Shown in pieces: positions 1 through 64,000 of a stretch of 64,000 nt of DNA. Each line of letters opens with the position of its first letter. Within the stretch, counting starts at the first letter, position 1. The position numbers were made by a program, and so were the translations under genes. Source of the stretch: an uncultured Bacteroidota bacterium (GTDB taxonomy: Bacteria > Bacteroidota > Bacteroidia > Chitinophagales > Chitinophagaceae). A model generated the notes under the pieces. That model was not told the origin of the DNA and did not search any database. It saw only the letters and a program-made list of their open reading frames with translations. The stretch is taken from contig CAIKZP010000037.1 of NCBI GenBank assembly GCA_903831935.1, positions 1 through 64,000 of the forward strand, in the 5' to 3' direction.

Positions 1-11
1 CAATCAGAAAT

Positions 12-461
12 TTATTTGAAAATAATGATATCAGGAGAAACCACTGTATCACTTACGTTTTTAGCTAGGTCACGTGCCCAAAATTTAAAATAACAAGTGT
101 CGTTTTTATTTCCAGGACAACCAGGTAAAATAGGATAGCTTACATTCAAATTGGTTCCAACACTATAACCTATTTCAAAAATTCCTTTTAAATTTGGTGT
201 AACATTAAAGCTTGGAATTTTAGTTCGATCAGAAAAATTGGTACAAGTTTTAGTTCTGGTAATTTTTTGAACCCAGATACTATCTTGTAAATCACCTTGT
301 TTGTCGGTAAATTCAAGACTAAAAACAATACTACTACCATTGGCAAAACTAGTTGCATTAACAGTTTTGAATGTTAAACTTGGCTTGGTATTATAAGTAT
401 CTTTTTTACAGGCACAGAATACCAAGGTTATTGCCAGAACTAAACCTATTTTTGTCTTCAT
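12..461 (-). CDS. Hypothetical secreted lipoprotein
   Basis: This 149-residue protein is not recognised beyond being a lipoprotein. Its N-terminus is a short basic-hydrophobic signal ending in CACKKD, the usual Bacteroidota pattern of a lipidated cysteine followed by charged residues. The rest is predicted beta-rich, with three later cysteines (CTNF, GCPG, DTCYF) that could form disulfides outside the inner membrane. The ATG is 50 nt from the divergent LuxE-like gene, so the two share an upstream region. Function unknown; the gene is complete. Confidence 0.7.
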   Translation of the reverse strand: MKTKIGLVLAITLVFCACKKDTYNTKPSLTFKTVNATSFANGSSIVFSLEFTDKQGDLQDSIWVQKITRTKTCTNFSDRTKIPSFNVTPNLKGIFEIGYSVGTNLNVSYPILPGCPGNKNDTCYFKFWARDLAKNVSDTVVSPDIIIFK

Positions 462-510
462 TCGTTTCGCTTACAAATCAAATTTAGTTAAAACATTACA
501 ATACATAGCA

Positions 511-1491
511 GTGCTACCATTCGATGTTAACAATATTTTCTCAGAGTCGGCCCAGAATTTTCAGGAACGGGCCTTAAAACTGTTCAATTGGCAGTATTTA
601 AACAACCCAGTTTATAAACAATGGTGCGATTTAACCATTAGTGGGCCTTCGTCTATTCAAACAATTACACAAATTCCAGCCTTACCCGTTGGATTTTTTA
701 AAACGCATACTGTAGTAAGTACTGATTTTCCTTTGGATTCATTTTTTGAGAGCAGTGGCACCACTCAAACAAGTAATAGTAGACACTGGGTAAAAGACCT
801 TGAATTGTATCGTTTGAGCTTTAATAAAGCATTTGCTATGTATTATGGCGATGTAAAGGATTGGTGCATTATAGGACTTTTACCGGCCTATTTAGAAAGA
901 CAAGATTCTTCGTTAGTGTTAATGGTAGATGAATTGATTAAGCAATCTGGCCACCAACACAGCGGATTCTACTTGTATGAACACGAAAAGCTAGCTGCAA
1001 CACTAGCTTTGTTAGAAGCGGCAAAACAACCTACTCTTTTAATAGGGGTAACTTTTGCCTTACTAGATTTTGCTGAAAATTGGCCGCAGCCATTGCACTA
1101 TACCACTATTATGGAAACCGGTGGCATGAAAGGACGGCGCAAAGAAATCACGCGCGCCGAAGTACATGAAGTATTAACCACTCAGTTTAAAGTGCCCACT
1201 ATCCATTCTGAATATGGCATGACAGAATTATTAAGTCAGGCTTACTCAAAAGGAGATGGTAGATACCACTGTCCACCTTGGATGAAAGTATTGGTTCGCG
1301 ACGAAGAAGATCCAATGCAAGTGAAAACAATTGGGAGAGGGGTGTTGAATATTATTGATTTGGCAAATGCTTATAGTTGTGGCTTCATTGCTACAGATGA
1401 TATGGGAATTGTGTATGATGATGGAAGTTTTGAAGTGTTTGGTAGACTAGACAATAGTGATATTCGAGGATGTAGTTTGATGGTATTGTAG
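511..1491 (+). CDS. LuxE-like acyl-protein synthetase (ANL superfamily)
   Basis: This 326-residue protein resembles the LuxE acyl-protein synthetase family (PF04443), short relatives of the adenylate-forming (ANL) enzymes that activate carboxylic acids with ATP. Visible ANL-like motifs, in order, are the phosphate-binding loop SSGTTQTS (about residue 82), the A5-type motif YGMTEL (about 236), an ATDDMG segment and a closing GRLDNSDIRG segment. The start codon is GTG with no better ATG upstream. In luminescent bacteria LuxE works with LuxC and LuxD, none of which is nearby, so the substrate here is unknown. It may activate an acyl chain for envelope or secondary metabolism, which is inference. 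It is convergent with the glycoside hydrolase gene. Confidence 0.8.
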   Translation: MLPFDVNNIFSESAQNFQERALKLFNWQYLNNPVYKQWCDLTISGPSSIQTITQIPALPVGFFKTHTVVSTDFPLDSFFESSGTTQTSNSRHWVKDLELYRLSFNKAFAMYYGDVKDWCIIGLLPAYLERQDSSLVLMVDELIKQSGHQHSGFYLYEHEKLAATLALLEAAKQPTLLIGVTFALLDFAENWPQPLHYTTIMETGGMKGRRKEITRAEVHEVLTTQFKVPTIHSEYGMTELLSQAYSKGDGRYHCPPWMKVLVRDEEDPMQVKTIGRGVLNIIDLANAYSCGFIATDDMGIVYDDGSFEVFGRLDNSDIRGCSLMVL

Positions 1492-1561
1492 TTTTGGGAT
1501 TTTTTTTTCAAATAAATAAGTAATAAGGTTGCGGCTAATTAAAACAAGTATAATGCCGTAA

Positions 1562-1589
1562 TGAAAAAATAATTGACATTACTTTTTCA
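1562..1589 (-). terminator. AT-rich hairpin between convergent genes
   Basis: Arms TGAAAAAATAAT and ATTACTTTTTCA flank a 4-nt TGAC loop. There is one A-C mismatch on the plus strand, which becomes a G-U wobble on the minus strand. It lies 11 nt beyond the stop of the last gene of the minus-strand sugar operon, so it may end that transcript. The stem has almost no GC. Confidence 0.4.
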
Positions 1590-1599
1590 AATTCTAGGC

Positions 1600-3219
1600 T
1601 TAGTTTAATGCTATTATACGTAACGCGATATAAGGTTTTAAGGGTAAGCTGATTTTTTTTCTATCCTTGTCAAAAAAACGATAATCTTCTAATGTTGCGG
1701 TTTCAAATACTTCAGATACTGGCGTAATTGTCATATTCCAAGTGTCGATAATTTCTACTTTGAATTTTTTTCCACTAACCAATTTATTAAATGAGCCATT
1801 CTTTTGTGGAAGATTAAAGTACCAATTTTCATTCATCTCTTTTCCGAAATAAATTAAATAATTACCATTACCGCTCGATGCTGTTTTTAAATCACGACTC
1901 ACATCAGCAGCTTCCAATGGGCCTGATGCTGCTTCTAATATTTCTCTCAAAAAGCCAGCTCTTTTCCAACTAGTACCTTTCCATTCTCCCCCTTTTGCCC
2001 AAAAAATAGTATCGTTTGCGTCTTTGTACATGTATGTTTCGCCATGTGTTACATAAGTGCCTGCAATAACTCCCATCCACATTAAGTAAGTCATATATTC
2101 GCCGCTATATCTACCCCATCTCGCACTTAAGTTTCCTTCGTAACCCACTTCGTCGTATATGATTGGTTTGTTATACGCATTGCGAAGAATAGGGGCTGCT
2201 CCCCAATGCATAACGGGTGCTTCGTCTTGGATACTAGCATGCGTAAAACAGGGAAGCCAATATTCGATATATTTTGCAGTACTGCCATGTATCGATTCTA
2301 AATGATGGTATGGATCTGTTTGCGCAACAGATTGCGACAAATTAATCCATTCATCATGTGTTTTGTATTTTACTAAATCCCACTCATTGGCAATAGACCA
2401 CCACACATTTTTGAAAGCACCTAATCTGGCAATAACGTATTTGATGTATTTTAAATTTACATCCATGGGTAATGAATCAAAACCCCAGCGACCTTTATCG
2501 TAGGGATGAAATAAAATTAAATCGGCTTCTATACCAAGTTGGTTTAGAGCGTCGATTTGTTTTTCTAATTCCTGAAAAAAGGCTGGATTAAAACTAGTTA
2601 AGTCCCAAACTTTTTTATCAGTTCCATCAATTCTTTTTGCAACACTTTTAACAGGGTAAGGATAAATTTCTGGCTCTTCTTTTACTAAATTATAATCTTT
2701 CGGAAACACACACATCCGTAATTTATTGAAGCCCGATTTTTTTAATGATTGCAATGTTAGTTGCTGTACTGCTTTACTCATATGGTTCCATGCATAAGCC
2801 GTAGTACCTACTGGATAATACTGTTTGCCATCTGCATATTTAAAATGATAGGTATTACTAATCTTAACCATACCATGATTATTTCCGCTTGCCTCAACAC
2901 AATTGAAGCTACCTTTCTGATTGTTAAGTTCTTTGATATTGCTAGTAGTAACATATTGCCAGTTACCTGTTTTTGCAGGCATAAATCGAATTTTAAACGA
3001 ATTGTTTCCATCAAAAAATCCATCAACAGTATAGGTAGTGTCTTTGTTACTAAATTTTGCAGATAATTGAATATTGGCAAAAGCGTTTCCATTGGTTTGA
3101 TAAACAAATGTTGCTTCAAACCGGTTCCATTTTTGAACTGATTCTTGTGCATATCCAATAAAACTGAAAAGGATCAATAAAATAGAGATTGATAAAACGA
3201 GGCTTGATTTTCTATTCAT
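1600..3219 (-). CDS. Secreted glycoside hydrolase, DUF5060/DUF4038 (apiosidase-like) type
   Basis: This 539-residue enzyme begins with a signal peptide (MNRKSSLVLSISILLILFSF, cleavage near GYAQ). An N-terminal beta domain of DUF5060 type (about residues 28-110) precedes a TIM-barrel of the DUF4038/apiosidase-like clan (about 120-440) and a C-terminal beta domain of DUF5605 type. Candidate catalytic glutamates are in SIANEWD (acid/base) and IIYDEVGYEG (nucleophile), the usual clan-A geometry. The DUF4038 clan includes GH140 apiosidases from rhamnogalacturonan-II loci. This is the last gene of the sugar operon, 32 nt after the kinase, so it probably frees the sugar that the ABC system imports. 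Exact linkage is unknown. Family-level call is firm; apiosidase activity is inference. Confidence 0.8.
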   Translation of the reverse strand: MNRKSSLVLSISILLILFSFIGYAQESVQKWNRFEATFVYQTNGNAFANIQLSAKFSNKDTTYTVDGFFDGNNSFKIRFMPAKTGNWQYVTTSNIKELNNQKGSFNCVEASGNNHGMVKISNTYHFKYADGKQYYPVGTTAYAWNHMSKAVQQLTLQSLKKSGFNKLRMCVFPKDYNLVKEEPEIYPYPVKSVAKRIDGTDKKVWDLTSFNPAFFQELEKQIDALNQLGIEADLILFHPYDKGRWGFDSLPMDVNLKYIKYVIARLGAFKNVWWSIANEWDLVKYKTHDEWINLSQSVAQTDPYHHLESIHGSTAKYIEYWLPCFTHASIQDEAPVMHWGAAPILRNAYNKPIIYDEVGYEGNLSARWGRYSGEYMTYLMWMGVIAGTYVTHGETYMYKDANDTIFWAKGGEWKGTSWKRAGFLREILEAASGPLEAADVSRDLKTASSGNGNYLIYFGKEMNENWYFNLPQKNGSFNKLVSGKKFKVEIIDTWNMTITPVSEVFETATLEDYRFFDKDRKKISLPLKPYIALRIIALN

Positions 3220-3251
3220 TTTTTATTTTTAAGCGATTGTTTTAATTTTTT

Positions 3252-4739
3252 TTAAGGCCTTTTAATTTCTTTTTGCCATCCTTGGTATTGTTTAATTACA
3301 TCGGTATGCAACAAGGGGGTATAATATTTTTTATTAGGCATTATTTTTTTCAAAGCATCAATATTGTCGTATATACCAATGGTAAGCCCGGCTAAAAAGG
3401 CAGCACCTAATGCAGATACATCTGGCATTCCAATAGTAGCCACATTTTTATTAAGCAAGTTGGCAATAAATTGCATAATAAATTCATTATTGGTAATGCC
3501 ACCATCTGCATTTAATTCTTTTAATGAAATTTGTGCGTCTTTTTCCATGGCAGTAATCACGTCCATTATTTGATAGGGGATAGATTCTAAGGCGGCTCTT
3601 ACAATATGATTTTTGGTGGTGCTAAAACTAATTCCCGACAACGAGGCTCTTCTTTCCATTTTCCAATGGGGTGATCCCAATCCACTAAATGCAGGAATTA
3701 AATAAACGCCACCATTGTCTGAAACGGCATTTGCCATGTTTTCAGTTTCTATACTATCTGAAAATAAATTCAATTCATTTTTTAACCATTCAAGGGTAGC
3801 GCCACATGAAACAATTACGCCTTCATAAGCATAATCAATTCTATTTTCAATACTCCAGCAAACAGTGGTCACCATGCCATTTTTTGAAATCATTGGTTGA
3901 TTGCCAATATTCATTAATACGCTACAACCAGTGCCCATTGTAGCTTTTGCTGTGCCAACATCAAAACATCCTTCTCCAAATGCAGCCGCATGAGAATCAC
4001 CAATTAATGCAGCAATAGGAATAGCGTTTAAAAACAAATTATTTACTGTTGTAGTTCCAAAATAACTAGCCGATGCTTTGATGGTAGGTAAATTAATACC
4101 TGTTAATCCATAGGCTTCAATTAATTCATGATCCCACTGCAAAGTATGCAAGTTAAAAAACAAGGTGCGTGATGCATTGGTATGATCTGTTGCGTATTCT
4201 TTACCATTGGTTAATTTATAAAGTAACCAGGTGTCAATTGTGCCAAAATAAGCAGTTCCATTTTTTATTGTCAATTGAATATTAGCATTGTGTTTAAATA
4301 GCCAAATTAGTTTTGATGCAGAAAAATAAGGGTCAATTACCAATCCTGTTTTTTGCTGAATAGTTTCGGCTAATCCATTTTGTTTAAGTTGCTCACATTC
4401 ATATATTGACCTTTTGCATTGCCATACAATTGCAGGATGTATAGGGTTTCCTGCTTTATCCCAAATAACAAATGTTTCTCTTTGATTAGATATACCAATA
4501 GTTGCAATATCATTTTTGTCAAAACCTTTTTCCTCGAATGCTTGTAAACACTTACTTACAGATGTGAATACATTTTGTAAAATTCCTTCAGGATCTTGTT
4601 CTACATATCCATTCTCAAAATAATTGGTATGTAAAGGTGCTGACCCTTTTGCAATGGCATTTCCATTAATATCAAATACCAATGATTTGGTTGCACTAGT
4701 GCCTTGGTCTATTGCTAGTATGTACTTATGTTTATTCAA
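3252..4739 (-). CDS. FGGY-family carbohydrate kinase, glycerol-kinase-like
   Basis: This is an FGGY kinase of 495 residues that phosphorylates a polyol or ketose with ATP in the cytoplasm. It is close to glycerol kinase: the ATP-site start AIDQGTSATK, SNQRET (the Arg-Glu pair that binds glycerol), IVWQCKR, DPYFSASK and the catalytic Asp in IGDSHAA are all visible. However it sits inside a sugar-import operon with an isomerase and a split transketolase and has no glycerol facilitator or GlpD beside it. A ketose with a glycerol-like branched end, such as D-apulose, is a reasonable substrate; that is inference. The start is TTG, 6 nt after the permease stop, and no ATG fits the family N-terminus better. 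True glycerol kinase remains the alternative. Confidence 0.85.
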   Translation of the reverse strand: MNKHKYILAIDQGTSATKSLVFDINGNAIAKGSAPLHTNYFENGYVEQDPEGILQNVFTSVSKCLQAFEEKGFDKNDIATIGISNQRETFVIWDKAGNPIHPAIVWQCKRSIYECEQLKQNGLAETIQQKTGLVIDPYFSASKLIWLFKHNANIQLTIKNGTAYFGTIDTWLLYKLTNGKEYATDHTNASRTLFFNLHTLQWDHELIEAYGLTGINLPTIKASASYFGTTTVNNLFLNAIPIAALIGDSHAAAFGEGCFDVGTAKATMGTGCSVLMNIGNQPMISKNGMVTTVCWSIENRIDYAYEGVIVSCGATLEWLKNELNLFSDSIETENMANAVSDNGGVYLIPAFSGLGSPHWKMERRASLSGISFSTTKNHIVRAALESIPYQIMDVITAMEKDAQISLKELNADGGITNNEFIMQFIANLLNKNVATIGMPDVSALGAAFLAGLTIGIYDNIDALKKIMPNKKYYTPLLHTDVIKQYQGWQKEIKRP

Positions 4740-4745
4740 AATAGA

Positions 4746-5720
4746 TTATTCTTTTTTATCACCAATTTTGTCAATAATTACTGCTAATAAAATAACAGCA
4801 CCTTTCACTACTTGTTGCCAAAATGGTGAAACATTTAATAATACCAATCCATTATTTAAAACACCTATAATAATAGCGCCAATTACGGTGCCCCATATAC
4901 TGCCTCTGCCGCCGTTTAATGAAGTGCCTCCAATAACTACTGCAGCAATGGCGTCTAATTCATAACTTATGCCAGCATTGGGTTGTGCAGAATCTAATCG
5001 AGAAGTAACAATAATACCGCCTATTGCGGCAAGTGTTGCACCTAAACTATATACGATTAATTTTACCCGATTAATGCTAATGCCAGAAAGTTTCGCCGCA
5101 TTTTCATTGCCACCAATGGCATAAATATATCTGCCTAGTTTTGTTTTTTTAGTTATAAAAACGGCAATTAAAACAACTACAGTTGCAATCCATACTGGTA
5201 TTGGTATGCCAATAAAAGAACCAGCTCCAATGAATGCAAAACTAGTTCCAAGGTTGCTAATTGGGTGTCCTTCTGTATACAACATAGTAAATCCTCTTGC
5301 TATAGTTAACATAGCAAGTGTTGCAACAAATGGGGGTACTTTAAATTTTGTAATTACCAATCCATTAAAGAAACCTAAAAATGCGCCAATAATAATGGCA
5401 CAAAGGATAGCTCCTAATAAAGTGAATCCCACAAATAAATCTAGTGTTGGAAATTGCCATCCATTTTTTAATAAACCAGCAGTAATTGCGCCACATAGCG
5501 CCAAAACAGACCCCACCGATAAGTCAATACCTGCGGTAAGTACAATCATGGTCATGCCCGTTGCAACACATATATTTACTGCTATTTGTCGTAATACATT
5601 AACGCCATTTGATGCCGTGAAAAATTTGTTAGATAACAAACTTAAAACGATGCACAAAATAATAAGTGCTATCAATGACTGAAACTTGTTTAAGTTGTTT
5701 TTATAATTATTGGCCGTCAT
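4746..5720 (-). CDS. Ribose-type sugar ABC transporter permease (RbsC family)
   Basis: This 324-residue inner-membrane permease of the RbsC/BPD_transp_2 family has about ten hydrophobic segments. It carries the family motifs GIDLSVGSVLAL (near residue 65) and the late GGTSLNGGRGS loop that meets the ATPase. It would form the channel for the sugar delivered by the binding protein encoded three genes upstream. It lies 11 nt after the ATPase gene and 6 nt before the kinase gene, so translation is probably coupled. Ribose-type importers are uncommon in Bacteroidota, which usually take up glycans through SusCD. Confidence 0.93.
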   Translation of the reverse strand: MTANNYKNNLNKFQSLIALIILCIVLSLLSNKFFTASNGVNVLRQIAVNICVATGMTMIVLTAGIDLSVGSVLALCGAITAGLLKNGWQFPTLDLFVGFTLLGAILCAIIIGAFLGFFNGLVITKFKVPPFVATLAMLTIARGFTMLYTEGHPISNLGTSFAFIGAGSFIGIPIPVWIATVVVLIAVFITKKTKLGRYIYAIGGNENAAKLSGISINRVKLIVYSLGATLAAIGGIIVTSRLDSAQPNAGISYELDAIAAVVIGGTSLNGGRGSIWGTVIGAIIIGVLNNGLVLLNVSPFWQQVVKGAVILLAVIIDKIGDKKE

Positions 5721-5731
5721 TCGCAGATAGT

Positions 5732-7237
5732 TTAATTTTTTTGAATAGCATAGGTTAATATTTCTTGTTCGCTAGTTTCATTAATTTTTAAATTGGCAGT
5801 TATTTCTCCTTCACACATTACTATAACACGGTCTGCAACAGCTAAAATTTCTGGTAATTCAGACGATGCCAATATAATGCCCATTCCTTCTGCAGATAAG
5901 TTTTTTATTAATTGGTAGATTTCTGATTTGGCTTGAATATCTATTCCACGGGTTGGTTCATCTAGTAATAAAACTTTTGGATTTGTTGCTAACCATTTTG
6001 CTAGAACCACTTTTTGCTGATTTCCCCCACTTAATTTTTCTACCGATTTGTTGTTTTCAGCTGTTTTTATGGATAGTTTGCTAATGTATTTTTCGGTTAG
6101 ATCTTTTTCTTTTCTACCAATGAGTAAAAGGCCCCATTTTTCTAATTTTTCTAGTATGCTTAAACTGATATTTTTACTGACTGACTGATTTAAAATTAAG
6201 CCTTGTAGTTTTCTGTCTTCAGGTACTAATGCAATGCCTACCTTAATAGCATCAGCAGGCGAACTAATTTTTTTGAATTCATTTTCTATACAAATAGTAC
6301 CCTTAGACTTTTTTGGATGCAAGCCAAAAAGAACTTCCATTAATTCTGTTCTTCCTGCGCCCATCAAACCATATATTCCAAGGATTTCACCTTTGTATAA
6401 TGAAAATGAAATATTACTCAGTAGCATGTTTAATTTGATAGTTGGATGTTGTAGTTCTATACCTTTTGCGCTGAGTAAAACAATATTGCTTTTTGTATCT
6501 AGATTTTTCTTTTGAACCTTTAGTTCTCTTCCAGACATTTGTTGAATGAGTGATTCTTGAGTTGCTTCTTGCATAAGTCCAGCAGCTATATTTGTGCCGT
6601 CTCTTAAAACAACAAAATTGTCGGCAATTGCAAATAGTTCTATAAACTTATGAGAAATGTATACAATCGTTTTTCCTTCGTTTTTTAATTGTGCAATTAT
6701 TGAAAATAAATTAGTTACTTCTTTATCGCTAATAGCTGAAGTTGGTTCATCCATTATAATTACTAACGCATTGGTATGTAGTGCTTTGGCAATTTCTACA
6801 AGTTGCTGCTGACCTATTTTTAAATTTTCAATTTTAGTATTCGGATCAATTAAAAAATTTAATCTTTCAAGCAGCTGTTTTGATAGGTTATTCATTTTGT
6901 TTTTGTCCAACATGCCAAATGAATTAGTCAACTCTTTTCCTAAAAAAATATTTTCTGCAATGCTTAAATAGGGTACTAGATTTAATTCTTGGTGTATAAT
7001 AGCAATGCCTGCATTTTCTGCATCTTTTGTTCCTGAAAATTTTATTGAATTTCCTTGATAAATAATTTGGCCTTCGTATTGAGTATACACCCCAGAAAAA
7101 ATTTTCATTAGAGTAGATTTCCCTGCGCCGTTCTCGCCTATAATAGCATTTACTTTTCCTGGATACAATGTAAGATTGATATTGGATAGCGCGTGAATAC
7201 CCGAAAATTGCTTTGATATGTTTTTTGCTTCTAGCAT
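5732..7237 (-). CDS. Ribose-type sugar ABC transporter ATPase (RbsA family)
   Basis: This 501-residue protein has two fused nucleotide-binding domains, as in RbsA. The first has an intact Walker A (GENGAGKST, near residue 35), a signature-like LKIGQQQ and Walker B IIMDEPTS. The second has the usual degenerate Walker A GLMGAGRTE, the signature LSGGNQQ and Walker B LLLDEPTRGID. It energises sugar import from the cytoplasmic face. The ATG directly abuts the stop of the DUF2291 gene. The sequence is typical and does not reveal the substrate. Confidence 0.95.
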   Translation of the reverse strand: MLEAKNISKQFSGIHALSNINLTLYPGKVNAIIGENGAGKSTLMKIFSGVYTQYEGQIIYQGNSIKFSGTKDAENAGIAIIHQELNLVPYLSIAENIFLGKELTNSFGMLDKNKMNNLSKQLLERLNFLIDPNTKIENLKIGQQQLVEIAKALHTNALVIIMDEPTSAISDKEVTNLFSIIAQLKNEGKTIVYISHKFIELFAIADNFVVLRDGTNIAAGLMQEATQESLIQQMSGRELKVQKKNLDTKSNIVLLSAKGIELQHPTIKLNMLLSNISFSLYKGEILGIYGLMGAGRTELMEVLFGLHPKKSKGTICIENEFKKISSPADAIKVGIALVPEDRKLQGLILNQSVSKNISLSILEKLEKWGLLLIGRKEKDLTEKYISKLSIKTAENNKSVEKLSGGNQQKVVLAKWLATNPKVLLLDEPTRGIDIQAKSEIYQLIKNLSAEGMGIILASSELPEILAVADRVIVMCEGEITANLKINETSEQEILTYAIQKN

Positions 7238-7867
7238 TTAATTTACTATTTGTATGCGAACAGGAAGTAATTCCAATCCATTCCATTTAATATGTGCCTT
7301 ATTCAACTCAACAGCGCCTATAATAGTAAGCGTTTGTCCTTTTTTTACCATTTTCTTAAATGATGTTAATACATAAGTTCGAACAATTTTATTTAGTTCT
7401 TCTGAGATGCTATTTAATTCTGTTGTATTAGGAAAGTCCGATATGGCAACAAGTTCTGAAGCGTCTCTAATAGCATTTCCATAGATATATTCAGTAGCAA
7501 TGGTTGCTGTATCTGATCCTGGCAATTGAATAGTTACTTCATCTTCATAAACACTTAAAACAGTTGCTTTTGTTTTTATTAGTGCATACCGATAATTGCC
7601 AATTCCCATTGCATTTGTATGTTTTTTTAATGCATCAGCCTCATTGTTATTAACAGCCTGTTTAAGTTGGCTAAAATCAATGGAACTATCCACTTTTTGC
7701 GGCATTTTTTCTTCCCATAAAATTTTAGAAAAAAGCGCTGCATTAAACTTTTCAGTACTTAGTTTATTAATGTCACTTAATTTTTTAAAGTAAACTGAAT
7801 TATAACCTACTATTAAAAGGATTAGTAAGTAGATAATATATTTTATTAATTTTTTCATCAGGGTCAT
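7238..7867 (-). CDS. DUF2291 family periplasmic protein of sugar ABC operon
   Basis: This 209-residue protein matches the DUF2291 family (PF10054). It has an N-terminal hydrophobic anchor (about residues 8-24) followed by a small periplasmic domain containing an OB-like beta region (KATVLSVYEDEVTIQLPG). DUF2291 proteins are known mainly from ribose-type ABC operons in Proteobacteria and have no assigned biochemical function. Here the gene sits exactly between the binding protein (stop adjacent to its start) and the ATPase, which supports an accessory role in that importer. An alternative ATG three codons downstream is equally possible. Confidence 0.8.
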   Translation of the reverse strand: MTLMKKLIKYIIYLLILLIVGYNSVYFKKLSDINKLSTEKFNAALFSKILWEEKMPQKVDSSIDFSQLKQAVNNNEADALKKHTNAMGIGNYRYALIKTKATVLSVYEDEVTIQLPGSDTATIATEYIYGNAIRDASELVAISDFPNTTELNSISEELNKIVRTYVLTSFKKMVKKGQTLTIIGAVELNKAHIKWNGLELLPVRIQIVN

Positions 7868-8818
7868 TTATTTTTTGCCGTATGCTATATAGTCTGATAT
7901 GTTTTTTGAAGTAACTAGTTCAACTGCAACAGGTATTTTTTTAGGAAAATCTCTTCTGCCTTTAATATATTCATCTGCAAATTCGGCAGCAGTTTCAGCC
8001 ATTACTTTTGGAAATTGCATGCCGGTTGCTGCAATTTTGTTTTCACCAATAGAGGTGATTACATCTTCGGCACCATCAAAACCATATACTTTAATTTTGT
8101 CAGCTTTTCCAACAGATACCAATGCTTGGTATGCACCACTTGCCATACCGTCGTTTCCACAAAAAACTGCTTCAATATCTGGATGTGCTTGTAAAATAGA
8201 TTCCATTACTTCCATTGCTTTATTTCTATCAAAATCTGCACTTTGCTGTGCTACCATTTTTAAGCCTGGGTAATTATCAACCACACTATGAAATCCTTTA
8301 GATCTTGCCCATGTATTATTGTCTCCAACTATTCCTAACAGTTCAACATAATTTCCTTTTTTATGTAATTGTTGTGTAAAATATTTTCCTATTGCTACAG
8401 CGCCAGAATAACTGTCGGATAATATTTGCGAAGTAGGTGCTTCAATAGAATTAATTTCTCGATCCATACAGAAAACAGGTATGCCTGCTGCTTTAGCTTT
8501 TAAAACATTTGAAATTGACCCATTGGCATCTGTAGAATTAAATAGGATGGCTTCATAACCAGATACAATGATGTTTTCGAAATGATCTGATTCTAATGCA
8601 GTATTGTTTTGCGAATCATAAATTTTTGTTTCGTATCCTAGGGATTTTGCTTTTGCTGCTGCCGTTTCAGCTAAAAAAACAAACCAAGGATTATTTAGCG
8701 TAGAAACTACAACAGCAATACTATGCTTTTTAGATGCCTTTTTTTTGTTACTACATTTTATAAAGAATGTAGGTATGAAAAATAATAGCAATGTGAGGTT
8801 TCGCAATCGTTTATTCAT
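7868..8818 (-). CDS. Sugar ABC transporter substrate-binding lipoprotein (RbsB family)
   Basis: This 316-residue periplasmic binding protein belongs to the ribose/galactose family (Peripla_BP_4). The N-terminus is hydrophobic with Cys22 in FIKCSNKKK, an atypical lipobox but plausible for a membrane-anchored binding protein. Family features include the opening segment [13 protein letters not shown], the hinge CMDREIN and the GNDGMASGA and YGFDGAEDV segments, whose Asp and Asn residues bind sugar hydroxyls. It delivers the sugar to the permease and ATPase encoded downstream. The ligand cannot be read from the sequence; the linked catabolic genes suggest a pentose or branched pentose. Confidence 0.92.
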
Positions 8819-8872
8819 GAATGATTTTTTATTGTTAGGTCCAATTGATTTTTATGGCAAAAAATAATTGGT

Positions 8873-9832
8873 TTATTTTCTTAATAATAATTTTACTTGT
8901 GCTGCAATACCTTGTTCACTTATTCCGTAATGATTAAAAATTTCTTCTTGAGATCCCGTTACAGTATACTCGTCTGGAATCCCCATTATTTTAAATGGTT
9001 TAGCAAATTGCTGCTGTATTAAATAAGAGGCACAGGCTTCACCTAATCCTCCGTTTACACTATGTTCTTCAATGGTAATGATTGCGCTACATTTTTTTGC
9101 AATTTTATCTAATATATTAGTGTCGAGTGGTTTAATTGTATGCATACTAATTACAGATACATTAATGCCCTCTGCTTTTAATTTATTAGCAGCTTCTAAT
9201 GCAGGATAAACAGTTTCTCCTGTTGCAATTATGGCAATATCTTCACCTTCAGTGATGGTTCTAGCTTTTCCAAATGCAAATACATCATCATTATTTGATT
9301 TTAAAAAGGGCATCGGCTTTTTTCCAAACCTTAAATAGACAGGTATATTTGAATTAGCCGCTAGTTCAATTGCTTTTTCAGTTTCAAAATTATCGGCTGG
9401 GGCAACAATTATTATATTATTGATGGCCCTAAGTGCAGCATAATCATGTAGGCTATGGTGCGTGCTTCCAAGTGCGCCATAACTTACTCCTGCGCTAATG
9501 CCAATTGCACTTACAGGATTATCACTATAAGCAATATCATTTTTAATTTGTTCCAATGCTCGAGCCGTTAAAAAACAAGCAGGAGAAACAGCAAATACTT
9601 TTTTTCCGCAAGCAGCTAATCCTGCTGCTACCCCTACTAAATTTTGTTCTGCTATTCCTACTTCTACAATTTGATTAGGAAATTTATTGCCAAAAGGCAC
9701 CAGTTTTCCTGATCCTCTGCTATCACTAGTAACTGCTATAATATCCCTATCGTTTTGGGCTAAGCGTTGCAAGGTCTCAGAAAAAATTTCGAGATTTGCT
9801 TTATGATGATTTGTATTAATCTGCTCAGTCAT
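8873..9832 (-). CDS. Transketolase, C-terminal subunit
   Basis: This 319-residue protein carries the pyrimidine-binding and C-terminal domains of transketolase (Transket_pyr then Transketolase_C). The segment VEVGIAEQNLVGVAAG contains the conserved Glu that activates thiamine diphosphate. The later part (IIATGETVYPALEAANKL) is the C-terminal domain. It pairs with the N-terminal subunit encoded upstream, overlapping by 8 nt, to make a two-chain transketolase. Split transketolases are often specialised; one characterised use is apulose-4-phosphate transketolase. Its place between an isomerase and a sugar importer points to catabolism rather than the core pentose-phosphate pathway. Confidence 0.9.
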   Translation of the reverse strand: MTEQINTNHHKANLEIFSETLQRLAQNDRDIIAVTSDSRGSGKLVPFGNKFPNQIVEVGIAEQNLVGVAAGLAACGKKVFAVSPACFLTARALEQIKNDIAYSDNPVSAIGISAGVSYGALGSTHHSLHDYAALRAINNIIIVAPADNFETEKAIELAANSNIPVYLRFGKKPMPFLKSNNDDVFAFGKARTITEGEDIAIIATGETVYPALEAANKLKAEGINVSVISMHTIKPLDTNILDKIAKKCSAIITIEEHSVNGGLGEACASYLIQQQFAKPFKIMGIPDEYTVTGSQEEIFNHYGISEQGIAAQVKLLLRK

Positions 9833-10673
9833 TCTCTATTAAGGTTAATGCGTAATCCAATTCTTGTTGGGCTAACAAATATTGTGCAGCCGAAGGAACA
9901 CCATGATGCCATTTAATTTCGTTTTCCATAAAGCTTACACCTTTCCCTTTATTGGTGTTTGCAATAATTACAGATGGCTTTCCTTTTTCAAAAGGTAAAC
10001 TACTAAAAGCGTCTTTTAATGCATCAATATCATTGCCGCTGATTTCTTTTACTGCCCAACCAAAACTTTCAAATTTTTTATTTAAAGGATCGGTATTACA
10101 AACTTCTGCAGTAGTGCCAGTTATTTGTAAATTATTTTTATCAATGATGGCGCAAAGGTTGTCTAGCTTGTATTTGGAGGCGCTTAAAGCAGCTTCCCAA
10201 TTAGAACCTTCTGGCAATTCGCCATCTCCTAATAGTGTGAATACGCGATATTCTTTTTCATCCATTTTAGCGGCAATAGCCATGCCAACACAAATGGGTA
10301 ATCCATGACCAAGTGCACCCGTATTTTGTTCAACCCCATTTACTTTTTTGGTAGGATGACCAATGTATTTCGATTGGTACTGACACATGGTATTTAAGTC
10401 AGATTCATTAAAAAATCCTTTATCAGCAAGTGTAACATACAACGCTTCAACACAATGTCCTTTACTTTGAACATATCTGTCTCTATTTGGTGAAGAAAAA
10501 TTTTCTGGCGAAACATTCAGCACCACATTATACAATACATTTAATATATCAATACACGACAAACTACCACCAGTATGTCCTGCTTTTGCTTGGCTGATAT
10601 ATTGCAATATTTTTTTGCGATATATTACTGATTTTTGTTTTAACTCTTTTGATGTTATTGACACTTTATACAT
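9825..10673 (-). CDS. Transketolase, N-terminal subunit
   Basis: This 282-residue protein is the thiamine-diphosphate-binding half of transketolase. It contains the early SQAKAGHTGGSLSC segment with its conserved His, the GALGHGLPICVGMA loop and the thiamine motif GDGELPEGSNWEAA followed by the distal Asn of DKNNLQ. It would be inactive without the C-terminal subunit that follows with an 8-nt overlap. Together they transfer two-carbon ketol units between sugar phosphates. The gene follows the isomerase by 26 nt in the same operon. Confidence 0.92.
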   Translation of the reverse strand: MYKVSITSKELKQKSVIYRKKILQYISQAKAGHTGGSLSCIDILNVLYNVVLNVSPENFSSPNRDRYVQSKGHCVEALYVTLADKGFFNESDLNTMCQYQSKYIGHPTKKVNGVEQNTGALGHGLPICVGMAIAAKMDEKEYRVFTLLGDGELPEGSNWEAALSASKYKLDNLCAIIDKNNLQITGTTAEVCNTDPLNKKFESFGWAVKEISGNDIDALKDAFSSLPFEKGKPSVIIANTNKGKGVSFMENEIKWHHGVPSAAQYLLAQQELDYALTLIEND

Positions 10674-10699
10674 TCTAAAACACTATTTCAATTTAATAA

Positions 10700-12115
10700 C
10701 TATGCATGCGTATATGTTTCCCATCCCAAATAATTTTCAAAAGCCTCTTTTAAAATACTAGCGGTTTTACTTGCATTCATTACAACATGGTGTTCAAATC
10801 CATTTCTACACACATATTGCATGAGTCCTTGAAGGTTATTTATTTCTGCTACTGCTCTGTTTCCAAAGGTGTTCAACGCATCATTTGTTAATTCGCCTTC
10901 TCCAATATATGCTTTGATGATTCCTTTGCAGTCGTCGGTACTAATTCTACCATAAGTCAAAGGCATTGCAGGTGTTCTTCCGTCTAATGCTCCATACGTA
11001 TTTTCGGTACCAACAGATGTTCCTAGAATTGGTGCGGTACTAATTGTGATATCTGGTAAAAAAGATTTTGCCCAGTTGCCACAATGGAATAATACACACT
11101 TTGTGTCGTCATCTGCGTAGTTATTATTCCAGTCAACTAGTGCAGAGGGAGTTCCACTTGCTAGTTGCATGGCATACATACTAAGTGTTCCTGTTACATC
11201 AACTTCGCAGGCGCTTGGAAGCATGTTTTCGCTCATCATACTCATACTGGTACATACGTTACAGCCATAATTTTGTTGTAATGAAGTCCAGCATTGAATA
11301 GCAGAAGCATCTAAATAATTCTCTTCCATAAAGTTAGCGAGCACAACATCTAATTTAGCAATCTGTACTAATTTATCGGGAGGAGTTAATCCTGTATTTG
11401 TATAGGCATGAATTTTTTCTAATTTTTCTTTTACTGCTGCGTCGTTGGCCGTAAGTTTATTTGCATTACCTAAAATTTCTGATAGGTCCACAGTAGTAAC
11501 TGAAATGCCATTTCGTTGTAATATTTTTTCGCTGTAACGTACTGTATTAAAAGCACCTGGTCTTGCACCAACTGCACCAATTCGCACTTTTCGCAAGCCT
11601 TTTACTACACGGCATACCGCTGTAAAATTCGATAAATCAGCTATAAATGAAGCATCTGTTGGTCTAACTACATGCTTAGTGGTTAATGTATATTTGATGC
11701 CAAACTGGTATAAATTATTACATACAGAAATTTTACCGCACCAAGCATCTCTTCTATTAACAACATCCATTTTGCCTAAATCATCGGGATAGGCTTGTAT
11801 TAAAACTGGTACATTTAGTCCCGACCATTTGATGGTTTCGGCAACTCCTTTTTCGTCTCCAAAATTTGGAAGAACAACCAATATGCCATCTATTTCATGA
11901 GCATGTTTGTTAAATAAAGCGGCACATTTTTGCGCCTCAGCAAAAGTTTCAACTCCACCCAATTTAGTATCGGCATCACTTAATAATATAGGATTGATAT
12001 TTAGTTGTTTGAAGAGATCGAGTATTTCTGTTCTAGCTTCTGCAACTAGCTTGTCGGGAAAAAAATCACGGTTACCAATAATAATTCCTAATGTGGTGTT
12101 TTTTTTATTTGTCAT
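10700..12115 (-). CDS. L-fucose/L-arabinose isomerase family sugar isomerase
   Basis: This 471-residue cytoplasmic protein belongs to the L-fucose/L-arabinose isomerase superfamily of metal-dependent aldose-ketose isomerases. It shows an N-terminal Rossmann-like region (GIIIGNRDFFP, then LVVLPNFGDEKG), the central RIGAVGARPGAFN segment, a candidate metal-ligand region FMEENYLDAS and SENMLPSACEVDVTG, and a late HCGNW with the conserved His. It is shorter than the hexameric FucI (about 590 residues) and nearer AraA in length. Encoded 2 nt after DeoR and 26 nt before the split transketolase, it should perform the first intracellular step on the imported sugar. D-apiose to D-apulose is the best pathway-level guess; the substrate is not shown by sequence alone. 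Confidence 0.85.
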   Translation of the reverse strand: MTNKKNTTLGIIIGNRDFFPDKLVAEARTEILDLFKQLNINPILLSDADTKLGGVETFAEAQKCAALFNKHAHEIDGILVVLPNFGDEKGVAETIKWSGLNVPVLIQAYPDDLGKMDVVNRRDAWCGKISVCNNLYQFGIKYTLTTKHVVRPTDASFIADLSNFTAVCRVVKGLRKVRIGAVGARPGAFNTVRYSEKILQRNGISVTTVDLSEILGNANKLTANDAAVKEKLEKIHAYTNTGLTPPDKLVQIAKLDVVLANFMEENYLDASAIQCWTSLQQNYGCNVCTSMSMMSENMLPSACEVDVTGTLSMYAMQLASGTPSALVDWNNNYADDDTKCVLFHCGNWAKSFLPDITISTAPILGTSVGTENTYGALDGRTPAMPLTYGRISTDDCKGIIKAYIGEGELTNDALNTFGNRAVAEINNLQGLMQYVCRNGFEHHVVMNASKTASILKEAFENYLGWETYTHA

Positions 12116-12117
12116 AA

Positions 12118-12885
12118 TTAATTACTTGCAATGATTAATTCAATTTCGTTATCCTTAAATACTTGTTTGTGTTTTTCTTCTATACCTGCATCTGTTATGA
12201 TAAAATCAATTAAAGACAATGCTCCTAAACTTGCAAAAGCGGCTTTTCCTATTTTGGTGGAATCTGCTAATAGATAAGTTGTTTCTGCTGCTTCAATCAT
12301 GGCTTTTTTTACAACAATATCGCTGATACTTGGGTAGGTTAGACCTGCTTTCATTGAAATTCCAGCAGTTGCTAAAAATAATTTTTGTACATGTAGTCCT
12401 TTAAAAAAATCGGCTGCTTTTTGACCAGTTAATGAAAGTGTAGGCGGCTTAAATTCTCCGCCAGTAACAATTACATCAATACCAGGTTCTGCACCCAACA
12501 TTAATGCAATGTTTAGGGCATTTGTAATTACCCTAAGTCCTTTCATACCTTTTAATTTTTTTGCAACTTCAGTGGTGGTAGAACCTGAGTCTAGAATAAT
12601 CGTGTCACCTGGTTCAATAAATTCAATGCATTTTTTTGCAATCAATTCTTTTTTGTCGAGGTTATCTTGGTGTGCAAGTGAAAATGTTTGCACTTGGTCT
12701 TTGATGTTTTTAATATAAGCACCTCCATGCTCACGCGTAATAGATCCATCTTTTTCTAATTTCTCAAGGTCCTGCCGTATAGTTACTTCAGTGACTTTAA
12801 AAATTTTAGCCAGATTAAGCACTTTGGCGGATCCGTCTTCGCGTAATAATTCTAGTATTTTATCTCGTCTATGTGTGGCAAGCAT
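12118..12885 (-). CDS. DeoR family transcriptional regulator
   Basis: This regulator has an N-terminal DeoR winged helix (RRDKILELLREDGSAKVLNL, then VTEVTIRQDLEKLEKDG) and a C-terminal sugar-phosphate sensing domain of the ribose-5-phosphate-isomerase fold (DTIILDSGSTTTEVA, VIVTGGE, LLADSTKIG). The ORF track starts 18 codons earlier. I prefer the internal ATG because family members begin MLATHRRDKI, and the upstream codons overlap a promoter and repeat cluster. It abuts the isomerase gene by 2 nt and probably represses the sugar operon until a phosphorylated intermediate binds. Confidence 0.93.
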   Translation of the reverse strand: MLATHRRDKILELLREDGSAKVLNLAKIFKVTEVTIRQDLEKLEKDGSITREHGGAYIKNIKDQVQTFSLAHQDNLDKKELIAKKCIEFIEPGDTIILDSGSTTTEVAKKLKGMKGLRVITNALNIALMLGAEPGIDVIVTGGEFKPPTLSLTGQKAADFFKGLHVQKLFLATAGISMKAGLTYPSISDIVVKKAMIEAAETTYLLADSTKIGKAAFASLGALSLIDFIITDAGIEEKHKQVFKDNEIELIIASN

Positions 12886-12909
12886 GTCTGCTATTTGCTC
12901 TAAAATAGG

Positions 12910-12945
12910 CAAATAAGGCAAAAAAACAAAAATAAACACAAATAA
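12910..12945 (-). promoter_or_regulatory. DeoR promoter with overlapping repeat operator
   Basis: On the minus strand TATTTTTG (12934 to 12927) matches the Bacteroidota -7 box TAnnTTTG, leaving a leader of about 35 nt before the chosen DeoR ATG. Four CAAA-rich repeats (plus-strand view) begin at 12910, 12919, 12927 and 12939, roughly one helical turn apart. DeoR-family regulators often bind such repeats, so autorepression is likely. The -7 match is seen directly; operator function is inferred. Confidence 0.5.
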
Positions 12946-12969
12946 TCGTAAATATTATCTGTTGTAATA

Positions 12970-13737
12970 TTAATGCAAGCCTTCATTGGCTTTCCAATTT
13001 TTTACTGTTTCCCAAGCAATTTTCTGTAAAAACATTGCTTCATCTTTTGAAATACCTATTGGAAAATAAGTGTAACCCAGTGGGCTTTCTTGAAATATGG
13101 TTGCATAAATAACACAAACTGCTAAATAAGTGCCATGAATACTTGCATGCTCTTTATCGGGTCCTAACATGGCAATTGAGGGATTTGCCTTTAATGCGTT
13201 TTCAAATGCAATGCCAACTGGGGCTACTGGGATACCTAATTTTTTACTGATAGATTTATGTGCTTCTGTAATTTGATGTAAGTCAATCCAGTTTAATCTT
13301 TCGTAAGGCCAAGCCATATATAATAAGGTTTTGCTGCCCGCTAGTTTTATTTCAGTATTAAACTTGCTAGCAAACTCATAAAAGGGCTCAACACTGTGTT
13401 CGGTAAGTTCTGGTATATCTTCTTGAAGAATTGTTAAGTTGTAGCCTCCATTGTTAATAGAGTCGTGAACCCAGGCTAACTCATTTAAGATTTTTAAAGT
13501 GGCTCCGCCTTTAGTTGCTTTATTGGCAATGATAATATTAGGAGTAGGTGCAGATGCTGCAAGGGCAACTATGTGTTTTTCAATCCCTCCGTTCCGATAG
13601 GTTAAGCTATTGCCAATGAATAATAATTTCTTTGGTGCATTAAGTGATTGCGCAAATGGCTGAAAATGAATAGCAGCAACCAAAAAAGCAATTAATAAAA
13701 ATGTACGTTCGATTTTTTTTGGGGAATATTTAATCAT
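12970..13737 (-). CDS. Secreted SGNH/GDSL-type hydrolase
   Basis: This 255-residue protein has an N-terminal signal (LLIAFLVAAIHFQPFAQS) and an SGNH-hydrolase core. Block I is GNSLTYRNGG, with the nucleophilic Ser after GN. A block-III-like LQEDIPELTEHS follows. The C-terminal DKEHASIHGTYLA carries the likely Asp-His of the triad. Such enzymes are often carbohydrate esterases removing acetyl groups. It is on the same strand just upstream of the DeoR gene but DeoR has its own promoter, so it may be only loosely part of the operon. A role in de-esterifying the plant glycan that supplies the imported sugar is plausible but not proven. Confidence 0.78.
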   Translation of the reverse strand: MIKYSPKKIERTFLLIAFLVAAIHFQPFAQSLNAPKKLLFIGNSLTYRNGGIEKHIVALAASAPTPNIIIANKATKGGATLKILNELAWVHDSINNGGYNLTILQEDIPELTEHSVEPFYEFASKFNTEIKLAGSKTLLYMAWPYERLNWIDLHQITEAHKSISKKLGIPVAPVGIAFENALKANPSIAMLGPDKEHASIHGTYLAVCVIYATIFQESPLGYTYFPIGISKDEAMFLQKIAWETVKNWKANEGLH

Positions 13738-13853
13738 TGATTTTAAAGATTAATGGGTCAATTTTATTAATGTTGTATAAACAGTTCAACTTATAAATAA
13801 TAATGGCTAACTCTTTTTATTTCAATCTCAATTTATACTGAAAAATTAAAACC

Positions 13854-14213
13854 ATGACTAAAAAACTCTTTGGAATGCTTGTATTGCTTATTTTATGTTC
13901 AACTGGATATGCTCAGTCAAGTAAGGAATTCTTTGATAGGGCAATGATTAAATATCGGTTAGAAGATTATGCAGGTGCCATTCAAGATTATAACGAAGGA
14001 ATTGATTTTGCACGCATTAATCAGTATCCAGCCAATAAAAAAAATCAGGCTAATCCTTTATACGACAAAACACTTGCGGCTGCCTATTTAAAAAGGGGAT
14101 TATGTAAGATTAAATTAAAAGATAAAAAAGGTGCTTGTATTGACATTAATAAAGCGGCCGATATGGGTGATAGAAAAGCATACAAAGAGAAAGAAAAATA
14201 TTGCGATAAATAG
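13854..14213 (+). CDS. Secreted TPR-repeat protein
   Basis: This 119-residue protein begins with a signal peptide (LFGMLVLLILCSTGYAQ). It then contains two TPR-like helical hairpins (SKEFFDRAMIKYRLEDYAGA and AAAYLKRGLCKIKLKDKKGA), ending in a Lys-rich tail with the pattern ACIDINKAADMGD typical of secreted Bacteroidota TPR proteins. It probably mediates protein-protein contacts in the periplasm. It diverges from the SGNH gene across a 116-bp intergenic region. No specific function is recognised. Confidence 0.75.
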   Translation: MTKKLFGMLVLLILCSTGYAQSSKEFFDRAMIKYRLEDYAGAIQDYNEGIDFARINQYPANKKNQANPLYDKTLAAAYLKRGLCKIKLKDKKGACIDINKAADMGDRKAYKEKEKYCDK

Positions 14214-14323
14214 TGCTCAATTGCACATTATAATTAAAAAATTAACGGCAAAAAAGGGTATAAAGATTTTCAAAACCTAATTTTTGTCATTTTCTGCCCA
14301 AAATATTGGTTTAACTTTACTTA

Positions 14324-14722
14324 GTGAAAAAGCTAATAACCATATTCTTTTTGCTCATTTACAGTTTTGCAACAGTTGGTGCAACTGTTCGAGTGCATTA
14401 TTGTATGGAGAAATTTGTTGGATTTGAATTGTTTCACAGCAATAGTGCTAAAGATAAATGTGCCAAATGCGGCATGAAAAAAAGTACAACAAAAAAAGCT
14501 TGTTGTAAAGATGAAACCAAACAAATTAAAATTGAAAAAGAATACAAACTAACAGAGTCGGTTAATAAATCATTTGTTGTTTTTTCTCAAAAAAATGTTT
14601 CTTTTAAATTATATTCTTTTTCAGAACCTTTAGAAATAACAGGTAAATTTTATCATGCACCTACTTTCTCTTTAGCAAAGACGGTTCCTATTTATGTCTT
14701 TGATTGTACCTATAGAATTTGA
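14324..14722 (+). CDS. HYC_CC_PP family metal-associated protein
   Basis: This 132-residue exported protein shows the hallmark HYC (VRVHYCMEK), an internal CAKCGMKK zinc-ribbon-like pair, and CC (KACCKDETK), all expected of HYC_CC_PP family proteins found beside metal-related TonB receptors in Bacteroidota. An N-terminal hydrophobic segment (LITIFFLLIYSFATVGA) directs export. The start codon is GTG. It lies 82 nt before an HMA-fused TonB receptor, so it is probably a periplasmic partner in copper or other soft-metal handling. The metal is inferred from the cysteine pattern only. Confidence 0.8.
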   Translation: MKKLITIFFLLIYSFATVGATVRVHYCMEKFVGFELFHSNSAKDKCAKCGMKKSTTKKACCKDETKQIKIEKEYKLTESVNKSFVVFSQKNVSFKLYSFSEPLEITGKFYHAPTFSLAKTVPIYVFDCTYRI

Positions 14723-14747
14723 TTTTCGTAATTGTGTTATAATTATT

Positions 14748-14776
14748 AATAACTGAATGCTTGTAATTCAGTTATT
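14748..14776. promoter_or_regulatory. Perfect 11-bp inverted repeat upstream of TonB receptor
   Basis: AATAACTGAAT and ATTCAGTTATT are perfect complements separated by 7 nt. The element lies between the HYC_CC_PP stop and the receptor start. There is no T-tract, so it is more likely an operator, processing site or RNA stability hairpin than a terminator. Confidence 0.5.
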
Positions 14777-14804
14777 GGATTAAATATCAATTAATGAAAC
14801 TTAT

Positions 14805-17402
14805 ATGAAAATCAAATATTTTTTTATTTTTTTATTTTTAACAGGATATAGCATTCAGCTACTTGCTCAGGATACAAATCAATCACCATTTACTATTATA
14901 TCATTTAAGGTCTTTGGTGCATGTGAACAGTGTAAAGACAGAATTGAAACGACTTTAAAAATTAAAGGCGTGAAAAATGCCAACTGGAATGTAGACACTA
15001 AACAATTGGCTTTAGAATACAATCCTGTCGTTATTTCTTTAGAAAAAATTGAAAATAAAATTGTGGCGGTAGGACATGATTTGGTAAATAAAAAAGCCAA
15101 AAATATTATTTATAAAGCCTTGCCTAGCTGCTGTCATTATCGAGAATTAGTACCAGAAATCAATACAGCTGCTTCTATTGATTCTATTAAAAATATAGTA
15201 GCACCAATTAATTTTAATAATGCTTCTTTTATAAAGGGAATAGTTCTCCAAGAAACCAATACTGGAAAATTAAATCCGCTTTTTAATGCAAGTATATACT
15301 GGCTAGGAACCAATACTGGCGTATTTACAGATAGTGTAGGTGTTTTCTCTATATCACCAAATACCAATAGCTCTAAATTAGTAATTAGTTATGTTGGGTA
15401 TAAGTCAGACACAATAGATATTGCATCAAATAACGAGTTAAAAATATTTTTAGCTTCAAAAAAACAGTTGTCTGAAATTACGGTTTTCAGCAAACAAAAA
15501 ACAGCTTATTTTTCGCCACTTGCTACTATAAGAACAGAAGTAATGACAGGTGGTGAATTGTTAAAAGCAGCCTGCTGTAATTTAAGCGAGAGTTTTGAAA
15601 CCAATCCTTCAGTTGATGTTTCATACAATGATGCAGTAACAGGGTCTAAGCAAATTCAATTGCTTGGATTGAGTGGTAATTACACACAACTAACTGTTGA
15701 AAATTTACCAGGTCCTAGAGGATTAGCAACACCACTTGGTTTAAATTCTATTGCTGGTCCTTGGATAGAAAGTATACAACTAACAAAAGGTGTTGGATCT
15801 GTAGCAAATGGGTTTGAAAGTATTGCAGGTCAAATTAATGTTGAATTGAAAAAGCCTGAAAATGCCGAGCAATTACTAGCAAATATTTATGTAAATGAAT
15901 TGGGTAAAACAGATTTAAATATAAATCTTTCTACAAAGCTCAGTAGTAAATGGTCTAGCGGATTATTATTACACGAAGATTTTTTAAATAATAGCCAATT
16001 AGATTTTAATAAAGATGGTTTTAGAGACTTGCCAACAGGTAATCAATTCAGTTTGGTAAATCGTTATAAATACGATAATAGTAAAGGACTTTTATCGCAA
16101 TTTGGCATTATAATATTTAAGGATGATCGGGTAGGAGGACAAACTAGTTTTAATGAAAAAACCGATATTAATTCAACCATTAAATATGGCTTAGGAATTA
16201 ATACGCAGCGCTATGAGGCTTTTGGTAAAATAGGCTATGTATTTCCGCAACAGAAATATAAGAGTATAGGGCTACAATTAGCTGCAATTGACTACACGCA
16301 AAATTCTTATTTTGGTTTTACCAATTACAATTCAAAACAGCAGAGTTTTTATAGTAATTTAATTTATCAATCTATTATTAACTCTACCATTCATAAATTC
16401 AGAACAGGCTTAAGTGTGCAATACGACCATTATAATGAAGATGCTAAGTTGTTAAATTATAATAGAAAAGAATTGGTTGCCGGAGGTTTTTTTGAATACA
16501 CTTTTACGCCTTCAGAAAACTTTAGTGCAGTTGCTGGAATTAGGGCCGACAATAATAATTTATATGGTGCTTTTTTAACACCAAGGTTGAATTTGCGTTA
16601 TGAGCCAATTAAGGGAACTATCATTAGAACTAGTGCAGGTAGGGGTCAACGAACAGCCACAATTTTTGCCGAAAATAATAGTGTGTTTGTAAGTGCTAGA
16701 CAAGTAAATATAATATCTAACAATTCCAATAATGCATATGGATTAAATCCTGAAGTTTCATGGAATAAAGGCATTAGCATTGAGCAACAATTCAAATTAT
16801 TTCAAAATAATGCAACACTTAGTTTCGATTATTTTAGAAATGATTTCACTAATCAAGTTGTTGTAGATCTTGAAAATGCTAGAGAAGTAAAATTCTATAA
16901 TTTATTAGGGAAATCATACTCAAATAGTTTTCAAGTAGAGTTAACAAGTCAATTGGTTAGTAAAATAGATGTACGATTGGCCTATAGGTATTTTGATGTG
17001 AAGCAAACCTATAGTGGTCAATTATTAGATAAACCATTTGTGGCAAAAAATCGCGCTTTTTTAAGCCTAGATTATGCAACTACTAATGGCTGGAAGATTA
17101 ATTATACCATTACTTATAATGGAAAGAAAAGACTTCCAAACACCAATGCAAACCCAGCAGCATTTCAATTGCCCACTTATTCGCCAGATTATTTTTTAAT
17201 GAATATGCAAGTGACAAAAAAGTTCAATAAAAAAATGCCAATGGAGGGTTATATTGGAATAGAAAATGCCAGCAATTATTTTCAGCAAAATGCAATTATT
17301 TCGGCCGCTCAGCCTTTTAGTCAGTATTTTGATGCATCAATGATTTGGGGGCCAATTTCAGGAAGAATGTTGTATTTTGGATGGAGGTTAAAAATTAAAT
17401 AA
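14805..17402 (+). CDS. TonB-dependent receptor with N-terminal heavy-metal (HMA) domain
   Basis: This 865-residue outer-membrane receptor has a signal peptide, then an HMA-like domain (about residues 28-90) with the metal-binding GACEQCKD. A SCCHYRE segment follows, then a carboxypeptidase-regulatory beta-sandwich (about 135-220), a TonB plug (IQLLGLSGNYTQLTVENLPG) and a 22-strand-type barrel ending GWRLKIK. The plug also contains AACCNLSE, so three cysteine pairs lie along the protein. The architecture suggests TonB-driven uptake or sensing of a soft metal such as copper, or a metal chelate. It is co-directional with the HYC_CC_PP and heavy-metal-binding genes on either side. Confidence 0.88.
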   Translation: MKIKYFFIFLFLTGYSIQLLAQDTNQSPFTIISFKVFGACEQCKDRIETTLKIKGVKNANWNVDTKQLALEYNPVVISLEKIENKIVAVGHDLVNKKAKNIIYKALPSCCHYRELVPEINTAASIDSIKNIVAPINFNNASFIKGIVLQETNTGKLNPLFNASIYWLGTNTGVFTDSVGVFSISPNTNSSKLVISYVGYKSDTIDIASNNELKIFLASKKQLSEITVFSKQKTAYFSPLATIRTEVMTGGELLKAACCNLSESFETNPSVDVSYNDAVTGSKQIQLLGLSGNYTQLTVENLPGPRGLATPLGLNSIAGPWIESIQLTKGVGSVANGFESIAGQINVELKKPENAEQLLANIYVNELGKTDLNINLSTKLSSKWSSGLLLHEDFLNNSQLDFNKDGFRDLPTGNQFSLVNRYKYDNSKGLLSQFGIIIFKDDRVGGQTSFNEKTDINSTIKYGLGINTQRYEAFGKIGYVFPQQKYKSIGLQLAAIDYTQNSYFGFTNYNSKQQSFYSNLIYQSIINSTIHKFRTGLSVQYDHYNEDAKLLNYNRKELVAGGFFEYTFTPSENFSAVAGIRADNNNLYGAFLTPRLNLRYEPIKGTIIRTSAGRGQRTATIFAENNSVFVSARQVNIISNNSNNAYGLNPEVSWNKGISIEQQFKLFQNNATLSFDYFRNDFTNQVVVDLENAREVKFYNLLGKSYSNSFQVELTSQLVSKIDVRLAYRYFDVKQTYSGQLLDKPFVAKNRAFLSLDYATTNGWKINYTITYNGKKRLPNTNANPAAFQLPTYSPDYFLMNMQVTKKFNKKMPMEGYIGIENASNYFQQNAIISAAQPFSQYFDASMIWGPISGRMLYFGWRLKIK

Positions 17403-17421
17403 TTAAAAAAAAACAATCAAT

Positions 17422-17637
17422 ATGAAAACAACAAAAATGCTGATGATGGCAGCTTTTACCATCTTATCAATATCTGTTTTTGCTCAAACATCAACAGGTC
17501 AAACCAAACAAAAAGCAGATACTACTGTGGTAAAAAAAGATGCTTTTGTTTGTCCAATGCATAAAGACATTACTAGTCCAAAACCAGGCAAGTGTAGTAA
17601 ATGTGGAATGGATTTAAAGGCAAAAAAACCGGCATAA
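17422..17637 (+). CDS. Small secreted heavy-metal-binding domain protein
   Basis: This 71-residue protein has a signal peptide (MAAFTILSISVFAQ) followed by a heavy-metal binding domain (HMBD/YHS-like, PF19335) with the pattern VCPMH...GKCSKCGMDL. The same domain occurs at the N-termini of copper P-type ATPases and CusB-type efflux proteins. It starts 19 nt after the TonB receptor stop, so it is almost certainly in the same operon. It probably acts as a periplasmic metal chaperone or buffer. Confidence 0.85.
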   Translation: MKTTKMLMMAAFTILSISVFAQTSTGQTKQKADTTVVKKDAFVCPMHKDITSPKPGKCSKCGMDLKAKKPA

Positions 17638-17664
17638 TATTCTTTTAAATGAATATTATACTTA

Positions 17665-17686
17665 CTTTCATTTTCTAGAATGAAAG
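17665..17686 (+). promoter_or_regulatory. Hairpin covering the start codon of the ABC ATPase gene
   Basis: CTTTCATT and AATGAAAG form a perfect 8-bp stem with a 6-nt loop. The first ATG (17680-17682) lies inside the 3' arm, so folding would hide it. A second in-frame ATG at 17689 is just outside. Confidence 0.4.
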
Positions 17687-18930
17687 AGATGAATCATATT
17701 GCTATTTACTTACCAGCAAATGCAAATAAGGCCCTAGTTATGGGCCTTATTTGTAAGCATCCTTTATTACAAGCGTATAATATTTTTAATAATAATGCAG
17801 CAATATTTTCAAGTGAAGCATTAGATCAATTTTTAAAGGAAGAGTTCTTACACGGAGAAACTGGTTTTGATACAGGCTTTAATAGACCACTACATACTAT
17901 GTCTAGTGGCGAACAGAAAAAAGTATTGCTCCAATTTTTACTTAGCCAAAATCCTGCTTATTTTATTGTAGACGAAGTGTATGATCATTTAGATATTGCA
18001 ACGCAAGCGGTTGTTTTAAAAAAGTTTGAATCAATAGCCCAAACAATTCCTATCATTCAAATATTTCACAGAAAGAAAGAAATATTTCCATTTATCAACC
18101 ATTATTTTTCTTACCATAATAATGATTTAATTGCTCATGTAAGTTTAGAACATCTTCTTTTGGATATTAAAGGTCAGGTTCATGCAGGAACAGATTTAAC
18201 TTTGCCATTACCATTAACAACTTTTAATATCCCTTTAAATCCTTTAGTAGCATTAATTAATGTTTCGGTAAGTTATGATGGAAGACCAATTGTGAAAGAT
18301 ATTAATTGGACAATTAACGCTGGTGAATTTTGGCAATTAATTGGTCCTAATGGTAGTGGTAAAACAACCATATTATCGCTTATTACTGGAGACAATCCGA
18401 AAGGATATGGACAAGAACTATACCTCTTTGGCAAAAAGAAAGGATCAGGTGAAACCGTATGGGATATCAAACAGAAAATTGGTTATTTTAATGCCTCGCT
18501 CACACAGCATTTTTCTAGGCAAGACTCCATTGAAAAAATGATTATTTCAGGCTTTAATGATTCAATTGGATTATATATTAAACCCACAGACCAACAGATA
18601 AGATTAGCGCAAGAATGGTTGCACTTTATTCAACTTTACCCACAAAGAAATAAAGCAATTCAGTTTTTAACCTTGGCACAACAACGGATGGTTTTAATAG
18701 CTCGTGCAATGGTTAAGCACCCGCCACTATTAATTTTAGACGAACCTACAGCTGGACTAGACGATGCATCTGCTGCTTTAATTATAACAATGATTCAGCA
18801 AATTGTAAATCAGTCTACAACTACTATTCTCTATGTGTCTCATAGTAGGGAAGAGGGTTTAACACCAACCAGTATATTTGAACTTTCGCCATCTGAATTT
18901 GGTGCTACAGGAACGATTGTTTCAACTTAA
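17680..18930 (+). CDS. ModF-like ABC ATPase with two fused, reciprocally degenerate nucleotide-binding domains
   Basis: This 416-residue cytoplasmic protein has two ABC domains and no membrane segment, like ModF. The first (residues 1-165) lacks a working Walker A (PANANKALV where a P-loop is expected) but keeps the signature MSSGEQKK and Walker B YFIVDEVYDHLD. The second (about 190-405) has a good Walker A GPNGSGKTT and Walker B LLILDEPTAGLD but a degenerate signature LTLAQQRM. Pairing the good halves would make one composite ATP site and one dead site. Start is the first ATG or the ATG three codons later. It follows the metal genes, so a link to metal import is possible, but no permease is adjacent. 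Confidence 0.8.
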   Translation: MKEMNHIAIYLPANANKALVMGLICKHPLLQAYNIFNNNAAIFSSEALDQFLKEEFLHGETGFDTGFNRPLHTMSSGEQKKVLLQFLLSQNPAYFIVDEVYDHLDIATQAVVLKKFESIAQTIPIIQIFHRKKEIFPFINHYFSYHNNDLIAHVSLEHLLLDIKGQVHAGTDLTLPLPLTTFNIPLNPLVALINVSVSYDGRPIVKDINWTINAGEFWQLIGPNGSGKTTILSLITGDNPKGYGQELYLFGKKKGSGETVWDIKQKIGYFNASLTQHFSRQDSIEKMIISGFNDSIGLYIKPTDQQIRLAQEWLHFIQLYPQRNKAIQFLTLAQQRMVLIARAMVKHPPLLILDEPTAGLDDASAALIITMIQQIVNQSTTTILYVSHSREEGLTPTSIFELSPSEFGATGTIVST

Positions 18931-19030
18931 ATATCAGCAATAGATATTAATTATTGTATAAACCACTGAACTTTTTTCGGTGAAAATGGCTATGTTTTTT
19001 ATTAGTAGATAGCGATGTTTGTTGGGTAAG

Positions 19031-19047
19031 CATTTAATGATTAAATG
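19031..19047. promoter_or_regulatory. Inverted repeat upstream of C1 peptidase
   Basis: CATTTAA-TGA-TTAAATG is a perfect 7-bp inverted repeat about 32 nt before the peptidase start, extended by AAG/CTT with one bulged base. It could be an operator. No TAnnTTTG box was found in this 148-bp gap. Confidence 0.3.
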
Positions 19048-19078
19048 ACTTGTTTCATAATATAAACAACATCAAAAA

Positions 19079-19846
19079 ATGGCAAATTCATTTGGATGGC
19101 TTCCAGATTTACCCGACCACAGAGATTTATTATATACCGCATCAATGATGGTGATGCGTACGCTACCCAAAAATGTAGATTTACGTTCTAATTGTCCTGA
19201 AGTTTATGAGCAAGGTATTTTAGGCAGTTGTACGGCTAATGCTTTAGCAGCAGCATTTCAGTTTGAACAAAAAAAGCAATCAATTCCAGATTTTATTCCT
19301 TCACGATTATTTATCTATTACAACGAAAGGGTATTGCTAAATACAATTTATTCAGACAGTGGTGCTTTTTTAAGAGACGGAATAAAAACAATGAATTTGC
19401 AAGGAGTTTGTTCTGAAAATGATTGGCCTTATAATGTGAATGATTTTACGGTTAAACCTCCAGAAGCATTGTATGAAAAAGCAGCCACCAATCAAGTGCT
19501 GAGTTATATGCGTTTAAATAATTCCAATATTGGTTTACTACAATCTTGTTTAGCACAAGGCTTTCCTTTTGTATTTGGATTTTCGGTTTATGAGAGTTTT
19601 AAATCAATCAATAAAAATGGCATCATGCCAATGCCTGCTTTTACTGAACAAAGGCTTGGAGGGCATGCAGTAATGGCGGTAGGGTATGATAATGAAAAAC
19701 AATATTTTATTGTAAGAAATTCCTGGAGTAATAATTGGGGTGACAATGGATATTTTTATATGCCATATACCTATATCACAGATGCCAATCGTGCCATTGA
19801 TTTTTGGACAATTAGATTGGTGGAAACCGGATTGGAAAAAATATAA
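19079..19846 (+). CDS. Papain-like C1 family cysteine peptidase
   Basis: This 255-residue protein is a C1A-type peptidase. The catalytic Cys is in GILGSCTANALAAAF (near residue 50), the His in GGHAVMAVGYD and the Asn in VRNSWSNNWGDNGY. The oxyanion Gln position lies in YEQGILGSC. There is no signal peptide and no long propeptide; the sequence begins at the FGWLPDLPDHRD motif common to bacterial C1 proteins. The target is unknown. The neighbours give no clear functional link. Confidence 0.88.
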   Translation: MANSFGWLPDLPDHRDLLYTASMMVMRTLPKNVDLRSNCPEVYEQGILGSCTANALAAAFQFEQKKQSIPDFIPSRLFIYYNERVLLNTIYSDSGAFLRDGIKTMNLQGVCSENDWPYNVNDFTVKPPEALYEKAATNQVLSYMRLNNSNIGLLQSCLAQGFPFVFGFSVYESFKSINKNGIMPMPAFTEQRLGGHAVMAVGYDNEKQYFIVRNSWSNNWGDNGYFYMPYTYITDANRAIDFWTIRLVETGLEKI

Positions 19847-19860
19847 AATTATAACCTACT

Positions 19861-20544
19861 TTAATCTGCAAGTTCTATTTTTCTTTTCTGTTCCATTCTT
19901 TCTGCTCTTTTAATCAGTCCGGATAATCCATAACGAAGCACAAATGGAATTGTCAACGGAATTAAGCGGCCCAACATGGGGTATGCAAATGAAACCACAA
20001 GCGATAAAATAAAAATAGTTGGCAATACCATTGTAAAGAAAAGTCCTAGCTGTATTCTTTCTTTTGAAATTACATGGGTTAATAGGCTTCTTTTAGGATT
20101 ACTAACATAAACCCATAAAAGGGCATTCATAATGGCTGTAAGGCAGATATTAATCACATAAAAGGCATAAGGTAAAAGCATATCACTTTCAGAAGCATAT
20201 TCGCCCAATAAACCTGAACTGAATGGCAATAATACTACCGAAAATAAAAAGAAGAGGTTTAGCCAAATTAGGTCATTGGTATAGTGTTCAATATAGCCAA
20301 ACACGCGGTGATGTACCGACCAGTAATAACCAACAATACAGAAGCTAATAATAAAACCTAAAAACTGCCAACCCATTTCATGTAGTTTTTCCCAAAGCAA
20401 TTTATCTTCTGGATGTGCTATTACAGGCACTTTAAATTCAATGACCAATAATGTAATAGCAATAGCAAATACGCCATCTGTAAAAAAGGATATTCTATCT
20501 AATTGAAAATGTGTTTTTGATTTATTGTGTTTAGCTTCTGCCAT
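19861..20544 (-). CDS. TMEM175-family potassium channel (DUF1211)
   Basis: This 227-residue membrane protein has six predicted helices. It contains the TMEM175 pore-lining signature in the form RISFFTDGVFAIAITLLVIE, with FTDG in place of the usual FSDG. Bacterial TMEM175 proteins are tetrameric K+ channels that lack the classical selectivity filter. The ORF track starts at a TTG; the ATG four codons on is preferred and still overlaps the cyclase stop by 14 nt, so translation is probably coupled. Coupling a K+ channel to a cyclase suggests ion flux as an output of this signalling operon, which is inference. Confidence 0.85.
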   Translation of the reverse strand: MAEAKHNKSKTHFQLDRISFFTDGVFAIAITLLVIEFKVPVIAHPEDKLLWEKLHEMGWQFLGFIISFCIVGYYWSVHHRVFGYIEHYTNDLIWLNLFFLFSVVLLPFSSGLLGEYASESDMLLPYAFYVINICLTAIMNALLWVYVSNPKRSLLTHVISKERIQLGLFFTMVLPTIFILSLVVSFAYPMLGRLIPLTIPFVLRYGLSGLIKRAERMEQKRKIELAD

Positions 20545-22657
20545 GATACGATGCAATTTTATTAGTTATATCAACTATTATTTTATTTTTATTTTTTGTT
20601 CTTAATTTATTAGCGGTTTTTGTAAAGTAGGTATGTGATTCAAGAAAGTTTTTTTGAATCACCAGCCAATCAATTTCAGAAATAGTATTTTTTAAAGAAA
20701 TTTCTTTTAACAATAAGCCACTTATTTCTGCATAATTGTCTTTGCCTATATAATCTAGGTCTGCGTCGCAAATAATTTTTTCTAATAAATTTTTTGGACT
20801 TTGCGGAATTTTAGTAGCCATAATCATTCCGTTTATTTTTTCAATGATATCTACTGAAAATCCTAACTGTGTTAAAATTGTTTTTGCATACTCACAACCC
20901 TTTTTTTCGTGATCAACAGGGCTCCAAACAAATCCAATATCATGTAGCCATGCGGCTAATTGTAAGTACAGCAAGTCTTGTTTAGAAACTTGTTCTTTTT
21001 TTCCATAAAATTTAACTGCATCAACTACCGATTTTATATGGTGTATATTATGGTAACTAGAACTTGTTGGAATATTATTTGTTTGGAATGATTCTAGCAT
21101 TTCAAACAAGGCTAGATAGGTAATTTCAGTATTTTTTTTGTGTTGGATAGAGCGAATAGCAATTGGTTTTGTTTTACCCTTTACTTTAATTGGGGTTAGC
21201 TTTTGGCAATTGTATTTTTTCTTTTCTTTTGTGTTTTCCCAAACACTATTTGAAATAATTATTTCGCCCACTTTAGCGGCAGAACACAATCTTGATGCAA
21301 GGTTTACCGCATCGCCAATTACAGTATAATTCATTTGTTGGCTAGATCCTATATTTCCGCTAATAACTTTACCTCTATTAATGCCAATACCAATTTCAAC
21401 AGGAAGTTTTCCATTAATAATTCGGTTCTGGTTAAATGCTACTAGTTTTTCTTGCATTTCAACTGCAGTTAATAGGGCATTGTCTGCATCATTTGTGTCG
21501 GGGAGTGGGGCGCCAAAAACCACCATTAAAGCATCCCCAATAATTTTGTCTAGTGTACCATTGTATTTAAAAATCACTTCAATCATTTGGTTGAAGTAGT
21601 CGTTTAAGGTGTCTACTACTTCGTTTGGAACCATTTTTTCAGACATGGCTGTGAACCCTCTAATATCAGTAAACAGAATAGTTACTTCTTGTTCTTGACC
21701 ACCTAAATTGAGAAGGTCTTCATTAATAAGAATTTGGTCTACAATTTGTTTGGATACATATTTTTGAAAAGTAGATTTTAGTTTGTCGAGATTAGACAAA
21801 TCTTCCATGGCTATAACAGTGCCAATATGTTGTTGTTGGTCATTTAAAAGCGGAGACATGGAAATATTAACGGCTGTTTTTTTTCCATGAAAATCAAGTA
21901 TTAAATTAGATTCAGATTTAAATTCAAGTGCTGATTCTGATTCTAGTAATAAGTTAATAAGTAATTCATTTTGGTCAAATACAAAGCCATAATGGTGTCC
22001 TATAAAACTAGCCCGATCTTTATTTAAAATCTTTTCAGCCGTTAAATTTATATGATTGATTTCTCCAAATAAATTGGTAGTTATTACACCAGTAGCAATT
22101 GATTCCATGACATTGTCGTTGAACGATTTTGCCTGTTGAATTTTTTCTAATAATTGAATATTGCTATAGGCAGTGCTAGCCTGAGATGCAATTGCAGAAA
22201 TCATGCTACTATCGGAGTCGTCAAATGCCGACAAGCCTTTACGGCTTTCCTTGTCTAACAAAACAATAAAACCAATTATATCTTTTTTCTGTTGTAAAGG
22301 TGCAATGATGGCATATTTGGCATTTATTTTAGACAAATGCACATTGCTATCTATATCTAAACAAACGGTTTTGCCAATACTCTTTATATCGTAAACAAAT
22401 CCTTTTTTCTTATTAAAAATAATGGAACGTAAAGGAGTGATATTGATGTTGAAATGCGCTTCAATATTTAAAATATCAGTATTGGAATCTTCTAATAAAA
22501 TAAAACCTGCAGAAGCATTGAGTACACCACATGATTTCACTAGAATTTCTTGTAATAAATCAGGGGTGTTTTCGAATGAGTTTAAGTTATTGGTAAAATC
22601 CAATAATGTTTCTAACTCTAGGTATTTTACCTGTAACGCTTCAATACTTATTTCCAT
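20531..22657 (-). CDS. GAF-PAS-class III adenylate cyclase-HD domain protein
   Basis: This 708-residue soluble signalling enzyme has four parts. A GAF sensor (about residues 20-165) and a PAS domain (about 175-290) are followed by a class III cyclase (about 310-500) and a C-terminal HD phosphohydrolase (about 535-700). The cyclase looks active: metal Asp residues in LFTDIRGF and IIGDALMV, the adenine-type Lys in LDKIIGD, and the Asn-Arg pair in GDAVNLASRL. The HD part keeps YHNIHH, WLHDIGF and CDADLDYIG. One chain may therefore both make and break a nucleotide second messenger. Start ATG is 2 nt after the STAS stop; the stop overlaps the K+ channel gene. Confidence 0.88.
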   Translation of the reverse strand: MEISIEALQVKYLELETLLDFTNNLNSFENTPDLLQEILVKSCGVLNASAGFILLEDSNTDILNIEAHFNINITPLRSIIFNKKKGFVYDIKSIGKTVCLDIDSNVHLSKINAKYAIIAPLQQKKDIIGFIVLLDKESRKGLSAFDDSDSSMISAIASQASTAYSNIQLLEKIQQAKSFNDNVMESIATGVITTNLFGEINHINLTAEKILNKDRASFIGHHYGFVFDQNELLINLLLESESALEFKSESNLILDFHGKKTAVNISMSPLLNDQQQHIGTVIAMEDLSNLDKLKSTFQKYVSKQIVDQILINEDLLNLGGQEQEVTILFTDIRGFTAMSEKMVPNEVVDTLNDYFNQMIEVIFKYNGTLDKIIGDALMVVFGAPLPDTNDADNALLTAVEMQEKLVAFNQNRIINGKLPVEIGIGINRGKVISGNIGSSQQMNYTVIGDAVNLASRLCSAAKVGEIIISNSVWENTKEKKKYNCQKLTPIKVKGKTKPIAIRSIQHKKNTEITYLALFEMLESFQTNNIPTSSSYHNIHHIKSVVDAVKFYGKKEQVSKQDLLYLQLAAWLHDIGFVWSPVDHEKKGCEYAKTILTQLGFSVDIIEKINGMIMATKIPQSPKNLLEKIICDADLDYIGKDNYAEISGLLLKEISLKNTISEIDWLVIQKNFLESHTYFTKTANKLRTKNKNKIIVDITNKIASYHGRS

Positions 22658-22659
22658 TA

Positions 22660-23001
22660 TTAAAATTCAGCCAATGCTGATTCTTCGGTTTTATATAATG
22701 ATGAATATTTAGATAAGCCCATAATATGGAATGTTTTTTCAACAATAGGAGCCATATTATAATAGCCAAGTTTTCCTTCAACCTCTTGTAATTTTTCTAT
22801 TACTTCAATTAAAATAGAAACGCCAATACTATTAACTACTTTGGTTCCAGTTAAATTTATTAGAAATTTCCTGCTACCTAAATTCATTTTTTCTATACAA
22901 ATATCATAAACTTTCTGGCCACCTTCGTTATTTAAGTATCCTTCCGTTTCTATTATTACAACCTCATTTAATTCTTTTACCAGTGTTTTAAAATCGCTCA
23001 T
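22660..23001 (-). CDS. STAS-domain anti-sigma factor antagonist-like protein
   Basis: This 113-residue single-domain STAS protein has the phosphorylation-loop region KVVNSIGVSILIEVI. The Ser is the likely target of the RsbW-like kinase encoded just upstream, although the usual preceding Asp is replaced by Asn. In partner switching, unphosphorylated STAS protein binds the kinase or an effector. Spacing is 1 nt from the kinase stop and 2 nt to the cyclase start. No PP2C phosphatase gene (RsbU or SpoIIE type) is present in the operon. Confidence 0.88.
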   Translation of the reverse strand: MSDFKTLVKELNEVVIIETEGYLNNEGGQKVYDICIEKMNLGSRKFLINLTGTKVVNSIGVSILIEVIEKLQEVEGKLGYYNMAPIVEKTFHIMGLSKYSSLYKTEESALAEF

Positions 23002-23002
23002 T

Positions 23003-23413
23003 TTATTTATTTTTTATCATTGTTATAGTAGTGCCAGCATTAGTTGATTCGAATTCAACAGAATCCATTAAGGCTTGAATTAACTGTAAACCCCATCCGC
23101 GTTTACGTTCGTCATTTCCAATTTTATTTTCAATTTTTGGTATTTCAACTTTTGATTTATCAAAACCAATTCCCTGGTCAATAACTTTAATTATCATTGA
23201 ATTTTCTTCAACGATAAAATGAATATAAATACTGTTTTCTGTTTTGGAATGTTCAAAAGCATTGATGCATGCTTCAATTAGGGCCATAGATATTTCTCCA
23301 CTTTGTTCTTCAGATAAATGCATGTGGTTAGCAATAATATCTGCTGTTTGAGTGGCAATTAACTCCATATTGGGTAAAATAGGGAGTTTTAATTCAACTG
23401 TTGGTGATTTCAT
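23003..23413 (-). CDS. RsbW/SpoIIAB-like ATP-binding serine kinase
   Basis: This 136-residue GHKL ATPase of the anti-sigma (HATPase_c_2) type shows the N-box ALIEACINAFEHS, the G1 box VIDQGIGFD and the G2 box RGWGLQLIQALMD. It should phosphorylate the STAS protein encoded next, or bind a partner protein. It is the first gene of the minus operon that continues with STAS, cyclase and K+ channel genes. No linked sigma factor is seen, so the regulated partner may be the cyclase or lie elsewhere in the genome. Confidence 0.88.
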   Translation of the reverse strand: MKSPTVELKLPILPNMELIATQTADIIANHMHLSEEQSGEISMALIEACINAFEHSKTENSIYIHFIVEENSMIIKVIDQGIGFDKSKVEIPKIENKIGNDERKRGWGLQLIQALMDSVEFESTNAGTTITMIKNK

Positions 23414-23547
23414 ATCATTCGGTTTTTTATGATTGAGGCATCAGATATGAAGTAAAGATAAAAACAGGAAATTAATAGGAATAATTTTGTATTGTAAAAT
23501 ATGATAATATTACTTGCCTATTAATTTATATACTACACTTTTTATTG

Positions 23548-23643
23548 ATGAAAATGAAGTATTTGAACAGATTAAAGCAAATAGCGGTAGTTGCTGCAAA
23601 TCAAATGGATGTAATAGCTGATTATCAGGAATATTATTGGTAA
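23548..23643 (+). CDS. Possible 31-residue small protein
   Basis: The ORF starts at ATG and encodes MKMKYLNRLKQ followed by a mixed soluble-looking stretch ending EYYW. A TAATTTTG box lies at 23482-23489, about 60 nt upstream. A TTTCCC/GGGAAA pair followed by a T-rich run lies just after the stop, but those T's also encode the lysine tail of a minus-strand mini-ORF. No homologue is recognised and chance is a real alternative. Confidence 0.22.
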   Translation: MKMKYLNRLKQIAVVAANQMDVIADYQEYYW

Positions 23644-23673
23644 TTATTTTCCCATTTAGGGCAGCCTCTTTGC

Positions 23674-23769
23674 TTAAGGGAAAGTTGTTTTTTTTCTTTT
23701 TTTATTGGGGGAGATTACTAAAAATAAAAAAAAGCAACTGCAGAATAGAAACAACAAGTTTTCTACCAT
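23674..23769 (-). CDS. Possible 31-residue single-pass membrane miniprotein (second of pair)
   Basis: Manual minus-strand translation gives MVENLLFLFCSCFFLFLVIS followed by PNKKRKKTTFP: one hydrophobic helix, then a strongly basic tail, the layout of a small inner-membrane protein with its C-terminus in the cytoplasm. It begins 2 nt after the stop of a similar mini-ORF, sharing the MV start, the LVIS boundary and the KK tail. It was too short for the ORF track. AT-rich DNA can produce such peptides by chance, so the call rests mainly on the tandem similarity. Confidence 0.4.
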   Translation of the reverse strand: MVENLLFLFCSCFFLFLVISPNKKRKKTTFP

Positions 23770-23771
23770 GA

Positions 23772-23858
23772 TTATCTAGCTGGTTTGCTATTTTTTTTGC
23801 TAAAAGAAATTACTAAAACAGCAGCAAAACATAGATATACTATTACGAATTGTACCAT
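23772..23858 (-). CDS. Possible 28-residue single-pass membrane miniprotein (first of pair)
   Basis: Manual minus-strand translation gives MVQFVIVYLCFAAVLVISF followed by SKKNSKPAR: a hydrophobic helix and a basic tail. The second mini-ORF follows after 2 nt. The two nucleotide segments share ATTACTAAAA plus a neighbouring T-run, consistent with an old duplication. No promoter box was found directly upstream. The size resembles subunit-type peptides such as KdpF or CydX, but no family is recognised. They lie upstream of the RsbW-STAS-cyclase-channel operon on the same strand. Confidence 0.42.
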   Translation of the reverse strand: MVQFVIVYLCFAAVLVISFSKKNSKPAR

Positions 23859-24072
23859 AAAAATATTTTGATAAAACTCGATATTATAGTTAAAATATCA
23901 TTTTTTAAGTAGATCAATTAATGGCTTATAATCATCAATATTCGTATAATAATTTTGTCATTAATGCTATGGATGAACCAGTTAAATTGACTTTATTTAA
24001 CTATTCTGTTAATAATATATTTATTTAAGACATATAAATGTCATAAATTCGTCAAATAGCCTGATGTTTTAT

Positions 24073-24080
24073 TAAATTTG
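24073..24080 (+). promoter_or_regulatory. -7 promoter box of histidine kinase operon
   Basis: TAAATTTG matches TAnnTTTG exactly and lies 17 nt before the kinase ATG, giving a short leader. No clear -33 TTG was found. Confidence 0.45.
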
Positions 24081-24096
24081 ATTTTTTCTAGAATTG

Positions 24097-26019
24097 ATGA
24101 AATTGACAAATAAATACAATAATGATTTCCTGAAAAATGTTTTGGATAATATAAGTGATGCTATATTATTTGAATCATTTGATCATACCATTTTGTATGT
24201 CAATAAACATTTTTGCAATCTATTTAAAGTGCCAGTTAGCCCCAATGAACTAATAGGGATTGATTGTTCAAATGTGGCACAATCAGCAAAAAAATTATTT
24301 AAAGACCCAGAACGCTTTGTTAATAGGATTAATCAAGTATATCTAAACAAAGAGAATATAGTTAATGAAGAGGTTTTCTTTAAAGATGGTAGAGTGGTTT
24401 ATATGGATTATACAATAATTGATGATGTAACAGGGAAAGGCCATATGTGGACATATAAAAACATGTCTATTCTTAAAACTTCTTTAGAAACTATTACAGG
24501 ACAAAAAGAGTTCTACGAGAACTTATTAAACAATATTCCTGCCGATATTGCCATATTTAATGATAAGCACCAATATGTTTTTGTAAATAGCATTGGTGTG
24601 AAATCTACTGAATTAAGTAAATGGATTATAGGTAAAGACGATTTTGAATATGTATCATATCGTAACCGTCCAAAAAGTATTGCAGAAAGACGTCGCGCTG
24701 CTTTTGATAAAGCGAAGCTTACTCAAAAAAGTGTTGAAATGGAGGAGATCTCTATAAATGATAAAAATATTTCTACTCATATTCTTAGAAAGTTTTATCC
24801 TGTATATGAGAACGGTGAATTTTTAAGCATGATAGGCTATGGTATTGATATTACTAGTATTCGAGAGTCGGAGAAAGAAGTAATTGTAATGGATGCCTTG
24901 TTTAGTACACTTATTGAAAATACCAATGAATTGGTGATTACGGTAGATTCTTCATTGAAAATTCAATTTGCCAATGCTAAATGGATTAACAATACAGGCT
25001 TCTCTTACTATACAACATTACAGTCGAGCATTTCGAACTTCATAAGTGAAAATGAAAATAAATTCATAGAAACTTTAAATTATTTCTTTGAACATGAACA
25101 ATATAATACCAATAAAAGAGAAGTAGTAATAAATGCATTTAACAAAAACAAAATCACGCTAAAGTTCGATTTGACAAAATATTCTCAGAAAGGTTGGGAA
25201 ACTCCAAGAGTGATGATTTTCTTCACAGATATTACTGAACAAGTTAAAAACGAAACAGAGTTTAAGAAAAATCTAACAAAAGAAAAACACCTAAATGAAT
25301 TGAAAACAAATTTCATGAATATGGTGTCGCACGAATTAAGAACTCCCTTGTCTGTAATACTTTCTAACACAGAATTATTAGTTCATAAATTACAAAAAAT
25401 ACAAAACGATACAGTAAAAAAACATACAGATATGATCGTCAACCAAATTGATGGTATGATTAATTTGTTAAATGAATTTTTATTTATTAGTAAAGTGGAG
25501 TCTGGTAAAATATTAATTCAGTTAGAATCAATATCTATTGTAGAACAAATTAAAAAAATAACCAAAGAGCAATTTAATCCTTGGATAGATGGTAGAAAAG
25601 TTGCTATTAAAATAGTAAATAAACCTAGAGATGTTTATTTTGATATAAAAATGCTCGGTCATATTGTAAGTAATTTATTTAACAATGCATTTAAATATTC
25701 ATCAGGAGCGTCGAATCCTGTATTAGAAATAAAATTCTATTCAAATAAATTTGTTTTAAATTTTATTGATCAGGGAATTGGCATTAGTTTAGAAGACCAA
25801 AAAAAGTTATTTCAACCTTTTGCTAGGGGCGAAAACGTTGGCTTAATAGAAGGTACTGGATTAGGTTTGGTAATTGTAAAGTATTTTTCAGAACAACACA
25901 ATGGAGAAATAAGTATAGAAAGCCAAATAGATAAAGGAACAACCATTTCACTAACATTTCCCTATTTAATTCCAAATAAAGAAACCATAAAATCAAATAA
26001 ATCTTTAAATTTTTACTAA
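24097..26019 (+). CDS. PAS-domain sensor histidine kinase
   Basis: This 640-residue soluble kinase has three PAS-like regions (about residues 10-125, 140-265 and 275-390), then a HisKA dimerisation domain with the phospho-His in FMNMVSHELRTPLSVI, and a HATPase domain with N-box NLFNNAFKYS, DQGIGIS and GTGLGLVIVKYF. The ORF track begins at TTG; the ATG one codon later is preferred. The stop overlaps the response-regulator ATG by 1 nt, so the pair is cognate. The first two PAS domains resemble those of the kinase at 28061-30259. There are no membrane segments, so it senses an intracellular cue. Confidence 0.92.
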   Translation: MKLTNKYNNDFLKNVLDNISDAILFESFDHTILYVNKHFCNLFKVPVSPNELIGIDCSNVAQSAKKLFKDPERFVNRINQVYLNKENIVNEEVFFKDGRVVYMDYTIIDDVTGKGHMWTYKNMSILKTSLETITGQKEFYENLLNNIPADIAIFNDKHQYVFVNSIGVKSTELSKWIIGKDDFEYVSYRNRPKSIAERRRAAFDKAKLTQKSVEMEEISINDKNISTHILRKFYPVYENGEFLSMIGYGIDITSIRESEKEVIVMDALFSTLIENTNELVITVDSSLKIQFANAKWINNTGFSYYTTLQSSISNFISENENKFIETLNYFFEHEQYNTNKREVVINAFNKNKITLKFDLTKYSQKGWETPRVMIFFTDITEQVKNETEFKKNLTKEKHLNELKTNFMNMVSHELRTPLSVILSNTELLVHKLQKIQNDTVKKHTDMIVNQIDGMINLLNEFLFISKVESGKILIQLESISIVEQIKKITKEQFNPWIDGRKVAIKIVNKPRDVYFDIKMLGHIVSNLFNNAFKYSSGASNPVLEIKFYSNKFVLNFIDQGIGISLEDQKKLFQPFARGENVGLIEGTGLGLVIVKYFSEQHNGEISIESQIDKGTTISLTFPYLIPNKETIKSNKSLNFY

Positions 26020-26771
26020 TGAAACCCACAGTTTGTATTGTAGAAGATAACGACCAATTAAGAGAAGCCCTAGTTGAGTTACTCAATAGCGAGTTTGAAA
26101 TTACCGCACTTGAAAATGGCACTAGATTAATGGGCTACTTAGAAATTAAATTACCTGATTTAATTTTATTAGACATTATGCTTCCTTTCCCTTTAGATGG
26201 GTTTACTATTTTAAGGTTATTAAAAAACAATGAATTGCTTTCTGCTATACCAGTCATTTTAATGTCGGCTATCAATAGCGAAGATAAAATTACAGAGGGA
26301 TTAGAACTGGGCGCCAATGATTATGTGGTAAAACCATTCAAGTCAACAAATCTATTCTTAAAAATAAAGAACCAAATTTCTTTACATAAAGGGAAAGAGG
26401 CGGCTATTGAAAAAAGTAAGCTTCAAAAAGCAAATCATTTTATTGAATCGCCATCTAATGGATTTAAGAAAAAGTTCGATGCAATTATGGATGAAATTTC
26501 AGACAATACCAATATTAGTATTGAAGAGATATCAGCAAAAATGCTAATGAGCGTTTCTACCTTCGAAAGATGGATGAAAAAAATATATGGCACTAGTCCG
26601 CGTAAATATATTCTTTCATACAAGTTGTCTAAAGCAGAAATTATGTTAAGGCAAAATTTAGGATCAGTAAAAGATATTGCCTATTTATTAGGATTTAATT
26701 CAGTCTCATATTTCTGTTCAAGTTTTAAGGAAAAATATGGTAAGAGTCCTTTGAATTACATTAAAAACTAA
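26019..26771 (+). CDS. Response regulator with AraC-type DNA-binding domain
   Basis: This 250-residue protein has a receiver domain (about residues 3-118) with acidic residues in VEDND, the phospho-acceptor Asp in LILLDIMLP and the Lys in YVVKPF. A C-terminal AraC/XylS double helix-turn-helix follows (about 150-250), with ISAKMLMSVSTFERWMK and DIAYLLGFNSVSYFCSSF. It should be phosphorylated by the kinase encoded immediately upstream and then control transcription. Targets are not evident; the adjacent membrane DHp gene, 14 nt downstream, is in the same transcript. Confidence 0.92.
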   Translation: MKPTVCIVEDNDQLREALVELLNSEFEITALENGTRLMGYLEIKLPDLILLDIMLPFPLDGFTILRLLKNNELLSAIPVILMSAINSEDKITEGLELGANDYVVKPFKSTNLFLKIKNQISLHKGKEAAIEKSKLQKANHFIESPSNGFKKKFDAIMDEISDNTNISIEEISAKMLMSVSTFERWMKKIYGTSPRKYILSYKLSKAEIMLRQNLGSVKDIAYLLGFNSVSYFCSSFKEKYGKSPLNYIKN

Positions 26772-26785
26772 TTACACGTTTATTT

Positions 26786-27631
26786 ATGTATAATAGTTTT
26801 TTTAAGTTAAAACGTAATAGAACCTTATGGTTAATTGGTATTATTATCATTTTAATTACTGTCAATTTATTTGTTGTTCAAGTTTTATTGCATAAAAAAA
26901 ACGACAATTCAATTGCCATTAATTTAATGGGCAGGCAACTATTATATAGTCATAATATTTCTAATTATTTCTTTTCTCTTGAAAATAAAGATGTCTCTTT
27001 TAAAACAGACATTACTAATGACTTTAAAGTTTGGAAACAAATACACTATGCTTTTTTAAATGGAGATGCAGATTTGGGTATTCATTCTTTAATTAATTTG
27101 AATTTAAAATCTGAATTAGAAAAGCTTACTATTAATGTAACAAACATTGAACAAATTATCAATTCAAATAAACCCATAGATCATAATATAATTAAATCAG
27201 TTATTCAAAATCAATATAGTTATGCAGAAAAGATGCATTATATTTTGAGTGAAATGTATCTTGATTCTGAATCTAGATATAAGACTATTAACTATATAGA
27301 TATATTTTTTGCTCTTTTTTCAATTGTAGGAATTATATTAATATTCTTTTTAGCATACCTTCCTGTTGAAAAAAAGATTGATGAATCATATAAAAATTAC
27401 ATTAAAAAACTTGAAGAAATAGCTTGGGACCAATCTCATTTAATTCGGGCCCCTGTTTCTAATTTACTTGGCCTTACTAGATTCTTGAAAAAGAAATCAA
27501 CAACTATTAATGATCCAGAATTATTGAAATTAATATTAATTATTGAGCAAGAAGCTCAGCATATAGACAAGGAAGTGCATGCAGTTGTGAGTAAAACGAT
27601 TGTTTCAAGTAATGATGTAGATATTCATTAA
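26786..27631 (+). CDS. Membrane sensor with PilJ-like N-terminus and a lone histidine-kinase DHp domain
   Basis: This 281-residue protein has a transmembrane helix (about residues 14-33), a periplasmic region beginning with the PilJ-type motif INLMGRQLLYSHNIS, a second helix (about 174-195) and a cytoplasmic DHp-like four-helix segment. The H-box reads WDQSHLIRAPVSNLLGL. The protein ends after the second DHp helix; no HATPase domain follows and the convergent gene begins 19 nt later, so no remnant lies downstream. Similar H-box segments end many Bacteroidota PAS proteins. It may accept or relay phosphate from another kinase, or modulate the linked kinase-regulator pair. Confidence 0.75.
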   Translation: MYNSFFKLKRNRTLWLIGIIIILITVNLFVVQVLLHKKNDNSIAINLMGRQLLYSHNISNYFFSLENKDVSFKTDITNDFKVWKQIHYAFLNGDADLGIHSLINLNLKSELEKLTINVTNIEQIINSNKPIDHNIIKSVIQNQYSYAEKMHYILSEMYLDSESRYKTINYIDIFFALFSIVGIILIFFLAYLPVEKKIDESYKNYIKKLEEIAWDQSHLIRAPVSNLLGLTRFLKKKSTTINDPELLKLILIIEQEAQHIDKEVHAVVSKTIVSSNDVDIH

Positions 27632-27650
27632 AAATTCTGAATGTAAATAA

Positions 27651-28058
27651 TCAACCTAAATTGCCCAAAGATTCAATTTTACTGATTGCAATAACAAAGT
27701 CTTCAATTTCAGCAGGTTTTATTAAGTAATTACTTGCTTTTAACTCATTTGCCATTATTTTATCGGCAGGAGAACTAGAAGTGGTTAGTATTATTACAGG
27801 AATGTGGCTGAGTGTGTTAGCGTTTTTAATATGTTCTAATACTGCAAATCCATTTATTTTTGGAAGATTGATATCTAATAAAACTAGGTCTGGTAAATCT
27901 TGGTTATTAAAGGAAGAACTATCTAATAGGGTAATTGCTTCTAATCCATCCCTTGCAATACTTATTTTTTTAGACAGATTAGTTTCTTCTAAAGTTTCAG
28001 TTGTTAAAAGAATATCTCCTTCATTATCTTCAACGAGTAAAATATGCAATGGGTTCAT
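27651..28058 (-). CDS. Single-domain response regulator (CheY/Rcp1-like)
   Basis: This 135-residue stand-alone receiver has the acidic pair in LLVEDNEGD, the phospho-acceptor in LVLLDINLPKINGF, Thr/Ser in IILTTSSS and the Lys in YLIKPAE. The NEGDILLT insertion is typical of Rcp1-type regulators that follow phytochrome-like or PAS kinases. It starts 2 nt after the kinase stop and has no output domain, so it acts by protein contact or in a phosphorelay. Confidence 0.92.
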   Translation of the reverse strand: MNPLHILLVEDNEGDILLTTETLEETNLSKKISIARDGLEAITLLDSSSFNNQDLPDLVLLDINLPKINGFAVLEHIKNANTLSHIPVIILTTSSSPADKIMANELKASNYLIKPAEIEDFVIAISKIESLGNLG

Positions 28059-28060
28059 TT

Positions 28061-30259
28061 TTATTTTTTTAGAATTGTAAAATGAAAGGTTGTTCCAATA
28101 TTTTCTTGAGATTCAAGCCAAATTTCTCCTTTTAAATTATAGATGATTTTCTTTGCAATACTAAGTCCAATGCCAGTTCCAGAATATTTGTCTCTGTTAT
28201 GCAACCTCTGAAAAAGCACAAAGATTTTTTCAAAGTATTCTTTTTTTATTCCAATTCCGTTGTCTGATATTGAGAATTGCCAATAGTTCAATTCTTCTTT
28301 ACTTGTTATTGTAATTTCTGGTACTACATCTTCTTTACTATATTTTAAACTATTGTCTATGAAACTCTGAAAAACTTGTCGAATAGGAGATCTATATATT
28401 TTTAACTTTGGTAGTTTGTTAATAATTATGTTAGCATTCTTCTCTTGTATTTTCACTTGATGCAATGTGATGATTTCATCAACTACTTCATTTAAATCAA
28501 CTTCTTCTAGTTCAAAATCATCTAATCTGTCAATCCTTGAATACTCTAACAAATCTAATATCATTTGACGCATTCTTTTTGCACCATCAACTGCAAAGTT
28601 TAAATATGTTTTCCCTTTCTCATCTAAATGATTGCCATATTTTTTATCTAATTGGGCTAAAAAGCTAGTAACCATTCTTAAAGGTTCTTGTAAATCATGA
28701 GAGGCAGAAAAGGCAAACTGTTCTAATTCTTTGTTTACCCTAGCCATTGATTTCATCATTCCTTCTAATTCAATTTCAGTTTTACGTCTGCTTGTAATAT
28801 CAATACCATATCCAATTACAAACTTTAATTTATTATCCTCATAATAAGGATAAAATCTTCTAAATATAAAATTGGTTGATCCTGTTTTTGTATTATGCTC
28901 ATCAACCCAGTCTCTACTTATTTTGGTTTCAATTGCTTCATTAAAGTACCCTCTTCTTTTTGTGGCAATTTTGGTATCTATTCCTTTTAATTCACTGTAA
29001 TCAAAATCATTTTTTCCTATCATCCAATCTCGCAAATTTTTATCGGCAATAGCAGTTGGATTGATGTATAGATAATTATGGTCTTTGTCAAATACAGCAA
29101 TATCGGCAGGGATATTATTTAAAATGTCTTCGGTAAACTGTTTTTGTTGTAATATTTCTTGTTCAATTTTTTTTCTTAGTGTAACATCTTGAATTGTACC
29201 CCTTATTAATTCGTTTTTCCCTTCAGCATTAACAATGGTATTTCCAATATCATTTACAATTCTAATATCTCCATTTGGTTTGATAATTCTGTAATGAATA
29301 TTAAATGAGATAGTATTTTTTATTGCTTCCATTAACTTAGCATTTACCATTGCTTTATCTTCTGGATGAATACCATTTATAAAAACTGTATAATTAGCTT
29401 TTTCAATTTCAGGATCAATTCCTCGAATAGAATATATTTCTTTGGTCCATTCTACCTTTTCGGTAAAAATATTGTATTCCCAACTACCAATATGGGCTAT
29501 TTCTTGACTAGTAGTTAAGAGGATTTCATTTTTTCGAATGGTTTCTTCTTTTTCCTTCCTCTCAGTAATATCAGAATAGTTCCATAAGTGTCCAACACAG
29601 GTATTCTCTTGAATTATTGGAATATAGTTTTGCTCTAATATTTTGCCATTTTTTAATTCTACAATGTTTAATAAATTTATTTTTTTAGCAGTTAATTTAT
29701 TTTCAACATCAATCGTAACCCTTTCTGGATCTTTTAAATTTAATAGGATTGTTGATTTGAAATCATTAAAGTTCTTGTCAATAATATTTTTAGGCTCATC
29801 TTTTATTTCGAATATTTCACAAAACAACTTATTTACAAATATAATTTTACCATCTAAATCTTTCAATAATACACCTGTTTGTATATTATTAATTAACGAG
29901 GTAAATATTGTTTCGGCCTTTTTTCTACTATGTACTTGTTGGTTTAAATAATTTGCAAAAGACATTAAATCATTACTACTAAAATCTAATTGTTCGTCTG
30001 TAATTAAACTGATTGTTTTTTTAAGATTTTCAATAGAACTTTTTCTGATATTTATTTCTTCATTAAGCGATTTGTTGATTTCAATATATTCTTCTTCATT
30101 AATTTCAGAAGCTCTTTCAGATAGGCTTTTATCACGCTCAAATGATTGGTATGATTGATTGATAACATTTAAAAATGCTGCTATTCCTGGATCATCTAAT
30201 GAGACGTTCTCAGGAAAGTGTTTTTTAATTTGCCTCTCTAATAGGTTGTTATACTTCAT
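28061..30259 (-). CDS. Multi-PAS sensor histidine kinase of a FIST operon
   Basis: This 732-residue kinase opens with a helical region (LLERQIKKHFPEN, about residues 1-110) typical of kinases paired with FIST proteins. Three PAS domains follow (about 110-230, 240-365 and 370-495), then HisKA with FSASHDLQEPLRMVTSF and a HATPase with DNSLKYS, DNGIGIK and GTGIGLSIAKKI. The ORF track starts at TTG; the ATG one codon later is preferred and overlaps the FIST stop by 11 nt. The PAS segment LNNIPADIAVFDKDH closely resembles one in the kinase at 24097. Cognate receiver: the next gene. Confidence 0.92.
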   Translation of the reverse strand: MKYNNLLERQIKKHFPENVSLDDPGIAAFLNVINQSYQSFERDKSLSERASEINEEEYIEINKSLNEEINIRKSSIENLKKTISLITDEQLDFSSNDLMSFANYLNQQVHSRKKAETIFTSLINNIQTGVLLKDLDGKIIFVNKLFCEIFEIKDEPKNIIDKNFNDFKSTILLNLKDPERVTIDVENKLTAKKINLLNIVELKNGKILEQNYIPIIQENTCVGHLWNYSDITERKEKEETIRKNEILLTTSQEIAHIGSWEYNIFTEKVEWTKEIYSIRGIDPEIEKANYTVFINGIHPEDKAMVNAKLMEAIKNTISFNIHYRIIKPNGDIRIVNDIGNTIVNAEGKNELIRGTIQDVTLRKKIEQEILQQKQFTEDILNNIPADIAVFDKDHNYLYINPTAIADKNLRDWMIGKNDFDYSELKGIDTKIATKRRGYFNEAIETKISRDWVDEHNTKTGSTNFIFRRFYPYYEDNKLKFVIGYGIDITSRRKTEIELEGMMKSMARVNKELEQFAFSASHDLQEPLRMVTSFLAQLDKKYGNHLDEKGKTYLNFAVDGAKRMRQMILDLLEYSRIDRLDDFELEEVDLNEVVDEIITLHQVKIQEKNANIIINKLPKLKIYRSPIRQVFQSFIDNSLKYSKEDVVPEITITSKEELNYWQFSISDNGIGIKKEYFEKIFVLFQRLHNRDKYSGTGIGLSIAKKIIYNLKGEIWLESQENIGTTFHFTILKK

Positions 30260-31379
30260 CAAAACAAGTAATGGTCATTGTTTGGTTATGTAATTGGCAA
30301 TTACCTTTTTCGTTGAATGGAGAAATCTCACCATAAGAATAAAAACCTCCAAAAACAGTATTCATTCCTATGATATCTCTTATAGATTCAATTTCTTCTT
30401 CTATTCTAGGCCCTAAAACAAGTTTTCTACCAACGCAACTTATCAATAAGGCAAAACTTGGTTCTTTTTTATTTGAATTGACTGTATTTGCGGCAGCAAT
30501 AGTTGATGCGGTTATAAGTTTGTCTAAATTAGCCCGCATAAATCGAACTTTTGCACCTGTAGGAATATCACCCGCAAAAGTTAAACTGTTTTCATTTTCA
30601 TCAATTGATAAAATAGTTCTTACGATTGGTTCTGTAGCGCCTTCTAATTGTATAGATAAGGGAAAGAGTAATGCAGAGCTAGGTAAATGTGCAGCATCAG
30701 GTCCTAGGTATTTTTTATAAATAGACAAAGCATTTTTATTATCTATTTCAAATAGCTTATTGCCTTTAGATTTGGTTACTATTTTTTCCATTCCAAAAGT
30801 ATCCCATCCTCCTTGTGACCCATGTGTAACCAATATGTTTTTCCCATAAAATCCAATAGCAACAATATTTCCTTTTGTTGCATTTTCATTTAATCCAACA
30901 AGTGTAGTTTGAAAATTATCGTCGTCTCCAGCCAATCCGCCAGTAACTAATATTTTATTATCTGTTGCATCATTAATTCCTTTTACTAATTCAGACCCAT
31001 TTACAAAACTTCCATCTGATATTACTAAAATATAGGCTAATTCATTGTTGATTAATTCTTTTACTAAGGCCTTTCCACTTTCGTAACTATTTGAATAGTC
31101 TTGAATATTTACCTGTGTTGTTTTAATAGCCGTTTTTTCGAATTCTAAAGCAATTAATACAATAGTGTTATCTGTAACCGTTTCTTGAAATATTTCTCCT
31201 GCTGTACTACAAAGCACAATTTCAGCATCCTTAAATTTTAGCCTAATATTTTCAAATGTAGTTGGGAGTTCTAATATTTTTTTGGCAGCAAAACACAGTA
31301 CTAGATTTGCAGTTTCAGTAACGTTATTACTACTTAATTCTTCAAATTGTTCATTATACTGATATATTGAAGTTTTCAT
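30249..31379 (-). CDS. FIST domain sensory protein
   Basis: This 376-residue cytoplasmic protein has FIST_N (about residues 25-215) and FIST_C (about 220-360) domains. Typical segments are VLCSTAGEIF, VTGGLAGDDDNF, VAIGFYG and the C-terminal VFGGFYSYGEISP. FIST domains are thought to bind small ligands such as amino acids and pass the signal to a kinase, and the downstream PAS kinase overlaps this gene. It is the first gene of a three-gene operon and is preceded by a 308-bp gap. Confidence 0.93.
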   Translation of the reverse strand: MKTSIYQYNEQFEELSSNNVTETANLVLCFAAKKILELPTTFENIRLKFKDAEIVLCSTAGEIFQETVTDNTIVLIALEFEKTAIKTTQVNIQDYSNSYESGKALVKELINNELAYILVISDGSFVNGSELVKGINDATDNKILVTGGLAGDDDNFQTTLVGLNENATKGNIVAIGFYGKNILVTHGSQGGWDTFGMEKIVTKSKGNKLFEIDNKNALSIYKKYLGPDAAHLPSSALLFPLSIQLEGATEPIVRTILSIDENENSLTFAGDIPTGAKVRFMRANLDKLITASTIAAANTVNSNKKEPSFALLISCVGRKLVLGPRIEEEIESIRDIIGMNTVFGGFYSYGEISPFNEKGNCQLHNQTMTITCFDEV

Positions 31380-31687
31380 TTAGGGGACTAATTAATATAC
31401 AATCTGTTTAAACTATTTTTGTATAAATGAATTTTTTTTAAACATTTATCCTTTAAAATAATAAAATTATCACAAATTATTCAATGGCTTTTATAGTCAT
31501 TTCTCCTGAAATTCAATTATATCAATACTTTTAGCGATTTTGGTGTAAAAATAGTAGTATAGAAAGACGAAAAAATGATATAAAAGCGCCCTAAAAATGC
31601 GCAAAAAATACAATTTGATTAATTGTAGACATATATTTTCTTGATAATACGTATTTTGTCAATTCATTCATTTTCATTCAAATATCC
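31380..31687. other. 308-bp AT-rich intergenic region upstream of FIST operon
   Basis: It contains a plus-strand TATTTTTG at 31414-31421 with no gene to drive, and a GCGC...GCGC short inverted repeat near 31585-31602. No exact minus-strand CAAAnnTA box was found for the FIST operon. Only peptides under 17 codons are open here. No RNA gene was recognised. Confidence 0.5.
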
Positions 31688-34201
31688 TCAATTTTTCTGT
31701 TTATTGAATTTCATTCGTTTAAACATTTTTACAATTTCATACCAAATAACACATACTATTCCTGTAATTAAACAGAGGATAATTTGCAGGACATTTAACT
31801 GTTCAAATTCAAAAAAATCAGCAAAGGGCTTAATGTATATTAACATTCCAGTGATTGCAATTGTAATACCAATAATTAGGGTAACTAAGTTGTTTTTATA
31901 GCGGAGTGTAGTAATTATAGAATAATAGAAAGAACGGTTAACCAAGGTTAAAACAATATTAGCAGCAATTAAAACAGTAAAGACCATTGTTCTAGTAATA
32001 GCTTCGTTAAAGCCCTGACTAACGGCATATTGGTAACAAACTAAACTGCCTGCTGTAATTAATAATCCTTGAATTAAACTTGTATTGAGTTCTTTCCAAC
32101 TAAAAAATGTATTCGATAATACACGTGGTAATTTTAGCATGGTATTTTTTTCCATTGGTTCATTTTCATAAATAATGGAACAGGTTGGTCCCATAATAAG
32201 TTCTAAAAATATAATATGGATTGGTGAAAAAATATTTGGATAAACCCATCCTAATGCCAATGGTATAAATACAGTTAGCACAATCGGTATATGTATAGAA
32301 ATGATATACTGGATAGCTTTTTTTAAGTTGGTATAAATTCTTCTACCCATTGCAATAGCATCCACCATTTTTGATAGGTCGTCGTCAACTAATATTAAGG
32401 AAGCGGCTTGTTTAGCAATTTCAGTTCCTTTTTTACCCATGGCTATTCCAATATGTGCTGCCTTTAGTGCTGGTCCGTCATTTACCCCATCGCCAGTCAT
32501 GGCAACTACTTCATTTCTAGATTTAAGTGCATTAATAATTTTCAATTTTGCATCTGGAAACATGCGTGTGAATATTTGAATATCCATTATTTTAGCCTGT
32601 AGTTCAGCATCAGATAATTGCATGAGCTCTTGACCAGTAATACAATGTTTATAACCGCTAAAATTTATTTGTTTGGCAATAGAGGTGGTGGTTGCAGCAT
32701 TATCTCCGGTAATAATTTTTACATTAATCCCAGCGCTATAAAAATGTTCTAAAACAGTTGCTATATTGTGTTTTGGTGGATCATAAAATGCAATCAAGCC
32801 TAAAAATTCAAATGGAATTTCTTGTTGTGTATTAGGATATGGTTGATTTGGTAAACTTGCTTCTCCAACAGCTAACACACGATAGCCTTCTTGTGTAAGA
32901 CTATGTATAGCAGCATCTATTGCAATTGTTTTTTCATTGCTAAGAAAACAAACCTGCATAATCGCTTCAGGTGCACCTTTTGTTGCAATAATTTTATTGC
33001 CCATATGGTTTTCAAATATATGGGTCATCATTGGCGGGTTTCCACTTAAGGGGTATTCGTGAACCATTTTATAATGCTGCCTTTCATCTGTTGAAAGTAA
33101 TTTTACATAACTATCATGCAAAGCAATTTCCATAGGATCAAATGGAATGGGTTCACTTGCCCACATGGCCATTCGAATCAATTCTTTTTCAGTATTATTT
33201 AATGTATGGTGAACGCTAATAATTCTTTCATCTTTTACTGAATATATTTTCACCAATTCCATCCTGTTTTCGGTGATGGTTCCTGTTTTATCTGTACAAA
33301 TAACAGTGGCACTTCCAAGTGTTTCTACCGTTTTCATTTGTTTAACAATAATGCCCATTTTCATGAGTCTCCAGGCCCCTAAAGCCATGAATGTGGCAAA
33401 TGCTACAGGAATTTCTTCGGGCAAAATACTCATAGCAAGTGTAAGCGCTTTTAACAAACTATCAAGCACATTTTTTGTATGTTGAAAATTGATGAACCAA
33501 ACAATTAAAAAAACAATTGCTCCTACAAAAACCATTTTTTTTACAAAATTGCTTATCTGTTTTTCTAGGGGTGTTTTTTCTTCTTGTATACTTTCTAAAC
33601 TTTTTCCTATGGCACCTAGTTTGGTTTCATTGCCAATTGCAGTTATTCTAGCAATGGCTAAACCACTAGCTACATGCGTTCCCCGGAATATGAAATTATT
33701 TTCTTTTGCATTGTCTTTAAATACAGCCAGTGATTCGCCAGTAAGCACCGATTCGTTTACCGAAAAATCATTTGACCGAATAATTATACCATCTGCAGGA
33801 ATTGATGAGCCTTCTTCTACCATTAAGCAGTCACCAATTACCAATTCGTCGCTTTTAATTTCAATGATTTCTCCGTTTCGAATAACTTTTGAGTTTGGTT
33901 CTGTAAAAGATTTTAATTTATCTAATGCGTTTCTGCTTCTTGAATCTTGGTATAAAGAAATGGTAGCAACTAACACAATTGCACAAGCCAAAAAAATACC
34001 ATCTCCTGTTTTGCCACTAATAAAATAAATAATAGATGCTACTAATAACAATGCAACCATCGGTTCTTTTGCTAAGCTTTTTATGGCATCAATCAATCCA
34101 TTTTCTTTTTTAAAAGTCAAAGCATTTTGTCCATATTTATTTCTAGCTAATGCTACTTCTTGATTTGTTAAACCTTGAATATTGTAATGATTGGTAGCCA
34201 T
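31688..34201 (-). CDS. Cation-translocating P-type ATPase of uncertain substrate (PEEFP-like)
   Basis: This 837-residue P-type ATPase has the expected order: N-terminal cation_ATPase_N, E1-E2 actuator with LTGES, phosphorylation motif CTDKTGTIT, and hinge MTGDGVNDGPALKAA. There are about ten membrane helices. Although like P2A calcium pumps overall, helix 4 reads SILPEEIPVAF rather than PEGLP, helix 5 has SIHIPIVLTVF without the acidic ligand, and helix 6 reads LELIMGPTCSIIYENEP in place of the NLVTD-type calcium site. This resembles the uncharacterised PEEFP-type pumps; the ion is unknown. It lies alone between the FIST operon and the DMT transporter. Confidence 0.85.
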   Translation of the reverse strand: MATNHYNIQGLTNQEVALARNKYGQNALTFKKENGLIDAIKSLAKEPMVALLLVASIIYFISGKTGDGIFLACAIVLVATISLYQDSRSRNALDKLKSFTEPNSKVIRNGEIIEIKSDELVIGDCLMVEEGSSIPADGIIIRSNDFSVNESVLTGESLAVFKDNAKENNFIFRGTHVASGLAIARITAIGNETKLGAIGKSLESIQEEKTPLEKQISNFVKKMVFVGAIVFLIVWFINFQHTKNVLDSLLKALTLAMSILPEEIPVAFATFMALGAWRLMKMGIIVKQMKTVETLGSATVICTDKTGTITENRMELVKIYSVKDERIISVHHTLNNTEKELIRMAMWASEPIPFDPMEIALHDSYVKLLSTDERQHYKMVHEYPLSGNPPMMTHIFENHMGNKIIATKGAPEAIMQVCFLSNEKTIAIDAAIHSLTQEGYRVLAVGEASLPNQPYPNTQQEIPFEFLGLIAFYDPPKHNIATVLEHFYSAGINVKIITGDNAATTTSIAKQINFSGYKHCITGQELMQLSDAELQAKIMDIQIFTRMFPDAKLKIINALKSRNEVVAMTGDGVNDGPALKAAHIGIAMGKKGTEIAKQAASLILVDDDLSKMVDAIAMGRRIYTNLKKAIQYIISIHIPIVLTVFIPLALGWVYPNIFSPIHIIFLELIMGPTCSIIYENEPMEKNTMLKLPRVLSNTFFSWKELNTSLIQGLLITAGSLVCYQYAVSQGFNEAITRTMVFTVLIAANIVLTLVNRSFYYSIITTLRYKNNLVTLIIGITIAITGMLIYIKPFADFFEFEQLNVLQIILCLITGIVCVIWYEIVKMFKRMKFNKQKN

Positions 34202-34369
34202 ATATGAAGTGGATATTAATAATGCATAGTAACACTATTACTATAAGCTACAAATGATAATGGTCAGTTTTTCAATTAAAAACCCAATAATGTTTTTTTA
34301 AATAAACCCAATTGCTTTCTAGGAGTAGTAATTGGCGTTTAGGTAGGCTAAATCTTTGTCTTTCTATAA

Positions 34370-34382
34370 TTGAAGTCTTCAA
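34370..34382 (-). promoter_or_regulatory. Palindrome downstream of DMT transporter gene
   Basis: TTGAAG-T-CTTCAA is a 13-bp perfect inverted repeat 10 nt beyond the transporter stop on the minus strand. It has no T-tract in that direction, so terminator function is doubtful. The surrounding 191-bp gap shows no other clear element. Confidence 0.25.
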
Positions 34383-34392
34383 CAAAAAAATC

Positions 34393-35337
34393 TTATACTA
34401 CTTCTACTGAACTTCTTTTCGACTGCCATCCAATTAGTAGCACGCCAATAATTACTAAAATAGTACCTATTAATTGAGGTAGAATAATGGGTTCACCCAA
34501 AAAGAAATGTGCTTGAATAACAGTTGAAACCGGACCAATACTAATAATGATTGACACATTATTGCTGCCAATCATTTTCATTCCATTACTCATTAAAAAA
34601 GAGGGGAGTACTGTTGCAATAATTGCTAATGCAATCGTATACCAAATAAGCGTATTTGTAAAAGGAATTTCTTGAATATTTCTTGTAAAAAGAAAATGTA
34701 AAAAGATGCCAATTGTTGCGGCTAACATTGCATAAGCTGTATATCGTGTAACACCAACTTTAGGAATCATTCTGCCTGTACCAACCAAATAAAAAGAATA
34801 AGTAATTGCACAAAGAAAAATCATGAAAGAACCAAAATAAAAATTAGGGTTACTCGTATCAATTTTCATTTCTCCAATATAAGCAATGCCAATACCTAGG
34901 TAGGTTAAAATAAGTGCTGCTATTTGTGTTCTATTCAATTTGGCTTTATATACCAAACTATTAATTAAAACAGAAAAAGTAGGATAGAGGAAAAGTATTA
35001 ATCTTTCTAGTCCGGCCGATATATATTGTAAACCTATAAAGTCGAATAAGCTACTTAAATAATATCCAAAAATGCCCAGCAAAATTAAATAGAGCCATTC
35101 TTTTTTTGTGAGAGCAGCTACTGATTCTTTTTTTGAACCCATCCTTGCTGCTACTAAATAAAATGGGAGGGAGAATAACATACGTAGCGTTAATAAAGTA
35201 ACCGCATCTACGCCTGTAGATTTAAAAGCCAGTTTTACAAAAATGGCTTTGGTTGAAAAAAATACAGCACCCAAAATTGTTATCAGAAATCCTGCTAAAC
35301 TCAATTGGTATGCTGTATCTTTTTTGCTTTGCGGCAT
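34393..35337 (-). CDS. DMT-superfamily (EamA) transporter
   Basis: This 314-residue inner-membrane protein has ten hydrophobic segments in two EamA repeats (about residues 15-145 and 165-305). It includes the typical first-helix FLITILGAVFFSTKAIFVKLAF and the late ILVIIGVLLIGW. It likely exports or exchanges a metabolite. It starts 19 nt after dapD, so a diaminopimelate or lysine-related substrate is possible, but DMT proteins are too diverse to assign one. Confidence 0.88.
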   Translation of the reverse strand: MPQSKKDTAYQLSLAGFLITILGAVFFSTKAIFVKLAFKSTGVDAVTLLTLRMLFSLPFYLVAARMGSKKESVAALTKKEWLYLILLGIFGYYLSSLFDFIGLQYISAGLERLILFLYPTFSVLINSLVYKAKLNRTQIAALILTYLGIGIAYIGEMKIDTSNPNFYFGSFMIFLCAITYSFYLVGTGRMIPKVGVTRYTAYAMLAATIGIFLHFLFTRNIQEIPFTNTLIWYTIALAIIATVLPSFLMSNGMKMIGSNNVSIIISIGPVSTVIQAHFFLGEPIILPQLIGTILVIIGVLLIGWQSKRSSVEVV

Positions 35338-35356
35338 AATTTATTCTTAAGCCAAT

Positions 35357-36169
35357 TTAAACACTCACATTAAATTCGCGCAATGCGTCATTTAAACTAG
35401 TTTTTAAATCGGTACTTGCTTTACGTGTTCCAATAATTAAAGCGCAATTAACATGGTAAATTCCTGCTGGAAATTCTTTTGGATATGTACCAGGAATCAC
35501 TACGCTTCTTGCAGGGACACGTCCTTTATATTCAATTGGCTCAGGTCCACTAACGTCAATAATTTTAGTTGATTTTGTTAGCACCACATTGGCACCTAAT
35601 ACGGCTTCTTTTTCAACAATTACGCCTTCTACAACAATCGCCCTACTTCCTATAAAACAACCATCTTCAATAATTACCGGACTAGCTTGTAATGGTTCTA
35701 ATACACCACCAATTCCTACGCCACCACTTAAGTGAACGCCTTTTCCAATTTGCGCACAACTGCCAACAGTTGCCCAAGTATCCACCATGGTTCCTTCGTC
35801 TACAAATGCACCAATATTTACATAACTAGGCATTAAAACCACGTTTTTAGCTAAATAAGCGCCATATCGGGCAACGGCATGTGGAACGGCACGTACACCT
35901 AATTCTTTATAATTGCTTTTCAACAACATTTTATCGTAAAACTCAAAAGGAGCCAACTCCCAGGTTTGCATTTGTTGAATACCAAAATATAGTAGAATGG
36001 CTTGTTTTACCCATTCGTTTACTACCCAGCCATTCTCGGTAGGGGCAGCTGTTCTTAGCCTTCCTTTATCTACTTCTTCTATTACCGCTCTAATAGCATC
36101 TGTGTACTTGGTGTCTTTAAGTAGTTCTCTGTTGTCCCAGGCTTCTAGGATCAATGCTTGTAATGACAT
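35357..36169 (-). CDS. dapD: 2,3,4,5-tetrahydropyridine-2,6-dicarboxylate N-succinyltransferase
   Basis: DapD catalyses succinyl-CoA-dependent acylation of tetrahydrodipicolinate in the succinylase branch of lysine and meso-diaminopimelate synthesis. At 270 residues it is the usual length. The N-terminal helical part contains GRLRTA and NEWVKQAILLYF. The left-handed beta-helix of hexapeptide repeats contains GAFVDEGTMVDTWATVGS, GGVGIGGVLEP and FIGSRAIVVEG. dapB is also in this window but not adjacent. The -7 box CAAACATA lies just upstream. Confidence 0.97.
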   Translation of the reverse strand: MSLQALILEAWDNRELLKDTKYTDAIRAVIEEVDKGRLRTAAPTENGWVVNEWVKQAILLYFGIQQMQTWELAPFEFYDKMLLKSNYKELGVRAVPHAVARYGAYLAKNVVLMPSYVNIGAFVDEGTMVDTWATVGSCAQIGKGVHLSGGVGIGGVLEPLQASPVIIEDGCFIGSRAIVVEGVIVEKEAVLGANVVLTKSTKIIDVSGPEPIEYKGRVPARSVVIPGTYPKEFPAGIYHVNCALIIGTRKASTDLKTSLNDALREFNVSV

Positions 36170-36183
36170 GCTTTAAATTTTTG

Positions 36184-36191
36184 CAAACATA
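36184..36191 (-). promoter_or_regulatory. -7 promoter box of dapD
   Basis: CAAACATA on the plus strand reads TATGTTTG on the minus strand, an exact TAnnTTTG match 15 nt before the dapD ATG, implying a very short leader. Confidence 0.45.
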
Positions 36192-36301
36192 CAGTTAGAA
36201 TGGCTTTGATTTTATTTGTTATGCTTGAATTAATAAAAAAAATAAAATCAAGGTAAATGGTCATCAACCATGCTAGCTAGTACTTCAATCTAATTAATAA
36301 G

Positions 36302-36309
36302 TATTTTTG
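36302..36309 (+). promoter_or_regulatory. -7 promoter box of GT9 gene, leaderless arrangement
   Basis: TATTTTTG matches TAnnTTTG and ends only 5 nt before the ATG at 36315. Transcription would start at or very near the start codon. Confidence 0.5.
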
Positions 36310-36314
36310 TAGAG

Positions 36315-37313
36315 ATGCAAAAGATTTTAGTCATACAAACTGCTTTTATTGGGGATGTCGTTCTAGCAACTGGTATTCTAGAAAAATTACATGCGTTTTA
36401 TCCAAACTGCATCATTGATATACTTGTTAGAAAAGGAAATGAATCACTATTTACACAACATCCATTTATACATCAAGTACTAATTTGGAATAAAAAAAGC
36501 CATAAATACAGTAACCTAATTCGTACAATTAAACAAATTCGGGCCAATCGGTATACACAGGTAATTAACCTGCAACGCTATGCTGCAACGGGTTTGATTA
36601 CTGTTTTTTCTGGTGCAAAACAAACCATTGGGTTTAATAAAAATCCATTTAGCTTGCTGTTTAGTAAAAGCATCAAACACCATTTTAGTGAGGGGCAAAC
36701 TGAATTACACGAAATTGAACGCAACCACCAATTAATTGCTGCATTTACCAATGAATTTGCGGCAAAGCCTAAATTATATCCAACATTAGCAGATCAAACA
36801 AGTATTGCAGCGTATACGGCATTGCCATTTATTTGCATAGCCCCAGCATCTGTATGGTACACCAAACAATTTCCTGCTCAAAAATGGATTGATTTAATAC
36901 AGGCATTGCCTAGTAGGTATACCATTTATTTGTTAGGAGCGCCTTCCGATCATGCACTTTGTACCGATTTGGTGGTAACAGATTCTTTTATGCGTACCCA
37001 CAATTTGGCGGGCAAACTGAATTTTTTAGCCTCAGCCGCACTAATGCAACAAGCCGAAATGAATTATGTAAACGACTCGGCACCAATGCATTTTGCATCG
37101 GCTGTTGATGCGCCTGTAACGGCGGTTTACTGTTCTACAATACCTGCATTTGGGTATGGTCCACTTTCATCTAAAAGTCATATTGTAGAACTGTCAGAAG
37201 CCTTGCCCTGTAGGCCTTGTGGCATCCACGGCCAAAAACAATGCCCAGAAAAACATTTCAATTGCGCGCAAAAAATAAGTACCCAACAATTATTAGCGGT
37301 ATTAACAGTATAA
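36315..37313 (+). CDS. Glycosyltransferase family 9, LPS heptosyltransferase-like
   Basis: This 332-residue GT9 protein transfers a sugar (ADP-heptose in characterised members) to the lipopolysaccharide core at the cytoplasmic face of the inner membrane. The N-terminal motif KILVIQTAFIGDVVLATGIL and the nucleotide-sugar site YVNDSAPMHFASAVDAPVTA are clear. The C-terminal region is Cys-rich (LPCRPCGIHGQKQCPEKHFNC), a common GT9 feature. The downstream cca gene starts 33 nt later. kdsA elsewhere in the window also serves LPS core synthesis. Confidence 0.9.
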   Translation: MQKILVIQTAFIGDVVLATGILEKLHAFYPNCIIDILVRKGNESLFTQHPFIHQVLIWNKKSHKYSNLIRTIKQIRANRYTQVINLQRYAATGLITVFSGAKQTIGFNKNPFSLLFSKSIKHHFSEGQTELHEIERNHQLIAAFTNEFAAKPKLYPTLADQTSIAAYTALPFICIAPASVWYTKQFPAQKWIDLIQALPSRYTIYLLGAPSDHALCTDLVVTDSFMRTHNLAGKLNFLASAALMQQAEMNYVNDSAPMHFASAVDAPVTAVYCSTIPAFGYGPLSSKSHIVELSEALPCRPCGIHGQKQCPEKHFNCAQKISTQQLLAVLTV

Positions 37314-37346
37314 TCCTAAACGCAAAGACTAGTACATTTACAGCAG

Positions 37347-38765
37347 ATGCAGATACCTTGTACCTCAATAGAAACAACCATATTTAACCGAATAGCCGCA
37401 GCTGCAGCCAGTTTAAACCTGCCTACATATTTAATTGGGGGGTTTGTTCGCGATAAAATTATTGGCCGAGCCACCAAAGATGCAGATATTGTTTGTTTGG
37501 GTGATGGCATTGAATTAGCCAATAAAGTGGCTGATTTATTTGAGCCCCGACCCACTGTTGCATTCTTTAAAAATTTTGGAACTGCGCAAATTAAATTGCC
37601 AGAAATGGAAATTGAGTTTGTAGGTGCAAGAAAAGAAAGTTATCAATTAGAAAGTAGAAAGCCACAAGTAGAAACAGGTAGTTTAGAAGACGATCAAAAT
37701 AGAAGAGACTTTACCATCAATGCACTTGCTATTAGTTTAAACAAAGCAGATTTTGGTCAATTAATTGACCCTTTTAATGGCGTTGCAGCAATTGAAAATA
37801 AAATCATTCAAACCCCATTATTACCAGAACAAACTTTTAGCGACGATCCATTAAGAATGATGCGGGCCATAAGGTTTGCTGCACAATTACAATTTACAAT
37901 TGTGCCCGAAACCCTTGAAGCGATTAAGGTGCAGGCTCCTAGAATAAAAATTGTATCTCAAGAACGTATAACAGATGAACTCAATAAAATAATGCTTTGT
38001 AGTAAGCCATCTGTTGGTTGGGATTTGCTGTTTCAAACAGGATTATTGCAAATTATTTTTCCGCAAATGGTGGAATTGTATGGAGCAGAAAATATTGAGG
38101 GAATGGGGCATAAAGATAATTTTTATCATACCCTTCAAGTGATTGACAATATTTCTGAAAATACCAATGACCTATGGTTGCGATGGGCAGCTTTATTGCA
38201 CGATATTGGTAAGCCTGCTACCAAGCAATTTGAAGAAGGGCATGGTTTTACTTTTCATGGTCATGAAGTAGTTGGCGCAAGAATGGTTCCAAAAATTTTT
38301 ACCAAGTTAAAATTGCCATTGAACGAAAAAATGAAAATGGTACAGAAGTTGGTGTTATTGCATTTACGGCCAATCAGCTTAACCAATGAAAATATTACCG
38401 ATAGTGCTGTGCGTAGGTTATTATTTGATGCTGGTGAAGATGTCGATGCATTAATGTTGCTTTGTTCTGCAGACATAACTAGCAAGAATAAATTTAAAGT
38501 AAAGCGATACCTGCAAAATTTTGAAATGGTAAAACAGCGCATGAAAGCGGTGGAAGAAAGTGATCAAATGCGCAATTGGCAACCACCTATAACCGGTGAG
38601 ATGATTATGGCACATTTTGGACTAAGTCCTGGAAAAAATGTTGGAATTATTAAAGATGCCATCCGCGAAGCAATTTTAGACGGATTAATTGCTAACAATT
38701 ATACGGCTGCTTTTGGATTTATGTTAGAAAAGGCGGCAGAATTAAATTTACACCCATTGAATTAA
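37347..38765 (+). CDS. cca: CCA tRNA nucleotidyltransferase with HD domain
   Basis: This 472-residue class II enzyme adds or repairs the 3'-CCA end of tRNA. The poly(A)-polymerase head shows [21 protein letters not shown] with the metal-binding Asp pair, [10 protein letters not shown], and the base-selecting [18 protein letters not shown]-terminal HD domain (LLHDIGKP, near residue 285) may give phosphatase or phosphodiesterase activity. Upstream lies the GT9 gene and downstream an 83-nt gap. Confidence 0.95.
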
Positions 38766-38848
38766 TTATAAATTCGTGCAATACTCACAAGATACTTGCG
38801 TAATTTGCATGTTAAATAACTACCACTCACAATTAGCAACTCAATAGA

Positions 38849-39445
38849 ATGGCTGTATTAAAATTTAGAATTTATCTCGAAGAAGACGACGCGGTTTACC
38901 GTGATATAATTATTAAGCATACACAAAATTTTCAAGACCTACACCTTGCAATTGTAAAGTCGTATGAATTTGATTCAAAGCACCAATCAAGTTTTTATAG
39001 AAGCAATGATAACTGGCAACGCGGTAGAGAAATTAGTTTTGAACGATACGATAAAGCCTATCCTGTAGAGCCTTTAATAATGGCTGATACAAGCATTGGT
39101 TCTGAAATTAGAGATACCAATCAAAAGTTTATTTACGTTTACGATTTTGTAAAAAACTGGGTGTTTTTAGTTGAGTTGATTAGTGTTAGTAAAGAAGAGA
39201 ATGCTAAAACATTGTATCCATCAACCACTCGTATAGAAGGGATTGGGCCACAGCAATACGGCACCAAAAGCTTATTGGGCGATAAGTTTGCCGATATTGA
39301 AGAGAAATACGATTTAAGTGAAGCAAAGGATGGATTTGGAGAAGAAGGAGACGATTTAGAAGATTCTTCGGATGATGTTGATGGTGAGGGCGATCCAGAC
39401 GAAGATGCCGAAGCAGAAGAGGGGCAAGACGAAGAGGCGTATTAG
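38849..39445 (+). CDS. Plasmid pRiA4b ORF-3-like family protein with acidic tail
   Basis: The first ~120 of 198 residues match the pRiA4b ORF-3-like/MM3350 fold (KFRIYLEEDDAVYRDIII, FQDLHLAIVKSYEFD, FIYVYDFVKNWVFLVELI), a small alpha-beta domain of unknown biochemical role. The last ~45 residues are almost entirely Asp, Glu and Gly (EEGDDLEDSSDD), a disordered acidic tail. miaA starts 8 nt after the stop, so the two genes are probably co-transcribed. The tail could bind a basic partner or metal; function is unknown. Confidence 0.82.
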   Translation: MAVLKFRIYLEEDDAVYRDIIIKHTQNFQDLHLAIVKSYEFDSKHQSSFYRSNDNWQRGREISFERYDKAYPVEPLIMADTSIGSEIRDTNQKFIYVYDFVKNWVFLVELISVSKEENAKTLYPSTTRIEGIGPQQYGTKSLLGDKFADIEEKYDLSEAKDGFGEEGDDLEDSSDDVDGEGDPDEDAEAEEGQDEEAY

Positions 39446-39453
39446 CAATTTTA

Positions 39454-40362
39454 ATGAGTGAATTAGCACAAAATACAATATTGGTTATTTGCGGTCCTAC
39501 AGCTGTTGGTAAAACAGCCGTAGCAATTGAATTGGCTAAAGCCTTAAAGACCGAAATAATTTCTGCAGACTCTCGTCAATGTTTTAAAGAATTAGGGATT
39601 GCCGTTGCAAAACCTAATACAGAAGAATTAAAAGCAATTCCACATCATTTTATTGATTCGCATTCTATTCATCAAGAATTTAATGCAGGAATCTTTGAAA
39701 CCTTTGCATTGGCAAAAGTCAACGAAATTTTTAAGAAGCAACCTATTGCTGTAATGGTTGGTGGCACTGGTTTGTACATTAAATCTTTTTGCGAAGGGAT
39801 GGATGATATGCCTAGTATTGATCCAGTTATCCGACAAAATATAATTGAATTGTATGCGCAAAATGGATTGAATTGGTTGCAAGAATCGGTACAAAAAAAT
39901 GACCCTGATTTTTGGCAAATAGCCGAACAAAATAATCCCCAGCGTTTAATGCGTGCACTAGAAATTTGGCAAGCTACTGGTAAATCAATCATTGAATTTC
40001 GTACTGCAAATAAAAAGCAAAGACCATTTCAAATTATTAAAATAGGTCTTGAAATGCCAAGAGAATTATTGAATGAACGCATCAATCAACGCGTAGATTT
40101 AATGGTTGAAGCAGGGCTTGTTCAGGAGGCATTGGCGCTTTTTCCTCATTGCCAAAACAATGCATTGCAAACAGTGGGGTATCAAGAATTATTTGAATAT
40201 TTCAATAAAAAAATATCGCTTGAAAAAGCAATAGAACAAATAAAAATCAATACACGTCATTACGCAAAAAGACAAATGACTTGGTTTAAAAAAGACCCAA
40301 GTATTCATTGGTTTGATGCAAGAAATGCTTCTGTAGAAAATATGTTGGAACCACTTAAGTAA
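39454..40362 (+). CDS. miaA: tRNA dimethylallyltransferase
   Basis: MiaA transfers a dimethylallyl group to N6 of A37 in tRNAs that read UNN codons. The 302-residue protein contains the P-loop GPTAVGKTAVA, the substrate loop ISADSRQ, the catalytic region MVGGTGLYIKS and the C-terminal TVGYQEL followed by TRHYAKRQMTWFKKD. Length is normal. It follows the pRiA4b-like gene by 8 nt and is convergent with the FadL-like gene. Confidence 0.97.
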   Translation: MSELAQNTILVICGPTAVGKTAVAIELAKALKTEIISADSRQCFKELGIAVAKPNTEELKAIPHHFIDSHSIHQEFNAGIFETFALAKVNEIFKKQPIAVMVGGTGLYIKSFCEGMDDMPSIDPVIRQNIIELYAQNGLNWLQESVQKNDPDFWQIAEQNNPQRLMRALEIWQATGKSIIEFRTANKKQRPFQIIKIGLEMPRELLNERINQRVDLMVEAGLVQEALALFPHCQNNALQTVGYQELFEYFNKKISLEKAIEQIKINTRHYAKRQMTWFKKDPSIHWFDARNASVENMLEPLK

Positions 40363-40371
40363 TGGTTAGTT

Positions 40372-41901
40372 CTAAAACTTGAATCCTAAAGTAAGCATGA
40401 TATTTCCTCTCGCGCCAGACTGCACTGCAAATGTATTAGGCTTGTCGTTTAAGCGATAAGCAAACTGTACATCTTTTTGAAAAATATGTGCATAGCTAAG
40501 GTCAATAAACATGCCATGGTTTCTATAGCCAAATCCGCCACTAGTTACAATACGATTGGCTTTCAGTGCTTCATCTGCATAAGGACTACCATAATAACCA
40601 CCTCCTAATCGAACCATCCAAACATTAAATTTTAATTCGCCCCCAACCCTAATATTTACATTGCCTTTGTAGTAATCTTTTATTTCATCATTAATCATTT
40701 GGTAATAGTTTACCAAATCGATATCCATTTTATTTACTGCAGAAAAACGGGCACTTCGATAATTTACATATTCAATATCAGCACTTAAAAAAGCACGTTG
40801 TCTGCGAGTGTCATTCACTTCTCTAAAAACATAACTAGCACTTGCAATGGCACGCCAAGGGGTAGATAAATTGTATTCGCTTTTACCAGCATTGCCACTA
40901 TTTAATTGATCGCTAGTTTCAGTAATAGTTCCTGCATAAGTTTCTGTGTTGGTTGTCATAGACGATCTAATTTCGTCTTTATAACCTAGTAGTTGAGGTG
41001 TGTGGAAAGCAAACCCAATCCGCCAATAATCTTTTGGTTTATAAATCATGCCTAATTTTAAACCAACGCCAATACCACGCGAACTAAAACTTTCCCTGTA
41101 TTCAAAACTTTTAAATTCGTTATTGGTATTGTTTGTAGCATCTGTTTCAGAATAGATAATTTGTTTTTGATAATTGATAACTGGAATAACCAAACTACCA
41201 CCTACATACATTTTATCTAATAAATTTCCAGCCAATCCAATAGCAATTTCATGGTAACCTCCAGTAGTAGTGGCATCATAAGATTGATTAATACCTGTTG
41301 AATAAGGCACTAAGCTTTGATAGCCCATTACAGCGCCATTTGCGCCCCTAATTGTGTCAATTAAATAAGTTCTAAATGCCAATGAAGAACCATATATATA
41401 ATTTTTTAAAGCGGCAATAGTATCTGCACGATCGCGAACCAATTCTTCTAAATATTTTTCTGAATAAGAACTCACATTATTGAATCCTTTAAACTGTACC
41501 CTATTATTGTAATTGGCTACTTGGTTTACAGAAATAGCAAAAGCACTGCTGGTCCATTTTTTATTAGGATGAGCACCTGCAGCCAATATAATTCCTGTAG
41601 CGCCATAATTAAAATTGTTTTTATCGTTACTAGTATCTGTTCCTCGGTAGTTAAACTTGTTTTTGTTTAATAAAAAACCTGGTGATAAAACAAACTCATT
41701 GGTTTTAAATAATCCAAGACCTGCTGGATTTACGTGGTTGGCTGTAATATCGCCTCCTAGTGATCCCATCACGCCGCCTGTTGCCGTATTTCTTCCAGAA
41801 CCATTTTGGGTAAACCATGCGGTTCTTAAAGCATCATCTGGTGTTTGTGCAAATAAGGTAACACTAGAAATCAAGCTGAGTGCCAATAAATATTTTTTCA
41901 T
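40372..41901 (-). CDS. FadL/OmpP1-like outer membrane protein
   Basis: This 509-residue outer-membrane barrel has a signal peptide (YLLALSLISSVTLFAQ) followed by the OmpP1/FadL-type start RTAWFTQNGSGRNTATGGVMGSLGGDITANHVNPAGLG region, where N-P-A-G is the family hallmark. Repeated aromatic-rich strands end in LTLGFKF with a C-terminal Phe. FadL proteins transport hydrophobic compounds; Bacteroidota members are often of unknown substrate. It is downstream (14 nt) of a Ser-rich lipoprotein gene, with which it is probably co-transcribed. Confidence 0.85.
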   Translation of the reverse strand: MKKYLLALSLISSVTLFAQTPDDALRTAWFTQNGSGRNTATGGVMGSLGGDITANHVNPAGLGLFKTNEFVLSPGFLLNKNKFNYRGTDTSNDKNNFNYGATGIILAAGAHPNKKWTSSAFAISVNQVANYNNRVQFKGFNNVSSYSEKYLEELVRDRADTIAALKNYIYGSSLAFRTYLIDTIRGANGAVMGYQSLVPYSTGINQSYDATTTGGYHEIAIGLAGNLLDKMYVGGSLVIPVINYQKQIIYSETDATNNTNNEFKSFEYRESFSSRGIGVGLKLGMIYKPKDYWRIGFAFHTPQLLGYKDEIRSSMTTNTETYAGTITETSDQLNSGNAGKSEYNLSTPWRAIASASYVFREVNDTRRQRAFLSADIEYVNYRSARFSAVNKMDIDLVNYYQMINDEIKDYYKGNVNIRVGGELKFNVWMVRLGGGYYGSPYADEALKANRIVTSGGFGYRNHGMFIDLSYAHIFQKDVQFAYRLNDKPNTFAVQSGARGNIMLTLGFKF

Positions 41902-41915
41902 GTGTGAGGGGCTTA

Positions 41916-42695
41916 TTAGTTTCTAGAAGTTCTACCTGTGCTTGTACTAGATCCAGTGCTTTTTACACCACCACTATTTCCGCCTGCTGTACTACTAGTT
42001 ACAACAGGGCTGCTAGATGAGCTGCTTGATGAAGAACTACTAGACGAAGTATTGCTAAAAGTTCTTGCTGCTCTGTCGAAAGTACTACTGCCATTTGAAT
42101 TAGACGATGCAGCAGCAAACACTTTTTTTACCAATGAACTGAAATTATTGGTGTTGTTAGAGTATGTGGTTAAGCCTGTTTTAGGATTGGTATAACTGAT
42201 ATTTGCGTTATCGTAATTTTTGTTTTTATACGCAGTGATATTACTACCTGCTGTTGATCCTATGATTGTTTTAGTATTACAATAACTGATAATGGTAAAT
42301 GCAGGATTGCTCCAACCCAACATAGGGCGATGGCTACCAAATGCAGCCATTGAATTCCAGTTATTGTTGTAATTATAATTATTTAAACCCAAAGAATTGT
42401 ACTGATTATAACGATAGAAATCATAACGGCTATCATACCAATAGGCATAATCGTCTAAACTAGTCCAACGATAATGATTGGCTACTTTCATACGCAGGTA
42501 GCGTTCATCGGCACTGGTCATATAAGCCTGATATTGTTCTTGCTGAGCAGCATCCTTTACCAAATCGTCTTCGGCAGCAGGTTTTCCTGGAGAATAATAC
42601 ACATCATCTGGGGTTTGGTCTGACTTGTATGCAGTAGCACAACTAGTAGCCAAAAAACCAATTCCAAGTAGTAAAATAAGTAGGCTATTTTTCAT
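41916..42695 (-). CDS. Lipoprotein with Tyr/Asn-rich middle and polyserine tail
   Basis: This 259-residue protein has a lipoprotein signal ending GFLATSC (Cys19). The region after DEDLVKD-like acidic residues is helical. The middle (about residues 80-125) is extremely rich in Tyr, Asn and Trp (YNYNNNWN). Near residues 216-230 is an uninterrupted serine run followed by Gly/Ser/Thr repeats ending TGRTSRN. Such low-complexity tails are seen in surface lipoproteins. Function is unknown; the FadL-like gene follows. Confidence 0.72.
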   Translation of the reverse strand: MKNSLLILLLGIGFLATSCATAYKSDQTPDDVYYSPGKPAAEDDLVKDAAQQEQYQAYMTSADERYLRMKVANHYRWTSLDDYAYWYDSRYDFYRYNQYNSLGLNNYNYNNNWNSMAAFGSHRPMLGWSNPAFTIISYCNTKTIIGSTAGSNITAYKNKNYDNANISYTNPKTGLTTYSNNTNNFSSLVKKVFAAASSNSNGSSTFDRAARTFSNTSSSSSSSSSSSSSPVVTSSTAGGNSGGVKSTGSSTSTGRTSRN

Positions 42696-42733
42696 GGTAA
42701 CAGGTTTGAACAGTTATATAATGTGAAGTTACA

Positions 42734-42741
42734 TACATTTG
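42734..42741 (+). promoter_or_regulatory. -7 promoter box of proS
   Basis: TACATTTG matches TAnnTTTG exactly, giving a leader of about 90 nt before the proS ATG. The leader contains the palindrome at 42770. Confidence 0.4.
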
Positions 42742-42769
42742 CGATGCAGATAAAGACTCCGATACTAAT

Positions 42770-42788
42770 ATGGCAAAATCTTTGCCAT
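42770..42788 (+). promoter_or_regulatory. Perfect inverted repeat in proS leader
   Basis: ATGGCAAA-ATC-TTTGCCAT has 8-bp arms and a 3-nt loop, about 50 nt before the proS ATG. It could be an mRNA hairpin or a dimeric operator. No T-box-like structure was recognised. Confidence 0.45.
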
Positions 42789-42838
42789 CAATTATCAATG
42801 TCTAATTTTAATTTGTTAAAGGAATCACAATTAAGAAA

Positions 42839-44317
42839 ATGGGTAAGGACATCGCAACAAGAGAACAAGATTATTCGCAATGGTATAACGACCTAATAAT
42901 CAAGGGGAATCTAGCAGACTATAGTGCAGTAAGGGGTTGTATGGTTATTAAACCATATGGTTATGCACTTTGGGAAAACATGCGTGATGTGCTTGATAAA
43001 AAGTTTAAAGAAACTGGCCACCAAAACGCCTATTTCCCATTATTTGTACCTAAAAGCCTGTTTGAAGCCGAGGAAAAGAATGCAGAAGGGTTTGCAAAAG
43101 AGTGTGCAGTGGTTACCCATTATCGTTTAAAGTCAGACCCAGACAAGCCAGGAAAGTTGATGGTTGATCCAGAAGCTAAATTAGAAGAAGAATTGGTGGT
43201 GCGTCCTACCAGTGAAGCCATTATTTGGAATACTTATAAAGGTTGGATTCAGTCTTACCGCGATTTGCCAATACTTGTTAATCAATGGGCCAATGTGGTT
43301 CGTTGGGAAATGCGTACGCGTTTGTTTTTAAGAACTGCAGAGTTTTTATGGCAAGAAGGTCATACCGCACATGCTACTGCTGCCGAAGCATTGATTGAAA
43401 CAAAATTAATGTTAGATGTGTATGCAGACTTTGCAGAAAACTATATGGCAATGCCTGTTATAAAAGGTATTAAAACAGCTAACGAGCGTTTTGCAGGTGC
43501 CGAAGAAACTTATTGTATTGAAGCGATGATGCAAGATGGAAAAGCATTGCAAGCAGGTACTTCGCATTTTTTAGGACAAAATTTTGCCAAAGCATTCGAT
43601 GTAAAATTCAGTGATAAAGAAAATAAACTAGACTATGTATGGGCTACTAGTTGGGGCGTTAGTACGCGTTTAATTGGTGCATTAGTTATGGCACATAGTG
43701 ATGATGATGGATTGATTTTACCTCCTAAAATTGCACCAATACAAGTAGTGATTGTTCCGATATTTAAAGGAGAAGAACAAAAATTAGCACTCGATGAAAA
43801 AGTGGGTTCAATTGTAAAAGGCTTGAAGGCATTGGGTATTTCTGTGAAATACGATGATTCCGATAATCAAAGACCAGGTTGGAAATTTGCAGAATATGAA
43901 TTGAAAGGAGTGCCCGTTCGATTAGCCATTGGTGCACGTGATTTAGAAAACAATGTAGTAGAAGTAGCTCGTAGAGATACCAAAGAAAAACAAAGTATTA
44001 GTTTAGATGGAATTGAATTATACATTAAAAATTTATTAGAAGAAATTCAATTAAATATTTTTAATAGAGCCAAAGCTTTTCAAGAAGCACATATTAGCAA
44101 AGCCGATTCTTGGGATGAATTTGTAAACTTATTAGATACCAAAGCCGGATTCATTTCTGCGCATTGGGATGGAACAAGTGAAACAGAAGACAAAATCAAA
44201 GAACTGGCTAAAGCAACTATTCGTTGTATTCCTTTAGACAATCCATTAGAAGACGGAAAATGTATTTTATCTGGTAATCCTTCTACACAAAGGGTATTGT
44301 TTGCAAGGGCCTATTAG
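42839..44317 (+). CDS. proS: Prolyl-tRNA synthetase, archaeal/eukaryote type
   Basis: This class II synthetase charges tRNA-Pro. At 492 residues it lacks the bacterial-type insertion domain and has the C-terminal zinc-binding-like extension ending RVLFARAY, so it is the shorter type common in Bacteroidota. Class II motifs are visible: motif 2 [24 protein letters not shown] and motif 3 [20 protein letters not shown]. The anticodon-binding domain begins around residue 300 ([11 protein letters not shown]). truB follows 34 nt downstream. Confidence 0.97.
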
Positions 44318-44351
44318 AGGTAGCTATCAAGCGTAAAAATTTATTTATTAC

Positions 44352-45065
44352 ATGTTAGTGCTACAATCATTTTTAAACGGTCAAGTATTGCTATTTGACA
44401 AACCCATGGAATGGACTTCATTTGATGTGGTTAGAAAAATACGTAACATGATAAGGGTTAGTAAAGTTGGTCATGCTGGCACTTTAGATCCATTGGCTAC
44501 TGGTTTATTAATTGTGTGTACCGGAAAGTATACCAAAAAAATAAACGAGTATATGGGAATGGAAAAAGAGTATACCGGAACTTTTACCCTTGGCGCTACA
44601 ACACCTACTTATGATTTAGAATCTGATCCTGAAAATCCCCAATCAATTGCACACTTAACCAATTCAATGATTGAAGCTGCAACAGCGCAGTTTACAGGAG
44701 ATATTTTACAAATGCCGCCACAACATTCTGCCATTAAAAAAAATGGAGAACGCTTATATATATCTGCACGCAAAGGCTTGGTAGTGGAAGTAGATCCAAG
44801 ACCTGTTACGATTCATTCTTTTACTATTGAAAAAATTGCACTACCACTTGTTTATTTTAAAGTGGTTTGTGGTACTGGTACTTATATTAGAAGCCTTGCC
44901 AATGATTTTGGTGCGGCACTAGGTGTAGGTGCTTATATGAGTAGTTTACGCAGAACAAGAATTGGTGAATTTTCAGTTGACAATGCCAAAACAATTCCAG
45001 CATTTGAAGTAGAACTGAAAGAAATGCGTGCAGCATTAGAAGGGCAAACCGATACCGAGTTGTAA
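44352..45065 (+). CDS. truB: tRNA pseudouridine(55) synthase
   Basis: TruB forms pseudouridine 55 in the T-loop of tRNAs. The 237-residue protein has the catalytic motif GHAGTLDPLATGLL with the nucleophilic Asp, followed by KEYTGTFTLGATTPTYDLES and the substrate-binding CGTGTYIRSLANDFG. It is a little short because the C-terminal extension is minimal, as is usual in Bacteroidota. Its 3' end overlaps the convergent tamL gene by 30 nt. Confidence 0.96.
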   Translation: MLVLQSFLNGQVLLFDKPMEWTSFDVVRKIRNMIRVSKVGHAGTLDPLATGLLIVCTGKYTKKINEYMGMEKEYTGTFTLGATTPTYDLESDPENPQSIAHLTNSMIEAATAQFTGDILQMPPQHSAIKKNGERLYISARKGLVVEVDPRPVTIHSFTIEKIALPLVYFKVVCGTGTYIRSLANDFGAALGVGAYMSSLRRTRIGEFSVDNAKTIPAFEVELKEMRAALEGQTDTEL

Positions 45066-47441
45066 AGCAAAATTAGATACTTCTAATCCGTTTGGTCGAA
45101 TATCGGTCCAGTTGAAATTTTTAAAACTCATCCATCCATTATTGGCAGTTCTTAATGGGTCTTTTACTTTATAGGCTAAGTCGAATCGAATTAAAAAATA
45201 ATCAAAATCAAGCCTCAATCCTGTTCCAACACCAATTGCAATATCGTGTTCTAATTTTGCCAAAGAAAAAGTTGAATTAAAATCTGTAGTACTATTTTTT
45301 ACGTTCCAAATATTTCCAATATCTGTATAAATAGCACTGCCAATTTTTACGCCAGCTACAGTGGCCATAATAAATCGGTATTCCATATTGGTTTCAATAA
45401 TCATGTCTCCATATCGATCTCTAAAATTGGTAGAAGAAATACTATCATAAGTATTGGAACTACCAAGCCCAAGTTGCCTTAAGCCCCAAGCGCGCATACT
45501 ATAGGGGCCTCCCACAGAAAATTGTTTAAAAAATGGGAGGGTAGCAAGTGAAGCATTTTTTGGATAACTGCCATAATTATAACCTATTCCAGCAAAGGCC
45601 CTATATGCTAATTCAGAATGATCCCATTTCTTTTTTTGACGGTATTCTGCTTCTACTTTAATGTAGCGATAACTATTATCCTTAATGTTTTTTATTAAAC
45701 CAAATAGGCCTCCAGTTTCTTCAATGCCTAATCTTAAGTTATGTGTTTTTCTGCCAGCACTATTAATTGTTCTGTTATACGATAAACTTTGGCTAAAGAT
45801 ATTTCCGGTATTAAAGGAGTTGCGTAAGAAGGGGTTTTTTTTGAATAAAGTATCTAAGCCAGGAAGGGTATCAAGTGCATATAATTCAATATTAATGGGT
45901 TTGTATATCCATGAATTTTCTGCACGGTTAATGGTTTTTTTCCATTCGTATCCCCAACTACTTACTAGTGATTTTAATTTGTAATAATCTTTTCTATCTA
46001 CATAAGCGGCATTGAAAGAAAGCAATGTTCGCTTGTTGTCGATTGTTTTCAACGCTTTCCATTTATTGAAAGGTTGTATTAATCTAGGAAAAGTAAATAG
46101 TTGACCTGCACTGATATTAAAAGTCTGTACTAAATTAGAACTTGTATTTTGACTAGTTCCTAAATTTAAATTTAATTCAACACCTGTTCTAAAATTAGAA
46201 ATTGACTGTATTGCTTGTTTGGCAACGTTTCTATTTTTATAAGAAAAATTTGTTGACAATCCGAACAAATTACCCGAGCCAATATCGCCGGTATTCCTAC
46301 TGCCTTCTAGGTCTACGGTGAAGTTTTGTTTAAGCGCTGGTGTTAAAAAAAAGTACACATCTAGCGTGTCTGATTTTTCACGAGGAATGATTTTTCCATC
46401 TACTTGTTGCCATGCACCAACTTGTTGTAAGGTGTTGATGGTTTTTAAATAATCATCTTCATTATAATAGTTGCCCTTAGAAAAAAAAGTATGCTCTTTT
46501 AGTGGCGTGTATTTAAATTTCTGTTCTTTAGATCGTAAAAAAACACCTGGATATTTTTCTTCTTTCAATCCGGTTTTGGTTATCAAACTATCTGTAATAT
46601 CTGTTAAGCTAGTTTCTGGGTAATAATAAATATTGCCAATTGCATATTGTACCAATTTACTAGAATCGTAGGTGGGCCTTTTGTTGATACTAATATTCCA
46701 AGTGGGGTTTAGTTGGCGTTTTTTGGCAGATTCAGCAATCAATGCTGCTTGTTTAAAAGGATTAAGTGTTAACTCAATTAAATGGATATCTGTAGTGTCA
46801 ACCTCTGTAAAAACATCTTCTCTTGTTAATTTGTAATAACCATTATTTCTATAAATGCTAATTAGTCTATCTAATTCTGCACCAATTAATTGCTTGCTAT
46901 AAGGACTTCCATTTTTGAGTAAACTGCTTTTTTGGTTTAATAACGTAATAGCTTGTAAACTTGAATCGTTTAACTGATAATTAATGGAATCAATGGTAAT
47001 TTTCTTACCCAAGTTAATATTCATGAAGGTATGTACCCGCAATTGGTCTCCAATGGTGTCAATATGAATAGAGTCAAGTAAATTTGCGTAATAATAGCCT
47101 TGTGAATTTAAATAGGCATTCATAAAGTTTTTCGAACGACTAACATTAATAGAATCGAAAATACTTGGGTTATTAATTCGATACCAGAATACTACATGTT
47201 GTTCTTTTCTGGCTTTCAAACTATCGTCCCAATAATTACTTAGGTCTACGCCAAGTTGTTTTTTTTCTATTTTTGACTCAATTCCAGATAGAATAACTTT
47301 ATTACTATATACAAAAGGGGTAGCAACCGGATAGTTTTTTACAGTAGTTCTGCGTTCTTCGGAACAAGAAACTACCAACATTGCACAGAATGTTAGTAAG
47401 AGCCATAAATTCCAATTAACTTTATCAAGTTTCAAACGCAT
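45036..47441 (-). CDS. tamL: Omp85-family outer membrane assembly lipoprotein (TamL)
   Basis: This 801-residue protein is a Bacteroidota TamA-like member of the Omp85 family carrying a lipoprotein signal (LLLTFCAMLVVSCSEER, Cys26), the distinguishing feature of TamL. POTRA-like domains occupy about residues 35-370, including QGYYYANLLDSI and GYYKLTREDVFTEVDTT. The C-terminal 16-stranded barrel includes the GGPYSMRAWGLRQLG loop (lid-lock type motif) and a terminal QLGIGLPF. It should act in outer-membrane protein insertion with a TamB-like partner, not found in this window. The start is 5 nt from the divergent methyltransferase start. Confidence 0.9.
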   Translation of the reverse strand: MRLKLDKVNWNLWLLLTFCAMLVVSCSEERRTTVKNYPVATPFVYSNKVILSGIESKIEKKQLGVDLSNYWDDSLKARKEQHVVFWYRINNPSIFDSINVSRSKNFMNAYLNSQGYYYANLLDSIHIDTIGDQLRVHTFMNINLGKKITIDSINYQLNDSSLQAITLLNQKSSLLKNGSPYSKQLIGAELDRLISIYRNNGYYKLTREDVFTEVDTTDIHLIELTLNPFKQAALIAESAKKRQLNPTWNISINKRPTYDSSKLVQYAIGNIYYYPETSLTDITDSLITKTGLKEEKYPGVFLRSKEQKFKYTPLKEHTFFSKGNYYNEDDYLKTINTLQQVGAWQQVDGKIIPREKSDTLDVYFFLTPALKQNFTVDLEGSRNTGDIGSGNLFGLSTNFSYKNRNVAKQAIQSISNFRTGVELNLNLGTSQNTSSNLVQTFNISAGQLFTFPRLIQPFNKWKALKTIDNKRTLLSFNAAYVDRKDYYKLKSLVSSWGYEWKKTINRAENSWIYKPINIELYALDTLPGLDTLFKKNPFLRNSFNTGNIFSQSLSYNRTINSAGRKTHNLRLGIEETGGLFGLIKNIKDNSYRYIKVEAEYRQKKKWDHSELAYRAFAGIGYNYGSYPKNASLATLPFFKQFSVGGPYSMRAWGLRQLGLGSSNTYDSISSTNFRDRYGDMIIETNMEYRFIMATVAGVKIGSAIYTDIGNIWNVKNSTTDFNSTFSLAKLEHDIAIGVGTGLRLDFDYFLIRFDLAYKVKDPLRTANNGWMSFKNFNWTDIRPNGLEVSNFALQLGIGLPF

Positions 47442-47446
47442 ACAGT

Positions 47447-48178
47447 ATGTTAAGCAAGAATGAACTCAAATATATTCAATCTTTGTGCCAGAAAAAACAA
47501 AGAGTACAAGAAGGGCTTTTTATTGCCGAGGGCCCAAAGCTTGCAACAGAGCTTTTAAACAGTAATTATGAGGTTAAAAAAATATACGCAACGGCCAAAT
47601 GGATAGCCGAAAACCCTACTAGTATTGATACTGCTACTGTTACTGAAATTGAATTAGAAAAAATATCGAGTTTACAAACAGCCAATGAAGTGCTGCTAAT
47701 TTGTTGTCAAAAAGAAAATAAAAAATTTTCAAATTTAACTGGAAAATTAAGTTTGGTAATTGATGGCATACAAGATCCAGGAAATTTAGGCACCATCATT
47801 CGTATTGCAGATTGGTTTGGGATAACCCAAATTATTGCTAGCGAGGATACTGTTGAACTAACTAATCCCAAAGTGATTCAGTCAACCATGGGCAGTTTTA
47901 TTAGGGTTCAATGCTGGTATACCAATTTGCCCGCATTGCTTCAAACAACAAAACTGCCAATTTATGGCGCTTTGCTTGAGGGGCATTCAGTAATGGGGAT
48001 GCAGCCTTTAAAAGAAGGTTTATTGGTTATTGGGAACGAATCAAAAGGAATAAGATCTGAAGTATTGCCTTTTATTAAAAACGCAGTAACTATTCCAAGG
48101 CTAGGTGGGGCAGAATCGTTGAATGCAGCAGTGGCAACAGGCATTTTACTTTCTCATTTGTGTGCAATGCCCAAATAA
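47447..48178 (+). CDS. SpoU/TrmH-family RNA 2'-O-methyltransferase
   Basis: This 243-residue SPOUT enzyme methylates ribose 2'-OH in rRNA or tRNA. It has the N-terminal substrate-binding domain (LCQKKQRVQEGLFIAEGPK) and the knotted SpoU domain with VIDGIQDPGNLGTIIRIADW, VIGNESKGI and IPRLGGAESLNAAVATGI. The target nucleotide cannot be told from sequence. It is divergent from tamL with only 5 nt between the two ATGs. Confidence 0.93.
   Translation: MLSKNELKYIQSLCQKKQRVQEGLFIAEGPKLATELLNSNYEVKKIYATAKWIAENPTSIDTATVTEIELEKISSLQTANEVLLICCQKENKKFSNLTGKLSLVIDGIQDPGNLGTIIRIADWFGITQIIASEDTVELTNPKVIQSTMGSFIRVQCWYTNLPALLQTTKLPIYGALLEGHSVMGMQPLKEGLLVIGNESKGIRSEVLPFIKNAVTIPRLGGAESLNAAVATGILLSHLCAMPK
47467..47474 (-). 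promoter_or_regulatory. -7 promoter box of tamL inside the methyltransferase gene
   Basis: CAAATATA on the plus strand reads TATATTTG on the minus strand, an exact TAnnTTTG match 25 nt before the tamL ATG. It lies within the coding sequence of the divergent methyltransferase gene. Confidence 0.4.
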
Positions 48179-48183
48179 TTGGG

Positions 48184-49416
48184 TTATCTAAATTGAATGG
48201 CTTTAGTTGGTTGTATTCTTTTAATAAGCCATGTTGGTATGATTAAAGCGAGATAGCAAACTAGTAAAGTGCCTGCACATACTGCAAAAATTTGCCACCA
48301 TATAAGGTATATTGGCGCCGAAGAAACATAATAAGCCGATTCATCTAAAGTAATAATACCGGTGTATTGTTGAATTAAGCAACAGCCAACACCCACAACA
48401 AAGCCTATGCCAATGCCAGAAAGGCTAATAACAGTTGCATGGTATAAAAATATTTTTTGAATCAACCAGTCAGTTGCACCCAATGCTTTCAAAATACCCA
48501 CCATTCGGGTTCTTTCTAATATGAGGATCAACAAACAAGTAATTAAATTAATGATGGCAACAATTGACATGACGGTGAAAATAACGTTCCTGTTTACATC
48601 TTGAATATTGAGCCAGTCAAAAATATTGGGGTATACTTCTCTAATGGTTTTACTCATCCATTCTGCAGGAAGTTGGTCTGCTAACTTAGCAGAAATGCTA
48701 TCCATTTGGTGATAGTCCGATACAAAAACTTCATAACCACCAGTTTCGTCTGGCGCCCAATTGTTCATTCTTCTAATCAGTTGTTGGTCGCCTAAAATAA
48801 ATAGTTTGTCGTATTCTTCAATACCGGTTTTGTAGATGCCACAAACCGCCATTTTTCTATAATTTTTACTGCCATCTACACTAGAAATAAAATAGATATG
48901 AATCGTATCATTGAGTTTTATTTTTAGTTGACTAGCTAGTTGTGCAGAAATTAACAACTCTTTACTATAGCTGCTATCATTGAATTTCAGCCATCTGCCT
49001 TCTTTTAAAAAAGGCTTTAGTTGCATGCTATCGTATGCTTTTTCAATACCTTTTAACAACACACCTTCAATCTCTTTATTTTTTTCTATAATAGCAGATT
49101 TTGTTGCAAAAGTTTGAATTTGATATACGCCTGTTTGCTTGCGAATAATGGATTCAATTTTGTTGCTTTTTAGTATGGGTGTTTCTTCGGCTACCAATGA
49201 TTTATTGGGTTCAAATTTTTGCACACGAATATGTCCCCAAAAACTAAATACTTTATTGGCTACTGTTTGTTGAAAACCATTTACAAATGCCAGTGTAATG
49301 ATCATAGACATTACACTAACTGCAGTAGCAGCAATGGAAAGTCTAATAATAAATCTTGCAAATGACTTTTTACGGGTAAATGCAATTTTCTTGGCTATGT
49401 TAAAAGCTAGGTTCAA
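48184..49416 (-). CDS. FtsX-like ABC permease (LolC/LolE type)
   Basis: This inner-membrane permease has one N-terminal helix (about residues 20-45), a periplasmic MacB/LolE-type domain and three C-terminal helices, the LolCE topology. Homologues begin with a short NLAFNIAKKIAF-like stretch. That favours the TTG at 49416 over the upstream ATG at 49455, which would add 13 unlike residues, and over the track's TTG at 49473. It likely releases outer-membrane lipoproteins, but no LolD ATPase is adjacent. It is convergent with the methyltransferase gene. Confidence 0.82.
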   Translation of the reverse strand: MNLAFNIAKKIAFTRKKSFARFIIRLSIAATAVSVMSMIITLAFVNGFQQTVANKVFSFWGHIRVQKFEPNKSLVAEETPILKSNKIESIIRKQTGVYQIQTFATKSAIIEKNKEIEGVLLKGIEKAYDSMQLKPFLKEGRWLKFNDSSYSKELLISAQLASQLKIKLNDTIHIYFISSVDGSKNYRKMAVCGIYKTGIEEYDKLFILGDQQLIRRMNNWAPDETGGYEVFVSDYHQMDSISAKLADQLPAEWMSKTIREVYPNIFDWLNIQDVNRNVIFTVMSIVAIINLITCLLILILERTRMVGILKALGATDWLIQKIFLYHATVISLSGIGIGFVVGVGCCLIQQYTGIITLDESAYYVSSAPIYLIWWQIFAVCAGTLLVCYLALIIPTWLIKRIQPTKAIQFR

Positions 49417-49618
49417 ATGAATACAATTAATCTTTCCAAAACTACATTGCTGCATTGAATACAGCAAAAGCAATTATTAACCGAGGGTAGGGGCTTTTTT
49501 GTTGTAAAAATCAAAGGCAGTTAAATTTTGCAAAACATTGCTGATACTATCTTGTAATGCATTCAAACCAAGCTGCAATGGCTAAATTGGGCTTGTATAA
49601 TTTTATTGCATTATTTTT

Positions 49619-50893
49619 ATGGGTATGAAAAAAATGGCTGTATTGTTATTATTACTAGGGGCATTTGATTTGTTTGGGCAGCGCTTACCCGATCATGTAT
49701 ATGCTCCCACTATTCAAGGGATTAAATTGTTTCAACAAAACAACCAATTGAGTCAGCCTATTTTACAATTAAATTCTTCAGACCAACTAGAGCTGCATTT
49801 TGATGACTTAGTAAACTATCCTAAAAATTATTTTTACACCTACGAACTTTGTAATGCAGACTGGACTCCTGCAAATATGAATGTGTTTGATTATATAAAG
49901 GGATTTAACCAAAATAGAATTAGTACTTATCGGGTAGCATCAATAGCGGCTATTCATTATATACACTACCAAGTAGTATTGCCAGAAAGAAACTGCGAGC
50001 CCATTAAATCTGGCAATTATTTATTGAAGGTTTTTACAGATGGTGATACTGCTAAACTAGCATTTACCAAAAGAATCATGGTAGTAGATAAACAAGTAAG
50101 CATTGGTGCACAAATTCAAACACCATTCGATAATCAGGTATATAGAACGCATCAAAAATTACAGTTTTCATTAGGTGTAAAGGCCTTGAATTTGTTCAAT
50201 CCACAACAATTAAAAGTAGTGGTATTTCAAAACAATCGTTGGGATGATGCAGTGAAAGACAAGCAACCTGTTTTTGTTCGCGGAGACGTTTTAGAATATA
50301 ATGGTGAACAAGATTTTATTTTTGCAGCAGGCAAAGAATATCGCTGGGCCGATTTGCAAAGTTTTCGATTTGAGTCTGATAGAATTGCGCGAGTAGATCG
50401 TAGTAAAGAACCCAATGAAGTTTTTATAAAACCAGACCAACCCAGAAATGCAGTTGCTTATATTAATTTTCAGGATAGAAATGGGTATACAGAAATCAAT
50501 TCATCGGAGTCGGTGAATCCTTGGTGGCAGAGTGATTATGCTTGGGTGAACTTTAGTTATTTACCCAATAATCGGCAACCTATTTTTGGTAAAACTTTGC
50601 ATTTGATTGGTGAAATTACAGGTAATCAAATTGGGGATAGTTCATTAATGCATTACGATGCAACGCAAGGGATCTACACAAAAAAAATATTTTTAAAACA
50701 AGGCTATTATAGTTACACCTATGCCACTAAGGATATTAAAAATCCTTTAGAACCTGCTGATATTTCTTTCACTGATGGCAACTACTGGGAAACAGAAAAT
50801 GAATATACTATTCTAGTTTATTACAGGTCATTTAGCGGAAGACACGACGAATTAGTGGGTGCTACCACTATTAATTCTAGGCTTCATCGTTAA
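49619..50893 (+). CDS. DUF5103 type IX secretion system plug protein
   Basis: This 424-residue secreted beta-rich protein begins with a signal (MAVLLLLLGAFDLFGQ). It matches the DUF5103 family, whose member in Flavobacterium plugs the SprA translocon of the type IX secretion system. Family features include YTYELCNADWTPANMNVFDYIKG, the central QDFIFAAGKEYRWADLQSFR and C-terminal YRSFSGRHDELVGATTINS. Presence implies that the organism has a T9SS or a derived form. No other T9SS gene is in the window. Confidence 0.87.
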   Translation: MGMKKMAVLLLLLGAFDLFGQRLPDHVYAPTIQGIKLFQQNNQLSQPILQLNSSDQLELHFDDLVNYPKNYFYTYELCNADWTPANMNVFDYIKGFNQNRISTYRVASIAAIHYIHYQVVLPERNCEPIKSGNYLLKVFTDGDTAKLAFTKRIMVVDKQVSIGAQIQTPFDNQVYRTHQKLQFSLGVKALNLFNPQQLKVVVFQNNRWDDAVKDKQPVFVRGDVLEYNGEQDFIFAAGKEYRWADLQSFRFESDRIARVDRSKEPNEVFIKPDQPRNAVAYINFQDRNGYTEINSSESVNPWWQSDYAWVNFSYLPNNRQPIFGKTLHLIGEITGNQIGDSSLMHYDATQGIYTKKIFLKQGYYSYTYATKDIKNPLEPADISFTDGNYWETENEYTILVYYRSFSGRHDELVGATTINSRLHR

Positions 50894-50903
50894 TTTAATT
50901 GCC

Positions 50904-52007
50904 TTAATTCAATTGATTAGTTAAGAATAAATAGGCATCAATAAAATGGTGTGTAAATATTTTTTCGGGGTTGTCTGGAAATTGCTGATAGTATGTTTGA
51001 TTGGCTAATAGTACAATGGTAGGGCCTACGCGTACATAGTCGAAACTTTTTAAATAAGTTGGTTTAGCAAATTCGGGCAATGTTTTTTGAATTGATTTTG
51101 CTGCAATATTTCCTAAATATTTCTCGTATCTTTTTTTTGTTTTTATAGAAGGGTTATTCAATTGATTAAATGCATATTTCATGGCAACTCTTTTTGAAAA
51201 AGCTTGCTTTTTTAAAATGGATGATATATTTATAAATGGATTGGTGTTATTAAAATCTGTTAAAGATTCAACTGTTAACGGACATTGTGGTACCCAATCG
51301 GCAGTATTAACTACATTGAATCCCCAGCCATCTGCCATTAATTTTTCGTATTCATAGGCATAAAAAAGGTTGCCTGGTTTTGGTGCTGCACTGCAGTAAG
51401 TTTTAAATTGAATATCTTTTGGTAGTTGATTTGTTTCTTGTAAATACGCTAAATGACTACTGAGTAAATAGGCTATAGCGCCACCTTGGCTATGCCCCAT
51501 TATCAAAACGTTTTTAATGCCTTTTTTATAGATAGAATCAATTTTTGGCAACATATCTTGAATAAGAAAACCTGTGCCAATTAGCCAGCCTATATGAATC
51601 CCTGCTTTAGGATTATTAGAGAGATGATAGTTAAAGTTGAGAGAATCGGTTAAATGCAATGATCCTATGGCTGGCACCATTGCAGCATAAAAATTTTCTA
51701 ACCAACTTGTATTGTTTTGTGTAGTTCCTCTAATACTAATGACCGCAACTGAATGAGTTGCATTGGTCCAAAGTTCCCATCGGTTTTCTAGTCCCATGGT
51801 TTTTGATTGATAGTTTCTAGTAAAATATTCTGGTGCTGGTGTTTTGAAGCTTTCGGATGGAAGGTCTATTTGACGCGAAGAGATTTTTAACATTTCGGCA
51901 TACTCCAATTTATTAAATCCAGGCTTTAGTGGCGCAAATTGTGCCTGTATTGCATTAAAGGGAACTAGAATTGCCAGTATCCAAATAAAACGTACAAGAG
52001 CAGTCAT
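50904..52007 (-). CDS. Secreted class 3 lipase family protein
   Basis: This 367-residue alpha/beta hydrolase has a signal peptide (FIWILAILVPFNAIQAQ). The lipase-3 fold shows the nucleophile elbow VLIMGHSQGGAIAYLL (Ser near residue 172) and a preceding ISIRGTTQN oxyanion segment. The Asp in VVNTADWVPQCP is a likely triad member and the His is probably in FTHHFIDAY near the C-terminus. It is probably a periplasmic or secreted esterase or lipase. It is a single gene with its own -7 box. Confidence 0.87.
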   Translation of the reverse strand: MTALVRFIWILAILVPFNAIQAQFAPLKPGFNKLEYAEMLKISSRQIDLPSESFKTPAPEYFTRNYQSKTMGLENRWELWTNATHSVAVISIRGTTQNNTSWLENFYAAMVPAIGSLHLTDSLNFNYHLSNNPKAGIHIGWLIGTGFLIQDMLPKIDSIYKKGIKNVLIMGHSQGGAIAYLLSSHLAYLQETNQLPKDIQFKTYCSAAPKPGNLFYAYEYEKLMADGWGFNVVNTADWVPQCPLTVESLTDFNNTNPFINISSILKKQAFSKRVAMKYAFNQLNNPSIKTKKRYEKYLGNIAAKSIQKTLPEFAKPTYLKSFDYVRVGPTIVLLANQTYYQQFPDNPEKIFTHHFIDAYLFLTNQLN

Positions 52008-52030
52008 AAATTAAGTGTATGAATTGTTTT

Positions 52031-52038
52031 CAAATATA
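52031..52038 (-). promoter_or_regulatory. -7 promoter box of lipase gene
   Basis: CAAATATA (minus strand TATATTTG) matches TAnnTTTG exactly and lies 23 nt before the lipase ATG. Confidence 0.4.
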
Positions 52039-52113
52039 CCTTTCAAAATTGCAGCAATTTTTTTGAAAGGTTTTTTATTTTAAAAAAATCTACCATAATT
52101 AAGCTTCAAACCT

Positions 52114-52121
52114 TACTTTTG
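52114..52121 (+). promoter_or_regulatory. -7 promoter box of SRP RNA
   Basis: TACTTTTG matches TAnnTTTG exactly and ends 3 nt before the predicted 5' end of the SRP RNA. Confidence 0.55.
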
Positions 52122-52124
52122 CCG

Positions 52125-52220
52125 TGGCAGGTCTTACACGACCAGCTCCTGCTGAAACTCCCCAGGGTAGGAATACAGCAAGGATAGGCGGTTGAGCGGT
52201 GCGATGTGAGTAGCCTGCCA
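52125..52220 (+). ncRNA. ffs: Signal recognition particle RNA (4.5S-like)
   Basis: This 96-nt GC-rich segment stands out in an AT-rich gap. Its ends pair (TGGCAGG with CCTGCCA). The apical SRP domain is recognisable: CCCCAGGGTAGGAATACAGCAAGG, corresponding to the conserved GGAAG/AGCA symmetric and asymmetric loops that bind Ffh, then GCGGTTGAGCGGTGCGATGTG and AGTAGCC. The RNA would bind Ffh for co-translational targeting to the inner membrane. A TAnnTTTG box lies directly upstream and a T-rich stretch follows. The ORF 52099-52344 on the minus strand is a shadow of this gene. Confidence 0.85.
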
Positions 52221-52232
52221 TTTTTTCTTTCT

Positions 52233-52264
52233 TTCGCGGATACAGTTTGATAAGTATTCGCGAA
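52233..52264 (+). promoter_or_regulatory. Strong hairpin between SRP RNA and fsa
   Basis: TTCGCGGATAC and GTATTCGCGAA pair over 11 positions with a single G-U wobble and a 10-nt loop. It is not followed by a T-tract; a T-rich stretch precedes it instead. It may separate the SRP RNA from the fsa mRNA by RNA processing, or control fsa translation 45 nt downstream. Confidence 0.5.
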
Positions 52265-52308
52265 CAAAATCCATCATTGAATTCGATTACAATCATAAAA
52301 TTTAACGG

Positions 52309-52959
52309 ATGAAATTTTTTATTGACACGGGAAATTTGGCCCAAATTAAAGAAGCTAGTGAATTAGGAATCTTGGATGGTGTAACTACCAATCCGTCATT
52401 AATGGCTAAAGAAGGCGTTAAAGGCGAAGCGGCAATTGCATTGCATTACAAGGCTATTTGTGATTTAGTTGATGGCGATATTAGTGCCGAAGTATTGTCT
52501 ACAGATTTTGCTACAATGGTAGAAGAAGGCAAGAAATTAGCTGCTATTCACCCAAATATTGTGGTGAAAGTACCTATGATTAAAGATGGTATTAAAGCCA
52601 TTAAATGGTTTACAGATAATGGTATCCGTACCAATTGCACCTTAGTATTCTCTGCAGGTCAGGCAATATTAGCAGCAAAAGCAGGTGCGTCTTATGTTTC
52701 TCCATTTATTGGTCGGATTGACGATAGCGGTTGGGATGGTATTGAATTGATTGCGCAAATGCGTCATATATATGATATTCAAGGCTATAAAACAGAAATT
52801 TTAGCAGCATCCATTCGTAATGCGTTGCATATTATAAAAGCTGCCGAAGCAGGTGCAGATGTTTGTACTTGTCCATTAGATTCAATTTTAGGATTATTAA
52901 AACATCCTTTAACGGACATTGGATTGGCTAAGTTTTTAGAAGACGCTAAAAAAATGTAA
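52309..52959 (+). CDS. fsa: Fructose-6-phosphate aldolase / small transaldolase
   Basis: This 216-residue TIM-barrel protein belongs to the transaldolase subfamily of small decameric enzymes (FSA/TalC type). The Schiff-base Lys is in NIVVKVPMI (near residue 86), with N-terminal MKFFIDTGNLAQI, GVTTNPSL and C-terminal CPLDSILGLLKHPLTDIGL. It interconverts fructose-6-phosphate or transfers dihydroxyacetone units in sugar-phosphate metabolism. Aldolase and transaldolase cannot be separated by sequence here. It is preceded by the SRP RNA and followed by a terminator. Confidence 0.93.
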   Translation: MKFFIDTGNLAQIKEASELGILDGVTTNPSLMAKEGVKGEAAIALHYKAICDLVDGDISAEVLSTDFATMVEEGKKLAAIHPNIVVKVPMIKDGIKAIKWFTDNGIRTNCTLVFSAGQAILAAKAGASYVSPFIGRIDDSGWDGIELIAQMRHIYDIQGYKTEILAASIRNALHIIKAAEAGADVCTCPLDSILGLLKHPLTDIGLAKFLEDAKKM

Positions 52960-52974
52960 TAAAATTCTCAGTAT

Positions 52975-53012
52975 AAAAAAGGTTGAATTATTTATTGCTT
53001 CAACCTTTTTTT
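52975..53012. terminator. Bidirectional intrinsic terminator between fsa and AlkD
   Basis: AAAAAAGGTTGAA and TTCAACCTTTTTTT form a 13-bp stem around an 11-nt loop, with A- and T-tracts on either side, so it can serve both convergent genes. Confidence 0.8.
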
Positions 53013-53023
53013 ATGCACCAAAC

Positions 53024-53707
53024 TTAATTAACAGGTTTGGCATGAATTCTTTTAATGGCTTCTTTTTTACTTAAGGGAGACAATGAATTTGTTGCTACGA
53101 ATTGTATAACCCATTCTGAATTTGTTTTTGAATATTCTCTCAAAGCCCATCCAATTGCTTTTCTAATAAAAAATTCTTTGGAATCTTTTAAGTGCAAAAT
53201 ATATTTTGAGAGTAATGCTGTATCAGTTTCTTTTTTATAAGATTTTTGAAATAATAAACTACTTCGCTGCAACCAAATATTTTCTGATTGATTCCATTTT
53301 TTAGTGACGGGCAAAATTTGTTCATGAAAAATTTTAAAGTAGGGTCCTAGCCATTCGCTAGCAATGGTATCAACGGTTTCCCACCAGCTTTTATTAGTAA
53401 TACAGTATTCAATTAATGCGATACTTGCAGGGGTCCATAGTTTTTTATTAGCAGCAAAAACATCAATAGCAAAATAAGAAAGTTCTCTATTGGGCATGGC
53501 CCAAAGTTCTTTTACGATTTTTTCTATTGCTGCCATATCATTTAGCGGATGTGTTTTGATATGTGCTTTTACAATGCTATCTCGCAAAGGTGTTTTAATG
53601 CCAAAAAAAATAAATTGGTGCAGCATATACGCTTTCATGCCTGCTGCGTTTTCTTTGTTTGCCTGTTTGGAAAACTGATCATAAACAGGCTTAATATACG
53701 GGTGCAT
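53024..53707 (-). CDS. DNA alkylation repair protein (AlkD-like glycosylase)
   Basis: This 227-residue all-helical HEAT-like repeat protein matches AlkD, a glycosylase that removes N3- and N7-alkylated purines. Characteristic segments are KSWWETVDTIAS (with the conserved Trp and Asp) and FFIRKAIGWALREYSK. It is the last gene of a minus operon, 14 nt after the Gfo/Idh gene, an unremarkable position that does not indicate a joint role. Confidence 0.92.
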   Translation of the reverse strand: MHPYIKPVYDQFSKQANKENAAGMKAYMLHQFIFFGIKTPLRDSIVKAHIKTHPLNDMAAIEKIVKELWAMPNRELSYFAIDVFAANKKLWTPASIALIEYCITNKSWWETVDTIASEWLGPYFKIFHEQILPVTKKWNQSENIWLQRSSLLFQKSYKKETDTALLSKYILHLKDSKEFFIRKAIGWALREYSKTNSEWVIQFVATNSLSPLSKKEAIKRIHAKPVN

Positions 53708-53721
53708 GATAGTTGTTTTTA

Positions 53722-54765
53722 TTACAAATCAATCACTGCTTTTTGTTGATTGCTTTTGAATGCGGCTTCTATTATTTGTAAAATATTAATACCATCTTGT
53801 GCTGTTACTGGCATGGCAGTATGGTTGTTAATGGCATTAGCCACTCCACTATAATAATCGGCATAATTGCCTTGCATAGTAGGTACTTTTCCCCTAATAA
53901 TTTGTCCGTTCATTTCAGTATGCAATAGGCCTTGTTCTTCTATAGGTTCGGTACCCCATTCTTTGTTTCCAGGTTTTTTATTGGCAACTAATTCAATCTC
54001 TTGAATATCGCCCCTGCTTTTTAAAAAACTGCCTTTATTGCCATGAATAACATACGATGGAACAGCTTCTCTAACTTGGTAACCAGATTTTAATCGAACC
54101 CGAATGGTTTTATAATAGAGTAGTATTTCAAAATAATCATCCACCAATGAACCTGGTCGGGTAATTCTAATATCTGCAAAAACCGAATAAGGCATACCAA
54201 ACAAACAAAGCGCTTGGTCTATTAAATGTGGCCCTAAATCATAAACTGTTCCTGCGCCAGGACCGGGAGTTTCTTTGTGTAATTTTGGGCTTAATTCTTC
54301 TTTGAATCGATCGAAATGAATTTCTGCTTCTACTATATTTCCTAGCCAATTTTCTTTAATCAAACGCTTCACTGTTTTGAAGTCGCTATCCCAACGGCGA
54401 TTTTGAAATACCGATAATTGCAAGTTCTTGTCAATGGCAATCTGGTGCAATTCAATTGCTTCTGCAGTAGTGCTTGTAAAGCATTTTTCTACTACCGCGT
54501 GTTTACCTGCAAGCAATACTTTTTTAGTGTATTCATAATGCGTATAGGTGGGTGTATTTACAATGACTAAGTCAATAGTTGCATCATTTAATACATCTTC
54601 TAATGATCGATAAATTATTGCGTTAGGATAAAATTCAAGCGAATTATTGGTGGTTCTTTCCCAAAAACCAACTAATTCAAAAGCCGGATCTAGTGCAATA
54701 AATGGGGCATGAAAAACCCTCCCAGACATTCCAAAAGACAATATAGCGGTGCGAATAGCTTGCAT
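53722..54765 (-). CDS. Gfo/Idh/MocA family oxidoreductase
   Basis: This 347-residue NAD(P)-dependent oxidoreductase has an N-terminal Rossmann fold starting FGMSGRVFHAPFI, in place of a textbook GxGxxG. The cofactor-lysine motif is VVEKCFT (EKP is usual) and the C-terminal domain has YDLGPHLIDQALCLFG with the likely catalytic His. It probably oxidises or reduces a sugar or inositol derivative. The adjacent secreted GH30 gene (30 nt upstream) suggests sugar metabolism; the substrate is unknown. Confidence 0.9.
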   Translation of the reverse strand: MQAIRTAILSFGMSGRVFHAPFIALDPAFELVGFWERTTNNSLEFYPNAIIYRSLEDVLNDATIDLVIVNTPTYTHYEYTKKVLLAGKHAVVEKCFTSTTAEAIELHQIAIDKNLQLSVFQNRRWDSDFKTVKRLIKENWLGNIVEAEIHFDRFKEELSPKLHKETPGPGAGTVYDLGPHLIDQALCLFGMPYSVFADIRITRPGSLVDDYFEILLYYKTIRVRLKSGYQVREAVPSYVIHGNKGSFLKSRGDIQEIELVANKKPGNKEWGTEPIEEQGLLHTEMNGQIIRGKVPTMQGNYADYYSGVANAINNHTAMPVTAQDGINILQIIEAAFKSNQQKAVIDL

Positions 54766-54795
54766 GAAATTTCAATATTTTAAAAACGTATTTTA

Positions 54796-56262
54796 TTAAT
54801 CTACTACCAATGTTTGAATAGAATGCGGCAAACTAATTACAGGAACTGCTTTACTTCCAATACTCATATGATAAGGAATGGTATCATTACTCTGGTTCAT
54901 TACTACCACAATAATGCTTCCATCGGTATTTTGAAAAGCTGTTGTAAGTAATTGACCTCGGCTAGTTGAACTAATAATTCTTTTTGCACCAGGGCGAATG
55001 AATTTAGAGAAATGCCCTATATAATAAAAAGAGTTTAAATAAGTAATTTCGCCCGATTTAGTATTGGCATGCACCGGCGCAAAACAAAAATTACCAACAT
55101 GATTAGGTCCTCCATTTTCATCGAGTAAAATATTCCAATCGGTCCATCCCACAGTGCCATTGTTAAAATCATTAATCATTGATCTGCCATAGGCTTCTCC
55201 AAACCTCCAATCGCTTGTACTAGTTGGATCAAATTTTTCTGCACATCCCTCAGTAAAAATTAAATGGGTATTTGGAAACGACTCATTAACCCTGCGCACA
55301 TTGTCAAATAGTTTACCACCACCCGTCCAGTCTTCGTACCAATGGTATCCAATACCCCAAACGTATTTAGCGGCTGCAGGGTCGCTTAAAATGGTGCTAG
55401 CACGATGGTATAGTAAGTCTCTATTATGGTCCCAGGCAATTAATTTTTTATTGGCCATTCCAGATTTAAATAAGGTAGGCCCCAAAAAGTTTTTAATAAA
55501 ATCTCGTTCTTCTTCGGCAGTATAATTACAAGATTCCCATTTTTGAACTGCCATTGGTTCGTTTTGAACACTCAAACCCCAAACAGGTATTCCTTCTTGT
55601 TCGTAAGCTTTAATAAATTTAATATAATAGTTAGCCCAACTTTGATAATAGGCGGGTAATAATTTTCCGCCATGAAGCATTTCTTTATTTGATTTCATCC
55701 ATCCTGGCGGACTCCAAGGGCTCACATATAAAGCCAATTTTCCACCTGCAGCAGCGATTGCTTGTTTGATAAATGGAATACGATAAGTTTGGTCGTGTGC
55801 AATGCTAAATGATTTTAATTCAATATCATTCTCTTTTGTATAAGTATAACTGTCACTAGAAAAATCGCAACTATGAATATTGGTGCGAGCAAGTGAATAG
55901 CCAATACCTTTTTTTGCATCGAAATATTTTTCAATAATTTCTTGTTGTTTTGCTTTAGACATTTTTGCAAATGTTTCTGCAGAAGCATCGGTTAATGCGC
56001 CGCCAATTCCTACAAAAGTTTGAAACTTTTTGCTAGGATCTACAAAGATGGCGGGTTCTGTTTCAAACGGTTGAGGGTAAGCGCTGAAACTCAATGTAGC
56101 AGATGCTGTTAGGCGATAATTGCTGTTATTAGCAGTGGTATATACAGTTACTTTTTGGGCTTTTTTGTTGCCAGGGTCAGTTGCTGTATTAACTGCTACA
56201 GAACTGTTAGTTGGTGCTGCAAATAAAGCAGCTAAAATGGCACTAATAAAAAACTGATACAT
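54796..56262 (-). CDS. Secreted glycoside hydrolase family 30
   Basis: This 488-residue secreted enzyme has a signal peptide followed by a TIM-barrel plus beta-sandwich of GH30. The region FQTFVGIGGALTDASAETF starts the catalytic fold. The acid/base Glu is in WGLSVQNEPMA and the nucleophile Glu in IFTEGCAEKF. SPWSPPGWMK is also typical. GH30 members cleave glucosylceramide, beta-1,6-glucan or xylan; this one looks most like the glucosylceramidase/beta-1,6-glucanase group. The track start is TTG; the ATG two codons later is preferred. It lies between ChaN and Gfo/Idh genes. Confidence 0.9.
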   Translation of the reverse strand: MYQFFISAILAALFAAPTNSSVAVNTATDPGNKKAQKVTVYTTANNSNYRLTASATLSFSAYPQPFETEPAIFVDPSKKFQTFVGIGGALTDASAETFAKMSKAKQQEIIEKYFDAKKGIGYSLARTNIHSCDFSSDSYTYTKENDIELKSFSIAHDQTYRIPFIKQAIAAAGGKLALYVSPWSPPGWMKSNKEMLHGGKLLPAYYQSWANYYIKFIKAYEQEGIPVWGLSVQNEPMAVQKWESCNYTAEEERDFIKNFLGPTLFKSGMANKKLIAWDHNRDLLYHRASTILSDPAAAKYVWGIGYHWYEDWTGGGKLFDNVRRVNESFPNTHLIFTEGCAEKFDPTSTSDWRFGEAYGRSMINDFNNGTVGWTDWNILLDENGGPNHVGNFCFAPVHANTKSGEITYLNSFYYIGHFSKFIRPGAKRIISSTSRGQLLTTAFQNTDGSIIVVVMNQSNDTIPYHMSIGSKAVPVISLPHSIQTLVVD

Positions 56263-56279
56263 ATACAAGCTTTTGAATA

Positions 56280-57134
56280 TTAATAAGTATTTGTCATGTC
56301 TTCATCAACACAAATAATAAAATCTGCTTTGCCTTTATTTTCTGCTAATAATTTTGAAATATCTTTTTGAGAAACCGTTGTAATGGTTACTTGTTTTAAT
56401 TCGGGTCTTTGCTGAGTAATGTACCAACCAATGCCTTCATGGTTATCGGAATGATAAGAGCCATTGTAATGAATAAACAAACTGCCAGCTGTATAATATT
56501 TTAAAATAAAATGCGCCATGGTTGCGTCTTTAATGGCTTGTGCCTTTGGTAGATTGTCTCCGCCATGTCCACCCATCATTGCCACCATATTTTTGTATCC
56601 TGGTAACGATGCGTCGTATGCAATAGGTAATGGTGCTAACCATGCTTTTTCTTTATTGCTAATGGTATCTAAAATGGCAAATCCACCTTTTGAAACCATA
56701 GAGGCATAACGCCTAGGAACATTTGATGCAGCAAATGCAATTTTGTTTTCTTTTGCAAAATTTACCAATGGTGCATAATCGGTAGGGTAGTTCTTCCATA
56801 AACGTGCCAATGAATCAAGTGCTTTTGCTTTGATTTCGCCGCGTAGATATTGGTCTAAAACCGCTTGGTTGTCTTGCTCAAACATTTCTGCACCTAATAC
56901 TAAATTTCTTTTTTCTTTACAGTCTTTGGTTACTTCTAATTGTAGCCAGTGTGCAATTGCATTGTTATGAAATTCACCAAAAAGTACAATGTCTTTCTCA
57001 GTTAATACTTGTAGCATTTTACCATAAGATATTTTTTTGCCTTTTGCATTAAAGAGTTGGTAAGCCAGTTTCTGTTGGCCATAGCTAGTTCCTATTAAAT
57101 ACAAGCTTAAAACGAGTAACAATAATTTCTTCAT
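56280..57134 (-). CDS. ChaN family haem-binding/Tiki-superfamily protein
   Basis: This 284-residue exported protein has a signal peptide (LLLLVLSLYLIGTSYGQ) followed by a ChaN/EreA-like domain (PF04187). It includes DIVLFGEFHNNAIAHWLQ with the conserved Glu and His, LGAEMFEQDNQ, and the late HYNGSYHSDNHEGIGW. ChaN-type proteins bind haem or act as Tiki-like proteases. It is the first gene of the minus operon continuing with GH30. Confidence 0.87.
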   Translation of the reverse strand: MKKLLLLVLSLYLIGTSYGQQKLAYQLFNAKGKKISYGKMLQVLTEKDIVLFGEFHNNAIAHWLQLEVTKDCKEKRNLVLGAEMFEQDNQAVLDQYLRGEIKAKALDSLARLWKNYPTDYAPLVNFAKENKIAFAASNVPRRYASMVSKGGFAILDTISNKEKAWLAPLPIAYDASLPGYKNMVAMMGGHGGDNLPKAQAIKDATMAHFILKYYTAGSLFIHYNGSYHSDNHEGIGWYITQQRPELKQVTITTVSQKDISKLLAENKGKADFIICVDEDMTNTY

Positions 57135-57200
57135 GGTGTGTTGTTTGAAAAGGAAAATTAACTAAAATCTAGCAGATTCTCTACTTACTAGTTATTCATA

Positions 57201-57229
57201 AAAAAATCCCCCAATTGGAGGATTTTTTT
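57201..57229 (-). terminator. Intrinsic terminator of aconitase gene
   Basis: AAATCCCCCAATTGGAGGATTT is a stem with a central AATT loop and one mismatch, flanked by A6 and T7 tracts. It lies 19 nt beyond the aconitase stop on the minus strand. Confidence 0.75.
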
Positions 57230-57247
57230 ATTTAGTTTTTTTGAAAA

Positions 57248-59518
57248 TTAGGCGCTAGCAACTTGCTTGCGAATAATATTCAATGCCGCTCCTTCTTTAA
57301 ACCACTCAATTTGTTGTTGGTTATAAGTATGGTTGGCTATAATTTTGTCTTGGCTACCATCTGCATGGGTAAACACCAATGTTAATGGGGTTCCTGGCTC
57401 AAAGCTGGTTAATCCAAGAATATCAATGGTATCGTCTTCCTGAATTTTTTCGTAGTCTGTTTTGTCGTTAAAAGTTAACGCTAACATACCTTGTTTTTTC
57501 AGGTTGGTTTCATGAATACGTGCAAATGATTTGGTTAATACCACACGCACGCCCAAATGACGTGGTTCCATTGCAGCATGCTCACGGCTACTTCCTTCGC
57601 CATAATTTTCATCGCCTACTACAATAGTTCCTATTCCTGCTGCTTTGTAAGCACGTTGTGTTGCAGGAACTGGGCCGTATTCACCGGTTAATTGGTTCTT
57701 GATATTATCGGTTTTATCATTAAAGAAATTCACCGCACCAATCAACATATTATTACTGATATTATCTAAGTGTCCACGGAATTTTAACCAAGGTCCTGCC
57801 ATTGAAATATGGTCGGTGGTACATTTTCCTTTTGCTTTAATTAGTAGTCTTAAAGATTTTAAATCATTACCATCCCAAGCTGCAAAAGGATCCAATAATT
57901 GCAAGCGTTTGCTTACAGGGTCTACTGCAACGGTTACGCCCGATCCGTCAGCAGCAGGTGCTTGGTACCCAGCATCTTCAACAGCAAAACCACGTAATGG
58001 TAATTCTTGACCACTAGGTTCGTTTAATTTTACTTGCTCGCCTTTGTTATTGGTAATGGTATCGGTAAGAGGATTGAAGGTTAAATCACCTGCAATGGCA
58101 AGTGCTGTAACCAATTCAGGAGATGCTACAAATGCAAAAGTATTTGGGTTGCCGTCGGCACGTTTTGCAAAGTTTCTATTAAAACTATGAACGATAGCAT
58201 TCTTTTCTTTTTTCTCGGCACCAACACGATCCCACATTCCAATACAAGGTCCGCAAGCATTTGCAAATACTGTTGCGCCAATGTTTTCAAAAACGTCTAA
58301 GAATCCATCTCTAGCAATGGTATAACGCACTTGTTCAGAACCCGGTGTGATTTTAAATTCAGCGGCTAGTGTTAAACCTTTTTCAGTTACTTGTTTTGCC
58401 AAACTAACTGCTCTACTAATGTCTTCATAAGATGAATTAGTACAACTACCAATTAAACCAACTTCAATTTTAGTAGGCCAACCATTGGCAGCAGCTACTT
58501 CTTTCATTTTAGATATAGGTGTAGCCAAATCTGGTGTGAAAGGTCCGTTCAAATGTGGTTCTAATGTACTTAGGTCTAATTCAATTACTTCATCAAAATA
58601 TTTTGAAGGATTTGCATACACATCGGCATCGGCAGTTAAATAATCTTTTACTGCATCAGCAGCAGCAGCAATATCTGCGCGGCCTGTAGCTGATAAGTAA
58701 CGACTCATACTTTCATCGTATCCAAAAGTAGAAGTGGTTGCACCAATTTCAGCACCCATATTACAAATCGTGCCTTTACCTGTACAACTCATACTAGTGG
58801 CGCCTTCGCCAAAATATTCAACAATAGCACCAGTTCCACCTTTTACAGTAAGAATACCAGCCACTTTTAAAATCACGTCTTTAGGAGCCGTCCAGCCACT
58901 TAATTTGCCAGTTAATTTAATACCAATTAATTTAGGCCATTTTAATTCCCAAGGAAGTCCTGCCATTACATCACAAGCATCTGCTCCACCAACACCAATT
59001 GCAATCATACCAAGCCCTCCAGCATTTACTGTATGAGAATCGGTACCAATCATCATTCCACCAGGGAATGCATAATTTTCTAACACTACTTGGTGAATAA
59101 TTCCAGCGCCTGGTTTCCAAAAACCAATACCGTATTTATTAGAAACAGAAGCCAAGAAATCATATACTTCTTTGCTTTCTGCATTCGCTACTTGTAAATC
59201 TTGTTTTGCTTCATTTTTGGCAGTAATTAAGTGGTCGCAATGCACCGTTGATGGCACCGCTACTTTTTTACGTCCTGCTTGCATAAACTGCAATAAAGCC
59301 ATTTGAGCAGTGGCATCTTGCATTGCTACACGGTCTGGAGCGAAATCTACATAATGCTTACCACGTTCAAAGCTACTCAAGGATTGATCAGCGTGCAAAT
59401 GGGCAAAAAGGATTTTTTCGGATAAAGTAAGGGGTCTGCCCAATGCGGTACGTGCTGCGTCTACTTTAGCAGGCATATTTGCGTACAATTGCTTGATCAT
59501 TTCGATATCAAAAGCCAT
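57248..59518 (-). CDS. Aconitate hydratase, mitochondrial type
   Basis: This 756-residue TCA-cycle enzyme interconverts citrate and isocitrate using a [4Fe-4S] cluster. Cluster cysteines lie in [10 protein letters not shown] and ACGPCIGMW. The swivel domain has [19 protein letters not shown]-terminal markers are [12 protein letters not shown]-like [14 protein letters not shown] and [16 protein letters not shown]. Length and sequence match the mitochondrial-type aconitase typical of Bacteroidota. It is monocistronic with a -7 box upstream and a terminator downstream. Confidence 0.97.
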
Positions 59519-59567
59519 AGGTTGAAAAATTTATGATTTGAGATTAAGGTACGATTGATTGATTTTG

Positions 59568-59575
59568 CAAATTTA
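59568..59575 (-). promoter_or_regulatory. -7 promoter box of aconitase gene
   Basis: CAAATTTA (minus strand TAAATTTG) is an exact TAnnTTTG match about 50 nt before the ATG. Confidence 0.45.
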
Positions 59576-59677
59576 CGCCAAAACAGGCTTGAGTAATGAA
59601 CTGTTTTAAACTTTTATTCAATTCAAATGTCTATTTTTATGAAACAAAGGGTTTAGCCCGTTATAATTTATAGAATC

Positions 59678-59899
59678 ATGCAAAAAATTCGCGAAAATAT
59701 TGAGATGCACGCTTTTGGAGTTTGTTCGGCTATTGGCGAAAAATTTGGCATTGCCAGTTCTAAAATTAGAATGTGGTTCATTTATATTTCATTTCTAACT
59801 CTAGGATCTCCTATTTTAGTGTACATGATTCTTGCATTTTGGATCAATATCAAGAATTATATCATGGCAGGAAGGCGTAATCCATTAAAAAATTGGTAA
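59678..59899 (+). CDS. PspC-domain small membrane protein
   Basis: This 73-residue protein is a minimal PspC domain (PF04024). It contains AFGVCSAIGEKFGIASSKIRMWFIYISF followed by a membrane segment (LTLGSPILVYMILAFWI) and a short basic tail. PspC senses membrane stress with PspA or PspB in Proteobacteria, but no other psp gene is nearby. The role here is only inferred from the domain. Confidence 0.85.
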   Translation: MQKIRENIEMHAFGVCSAIGEKFGIASSKIRMWFIYISFLTLGSPILVYMILAFWINIKNYIMAGRRNPLKNW

Positions 59900-59910
59900 G
59901 AAAGAGGGTT

Positions 59911-60735
59911 TTAAACAACCGCTTTTCTGAGTTTCACCAATTGCTCTAACAAGGGCTCTAATAAATTTAATTGTAACATATTTGCTCCATCGCTTTTGGC
60001 AATTGCTGGATTGGGATGTGTTTCTATAAACAATCCGTCGGCACCCGTTGCAATGGCTGCTTTGGCAATGGTTCCAATCAATTGAGGGTTGCCACCAGTA
60101 ATACCAGAACTTTGATTGGGTTGTTGTAGGGCATGGGTGCAATCCATAATAACAGGTGTTTGGTGCTCCTGCATCCATGGAATATTTCTGTAATCTACCA
60201 CAAGGTCTGTATAGCCAAAACTATTGCCACGTTCAGTGAGCATAATTTGTTCGTTTCCTGCTTTTTTAATTTTGTCAACTGCAAATTTCATAGAAGGACC
60301 ACTTAAAAACTGTCCTTTTTTTACGTTAACAATTTTACCTGTTTCAGCAGCTGCAACAAGTAAATCGGTTTGTCTACACAAGAAAGCGGGAATTTGTAAA
60401 ATATCAATGAAAGGCGCAGCCATAGCCGCTTCTTCGTGTGCATGAATATCAGAAGTAGTAGGCAAATGATATAAATCACCCACTTTTTTTATGAGTGCTA
60501 AACCAGTATCGTCTCCAATGCCTGTGAATGAATTGGCACTGGTTCTATTTGCTTTTCTGTAAGAGGCTTTAAAAACATAAGGAATGTTTAGTCTTTTACA
60601 AATGCTAGAAACTTTGTCTGCAATTTCTAATACAATTTCTTCCGATTCTACCACACATGGCCCTGCAATTAAAAAAAAATTATTGGGGTCGTAAGATTGG
60701 TTTTTGAAGAGTTTGGCTAGAAAATCTGGTATCAT
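59911..60735 (-). CDS. kdsA: 3-deoxy-8-phosphooctulonate synthase
   Basis: KdsA condenses phosphoenolpyruvate with arabinose-5-phosphate to give Kdo-8-phosphate for the LPS core. The 274-residue TIM-barrel shows LIAGPCVVES, FKASYRKANRTS, LTERGNSFGYTDLVVDYR and DCTHALQQPN. Length is normal. It is convergent with the PspC gene and has its own -7 box. The GT9 gene at 36315 would act later in the same pathway. Confidence 0.97.
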   Translation of the reverse strand: MIPDFLAKLFKNQSYDPNNFFLIAGPCVVESEEIVLEIADKVSSICKRLNIPYVFKASYRKANRTSANSFTGIGDDTGLALIKKVGDLYHLPTTSDIHAHEEAAMAAPFIDILQIPAFLCRQTDLLVAAAETGKIVNVKKGQFLSGPSMKFAVDKIKKAGNEQIMLTERGNSFGYTDLVVDYRNIPWMQEHQTPVIMDCTHALQQPNQSSGITGGNPQLIGTIAKAAIATGADGLFIETHPNPAIAKSDGANMLQLNLLEPLLEQLVKLRKAVV

Positions 60736-60775
60736 CCATTTAAGGTATTGGTGAATTCATAAAATTAAACTGCTG

Positions 60776-60783
60776 CAAAATTA
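60776..60783 (-). promoter_or_regulatory. -7 promoter box of kdsA
   Basis: CAAAATTA (minus strand TAATTTTG) is an exact TAnnTTTG match 40 nt before the kdsA ATG. Confidence 0.45.
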
Positions 60784-60851
60784 AGTGAATTCTTACACTT
60801 ACTATTTGTAATCCTTAAAAAGATAACTACTGTTAGTTTCAATAGAATATC

Positions 60852-60859
60852 TATTTTTG
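60852..60859 (+). promoter_or_regulatory. -7 promoter box of threonine dehydrogenase gene
   Basis: TATTTTTG is an exact TAnnTTTG match, placing transcription start about 15 nt before the ATG at 60881. The ORF-track TTG start lies within this box. Confidence 0.5.
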
Positions 60860-60880
60860 AACACTTCAAAATTCATTTAC

Positions 60881-61828
60881 ATGGCAAAAGATAAAATCTT
60901 AGTAATTGGGGCTTCCGGACAAATTGGGGTAGAACTTACGCTAGCACTACGAAAAATATATGGTGCTGCTAATGTTGTAGCATCTGATTTGCGCGAAGAG
61001 AACGACCTTTTAAAAGGAACTGGCCCCTATGTGAGTATGGATGTAATGAATAAAGAAATGTTGCATGTTCAGGTGATTCGTCAAAACATCACACAGATTT
61101 ATTTGTTAGCGGCAATTTTATCTGCTACCGGCGAAAAAAATCCAGGCCTTGCTTGGCATTTAAATATGCAAGGCCTGTTAAATGTGTTGGATATTGCACG
61201 CGAAGAAAAATTACACAAAGTATATTGGCCAAGTAGTATTGCTGTTTTTGGTCCAACCTCTCCAAGACAATTTTGTCCGCAACAAACAGTTATTGAGCCC
61301 ATCACTGTTTATGGTATTAGTAAGTATGCTGGTGAGTTTTGGTGTAATTATTACCACCAACGTTTTGGGGTTGATGTAAGAAGTATTCGTTATCCTGGAT
61401 TGATCAGTTATAAATCGGCACCAGGCGGCGGAACAACAGATTATGCAGTTGAAATTTATCACGAAGCACTGGCAGAAAAAAAGTATACCTGTTTTTTAAA
61501 AGAAGATACTTATTTGCCCATGATGTATATGCCCGATGCTATTCGAGCTACTATGGAACTAATGCATGCACCTGCTAATAACATTAAGGTGAGAACTTCT
61601 TATAATATTTCTGGAATGAGTTTTTCTCCAACAGAAATTGCGGCATCTATTCAAAAACATATACCGGATTTTCAATTGAGTTGTGTGCCCGATTATAGAC
61701 AAGCCATTGCAGATAGTTGGCCGCAAAGCATTGATGATACTGTTGCTAGTGCTGATTGGAATTGGAAGCCAGCTTTTGATTTAGATAAAATGACTACAGA
61801 TATGTTACAGAATCTGTCTAAAAAATAA
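60881..61828 (+). CDS. L-threonine 3-dehydrogenase, short-chain (epimerase-like) type
   Basis: This 315-residue NAD-dependent short-chain/extended dehydrogenase has the Rossmann motif VIGASGQIGVEL and the catalytic YGISKYAGE. Segments LLAAILSATGEKNPGLAW and RYPGLISYKSAPGGGTTDYAVEI match the UDP-galactose-epimerase-like L-threonine dehydrogenases that convert threonine to 2-amino-3-oxobutyrate. The ORF track begins at a TTG inside the promoter box; the ATG at 60881 (MAKDKIL) is used here. It is convergent with the Rrf2 gene. Confidence 0.9.
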   Translation: MAKDKILVIGASGQIGVELTLALRKIYGAANVVASDLREENDLLKGTGPYVSMDVMNKEMLHVQVIRQNITQIYLLAAILSATGEKNPGLAWHLNMQGLLNVLDIAREEKLHKVYWPSSIAVFGPTSPRQFCPQQTVIEPITVYGISKYAGEFWCNYYHQRFGVDVRSIRYPGLISYKSAPGGGTTDYAVEIYHEALAEKKYTCFLKEDTYLPMMYMPDAIRATMELMHAPANNIKVRTSYNISGMSFSPTEIAASIQKHIPDFQLSCVPDYRQAIADSWPQSIDDTVASADWNWKPAFDLDKMTTDMLQNLSKK

Positions 61829-61833
61829 TGCAA

Positions 61834-62244
61834 CTATTTTCCAGTTAAATCTGCTACAGATTTGTTTTCTAAAACATGTAGCATATTGTCTCTTACTTCA
61901 ATCATTACCCTGTTTAGGCCGCAATGTTTTTCATCGCAGTCTTTGCATTTTTCGTAGAAATTTAAACTAACGCAGGGTAATAGTGCAATAGGTCCTTCTA
62001 TCAATCGCATGACGGAAGAAAGTGGTATTTTGTTAGGTGCTAATTTTAAAAAGTATCCACCACCTTTTCCTTTTTTGCTTTCAAGCATTCCTGCTTTTCG
62101 TAGTTCTAGCAAAATATTTTCAAGAAATTTTAATGGGATTTTTTTCTTTTTAGAAATCTCTGCAATCAGCACAGGAACGCCATTTTCTTGTTCTGCCAAA
62201 TAGGTTAAAGCTTTAAATGCGTATTGCGTTTTTTTTGATAACAT
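61834..62244 (-). CDS. Rrf2 family transcriptional regulator
   Basis: This 136-residue regulator begins MLSKKTQYAFKALTYLAEQ, the usual Rrf2 winged-helix start, which is why I moved the start 27 codons in from the ORF-track position. The recognition region is ISKKKKIPLKFLENILLELRKAG. The later cysteines C-x(9)-C-x(2)-C-x(4)-C (in LPCVSLNFYEKCKDCDEKHC) resemble the Fe-S ligands of IscR/NsrR, so it may sense iron-sulfur status or redox. No target gene is evident nearby. Confidence 0.9.
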   Translation of the reverse strand: MLSKKTQYAFKALTYLAEQENGVPVLIAEISKKKKIPLKFLENILLELRKAGMLESKKGKGGGYFLKLAPNKIPLSSVMRLIEGPIALLPCVSLNFYEKCKDCDEKHCGLNRVMIEVRDNMLHVLENKSVADLTGK

Positions 62245-62317
62245 AGCAGATGGCCAAGAAGCCGTTAATTTTTGTAATATTATAAAGAATTTTACTTCCT
62301 TTACACAAACTAAAAAT

Positions 62318-62842
62318 ATGCACAAATATTCAAAATTCCTTATTCCTTTTGCGCTAATTCTAGTGGCAAACTTAAATAGTTCGGCTCAGTTTAAATTACC
62401 ACACGCCCAAATCTTTGCAGATATCAATTATGCAACGCCATCTAGTAGTGCTTTTAAGGATGCCAATAATGGTGGAATTGGTGCAGAAGCTGGTGCTGGG
62501 GTAGGCTTGGGCTCAACCATGCTTTTAGCAACCGCTGGTTACCAAACATTTGGAAATACTTTAAATAACCTAGCAGGAAATTTGCATGTAACGTCTTTGA
62601 AAGGTGGACTCAGGCATTATTTTTTACTCGGTAGAATTTTTGTAATGGGGAATGTAGGCACTGCTATTCAGAGTTATTCAAAATCAGCCATCTCTGGCAA
62701 TAATTTAGTAACTGAATTTGGTGCTGGATTTCGCTTATTTGGATTAGAAATTCAAGCCACACAAAGTAATTGGAAACAACCTATTGATGTTGCTGCATCT
62801 AATGCCTACAATATTAAGTTTGGCTATTCCTTTAAACTGTAA
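62318..62842 (+). CDS. Small outer membrane beta-barrel protein
   Basis: This 174-residue protein has a signal peptide (FALILVANLNSSAQ) followed by about eight amphipathic strands ending IKFGYSFKL, so an eight-stranded OMP barrel (PF13568-like). Repeated Gly-rich strands (GIGAEAGAGVGLGSTML) support this. Function is unknown; such proteins are often structural or porin-like. It diverges from the Rrf2 gene, so the shared 73-nt gap could place it under Rrf2 control. Confidence 0.8.
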   Translation: MHKYSKFLIPFALILVANLNSSAQFKLPHAQIFADINYATPSSSAFKDANNGGIGAEAGAGVGLGSTMLLATAGYQTFGNTLNNLAGNLHVTSLKGGLRHYFLLGRIFVMGNVGTAIQSYSKSAISGNNLVTEFGAGFRLFGLEIQATQSNWKQPIDVAASNAYNIKFGYSFKL

Positions 62843-62843
62843 A

Positions 62844-63560
62844 TTATAATCCTAGTACTTCTTTCATACTAAAGATGCCTTGCTTGCCATGAATGAATTC
62901 TGCGGCTAGCACTGCACCACCCGCAAATCCTACCCGATTGTGTGCGGTGTGTATGATTTCAATATCATCTACTGCTGAAGTGTATTTAATAGTATGTGTT
63001 CCTGGTGCTGGATCAATTCTTTTTGAAATAATACTCAGGTCTTCTGGATGATTACTCGCTTCATTAACCCATTGTTTTTTCTGTTGTATTGCAGCAAGTA
63101 CTTGTTCTGCTAAAGTAATAGCTGTTCCGCTTGGCGCATCTTTTTTTTGTGTGTGGTGAATTTCTTCCATCACAACATTATATTCTTTGTGTGTACTCAT
63201 TAATTGGGCCACATATTTATTGATTTCAAAAAACAAATTCACTCCAATACTATAGTTGCTAGCATATAATAATGCACCCTTTTTTTCTTGACAATAATTG
63301 GTTGCAGTTTCAAATTTATCTAGCCAACCTGTAGATCCACAAACCACAGGGATACCTAATTCTAGGCATTTCATAACATTTTCAAAAGCGCTATGGGGGC
63401 CGGTGAATTCAATAGCAACATCTGCTTTAGAAATATTTTCTTGATTAAAATCTGCTGCATTGTCTATATCAATTTTCAATACAATTTGGTGTCCTTTTTC
63501 TAGGGCAACTGTTTCAATAGCTTTGCCCATTTTTCCGTATCCAATCAGTGCAATATTCAT
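62844..63560 (-). CDS. dapB: 4-hydroxy-tetrahydrodipicolinate reductase
   Basis: DapB reduces hydroxytetrahydrodipicolinate with NAD(P)H in the lysine/diaminopimelate pathway, one step before DapD. The 238-residue protein starts at MNIALIGYGKMGKA (eight codons inside the ORF track, matching the family N-terminus). The catalytic His pair and substrate loop are in EIHHTQKKDAPSGTAITLAE, with NYSIGVNLFFEI before it and RVGFAGGAVLAAEF at the end. It is slightly shorter than E. coli DapB, as in other Bacteroidota. Confidence 0.95.
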   Translation of the reverse strand: MNIALIGYGKMGKAIETVALEKGHQIVLKIDIDNAADFNQENISKADVAIEFTGPHSAFENVMKCLELGIPVVCGSTGWLDKFETATNYCQEKKGALLYASNYSIGVNLFFEINKYVAQLMSTHKEYNVVMEEIHHTQKKDAPSGTAITLAEQVLAAIQQKKQWVNEASNHPEDLSIISKRIDPAPGTHTIKYTSAVDDIEIIHTAHNRVGFAGGAVLAAEFIHGKQGIFSMKEVLGL

Positions 63561-63636
63561 GTGTTTGTTTTTTTTCAAAAGCAATTTAAAAGATGATTTT
63601 AATTTGCTTTATTTAATTATTTATAAGCGCAAAATA

Positions 63637-64000
63637 TTAAGGAAGCGTATATAATTTATGTTCATTCTTTTTTCTATTAACCGTTAGTGCAAATCCTGTG
63701 CTTCTAGTGCTAGGATTGAACTGTGGTTTTACATTCATGGTTAAATCATTGCTTACGTCAAAGTCTTTTAAATGGCCAAAAACAGTTGCGTCTATTACAT
63801 TTAAACCCCATGCTGCAATAAACCATAAAATAGAATAGTCTCTATCGCGTCTAAAAGAATTTCTATAACTCTGTAAAGAATTACTGCTTAGTGGTTTTAA
63901 TAGTGGGTCCATTAAATTAAAATCAGTACTATCCTTATTTACCTCTGCTTTGTATTTTGCTTCGTAAGCAAATTTTGTTTTCTTATACCAATTATTATTG
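63637..64000 (-). CDS. DUF5683 domain protein, C-terminal part, cut by window edge
   Basis: The track shows 91 residues from an internal Met, but the frame stays open to the window end (adding WYKKTKFAYEAKYKAEVN and more), so the 5' end lies outside. The segment YRNSFRRDRDYSILWFIAAWGLNVIDATVFGHL, split across lines of the match, is typical of the C-terminus of DUF5683 proteins, which carry a hydrophobic helix pair. A role is not established. The last residues are basic (NRKKNEHKLYTLP). Confidence 0.8.
   Translation of the reverse strand, partial: NNNWYKKTKFAYEAKYKAEVNKDSTDFNLMDPLLKPLSSNSLQSYRNSFRRDRDYSILWFIAAWGLNVIDATVFGHLKDFDVSNDLTMNVKPQFNPSTRSTGFALTVNRKKNEHKLYTLP

Follow-up and report, generated by a model that had tools for sequence, protein, structure and literature searches.

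A conserved operon of partner-switching proteins, a class III cyclase-HD protein, and a TMEM175 channel in freshwater Bacteroidota

Gene Content and Organization of the Operon

The window, that is, the whole stretch of 64,000 nucleotides that was analyzed, carries on its minus strand, between positions 23413 and 19861, four genes encoding, in the order of transcription, an RsbW-like kinase, a STAS protein, a GAF-PAS-class III cyclase-HD protein, and a TMEM175 channel. The RsbW and STAS genes are separated by 1 nt, and the STAS and cyclase genes by 2 nt. According to the ORF coordinates, the 3' end of the cyclase gene overlaps the 5' end of the TMEM175 gene by 14 nt (positions 20531–20544, minus strand), and translational coupling of the two genes is possible. 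Both the coordinates and the domains agreed with the original prediction of genes lying 1–2 nt apart or overlapping. In relatives, the spacing between the cyclase and TMEM175 genes ranges from −20 to +8 nt.

On its downstream side, the operon is followed after 14 nt by the end of a gene for a papain-like protease, which is encoded on the opposite strand, and a divergent histidine kinase gene starts about 680 nt away on the upstream side. Promoter and terminator scans revealed nothing decisive: promoters did not exceed the mean of the shuffled sequences, and five terminators were observed versus two expected. The source genome is a draft assembly that totals 3.5 Mb over 212 contigs. The contigs related to the window belong to freshwater Bacteroidota, and some of them are labeled Chitinophagaceae.

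RsbW, STAS, and the Associated Phosphatase

The first gene (positions 23003–23413, minus strand) encodes an RsbW/SpoIIAB-like serine kinase of 136 aa, which matched PF13581 (HATPase_c_2) with 82 bits and the PDB structure of RsbW, 6m36, with an E value of 1.5e-9. Its N-box residues E47 and N51, characteristic of the GHKL fold, were invariant in 10 relatives. The second gene (positions 22660–23001, minus strand) encodes a STAS anti-sigma-antagonist-like protein of 113 aa (PF01740). The NSIG motif of this protein aligned to the DSSG of the SpoIIAA chain 1th8_B, which makes Ser58 the predicted phosphoacceptor; this residue was likewise invariant in 10 relatives.

In most relatives with enough contig, the gene directly upstream of rsbW encodes a phosphatase of about 1080 aa composed of a Reg_prop beta-propeller, Y_Y_Y, and SpoIIE/PP2C domains. 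Together, these proteins make up a partner-switching set: a serine kinase with an N-box, a STAS protein with a phosphoacceptor serine, and a PP2C/SpoIIE phosphatase partner. TPR-SpoIIE proteins of about 630 aa are also often encoded in relatives downstream of TMEM175, in one to three copies. The window locus and its 94% sister have no phosphatase gene upstream of rsbW. A second locus of the window genome (G000:C107) contains PP2C, RsbW, and STAS genes without a cyclase. The RsbW encoded there shares 85% identity with that of the operon, and the STAS protein 88%. The two loci look like the result of a duplication followed by complementary loss. The original prediction had overlooked the upstream phosphatase of most relatives as well as this second locus.

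RsbW of the operon subtype (E ≤ 1e-20) was detected in 1 of 395 genomes sampled from the class and in 2 of 399 sampled from the order. The cyclase is present in both of these genomes as well, and the sampled congeners that lack the cyclase gave no match to this RsbW. Since the subtype occurred only alongside the cyclase in the genomes sampled, this kinase appears to be dedicated to the cyclase system.

The GAF-PAS-Cyclase-HD Protein

The third gene (positions 20531–22657, minus strand) encodes a protein of 708 aa, in which Pfam profiles identified GAF, PAS, class III nucleotide cyclase, and HD domains. When the source genome was searched with this protein, the protein itself was the sole match at E ≤ 0.001. 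Outside the catalytic domain, conservation is highest in an N-terminal helix (residues 8–25; positions 22583–22636, minus strand), where 11 of 18 positions were invariant in 21 proteins, and in a linker helix preceding the cyclase domain, with 19 of 30 positions invariant. Both helices are candidate docking sites for STAS or RsbW. The GAF domain (residues 33–163; positions 22169–22561, minus strand) was recognized by GAF_3 (E 4.2e-5) with a score of 24.4 bits, which falls slightly short of the curated cut-off (27), and the PAS domain (residues 181–288; positions 21794–22117, minus strand) by PAS and PAS_9 above the cut-off.

The class III catalytic domain (residues 322–498; positions 21164–21694, minus strand; PF00211, Guanylate_cyc, E 4.6e-34) aligned to CyaC-type structures and has all the class III residues, namely the metal-binding D331 and D375, the substrate residues K371 and T445, and N452 and R456. 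The residues D331, K371, and D375 were invariant in all 80 cyclase-HD proteins compared, and position 445 was occupied by Thr in 26 of them and by Asp in 54. Thr or Asp at this position fits adenylate-type class III cyclases, according to the established assignment of substrate residues. Judging by these residues, the product is most likely cAMP.

The HD phosphohydrolase domain (residues 516–708; positions 20534–21112, minus strand; PF01966, 23.5 bits versus a cut-off of 22) contains the metal residues H536, H540, H572-D573, D631, and D633, and H536, H540, H572, D573, and D631 were invariant in 101 of 101 homologues. The model of this domain had a pLDDT of 97.5. Its nearest structures were the uncharacterised HD hydrolases 2pq7 and 2pjq and YpgQ, with cyclic-nucleotide phosphodiesterases such as PDE5A (7faq; E 1.7e-3, TM 0.72 of the query) in the next rank. 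The class I phosphodiesterase signature HDxxHxxxxN is absent from the domain, where HD-x9-H/N-E is found instead. The most likely activity of the HD domain is nucleotide hydrolysis, and its substrate may be the very messenger that the cyclase produces. The invariance of the catalytic residues among relatives bears out the earlier view that the cyclase motifs look active and the HD motifs are intact. A full-length AlphaFold model of the protein, built with 11 sequences, was set aside; its mean pLDDT was 63.7, and it did not resolve the cyclase domain.

The TMEM175 Channel

The last gene (positions 19861–20544, minus strand) encodes a TMEM175-family channel of 227 aa from the ATG at 20544, or of 231 aa from the TTG at 20556. 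It matched PF06736 with 96 bits versus a cut-off of 25 and the PDB entries 5vre (E 2.6e-16) and 6w8n. The TM1 motif RxxxF[ST]D is present as RISFFTD. The residues R17, D23, A27, I28, T31, and L32 were invariant in 13 relatives, the pore positions Ala27, Ile28, and Thr31 (compare PMC7176437) being kept. No cyclic-nucleotide-binding (cNMP) domain was present in the channel of the operon. According to a review, it is not known what prokaryotic TMEM175 channels do physiologically, and some bacterial representatives pass Na+ (PMC10216561).

Conservation and Co-occurrence in the Genus

The full-length cyclase was found in 22 of the 147 genus genomes, including two in which it is fragmented or split; the quality of the MAGs bounds all such counts of absence. 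The co-occurrence of the channel with the cyclase, on which the original prediction depended, was confirmed in these relatives: TMEM175 follows the cyclase directly in 21 of the 22 genomes, and in the remaining one (G012) the contig ends there. Apart from the 94% sister, the TMEM175 orthologues share 67–75% protein identity. The counts for full cyclase against TMEM175 orthologue (both, cyclase only, channel only, and neither) were 21/1/2/123 among the 147 genomes (Fisher p = 3.8e-22), a value that covers related, non-independent genomes and gauges linkage rather than independent events.

RsbW and STAS precede the cyclase in every intact locus, and the order RsbW-STAS-cyclase-TMEM175 is kept wherever the contig is long enough. 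In G087, the channel follows an HD fragment at the start of a contig. A related TMEM175, 55% identical, was present without a cyclase in G033, the only such case shown in the genus. Relatives at about 59% cyclase identity have the same gene order with different outer flanks. Because the order recurs at this identity with different flanks and the genes co-occur across the genus, the operon is not a chance cluster, and chance adjacency was rejected.

The Cyclase-HD Family Across Bacteroidia

Matches to the cyclase-HD fusion (E ≤ 1e-60) were found in 86 of 395 sampled Bacteroidia genomes, about one-fifth, some of them covering the HD or the cyclase domain alone. In a survey of neighbors at 60 loci, which was based on single reference sequences, so that diverged transporters may escape it, a membrane transport-type protein adjoined the cyclase-HD gene at 18 loci. 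A SulP-STAS-cNMP transporter was encoded directly upstream at 8 of the 60 loci, a Na+/H+ exchanger-type protein directly downstream at 5, and a YitT protein downstream of, or fused to, the cyclase-HD protein at another 5. The cNMP domain of the exchanger was confirmed by profile or Pfam at three loci (L200, L209, and L226); the proteins of L219 and L236 are truncated. Among the 60 loci there were also 23 beta-propeller-cyclase-HD proteins without a transporter neighbor.

Since homologous cyclase-HD proteins adjoin transporters with cNMP domains, second-messenger control of membrane transport is independently supported. A link between messenger and transport is plausible for the cyclase-HD family; for TMEM175 it is suggested by analogy. 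In two Cytophagaceae loci (L037 and L038), which the original prediction did not take into account, the order is PP2C-RsbW-STAS-PP2C-cyclase-YitT, with YitT at the position of TMEM175. The channel is therefore one of several membrane partners and is not essential to the module.

Proposed Mechanism and Alternative Explanations

With gene order, conservation, co-occurrence, intact motifs, and the transporter neighbors of homologous cyclase-HD proteins as the observations, we infer the following biochemical steps, direction of control, and link from messenger to channel. A membrane-anchored sensor phosphatase with beta-propeller, Y_Y_Y, and SpoIIE/PP2C domains would dephosphorylate Ser58 of STAS, and the RsbW-like kinase would rephosphorylate it. 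The phosphorylation state of Ser58 would decide whether STAS, or the freed RsbW, docks on the GAF-PAS-cyclase-HD protein, with the conserved N-terminal or linker helix of the latter as a possible site, and this docking would set the output of the cyclase. By analogy with SiaABCD and HsbA-HsbD, the switch could be thrown by either form of STAS, phosphorylated or dephosphorylated, or by released RsbW. The cyclase would then produce a messenger, most likely cAMP, and the fused HD domain would hydrolyse a nucleotide, perhaps this same one. TMEM175, encoded on the same transcript, would be the most likely local output, and its control might run by way of cAMP itself, of a cAMP receptor, or of protein contact; gating of the channel by cAMP is proposed by analogy.

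Our main reading, held with middling confidence, is that of a class III cyclase under the control of a SiaABCD-like partner switch, with a messenger linked to ion transport. The absence of a cNMP domain from TMEM175, the HD domain without the class I phosphodiesterase signature, the channel of G033 without a cyclase, and YitT in L037 and L038 count against this reading. The original prediction of second-messenger control of potassium flux gained support as far as the link to transport is concerned, given the cNMP-domain transporters beside homologous cyclase-HD genes; its application to TMEM175 was weakened by the missing cyclic-nucleotide domain. A broader and more tentative idea is that of a modular cyclic-nucleotide system for ion flux in Bacteroidota, in which the cyclase-HD protein makes and removes the messenger and the membrane partners (TMEM175, SulP-cNMP, Na+/H+ exchanger-cNMP, and YitT) are interchangeable. 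In the present lineage, a full partner switch starting from a periplasmic sensor phosphatase would drive the enzyme and so gate TMEM175.

The messenger may also have other destinations. Four cNMP-binding proteins are encoded in the window genome, and the one that was checked is CRP-like, with a CRP-type helix-turn-helix, so such proteins could be alternative targets of cAMP. If the switch controlled the cyclase and cAMP acted on CRP-family transcription factors, TMEM175 would be a co-expressed housekeeping leak channel that is not gated by the pathway, which would agree with its lack of a cNMP domain and with the solitary related channel of G033. However, this TMEM175 clade is linked to the cyclase almost perfectly, both physically and phyletically, and the cNMP-domain transporters beside homologous cyclase-HD genes favor transport outputs; we consider this explanation rather unlikely. 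It is improbable that TMEM175 is gated through direct contact with the cyclase or the switch proteins and that no diffusible messenger takes part, although the genes share an operon and the human TMEM175 is opened by the binding of AKT independently of its kinase activity (PMC10216561): the active site of the cyclase is fully conserved, which would be needless for a mere scaffold.

The resemblance of the first two proteins to RsbW and SpoIIAA would suit a classical regulation of a sigma factor, with the cyclase and channel merely co-transcribed. No sigma-B/F/G factor scored above the curated cut-off (TIGR02980) in the window genome, so a classical sigma target is unlikely and was rejected. The restriction of the RsbW subtype to cyclase-bearing genomes in the sample also argues against this explanation, to which we assign a very low probability. 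Even less probable is a Pycsar-like anti-phage defence in which a cyclic pyrimidine from the cyclase opens a membrane effector. The cyclase domain did match the PADLOC PycC profiles (best 9e-26), but these matches reflect a generic class III cyclase, and K371 and T445 are of the adenylate type. No match to a Pycsar effector was obtained, TMEM175 included, and the order is constant at about 59% identity, with a sensor phosphatase and a kinase present. The Pycsar identity was rejected on account of the generic PycC matches and the lack of an effector match for TMEM175.

The conservation of the operon in one freshwater Bacteroidota lineage suggests that the partner switch governs a second messenger with a link to ion flux. 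It provides a first genomic clue to the role of bacterial TMEM175 and ties one clade of these channels to a defined signaling input, which makes their gating testable. If the reading is true, a class III cyclase joins the targets of partner switching, among which our search of open-access text found only diguanylate cyclases.

Comparison With Known Systems

In open-access text, we found no description of partner switching with an adenylate cyclase, of TMEM175 operons, of HD-cyclase fusions, or of SulP-cNMP proteins with a cyclase, nor any paper on the combination RsbW-STAS-cyclase-HD-TMEM175. The novelty of the combination, which the original prediction had also put forward, is provisional. 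Among the closest counterparts is SiaABCD of Pseudomonas aeruginosa, where the phosphorylation state of the acceptor sets the activity of the cyclase (PMC7647112, PMC8457831) and a PP2C phosphatase, kinase, phosphoacceptor, and nucleotide cyclase are likewise encoded in one operon. However, the acceptor SiaC belongs to the DUF1987 family and the cyclase SiaD is of the diguanylate (GGDEF) type, whereas the present system has STAS, a class III cyclase fused to an HD domain, a phosphatase with a beta-propeller, and a channel gene. In the HptB/HsbR-HsbA-HsbD system of P. aeruginosa, the binding partner of a messenger-producing cyclase is an anti-anti-sigma factor, whose phosphorylation state governs the binding (PMC5085249), as we propose here. 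That system differs in its diguanylate cyclase, in a second output through FlgM, and in having no channel gene.

As for the channel, CmTMEM175 (5VRE) and MtTMEM175 (PMC7176437) share with it the conserved RxxxF[ST]D of TM1 and the Ala, Ile, and Thr pore positions, but they have been studied as isolated channels. Pycsar systems similarly combine a class III-like cyclase and a gene for a membrane protein; the present operon differs from them in its adenylate-type substrate residues, fused HD domain, switch proteins, and absence of a Pycsar effector. In sperm, soluble adenylyl cyclase, a class III enzyme, is functionally tied to an ion transporter, the cAMP-regulated Na+/H+ exchanger SLC9C1 (PMC6052114, PMC6660944), and other Bacteroidia cyclase-HD loci hold a cNMP-domain exchanger beside the cyclase. 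The sperm pairing is eukaryotic and has neither a partner switch nor an HD fusion, and the partner in the window is a TMEM175 without a cNMP domain. The occurrence of cyclase-HD genes beside cNMP-domain transporters nevertheless hints that cAMP control of ion transport, resembling the sperm pairing of SLC9C1 with its cyclase, may be common in bacteria.

Gene neighborhoods of the operon and related loci

The Na+/H+ exchanger genes at L200:2320-5298 and L226:1425-4373, both encoding a cyclic-nucleotide-binding (cNMP) domain, lie immediately 3' of a gene for a class III nucleotide cyclase fused to an HD domain (cyclase-HD). The same order was observed at L209, where the cNMP-binding domain was also confirmed, and at L219 and L236; in both L209 and L219, the two genes share 14 nt. 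At eight further loci (L179, L181, L185, L186, L189, L204, L234, and L235), the cyclase-HD gene is directly preceded by a gene for a SulP-STAS transporter with a C-terminal cNMP-binding domain, and PPK2 is next in five of them. YitT-DUF2179 proteins fused to an HD domain are encoded beside a response regulator-cyclase gene at L178:5886-7343 and L197:3812-5269. At L196:5503-7751, a standalone HD gene is overlapped by that of a cNMP-binding hybrid histidine kinase.

The cyclase of genome G026 occupies two overlapping frames (L104:2258-4391), a split that is probably a frameshift or assembly error.

In the window, a divergent PAS histidine kinase gene and an AraC-type response regulator gene (24094-26771) adjoin the operon. 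The window genome carries a second PP2C-RsbW-STAS set, without a cyclase, at L098 (G000:C107), positions 5467-9466.
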